10,431 bases of DNA, from the NCBI GenBank assembly GCA_022563055.1, contig JADFOB010000018.1:1-10431 (forward strand), given 5' to 3'. Shown here piece after piece: positions 1 to 10,431 of the stretch. The position numbers and the translations under genes were made by a program. Each line of letters opens with the position of its first letter. The first letter of the stretch is position 1. Origin of the DNA: Planctomycetota bacterium. Its GTDB lineage: Bacteria; Planctomycetota; Phycisphaerae; UBA1845. Under the pieces are notes generated by a model that worked only from the letters and a program-made list of their open reading frames with translations, was not told the DNA's origin and searched no databases.

Positions 1-914
1 GCGGCCTCTAGCAGAATCTCCCTTGCCCATGCGGCAACGGATTTGCCTGATTTAGCAGCCGCTTGCCGGATTATATCCCATTGCTCGTCCGGCCAGCGTC
101 CGACCTGCCGAACAGGATTGATCTCTTTGACCGCCTTTTTGATGATTCCCCGGGTAATCTGGTGTTTTTCGAGCGTGTACCCAATGAGTAATGCGCGATC
201 GCAGATTGCGTTGATCAGACGCGGGGTGCCGCCCGAACTCGCGTACACCGTTCGGACCGCGCTCCGGGTAAAGCGGACCTTGCGCCGCCCCCCCGCGATG
301 CGCAGGCGATACGCGATGTAATGAAGGGTCTCATCGAAATTCAGTTCGCGCAGGTGGTACCGGGCGGTAATGCGCTGATTCAGTTGCCGGAGTTCAGGCA
401 GTTCGAGCATCTCCGCCAATTCCGGTTGTCCGACAAGAATGATTTGCAGGAGTTTCTGGCGTTCCGTTTCCAGATTGGAAAGCAGCCGGATTTGCTCCAG
501 CACAGACGGGGTAAGATTCTGCGCTTCATCGATCACGAGGATGCAGTTTTTGCCCTCGGCCGCACGAGCAAGAAGATGGGCGTTCAGCTCGTCAATCAAC
601 TCCTTCATCGACCTGGCGCGACTCGCGATCCCAAACTCCTCGTTTATCGTCTTGAGCAGTTCTTGGGGAGACAAGCGCGGATTGAAGATAAACGCAACTT
701 CCGAATCCGGGTCGAGCCGGCTCAGCAGACTGCGGCAGATAGTCGTCTTGCCCGTACCGATTTCACCGGACACCATCACAAACCCGTTGCGGTTACGGAC
801 CCCGTAGAGCAGATGCGCGAAGGCTTCCTTGTGTTTCTCACTGAGAAACAAAAAGCTCGGATCGGGTGTGAGATTGAAGGGTTTTTCGTTTAGTCCGTAG
901 AATGCTTCGTACAT
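1..914 (-). CDS. ExeA/GspA-type AAA ATPase, 3' end beyond the window
   Basis: An open frame of 304 codons starts with ATG at 914 and runs off the left edge. It begins MYEAFYGLNEKPF, the usual start of ExeA/GspA-type ATPases, which in type II secretion pair with GspB to help place the secretin; related proteins occur in other envelope and pilus loci. The AAA core is complete: Walker A GEIGTGKT at residues 50-57, Walker B ILVIDEAQ at 125-132, and a sensor-like IILVGQPEL at 158-166, followed by the helical lid with GGTPRLIN. The known family often carries a C-terminal transmembrane or peptidoglycan-binding region, which would lie outside the window. Residues 275-303 resemble a ribbon-helix-helix segment (ending SVAAWAREILLEA), which I infer only from pattern. 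There is no clear Shine-Dalgarno, but a promoter lies about 100 bp upstream. The family call is firm; the secretion role is not, as no gsp genes are visible. Confidence 0.88.
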   Translation of the reverse strand, partial: MYEAFYGLNEKPFNLTPDPSFLFLSEKHKEAFAHLLYGVRNRNGFVMVSGEIGTGKTTICRSLLSRLDPDSEVAFIFNPRLSPQELLKTINEEFGIASRARSMKELIDELNAHLLARAAEGKNCILVIDEAQNLTPSVLEQIRLLSNLETERQKLLQIILVGQPELAEMLELPELRQLNQRITARYHLRELNFDETLHYIAYRLRIAGGRRKVRFTRSAVRTVYASSGGTPRLINAICDRALLIGYTLEKHQITRGIIKKAVKEINPVRQVGRWPDEQWDIIRQAAAKSGKSVAAWAREILLEA

Positions 915-992
915 AGTTATCGCAAGAGGGTTTTGGCGAAATGACGCATAAACACGTCTGATTCAGTTCATGCCATACGGGCCGCAGCACAG

Positions 993-1005
993 GTCAATTG
1001 TTGAC
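993..1005. promoter_or_regulatory. Operator-like palindrome
   Basis: GTCAA-TTG-TTGAC is a perfect 5-bp inverted repeat around a 3-nt centre. It lies just downstream of the predicted -10 box of the ATPase-gene promoter, around the expected transcription start, where repressors often bind. The location is suggestive but no regulator is identified. Confidence 0.3.
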
Positions 1006-1010
1006 AAAAT

Positions 1011-1039
1011 ACAATAACACGACGCCAGTGAAGTGTCAA
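1011..1039 (-). promoter_or_regulatory. Sigma70-type promoter for the ExeA/GspA-like gene
   Basis: On the minus strand a consensus -35 TTGACA (1039-1034), a 17-nt spacer and a -10 TATTGT (1016-1011) preceded by an extended TG form a good housekeeping-type promoter. The start would fall near 1004, about 90 nt before the ATG at 914. This suggests the ATPase gene is transcribed independently of flgK, which ends 250 bp upstream. Confidence 0.5.
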
Positions 1040-1163
1040 CCATTCGTGCCGCGACAGAAGTGGAGTCCCCCAGGGGGAAGATAACTACAAGTAGCTGATT
1101 TACCTGATGTTATAAAGATGGGCGAGTTCGAATATCGCTGAAATCCGCCAGTAGCCCTTCGGG

Positions 1164-2618
1164 TTAGAGGGCCATCGCCATGAGCGAGTCGAGCATTCGA
1201 TCGGTCACCGTGATCACGCGCGCGGAGGCCTCGAAGGCGCGCTGGAACTGGAGCAACAGCGTCACCTCTTCGTCAATGGATACGCCGGACACTTCGAGGC
1301 GACGACGCTGAAAGCTTTCCACGAATGCCCGTTCCGCCACCAGCGTATCGAGGTTGCTGCGTCCTTCGATTCCCAGCTGAACGATCGTGGATTCATAAAA
1401 CGCGCCAATCGACGTCGTGTTGCCGTCCAGAAAAAGTCCGTTCTGTACGTTCGCCAAGGCGAGTGCCGCGCTGTTGTCGCCCGTAGCAAGGGGGTCCGGA
1501 TCGAATCCTGAGGCAAGCAGCGAAACGTTGTTCGCAATGACCTGGTTGACGCCCATGGTCGCCGCATCGATTCCCGTAAAGAGTCCGTTGATACCCAGGG
1601 CCACCACTGCGCCGGAGGTGTCGGAGGAGAGTGAAAACGTGAAGCCCGGCGCCATAGTGATGGACAATGCCCCTGCGGCGCTGATGCTTGTACTCAGGTT
1701 CGGGTCGGCCGCGCTCAGATCGGCGGCCAGCGTCGTAAGGGTCGTCGCTCCGGCAGTAACGGTGATGGTCGTTGTACTGACGGCGGTCCCGGTCGAATCG
1801 AACACGGTGACATCGAAGGTGCCGCTGGTCACCGGAAACGGAAGCCCGGCCACGTCGAGCGGGGTCACCGCGTCGACCGGAAGGTTCGAGCCGACGACCG
1901 TACCGGAATAGGCGGTTAATCCCCGTCCCTGGCTGTGAATCAGGTTGATCTGTTGGATGATCGTCGCGGCGATGGTGTCGAGCCGATTGTCGATATTTAC
2001 TAGCACATTGTCTCGAATATCCAGCGCGCCGAAAAGTTCGCCCTCGCGCACGCCCACGAGTTGCCCGTTATCGACGAAACGCAGTTCGACGAGATCGTCC
2101 CGCTCGGGGTCGAGGGCGGAATTGCGAACGGCCTCGATATCTCTGGAGCGGTTCCCGTCGACCAACACATCCCCGGAGATCAGCACGTCGACCTGCCCAC
2201 TCTGCCGTTCGCGCGTAAAGATATTGACAATCTTCGAGAGCTTGTCAAGGAGCAGCGCGCGATCGTCGCGCAGGTCGTTCGCGCTTTGCCCGCCCAGTTC
2301 CAATTTCGATATCTTCTCGTTCAGCGATGCGATCCCTTGCGCAAGAATATTGATCCTCGGGGCAAATCCGGCGACCTCGTTGTTCGCGTTAGAACGGATG
2401 TCGCGAAGACGCCGGGCGGTCTCGTTGAACAGCCCCGCCAAGGTACCCGCCTCCGCGATCACACTCTGGCGCACGGCGAGCGATTCGACGTTGGTCGCAA
2501 AATCGTTGAGCGACTCGAAGAAAACGTTGATGCGCGAGCTGAGTCCGCTGTCCCCCGGTTCGAGAAAGACATCTTCGATCCGGCCGAGAAACTCCGCCCG
2601 GATCTCCGCGCTGCCCAG
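1164..2618 (-). CDS. flgK: Flagellar hook-associated protein FlgK, 5'-truncated
   Basis: FlgK (HAP1) forms the junction between hook and filament. The recognisable part is 484 residues. It starts at LGSAEIRAEFLGRIEDVF followed by EPGDSGLS, and reads through the helical region with NVESLAVRQSVIAEA. A central beta-rich domain with TFDVTVFD and SDTSGAVVALGINGLFTG lies at about 282-365 (counted from an in-frame ATG at 2666). It ends in the classic C-terminal helix SGVSIDEEVTLLLQFQRAFEASARV and a TAA stop. The ~100 N-terminal residues of the family (the axial helix that begins with the NIGxSGL-type motif) are absent. Upstream of ~2618 the sequence is atpD in another frame, so the frame-open ATG at 2666 is not a credible native start. 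No flgL follows; only 250 nt of non-coding DNA separate it from the ExeA-like gene. Probably non-functional as it stands here. Confidence 0.85.
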   Translation of the reverse strand: MGSAEIRAEFLGRIEDVFLEPGDSGLSSRINVFFESLNDFATNVESLAVRQSVIAEAGTLAGLFNETARRLRDIRSNANNEVAGFAPRINILAQGIASLNEKISKLELGGQSANDLRDDRALLLDKLSKIVNIFTRERQSGQVDVLISGDVLVDGNRSRDIEAVRNSALDPERDDLVELRFVDNGQLVGVREGELFGALDIRDNVLVNIDNRLDTIAATIIQQINLIHSQGRGLTAYSGTVVGSNLPVDAVTPLDVAGLPFPVTSGTFDVTVFDSTGTAVSTTTITVTAGATTLTTLAADLSAADPNLSTSISAAGALSITMAPGFTFSLSSDTSGAVVALGINGLFTGIDAATMGVNQVIANNVSLLASGFDPDPLATGDNSAALALANVQNGLFLDGNTTSIGAFYESTIVQLGIEGRSNLDTLVAERAFVESFQRRRLEVSGVSIDEEVTLLLQFQRAFEASARVITVTDRMLDSLMAMAL

Positions 2619-3153
2619 GCCGGGCGATGAGTTCCTGAATGATGACCGTCTTGCCGACACCGGCACCGCCGAACAGCCCGGTCTTACCGCCGCGGACCAG
2701 CGGGCAGAGCAGGTCGATCACCTTGATCCCCGTCTCGAACAGCTCCGTCTTGGACGAGAGCGTGTCAAAGGCCGGAGGTGGGCGGTGGATCGGCATGCGC
2801 GTCTTGGTGACAACCGGACCGAGTCCGTCAATCGTTTCGCCCACCAAGTTGAACACGCGTCCGAGCGTCTCTTCGCCAACGGGAACGGTCACGGGCTGCC
2901 CGGTATCCACAATCTTGGCGCCTCGCTGGAGACCGTCGGTGGAACCCAGGGCGATCGCCCGGATTCGCCCACCACCCAGGTGTTGCGCGACCTCACACCA
3001 GAGCGTTTCCTTGAAGGTCTCACCGAGCACCGTTCGCTCCAGCTCGACGTTGAGCGCATTGTAAATCTTCGGAAGTTGATCCTCCGAGAACTTCGCGTCA
3101 AGCGTCGAGCCAATGACCTGTGAGACTATGCCGTAGTTTTTGTCTGCCACCAT
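2389..3153 (-). CDS. atpD: F1 ATP synthase beta subunit, truncated after the P-loop
   Basis: Beta is the catalytic subunit of F1. From ATG 3153 the protein begins MVADKNYGIVSQVIGSTLDAKF, typical of the beta-barrel domain, and continues through GETIDGLGPV and IKVIDLLCPLVRGGKTGLF to the P-loop GGAGVGKT (residues 162-169) and IIQELIA. Homology stops at about 2620 (residue ~177-178 of a usual ~470). The frame then reads ~77 meaningless residues out of frame through flgK to a stop at 2389. The catalytic glutamate, Walker B, the DELSEED region and the C-terminal domain are all missing, as is atpC. An ATG at 3162 is also in frame, but the GGAGG at 3163-3167 abuts it with no spacer, whereas it sits 9 nt from the ATG at 3153, so I chose 3153. 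As present it cannot make a working beta subunit. Confidence 0.85.
   Translation of the reverse strand: MVADKNYGIVSQVIGSTLDAKFSEDQLPKIYNALNVELERTVLGETFKETLWCEVAQHLGGGRIRAIALGSTDGLQRGAKIVDTGQPVTVPVGEETLGRVFNLVGETIDGLGPVVTKTRMPIHRPPPAFDTLSSKTELFETGIKVIDLLCPLVRGGKTGLFGGAGVGKTVIIQELIARPGQRGDPGGVSRPDRRCLSRTGGQRTQLAHQRFLRVAQRFCDQRRIARRAPECDRGGGYLGGAVQRDRPASSRHPF
2613..2623. other. Breakpoint joining atpD and flgK
   Basis: On the minus strand, beta-subunit codons run through QELIA (last codon 2625-2623), perhaps plus the next Arg. FlgK codons become recognisable at LGSAE (from 2618) in a different reading frame. No insertion sequence or long repeat is visible at the join. Both genes face the same way, so a deletion between two loci or an assembly chimera would both produce this. 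Confidence 0.75.
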
Positions 3154-3162
3154 AATTGGCAT

Positions 3163-3167
3163 CCTCC
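3163..3167 (-). promoter_or_regulatory. Ribosome binding site of atpD
   Basis: GGAGG on the minus strand lies 9 nt before ATG 3153 and immediately against ATG 3162. The spacing favours 3153 as the beta-subunit start. The site borders the left 7-nt repeat array. Confidence 0.6.
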
Positions 3168-3170
3168 GAA

Positions 3171-3212
3171 ATACGAATGGCGAATTAAGAATGGCGAATA
3201 GCGAAAGCAGAA
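3171..3212 (+). repeat. Left array of 7-nt repeats ending in GAA
   Basis: Six consecutive 7-mers, all ending GAA, read on the plus strand: atacgaa, tggcgaa, ttaagaa, tggcgaa, tagcgaa, agcagaa. A seventh in register (ctccgaa) overlaps the atpD ribosome binding site. The array sits between atpD and the four-helix-bundle gene. Positions 3187-3207 are the exact reverse complement of 3762-3782. Confidence 0.8.
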
Positions 3213-3234
3213 TCGGACTATGGGGTTGCCCTGA

Positions 3235-3585
3235 TCATCCTTCGCGTGACCGCTTGACGATCGTCGTCAAGATCCGCACCAACTCATCCGCTTCACCAAT
3301 GATATCCTCGAACCTTTCTTTCTCCAGCAGGTCGCTTTCCGCGACCAATCGAAGCCAGTACAAGGCTTCGCGGGCCTCACGGCGAGCGACATTCATACGG
3401 TGCGCGAAGTCTCGCTTGGAATGCGAACCCTGCGCCTCCTCGACATTCGCCCCTACACTCGTTCCCGATCGCACCAACTGCCGGGCAGCAACGGCCCCCA
3501 CTGTGGTTCGCGGTATTGCATTCACCAGTTTTACGATGCGAACCGCGAACGTAAACGTCCGCTCCTCAATATCTCGCGAACCCAT
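3235..3585 (-). CDS. Four-helix-bundle protein (23S rRNA IVS / S23 family)
   Basis: A 116-residue protein of the four-helix-bundle family first known from ORFs inside intervening sequences of 23S rRNA genes (TIGR02436-type) and structurally like the Avd protein of diversity-generating retroelements. Hallmarks are visible: RTFTFAVRIVKLVNAIP (helix 1), QLVRSGTSVGANVEEA (36-51), DFAHRMNVARREAREALYWL (59-78) and a C-terminal helix EADELVRILTTIVKR. The length is typical for the family. ATG 3585 is preferred because family members start close to this point; a TTG at 3636 would add 17 unconserved residues, and neither start has a good Shine-Dalgarno. Its molecular function is not established. It interrupts the ATP synthase operon between atpG and atpD on the same strand and has repeat arrays on both sides. 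A weak TACAAT -10-like box lies at 3719-3724. Confidence 0.85.
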   Translation of the reverse strand: MGSRDIEERTFTFAVRIVKLVNAIPRTTVGAVAARQLVRSGTSVGANVEEAQGSHSKRDFAHRMNVARREAREALYWLRLVAESDLLEKERFEDIIGEADELVRILTTIVKRSREG

Positions 3586-3756
3586 ATGAGTGATTTCGCT
3601 ACGGCCACGGAGCGTCCCAGCGTCTCGGTCTGTCAAAAGTGGCTCTTAGCACTCCTGCAGGGGAATACTTCGGCCCGTACACAATCACCGGCCCCTCCTA
3701 CCAACCACTCGAACTCACATTGTAATCTCAACCATCCCGCCTTCGCCATCCGCTAT

Positions 3757-3798
3757 CTCTTCTTTCGCTATTCGCCATTCTTCCTTCGCTATTCCAGC
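3757..3798 (-). repeat. Right array of 7-nt repeats, including the atpG stop
   Basis: On the minus strand the end of atpG reads in 7-nt register: GCTGGAA, TAGCGAA, GGAAGAA, TGGCGAA, TAGCGAA, AGAAGAG. The pair TGGCGAA-TAGCGAA is identical to the left array but inverted. The TAG stop codon of atpG (3791-3789) is the first three bases of the TAGCGAA unit, so the array begins exactly at, or overwrites, the end of the gene. Confidence 0.75.
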
Positions 3799-4670
3799 GC
3801 ATTCGCTCCCCCCACGATGTCCAGCAGTTCCATCGTGATGTGCGTCTGCCTGGCGCGATTGTACTTGCGCGTCAGACTAGTAATCATGTCGCCCGCGGCA
3901 TCGGTGGCGGCCTTCATGGCGACCATGCGCGAGATTTGCTCGCTCACCGACGCGTCTATAAAACATTGAAAGAGCCGCACCCGCACCGTCGCAGGCAGAA
4001 GTTCGTCGAGCAGTTCGCGCGGCTGGGGAGAGAACTCATAGTCTAGGCGAGCACCGCCGGCCCGAGCGTCGCGCTCATCCTCCTCCCCGCGCGTCAGCGG
4101 GAGCAGTTGCATGACCGTCGCACGCTGCCGACCGACGGAGTGGAACCGCATATAAGCTACGTGAGCCGAGGCGATCTCACCTTTCGTGAACCGATCGATC
4201 AGCGCATTGGCCAGCGGCTCCACGTCGTCGTATTTGGGCATGTCGCCGATGTGCGTAATGCGCTCGACCATGGGTCGCTTCAGGAACTTGAAGTAGTTGA
4301 TCCCCTTTTTGCCGACCATCTGTACGTCGTTGTCGACGCCCTCCGCCTTCGCGCCGTTCAGGTGTCCAATCGCGGTTCGCAGGACGTTGCCGTTGTAGCC
4401 TCCACACAGCCCGCGACCGCTGCTGATGACGATCATGGCTGCTTGTTTGAGATCCTCGGGCGCCTTGAGCAGCGGATGGTCGACGCCGACGGCGACCTCC
4501 GAAAGATCCCCCACCATCGCGGCGAGCCTCTGCGTGTAGGGTCTCGCCGCCGTGGCGCGGTTCATGGCCACCTGGAAGCGTGCCGTCGCGATAAGCTGCA
4601 TGGTCCGCGTGATCTTGCGGATGTTGCGAACCGCTTTCTGGCGTTTTAGGAGGACTCGTCTGTTGGCCAT
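3789..4670 (-). CDS. atpG: F1 ATP synthase gamma subunit
   Basis: Gamma is the rotating shaft that couples c-ring rotation to catalysis in alpha3beta3. The protein has 293 residues, close to the usual 285-295. The N-terminal coiled-coil helix (KAVRNIRKITRTMQLIATARF) is present, as are the Rossmann-like middle with SSGRGLCGGYN (83-93; usual form SDRGLCGGFN), and the C-terminal helix with RMVAMKAATDAAGDMI (248-263) and KYNRARQTHITMELLDIVGGANALE at the end. It starts at ATG 4670 with a weak ribosome binding site, 55 nt after atpA. The C-terminus is complete by comparison with the family, but its stop codon lies within the 7-mer repeat array, so the original 3' untranslated region has probably been replaced. 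Confidence 0.96.
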   Translation of the reverse strand: MANRRVLLKRQKAVRNIRKITRTMQLIATARFQVAMNRATAARPYTQRLAAMVGDLSEVAVGVDHPLLKAPEDLKQAAMIVISSGRGLCGGYNGNVLRTAIGHLNGAKAEGVDNDVQMVGKKGINYFKFLKRPMVERITHIGDMPKYDDVEPLANALIDRFTKGEIASAHVAYMRFHSVGRQRATVMQLLPLTRGEEDERDARAGGARLDYEFSPQPRELLDELLPATVRVRLFQCFIDASVSEQISRMVAMKAATDAAGDMITSLTRKYNRARQTHITMELLDIVGGANALE

Positions 4671-4725
4671 CGCTTACGTGTCAATCCGTCGCGGCATCGA
4701 GCGTGGCTCGGCGCAGCATGGGTCG

Positions 4726-6447
4726 CTACTCGTTTCTTAGGAACTGGGCCTTGAACTCCTCGCACGTCTTGGCGAATTTCTCGGCGAGTTCGTCCCCGAG
4801 CTTGCCGGTGTCATCAAGTTCCTTAACCAGATCCGCGTGCTGGTCGCGGAAGAACTTGATCAGACCTTTCTCAAACTCTCCGACCCGGTTCAGCGGCAGA
4901 TCGTCCAGGTATCCCTTGGTGCCCGCGAAGATGCTGATAATCTGGTCGTTCACATCGAAGGGTTTGTACTGTCCCTGCTTAAGCAGCTCGACCATCGCCC
5001 GACCGCGATCAAGCTGTCGCTGGGTGGCTGTGTCGAGATCGGTTCCAAGCTGGGAGAACGCCTCGAGTTCACGGAACGAAGCGAGATCCAGACGCAACGA
5101 ACCGGCGATCTGTTTCATGGCCTTTCGTTGAGCGTTACCACCGACGCGAGAAACACTGATGCCGACGTTGACGGCTGGTCGCACGCCGGCAAAGAAGAGG
5201 TCGGGGTCGAGGTAGATCTGTCCATCGGTGATCGAAATCACGTTGGTCGGGATGTAGGCGGAAACCTCGCCTTCAAGCGTCTCGATGATGGGAAGCGCCG
5301 TGAGCGATCCGCCGCTGTCGGGGAACCGGTGAACACGGTATTCGTTCTTGTCGGGAAGCGAGTCGAGCCACGCCTTGGCGCGGGTCAGGCCGTCCGGACG
5401 ATGGTAGGCCCCATCCATGCCGTTGGGACGGTGCTCTTTGGGAGCTTTCAATCCTTCGGGATGCACCTTGAGTTGCGAGCGATCGCAGGAATCCTCGGGC
5501 GTGTTTTTCGGAACGACGCCGTACTCGTCGCGAAGCTTGACGGATCGCTCGAGCAGACGCGAGTGCAGGTAGAAGACATCGCCGGGATACGCTTCGCGTC
5601 CGGGTGGCCGCCTGAGCAAGAGTGAGAGTTGGCGGTAGGACTGCGCTTGCTTGCTCAGATCGTCGTAGACGCAAAGCGTCGCGCGCCCTTCCTTGTACAT
5701 GAAGTACTCAGCCATCGCAGCCCCGGCGTAGGGCGCGATGTATTGAAGGGGCGCCGAGTTCGCACACGAGGCGGACACGACGATGGTGTAGTCCATTGCG
5801 CCGGCTTCGCGGAGCTTGTCAACGACGCCGACAACCGTCGATTCCTTCTGCCCGATGGCGACGTAGACACAGATCACGTCGCCGCCCTTCTGGTTGATGA
5901 TCGTGTCGATGGCGATGGCGGTCTTACCGGTCTTGCGGTCGCCGATGATAAGTTCGCGCTGCCCCCGCCCGATCGGAATCATGCTATCGATGGCCTTGAT
6001 TCCGGTCTGGAGCGGCTCCGTGACGGGCTGGCGTTCGGCGATGCCGGGCGCCTTGAACTCGAGCGGGCGTCGCTCCTTCGTACCGACGATGCCCTTGCCG
6101 TCGAGCGGTCGTCCGAGCGGATCGACCACGCGACCTATCAGCGCCTCGCCACACGGCACGCTCAATAGTTCGCCCGTCCTTCGGACTTCGTCTCCCTCCT
6201 TGATGCCCAGGTAGTCGCCCAGCACAACCGCGCCGACCGAGTTCTCCTCGAGGTTGAGAACCTGCCCCTGTGCACCGTTGGCGAACTCCACGCGCTCGCT
6301 GGCCATCACCTTGCCCAGGCCGTAAATCCGCGCGATTCCGTCGCCGATCTCGAGAACCCTGCCGACCTCAGCCAGGTCGACCTCACTGCGGTATTGCTTG
6401 ATCTCATCCCTGATGACCGACGAGATTTCATCCACTTTGAACTTCAT
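4726..6447 (-). CDS. atpA: F1 ATP synthase alpha subunit with an internal insertion
   Basis: Alpha is the non-catalytic nucleotide-binding subunit of F1. Visible landmarks are the N-terminal helix contacting delta ([12 protein letters not shown]), the beta-barrel ([10 protein letters not shown]), P-loop GDRKTGKT (169-176), Walker B region ATLCVYDDL (256-264), the bearing segment [19 protein letters not shown] (283-301), and SVSRVGG with the arginine finger R434. The protein is 573 residues against roughly 500-515 for the family. The excess is a charged segment at about 306-378, between LLERSVKL and [12 protein letters not shown], where Bacillus-type alpha has only about 10 residues and E. coli about 20. 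It is in frame and flanked by perfectly conserved sequence, so it is a real insertion and not an error. The ATG lies 8 nt after the atpH stop, with AGGATAGG as ribosome binding site. Confidence 0.96.
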
Positions 6448-6455
6448 GCGATAAC

Positions 6456-7058
6456 CTATCCTGCCTCCGCCACATAGGACTTTCCGCTGTGAATCTCCAG
6501 CGATGCGCGCCGACGCAACGAGGCACCCAGCCGCTCCAGACTCCGCGCGACACTCGCGTCAAACTTCTCATCACCGATCTGAACGATCAAGCCGCCAATC
6601 AGCTCGCCATCCACTTCCTCGACCAATTCGGCTTCCCGACCCGTATAGCGCCCAATGGTCTCGCTGATTCGTTCGCGAAGCTCATCATTCAACGGGACGG
6701 CACTCTTCACGCGAACTTCCACACGTCCGCAGGCCTCTTGATGCGCGACTCGATAGGCTGTCACCACCGCGCCGAACAACGCAAGCCTGCCTTTTCGATT
6801 GAGCACCCCCAGCGAATCCACAAGAAGATCGCTGAGGCGCCCTCGGAAGATCTTCTCGATACTCGCAGAGCGTGCGTCGGCATCCACCACCGGACTTGCG
6901 AAGAAGCGCTCGAAGTCGGGGTCGTCGTCGAGCCGCCCCGCAAGCTCGTGCAGTTCCGAAAGAAGATTGTCGGCTTCACCCTGCTCGAGCGCCAGCGCAA
7001 TCATGGCGGAGGCGTAGACGTGGGCGAGAGCCATTTCCTTGTCACCGGCTGTTGCCAT
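6456..7058 (-). CDS. atpH: F1 ATP synthase delta subunit
   Basis: Delta sits on top of F1 and joins alpha to the b stalk. The 200-residue protein shows the N-terminal six-helix-bundle pattern ([26 protein letters not shown], then [14 protein letters not shown]) and the conserved C-terminal [30 protein letters not shown] (148-177). It is about 20 residues longer than most delta subunits, mainly at the ends. The ATG at 7058 follows a strong purine-rich ribosome binding site (GGAGGAAGAGGA, 6 nt spacing). It is followed closely by atpA and preceded by a 149-nt spacer containing a GTAG-type hairpin. Confidence 0.93.
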
Positions 7059-7126
7059 CGCTAATCCTCTTCCTCCACCGCCTCGATACCAACCCTATCC
7101 GCAGCTACAGCAAAGTTCGCTATTGT

Positions 7127-7156
7127 GTAGCGGCCGCCCCCCGTGGCGGCCGTAGA
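7127..7156 (+). repeat. REP-like GTAG hairpin, copy 1 (atpF-atpH spacer)
   Basis: GTAG is followed by an 8-bp perfect stem CGGCCGCC / GGCGGCCG (7131-7138 with 7145-7152), loop CCCCGT and flank TAGA. A GTAG tetranucleotide at the foot of a palindrome is the hallmark of REP elements mobilised by IS200-like Y1 transposases (RAYTs). Its partner copy at 7808 has the same loop and flanks but two compensated base pairs. No T-tract follows, so it is unlikely to be a simple terminator. Confidence 0.65.
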
Positions 7157-7207
7157 ACGACCGAGGATTCTCGAACTCCCCTACGCCACCTAAAAACAGA
7201 CCGTGCT

Positions 7208-7906
7208 CTATCCGCTGCGCCCGTTTCCCTCGACGGTTCTTCGCAACTCCTCGATCGAGTCGGAAATGAGACGTTCGTGTTCCTTGGCGTCAAGTTCCCT
7301 CCTCAGAATCCGCGAAGCGATGTCGGTCGCCAGGCTCCCACTCAAGTCGTACAGTTGCGACACCGCCGTCTCGGTCGCGATTGCGATCTCCCGCTTGGCC
7401 CGTTCGAGGGTCGCCTGCGCTTCCGCACGAGCTTGCTCTTCAAGCTTGTGGCGCAGGGTTTCCGCGTCCCGCCGACCTTCCTCGACCAAGGCGGTGGCTT
7501 CGTCCCGCGCGGTATCGAGCTTCGCGCCGTATTCCTTGAGCTTGGCCTCAGCCTCTTCGCGATCCCGTTTCGCCTGCGTCAGCGAGTCGTGAATGAAGTC
7601 CTCCCGCTTCTGCAAAGCGCCGAGGATCGGACCCCAGGCGAACTTTGCGAGGACAAGCACCACGATCCCAAAGATGACCAGCGTCCACAGAGCATTGCCG
7701 ATGTCGCCCGCAAACGGGTTACTCGCACCACTCTCGCCAGACGCGAGCGCCGGTGTGGCACAGAGAGCCATCGCTACGGCGACGACCACCGCAGATGCCG
7801 CTCGGATGTAGCGTCCACCCCCCGTGGTGGACGTAGAGAGGCGACACGGTTTCGCCAATCTGCCATGCGCACGGATGGTCTGCGAACTGTACGTTACGGT
7901 CATCAT
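7208..7906 (-). CDS. atpF: F0 ATP synthase b subunit with signal-peptide-like N-terminus
   Basis: Subunit b forms the peripheral stalk from membrane to delta. The 232-residue protein has a hydrophobic N-terminal segment AASAVVVAVAMALCATPALA ending in a signal-peptidase-like ALA-SG site (55/56). Then come the true membrane anchor NALWTLVIFGIVVLVLAKFAWGPIL (71-95) and a long charged coiled coil (98-185). Typical b subunits are about 160-170 residues, and the extra length is mostly the N-terminal extension. The ATG at 7906 overlaps the atpE stop (TAATG), suggesting translational coupling; no good ribosome binding site is seen. Residues 24-33 are encoded by a REP-like hairpin (7808-7837). An alternative start downstream of the hairpin (e.g. 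GTG for V40) would give a very short leader and is less convincing. Confidence 0.92.
   Translation of the reverse strand: MMTVTYSSQTIRAHGRLAKPCRLSTSTTGGGRYIRAASAVVVAVAMALCATPALASGESGASNPFAGDIGNALWTLVIFGIVVLVLAKFAWGPILGALQKREDFIHDSLTQAKRDREEAEAKLKEYGAKLDTARDEATALVEEGRRDAETLRHKLEEQARAEAQATLERAKREIAIATETAVSQLYDLSGSLATDIASRILRRELDAKEHERLISDSIEELRRTVEGNGRSG
7808..7837 (+). repeat. REP-like GTAG hairpin, copy 2, inside atpF
   Basis: GTAG, stem CGTCCACC / GGTGGACG (7812-7819 with 7826-7833), loop CCCCGT, flank TAGA. Compared with copy 1, stem positions 3 and 6 change on both arms so that pairing is kept, while loop and flanks are identical. It lies within the first 40 codons of atpF and is translated as STSTTGGGRY, upstream of the signal-like hydrophobic segment. 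Confidence 0.65.
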
Positions 7907-8274
7907 TAGAGGAGCACCGCGAGCAGGCCCACGACGACCGCAAACAGCGTCGCTCCCTCGATCATCGCCGCCGTGATAATCATGGCTGTGCTGATTTGCG
8001 CGGCTGCTTCGGGCTGACGAGCCATCGACTCGACGGCGCTACCACCGATGCGACCGATCCCGGCTGCTCCACCCATGACCACGAGCCCCGCGCCGATAGC
8101 GCCACCGAGCTTCTTGGCGCCGTCCGTCGTCAGGAACGTGGCATTTTCCGCGACGGCTTTGTCACCCGACGCGGCGCCGTGCTCCTGAGCCTGCACCGTT
8201 TCGGCGCCCCCGCACAGCAAGGCAAAGCCCATCACCATTGCCCACAAACTCATCTTCGAGAACTTCTTACTCAT
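7906..8274 (-). CDS. atpE: F0 ATP synthase c subunit with signal-peptide-like leader
   Basis: Subunit c forms the ion-translocating ring. The mature part has the two-helix hairpin: helix 1 rich in Gly/Ala (GGAIGAGLVVMGGAAGIG), the polar loop ARQPEA (R86, Q87, P88), and helix 2 with the ion-binding glutamate E106 in MIEGATLFA. The residue after E is Gly, not the Ser usual in sodium-binding rings, so proton coupling is inferred. The 122-residue product is much longer than the usual 75-90 because of an N-terminal leader: KK followed by a hydrophobic stretch and a VQA-QE cleavage-like site near 29/30. ATG 8274 is chosen; a GTG three bases upstream is also possible with AAGGA 7 nt away. The 137 nt to atpB hold no gene. 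Confidence 0.94.
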   Translation of the reverse strand: MSKKFSKMSLWAMVMGFALLCGGAETVQAQEHGAASGDKAVAENATFLTTDGAKKLGGAIGAGLVVMGGAAGIGRIGGSAVESMARQPEAAAQISTAMIITAAMIEGATLFAVVVGLLAVLL

Positions 8275-8414
8275 CACGATCCGATCCTTATAACAAGTTG
8301 GCGGTCGTGCGAGGCCGCCCGCCGTAAATCTTATTCGCCATCGCAGTCACGCCTCACGACCCGAGTGCCCCGCACATGTCCGGGCATGGCGAATTCATCC
8401 AACGCGCTTAACGC

Positions 8415-9299
8415 TCAGTGTGCGTGTGCCTCCCCGTGGTCCTCGTCGTGGTGGAACACCACGGACATTCCAATGAACAAGGTTGTCAGGAACGTAAAGA
8501 TGAACGCCTGGAGGAAGGCTACGAATATCTCCAACATGCTGATGGCGACGCTGCCCAGAACGACGGGAACCGCGACCGCAATCCCGCCGGCCGTGCCCAT
8601 CGAGGTCCCAGCCATCAGGATGAAACTCACCAGCACCGCCATGAGAATGTGCCCCGCGATCATGTTGGCGAACAGACGCACCGCAAGGGCGAAAATCTTG
8701 GCGAGCAGGCCGACCAACTCAACAGGTACGAGCAGCGGTGCCAACCACAAAGGCCCCGGACAAAAGTGCGCGAGGTAATCCTTGCCGCCCAACCGCAGGC
8801 CATTCACCACCATCATCGCCATGGTCAGTAGCGCCAGCGTCGCCGTCACGAAGATGTTTCCGGTGGCTGCACCGCCAAGGTGAATCCCGAATAGCGCGCT
8901 GATCGGCGCGATCGGGAGAAGCCCGAGCAGGTTGATCGTCAGAATGAAGAAGAACACGCTCCAGATGTACTTGATGAACCGGTCCGTGTGGTGTTGGAGG
9001 GCGGGTTCGACGACTTCCTTGCGAAGGTACTGGCAAATCGCCTCGAAGAAGTTTGCGAAACCCGTCGGAACCAGACACCCGATCTCATCCGTTCCGCGCC
9101 GCCCACGGATGAGCAGCGGCACCACGAGGATCAGCAGCAATCCCGACGTGATCAACATCACGATGTGATCGCTGAGGATCGTGATGACCCCCTCGGGCGT
9201 GAACGGAAAACCCAGGTCCACGTCGATCGTTTTCAGCGGATGCTGCACGACGTGTTCCAGCGGGTTGGTGGACGCGAGTATGGACGCTCCGAACGACAT
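8415..9299 (-). CDS. atpB: F0 ATP synthase a subunit
   Basis: Subunit a is the stator channel next to the c-ring. The 294-residue protein shows several transmembrane segments (about 43-65, 110-132, 147-168, 184-206, 212-234, 240-280). It contains the essential arginine R208 in ALAVRLFANMIAGH (E. coli aR210 equivalent), TINLLGLLPI (121-130) and the last-helix motif FLQAFIFTFLTTLFIGM. A His/Asp-rich tail FHHDEDHGEAHAH ends the protein, a feature known in several lineages. The ATG at 9299 abuts the stop of the atpI-like gene with no gap and has GGAAG 8 nt upstream. Confidence 0.96.
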   Translation of the reverse strand: MSFGASILASTNPLEHVVQHPLKTIDVDLGFPFTPEGVITILSDHIVMLITSGLLLILVVPLLIRGRRGTDEIGCLVPTGFANFFEAICQYLRKEVVEPALQHHTDRFIKYIWSVFFFILTINLLGLLPIAPISALFGIHLGGAATGNIFVTATLALLTMAMMVVNGLRLGGKDYLAHFCPGPLWLAPLLVPVELVGLLAKIFALAVRLFANMIAGHILMAVLVSFILMAGTSMGTAGGIAVAVPVVLGSVAISMLEIFVAFLQAFIFTFLTTLFIGMSVVFHHDEDHGEAHAH

Positions 9300-9692
9300 C
9301 TATGAATCTTCCGTCTGTTTATCCGATTCCTGGCGCTTCGAGCCGATCGCGTAGAGCGTGTCGACGGGAAGAAGCACTACATAACTGATGCCAACCCAAA
9401 CGAGCAACGGCGCCGGCTTAAAAAAGCCGCTCAGCGCCGCCGCGATAGCAAGCCCAGCCACCACGCCAAACCGGATCATCATGGACACGAGGATCGCCTG
9501 CATCGGCGTCTTGCCGCCCTTGCGCCGCGCGAGGCCGATCGGGATCGCGCCGATCCAAGAGGCTACAAGGCTCACGCCGCAGCCCGCGATCATGCCCGCG
9601 ACCGCATCCGATCCGGCGAGCCTGAGGGTAGGCCAATAGCCCACAGCCGACAACACCCCAGCCAAGGCAAGCGTTGACGCAAGGAACTTCAC
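9300..9692 (-). CDS. AtpI-like four-helix membrane protein
   Basis: A small hydrophobic protein (130 residues from GTG 9692) with four predicted membrane segments: FLASTLALAGVLSAVGYW, AVAGMIAGCGVSLVASWIGAI, ILVSMMIRFGVVAGLAIAAAL and LLVWVGISYVVLLPVDTLYAI. Its position between atpZ and atpB, size and topology match subunit I of ATP synthase operons, a family implicated in c-ring assembly or ion supply. Sequence conservation in that family is low, so the assignment rests mainly on context. A TTG at 9698 is also in frame, but the GGTGG on the minus strand is 1 nt from it and 7 nt from the GTG, so GTG is preferred. Confidence 0.75.
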   Translation of the reverse strand: MKFLASTLALAGVLSAVGYWPTLRLAGSDAVAGMIAGCGVSLVASWIGAIPIGLARRKGGKTPMQAILVSMMIRFGVVAGLAIAAALSGFFKPAPLLVWVGISYVVLLPVDTLYAIGSKRQESDKQTEDS

Positions 9693-9711
9693 GACCAAGC
9701 CACCGCCGACA

Positions 9712-9978
9712 TCATGGCGTCCGCCGATCTTTGTCGGACTCCTTCTTTGCCGAGCCTTTGTCGGCCTCGCGGACAGCCGCCAGCGATTGGCGAATCATGT
9801 TGTACATCCCGCCGCCGAGCCCGAGAATCGCACCCACCAGAACGCCCCAGGGGGCGCAATCGAAGTGGCGCTGAACCCAGTAGCCCACCAGCGTAAACCC
9901 AGCCACGGCTCCGGCGAACTCGACCCCGATGCCTGAGACTCGAACCCAGGACGGGTGGTCGTCTTTCTTGTCCGCCAT
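9712..9978 (-). CDS. atpZ: AtpZ / ATPase gene 1-type membrane protein
   Basis: An 88-residue protein with two membrane helices: VSGIGVEFAGAVAGFTLVGYWV (14-35) and WGVLVGAILGLGGGMYNMIR (44-63), followed by a lysine/aspartate-rich tail. The GxxxEFAGxVxG-type first helix and the GxxxGxxxGMYNMIR second helix match the AtpZ family (F0F1-ATPase gene 1), found at the head of many ATP synthase operons and proposed to act with AtpI in ion supply or assembly. ATG 9978 is chosen, with AGG 7 nt upstream and a typical family start (MADKKDD); a GTG at 10011 would add 11 unconserved residues. It is the first gene of the operon and ends 19 nt before the atpI-like start. Confidence 0.85.
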   Translation of the reverse strand: MADKKDDHPSWVRVSGIGVEFAGAVAGFTLVGYWVQRHFDCAPWGVLVGAILGLGGGMYNMIRQSLAAVREADKGSAKKESDKDRRTP

Positions 9979-10092
9979 CGGAAAACCTAACGAACCACCG
10001 GCGCTGGGCACCGCAACGATCCGAACTCACTGATCGAATCCCGTACCTGGTTCGTCACCGCAGGGGATCTTCGCCCAACGCAACGGGGCAGC

Positions 10093-10121
10093 AGTCTAGC
10101 AACCCCTCACGACACGTTCAA
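10093..10121 (-). promoter_or_regulatory. Candidate promoter of the ATP synthase operon
   Basis: On the minus strand TTGAAC (10121-10116) and TAGACT (10098-10093) are separated by exactly 17 nt, each matching the sigma70 consensus at four of six positions. The start would be about 110 nt before atpZ. It is the best placed pair upstream of the operon, but moderate matches like this also arise by chance. Confidence 0.4.
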
Positions 10122-10166
10122 GGGCGTTTCTCGCGGGTGCGTGACGGAATCGGCGTTGGGCACTTT

Positions 10167-10189
10167 TCAGAGCACCTTCTCAGAGCACC
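10167..10189 (+). repeat. 10-bp direct repeat TCAGAGCACC
   Basis: TCAGAGCACC occurs at 10167-10176 and again at 10180-10189, just beside the palindrome at 10186. It may be a small duplication or part of the surrounding repeat block. Confidence 0.5.
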
Positions 10190-10205
10190 GGGCGCAAGCC
10201 CGGTG
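10186..10205. repeat. Intergenic hairpin with GCAA loop
   Basis: A perfect 8-bp stem CACCGGGC / GCCCGGTG closes a GCAA loop (a GNRA tetraloop on the plus-strand RNA). There is no T-tract, so I read it as a palindromic repeat unit and not a terminator. Confidence 0.55.
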
Positions 10206-10220
10206 GTATGGCCGCCTTAA

Positions 10221-10233
10221 CCCGCTTCGCGGG
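10221..10233. repeat. Small hairpin CCCGC-TTC-GCGGG
   Basis: A 5-bp GC-only stem around TTC, followed by a partial look-alike (GGCTTCGCGGC) at about 10241. It forms part of a block of short palindromes upstream of the operon. Confidence 0.4.
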
Positions 10234-10375
10234 CCATTCCGGCTTCGCGGCGCATTGTGACGCAGGGGGGTCCGCAGGCTGACGCCAGCGGCTCCGACCC
10301 GGCGTACTGCGGGAATTGACGCCCAAGCGTGGCGGTACTAATAGTGTCCTTCACGATTTCCGCAACTTCCTGAGC

Positions 10376-10393
10376 CGCGGGCTTTAGCCCGCG
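10376..10393. repeat. Intergenic palindrome CGCGGGC-TTTA-GCCCGCG
   Basis: A perfect 7-bp GC-rich stem with TTTA loop. GCGGGCTTTAGCCCGC-like palindromes are familiar as dispersed intergenic repeats in GC-rich genomes. Copy number here cannot be judged from one window. Confidence 0.5.
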
Positions 10394-10431
10394 CGAATTT
10401 TCGATGCGAGCAGACGCCAGGCGGGCATCGC

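Follow-up and report, generated by a model that had tools for sequence, protein, structure and literature searches.

The locus examined here raises the question of what a gene encoding a four-helix-bundle (4HB) protein of the S23/IVP type, framed by inverted arrays of a short word, is doing between atpG and atpD in a window of 10,431 nucleotides (the whole stretch of DNA analyzed) from a Planctomycetota bacterium (contig JADFOB010000018.1). The features of the window, whose atp operon lies on the minus strand, are collected in Table 1.

Table 1. Features of the 4HB locus and its host genes (positions in the window)
Feature	Position	Strand	Description
4HB (S23/IVP four-helix-bundle) gene	3235..3636	-	133 aa from TTG; ATG at 3585 would give 116 aa
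5' arm (gene orientation)	3740..3794	-	GAATRGC-type heptamer array, TRF period 21 = 3 x 7; begins at the atpG stop codon
3' arm	3167..3211	-	same word, inverted; end directly abuts the atpD ribosome binding site
21-nt perfect inverted match, copy 1	3187..3207		sequence reading and shuffle test
21-nt perfect inverted match, copy 2	3762..3782		sequence reading and shuffle test
atpG, host gene upstream of the element	3789..4670	-	PF00231
atpD, N-terminal part, host gene downstream of the element	2641..3162	-	PF02874 and first 37 positions of PF00006; remainder absent from the contig

The protein encoded in the window matched PF05635 (E = 4e-21) and TIGR02436 (E = 3e-27) in a profile search, in agreement with the S23/IVS-family identity proposed in a first-pass annotation of this DNA. 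That annotation had also reported inverted 7-mer arrays at both ends of the unit with a perfect 21-bp match between them, and both were confirmed: the arrays (3175 to 3211 and 3758 to 3794) measure 37 nt each, are 89% complementary, and are separated by 546 nt, while the longest perfect match in 1000 dinucleotide shuffles of one arm was 11 nt. The exact placement between a stop codon and a ribosome binding site was likewise borne out by eye at both array ends, the atpG stop codon falling within the first array unit (GAA-TAG) and the opposite array ending just before the GGAGG of atpD. Neither a Y1 (TnpA-REP) transposase nor any other transposase family was detected in the window unit, whose gene gave PF05635 only. 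Further downstream, at 2389 to 2666, atpD stops after ~175 codons and the middle and end of flgK continue in another frame, a junction which, from the sequence, would be either a rearrangement or a chimeric contig.

TIGR02436 was found in 77 of the 101 genomes of the order to which G001, the genome of L012, belongs (G and L numbers denote genomes and loci). A set of 89 copies was assembled from 88 of the matches listed, best scores first, and the window, genomes with several copies or long contigs being favored. Repetition at lag 7 was elevated in the flanks of the gene (0.364 and 0.347) relative to far flanks (0.269) and the inside of the gene (0.256), and lag 8 showed a lesser increase (0.322 and 0.299, versus 0.266 in far flanks). 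Arm matching, in which each left arm was compared with every right arm, could be scored in 88 copies (87 from the planctomycete order and the window; L136 lacks enough flank). The inverted pair belonging to a copy reached a median score of 21, compared with 8.5 against the arms of other copies and 8.5 for its own pair in direct orientation; the own partner ranked first in 55 of the 88 copies and within the top five in 72, and the mean own-arm score lay 43 standard deviations above 20,000 permutations (z = 43). Such matching within copies upholds the earlier suggestion that the inverted arrays and a four-helix-bundle gene constitute a recurring unit. Because 224 pairings between arms of different copies of one genome scored a median of 8.5, versus 21 for own pairs, the word is common to both arms of a copy but, as a rule, not to copies elsewhere in the genome. 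The idea of a shared word as the mark of the element was, accordingly, abandoned, as words vary from copy to copy, and TGGCGAATAGCGAA, formerly put forward as such a marker, does not serve as one.

The period of the arms was 7 nt in 41 of the 89 copies, 8 nt in 24, and 6 nt in one; four were aperiodic, 18 had weak arms, and one was too short. The same arm threshold was passed 48 times in 445 random segments, of which seven were at period 7 and two at period 8. A rule of "always heptamers" was also rejected, since the class located in dnaE2 (see below) has mostly 8-mers. Two near-identical 4HB genes situated 8 kb apart in G031 (L161 and L162) possess no recognizable arms. Copies with more similar proteins also have more similar arms (Mantel r = 0.29, p = 5e-4; 67 copies), mean arm similarity being 0.40 at 65% protein identity or more and about 0.16 below 55%. 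After realignment, 44 of 62 copies showed a mirrored order of units, which is modestly more than expected. Mismatches between arms comprised 101 G-U and 94 A-C (p = 0.67; 71 copies, with 26 leaning each way), and this absence of a G-U bias is as expected if DNA copying, rather than RNA pairing, keeps the arms alike. Signs of purifying selection on the 4HB protein were apparent from dN/dS, which took values of 0.06, 0.09, 0.10, 0.23, and 0.32 in the five computable pairs among ten, the remainder being saturated; synonymous sites approach saturation in most pairs, and the values 0.09, 0.23, and 0.32 derive from copies nested in open reading frames (ORFs).

The atp site itself was compared through an AtpG scan of the genome contigs, in which the best 80 of 579 loci were kept; an atpD start was detected nearby in 45, and the other 35 could not be scored for the spacer. 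In 41 of the 45 scored loci (among the best 80 of 579), the gap spanned 13 to 198 nt and held no 4HB gene, in keeping with the initial view that a ~620-bp separation of atpG and atpD by such a gene is unusual. Twenty of these 41 gene-free spacers belong to distant Pseudomonadota (L061 to L080). The other four loci (L012, L017, L021, and L045) harbor a co-oriented 4HB gene (43 to 57% identity) in a gap of 499 to 564 nt, and all four have inverted arrays whose words, by eye, are unlike that of the window. A profile search did not detect TIGR02436 in the genomes of L071, L079, L002, L003, L031, and L001. In L036, the atp spacer holds, by eye, inverted arrays without a gene between them.

In a tree of the 89 4HB proteins, which is built on few alignment columns and drew a program warning on the long branches L096 and L097, one clade of 14 rows (support 100/99) takes in all nine atpG-atpD copies, that is, those of eight genomes and the window. 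This placement rules out a recent insertion at the atp site, and the gene there is, as judged by sequence comparison, an old, orthologous resident common to several relatives. As the nine copies of this one clade carry, by eye, about six arm words among them, it is evident that arm words change while the element stays. The first-pass annotation had named conservation of the same gene and spacer across distant relatives as the outcome that would speak against a cassette; because the gene is an orthologous resident in several relatives, that outcome holds in part for the atp site. One of the atpG-atpD copies (L099) has an internal stop and may be dying. Two 4HB elements of different clades and words adjoin a single atpG at L166 (G018), one just upstream of it and the other between atpG and atpD. 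At L146 (G009), an element of the atp clade lies just upstream of atpG rather than between atpG and atpD, and the position within the atp operon, therefore, differs.

Signs of possible movement came from other sites. Within the clade that includes L100, L101, L102, L117, and L121, DNA-level similarity extends over the genes but not into the flanks, which points to movement, with the qualification that flanks were compared by blastn, which can miss diverged flanks, and that L107 and L121 share flanks. Plasmid pC052_A of Nostoc sp. C052 (L248) contains a 431-bp element at a position that, in pC052_D from this strain, is occupied instead by 197 bp of different sequence, representing part of a small ORF without a Pfam match; five further Nostoc plasmid loci are also without the element (six sister loci in all). 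No target duplication was seen in the alignment of this one site, whose flanks have different histories: the right flanks of pC052_A and pC052_D are 99.8% identical over 1460 bp and the left flanks 90.4% over 1440 bp. Because of this difference, the end of the element is also a recombination border, and homologous recombination may have carried the element into the plasmid, which weakens the case for movement drawn from Nostoc. A related copy is located at an unrelated site in Dolichospermum plasmid pAfl69 (L247), the gene and right arm matching those of L248 over 384 bp at 78.3%; the two have the same word in both arms and different neighbors, and L247 possesses an extra array between the left arm and the gene. 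Further sister-site searches returned no element-free locus among the matches examined, partial matches aside.

Copies also occur outside intergenic gaps. The dnaE2 frame of G001 remains open for 1748 codons across two 4HB elements, and that of G002 for 1306 codons across one, which is inserted after the NTPase domain (ending at residue 598) and before the finger domain (beginning at residue 791) of the Pol III alpha subunit. Among 30 dnaE2 loci taken, 23 were readable across the site (five lacked the second anchor and two the first), of which 11 were filled (636 to 1032 nt) and 12 empty (129 to 183 nt). All 11 filled loci have lengths divisible by 3, a host frame free of stops, and the 4HB gene in one and the same relative frame; as these loci are related, they do not amount to 11 independent trials. 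That relative frame was free of stops in 12 of 77 control 4HB genes and interrupted in 65, the controls being the 89 copies less 10 of the dnaE2 clade and two with a stop, and still including L140 and L147. In L147, an Eco57I-type restriction-modification host gene (identified by Pfam) is open through its 4HB gene in the same relative frame, and L140 looks like a case of the same type, Pfam having been run on L147. Of the ten dnaE2-clade rows in the 4HB tree, nine share flanks or sit in the same gene, while the flanks of L124 differ. The in-frame nesting in dnaE2 is a clear-cut example of a single stretch of DNA being read as two genes. The notion that the element spares its host genes by sitting between them thus stands as far as the readability of the hosts is concerned, but not as to location, given the in-frame copies inside dnaE2. 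Two dnaE2 loops without a 4HB gene, L218 (G037, scored as empty) and L224 (G073), resemble, by eye, scars of a lost array.

Arrays were also present at a distance from the gene. More than 300 nt away from a 4HB gene, 22 period-7 arrays were counted in 175.9 kb of flank and 24 in 1160 kb of background, an enrichment of ~6-fold, with four of the 24 background arrays being arms of resident copies; for periods 7 and 8 together, the counts were 43 and 26 (10.9-fold), 20 of the 21 period-8 arrays in the flanks originating from five dnaE2 loci. The arrays are, therefore, not strewn genome-wide without a link to the gene family, a pattern which the earlier annotation had regarded as contrary to its proposal, but are ~6 times (7 nt) or ~11 times (7 and 8 nt) denser near 4HB genes than in the 1.16-Mb background. 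Nine of the 22 period-7 flank arrays resemble the resident word (score of at least 16), and at dnaE2, extra arrays numbered 27 in 29.5 kb of filled loci and 6 in 39.1 kb of empty ones. On the 69-kb plasmid pAfl69, 9 of 11 period-7 arrays, bearing the resident word, cluster at 27.3 to 33.7 kb around the 4HB gene; these nine consist of the two arms, one array in a helicase gene, two in a hypothetical gene, three in the methyltransferase gene, and one across the end of that gene. G009 contains 13 period-7 arrays in 360 kb, eight of which belong to short hairpins with 16 to 61 nt between the arms, and the word CGARTAG occurs in nine of the 13 as well as in the arms of the atp-clade copy L146. The 200 kb sampled from G085 and from G059 contained eight and three period-7 arrays, respectively, and in both counts two are the arms of a resident copy. 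Neither 7- nor 8-nt arrays were detected in 200 kb each of G012 and G018, though both carry elements, and distant arrays were consequently dismissed as a general rule.

A search of the PLSDB plasmid database gave 25 records, from which 16 copies were taken (Cyanobacteriota, Chloroflexota, Bacteroidota, Spirochaetota, and Bacillota). Inverted arms scored at least 16.5 in 15 of the 16, L244 being weak at 11.5; another copy's arm outscored the own arm in L238, L240, L241, and L253 and tied with it in L247, and words recur among the plasmid copies, three of which are Planktothrix relatives (two of them nearly identical). Between Planktothrix L241 and L242, the number of units differs and the gene differs by 2 nt. 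The 4HB gene lies between two annotated genes of the same strand in 13 of the 16 copies. Annotated neighbors include the defense genes drmD and pglX and hsdS and hsdR, and L246 and L249 are situated in CRISPR loci. Five copies (L241, L246, L247, L249, and L252) adjoin defense-type genes (DISARM, helicase and methylase, type I restriction, or cas1), perhaps merely because such genes abound on plasmids. In the Chlorohelix plasmid (L238), the 4HB gene apparently stands, by eye, between two direct copies of a hairpin of ~110 bp, each composed of inverted arrays. Two copies, L145 and L156, are located within 23S rRNA (LSU_rRNA_bacteria), have the arm word AAACTAG, and encode 4HB proteins which are sisters in the tree. 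The 23S intervening sequence (IVS) of Coxiella is reported (PMC4990558) to have tandem GACAGAT heptamers, of strain-variable number, upstream of its S23p ORF, and in view of these heptamers and of the AAACTAG arms, the 23S IVS fits the same plan.

On balance, and with moderate confidence, we favor the explanation that the unit is a selfish hairpin element: a single 4HB gene enclosed by two arms, each an array of the same 7- or 8-nt word in inverted orientation to the other, with copying from arm to arm taking place in the DNA. The arm-to-arm copying step and the role of the 4HB protein are what we infer. The inverted arms would form a hairpin or cruciform in the DNA, slippage would alter how many units an array holds, and snap-back (foldback) template switching would copy one arm onto the other, whereby the word would drift in concert and the arms would remain complementary. 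Putative binding of the hairpin, as DNA or RNA, by the 4HB protein would favor the keeping or spread of the element; that the protein may bind hairpins is a guess based on its predicted fold, and the Xanthomonas 4HB protein is described in PMC4990558 as a toroidal pentamer. Insertion would occur through replacement or through template switching, not through a transposase that duplicates its target, and surviving copies would be those which leave their hosts readable, whether placed between a stop codon and a ribosome binding site, within rRNA, or in frame between two domains of a protein. This reading is weakened by the 18 of 89 copies with weak arms, including the near-identical L161 and L162, and by the lack of 7- and 8-nt arrays in the 200 kb of G012 and G018, two of the five genomes sampled, and by the only modestly positive unit-order test (44 of 62).

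The principal alternative, which we consider possible yet unlikely, is a host regulatory cassette, in which the 4HB protein and an RNA stem would regulate or process the operon mRNA, with an RNase III-type cut between atpG and atpD, and selection for RNA pairing would keep the arms complementary. The signs of purifying selection and the orthology of the gene at atpG-atpD in eight genomes and the window speak for such a function. RNA folding of the window was better than in 20 shuffles (z = -5.2), although good folding is expected of any inverted repeat. The 23S IVS of Coxiella is, moreover, excised by RNase III according to PMC4990558. A regulatory role is, however, difficult to reconcile with the lack of a G-U excess over A-C among the arm mismatches, with the 41 of 45 scored atp spacers which do without the element, and with copies in unrelated operons, plasmid defense genes, rRNA, and ORFs.

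We regard as improbable a retro-mobilized element whose 4HB protein acts like Avd with a reverse transcriptase supplied in trans. An AlphaFold model (pLDDT 90) resembles Avd (4dwl, E = 0.035) and a ribonucleoprotein of diversity-generating retroelements (DGRs; 8ub7, E = 0.043), ranking after the S23 proteins 2rld and 2gsc, but a plant pectin methylesterase inhibitor (1x8z, E = 0.019) stands above Avd. RVT_1 was, furthermore, found in 47 of the 101 genomes, as opposed to 77 for the 4HB family, and the two do not track each other (drafts may miss genes); at least 14 genomes which carry 4HB genes gave no RVT_1 match, including G030 (12 copies) and G020 and G038 (seven each). Skipping of in-ORF elements, by RNA splicing or ribosome bypassing, so that their sequence would be free, is very improbable: the arms could bring the edges together, and empty and filled dnaE2 alleles coexist, but the host frame is free of stops through all 11 elements, versus stops in 65 of 77 controls, and every filled length is divisible by 3. 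Finally, simple-sequence slippage in spacers which happen to adjoin 4HB genes hardly merits credence, since, despite the over-representation of heptamer repeats in bacterial genomes reported in PMC4692102, chance is refuted for the sampled set by the matched-arm control (z = 43, in inverted orientation only and mostly within the own copy only), and the local enrichment of arrays near 4HB genes also speaks against it.

Returning to the selfish hairpin element, we find it narrowly probable that the free-standing S23/IVP genes of many phyla are not host genes but the single gene of a large, unnamed class of mobile hairpins, with private 7- or 8-nt words arising from concerted rewriting of the arrays. 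Such a class would spread both between the genes of operons and, in frame, through ORFs, would seed short solo hairpins in its neighborhood, and would take in the classical 23S rRNA IVS as one special case. Proteins matching TIGR02436 and PF05635 bear the annotation "four helix bundle protein" without an assigned job; if true, this proposal would supply the family with a testable one, connect the 23S rRNA IVS with the elements found in operons and ORFs, and perhaps account for some of the excess of 7-nt arrays seen in bacteria. Arms which stay complementary despite a changing word would, in addition, represent a natural record of inverted-repeat copying.

Several known systems share individual traits with the element. 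In REP/RAYT systems, a gene is flanked by inverted hairpin repeats and further repeats occur elsewhere; here, in contrast, the sole gene belongs to PF05635, no transposase family is present, and words differ between copies. Rickettsia palindromic elements are palindromic selfish DNA in frame inside protein genes, but are not known to carry a gene of their own, whereas a second gene is nested in another frame in the 4HB elements. Avd of DGRs has a similar predicted four-helix fold, with weak E-values, but no reverse transcriptase consistently accompanies the 4HB gene, and inverted short-word arms are not a known DGR feature. Heptamer arrays, mostly intergenic, have been described in Xanthomonas and Nostoc (GGGAATC and GGGGATT) and in Beggiatoaceae (TAACTGA), in papers whose main text mentions neither "helix bundle" nor "S23"; the reverse complement of TAACTGA is present in an arm of L110. 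The literature searched, chiefly open papers without bioRxiv preprints, offered no description of copy-specific words, in-ORF copies, or extra arrays, and nothing there, including the work on heptamer arrays and the S23 IVS, reports copy-specific inverted arrays around free-standing 4HB genes. The closest likeness is that to the 23S rRNA IVS with an S23p ORF, which shares with the window the protein family and an ORF bordered by complementary, stem-capable ends; unlike it, the window copy lies between protein genes, atpG and atpD, and thus outside any 23S rRNA helix, and there is a real chance that the hairpin element is a class of its own rather than a variant of the IVS.
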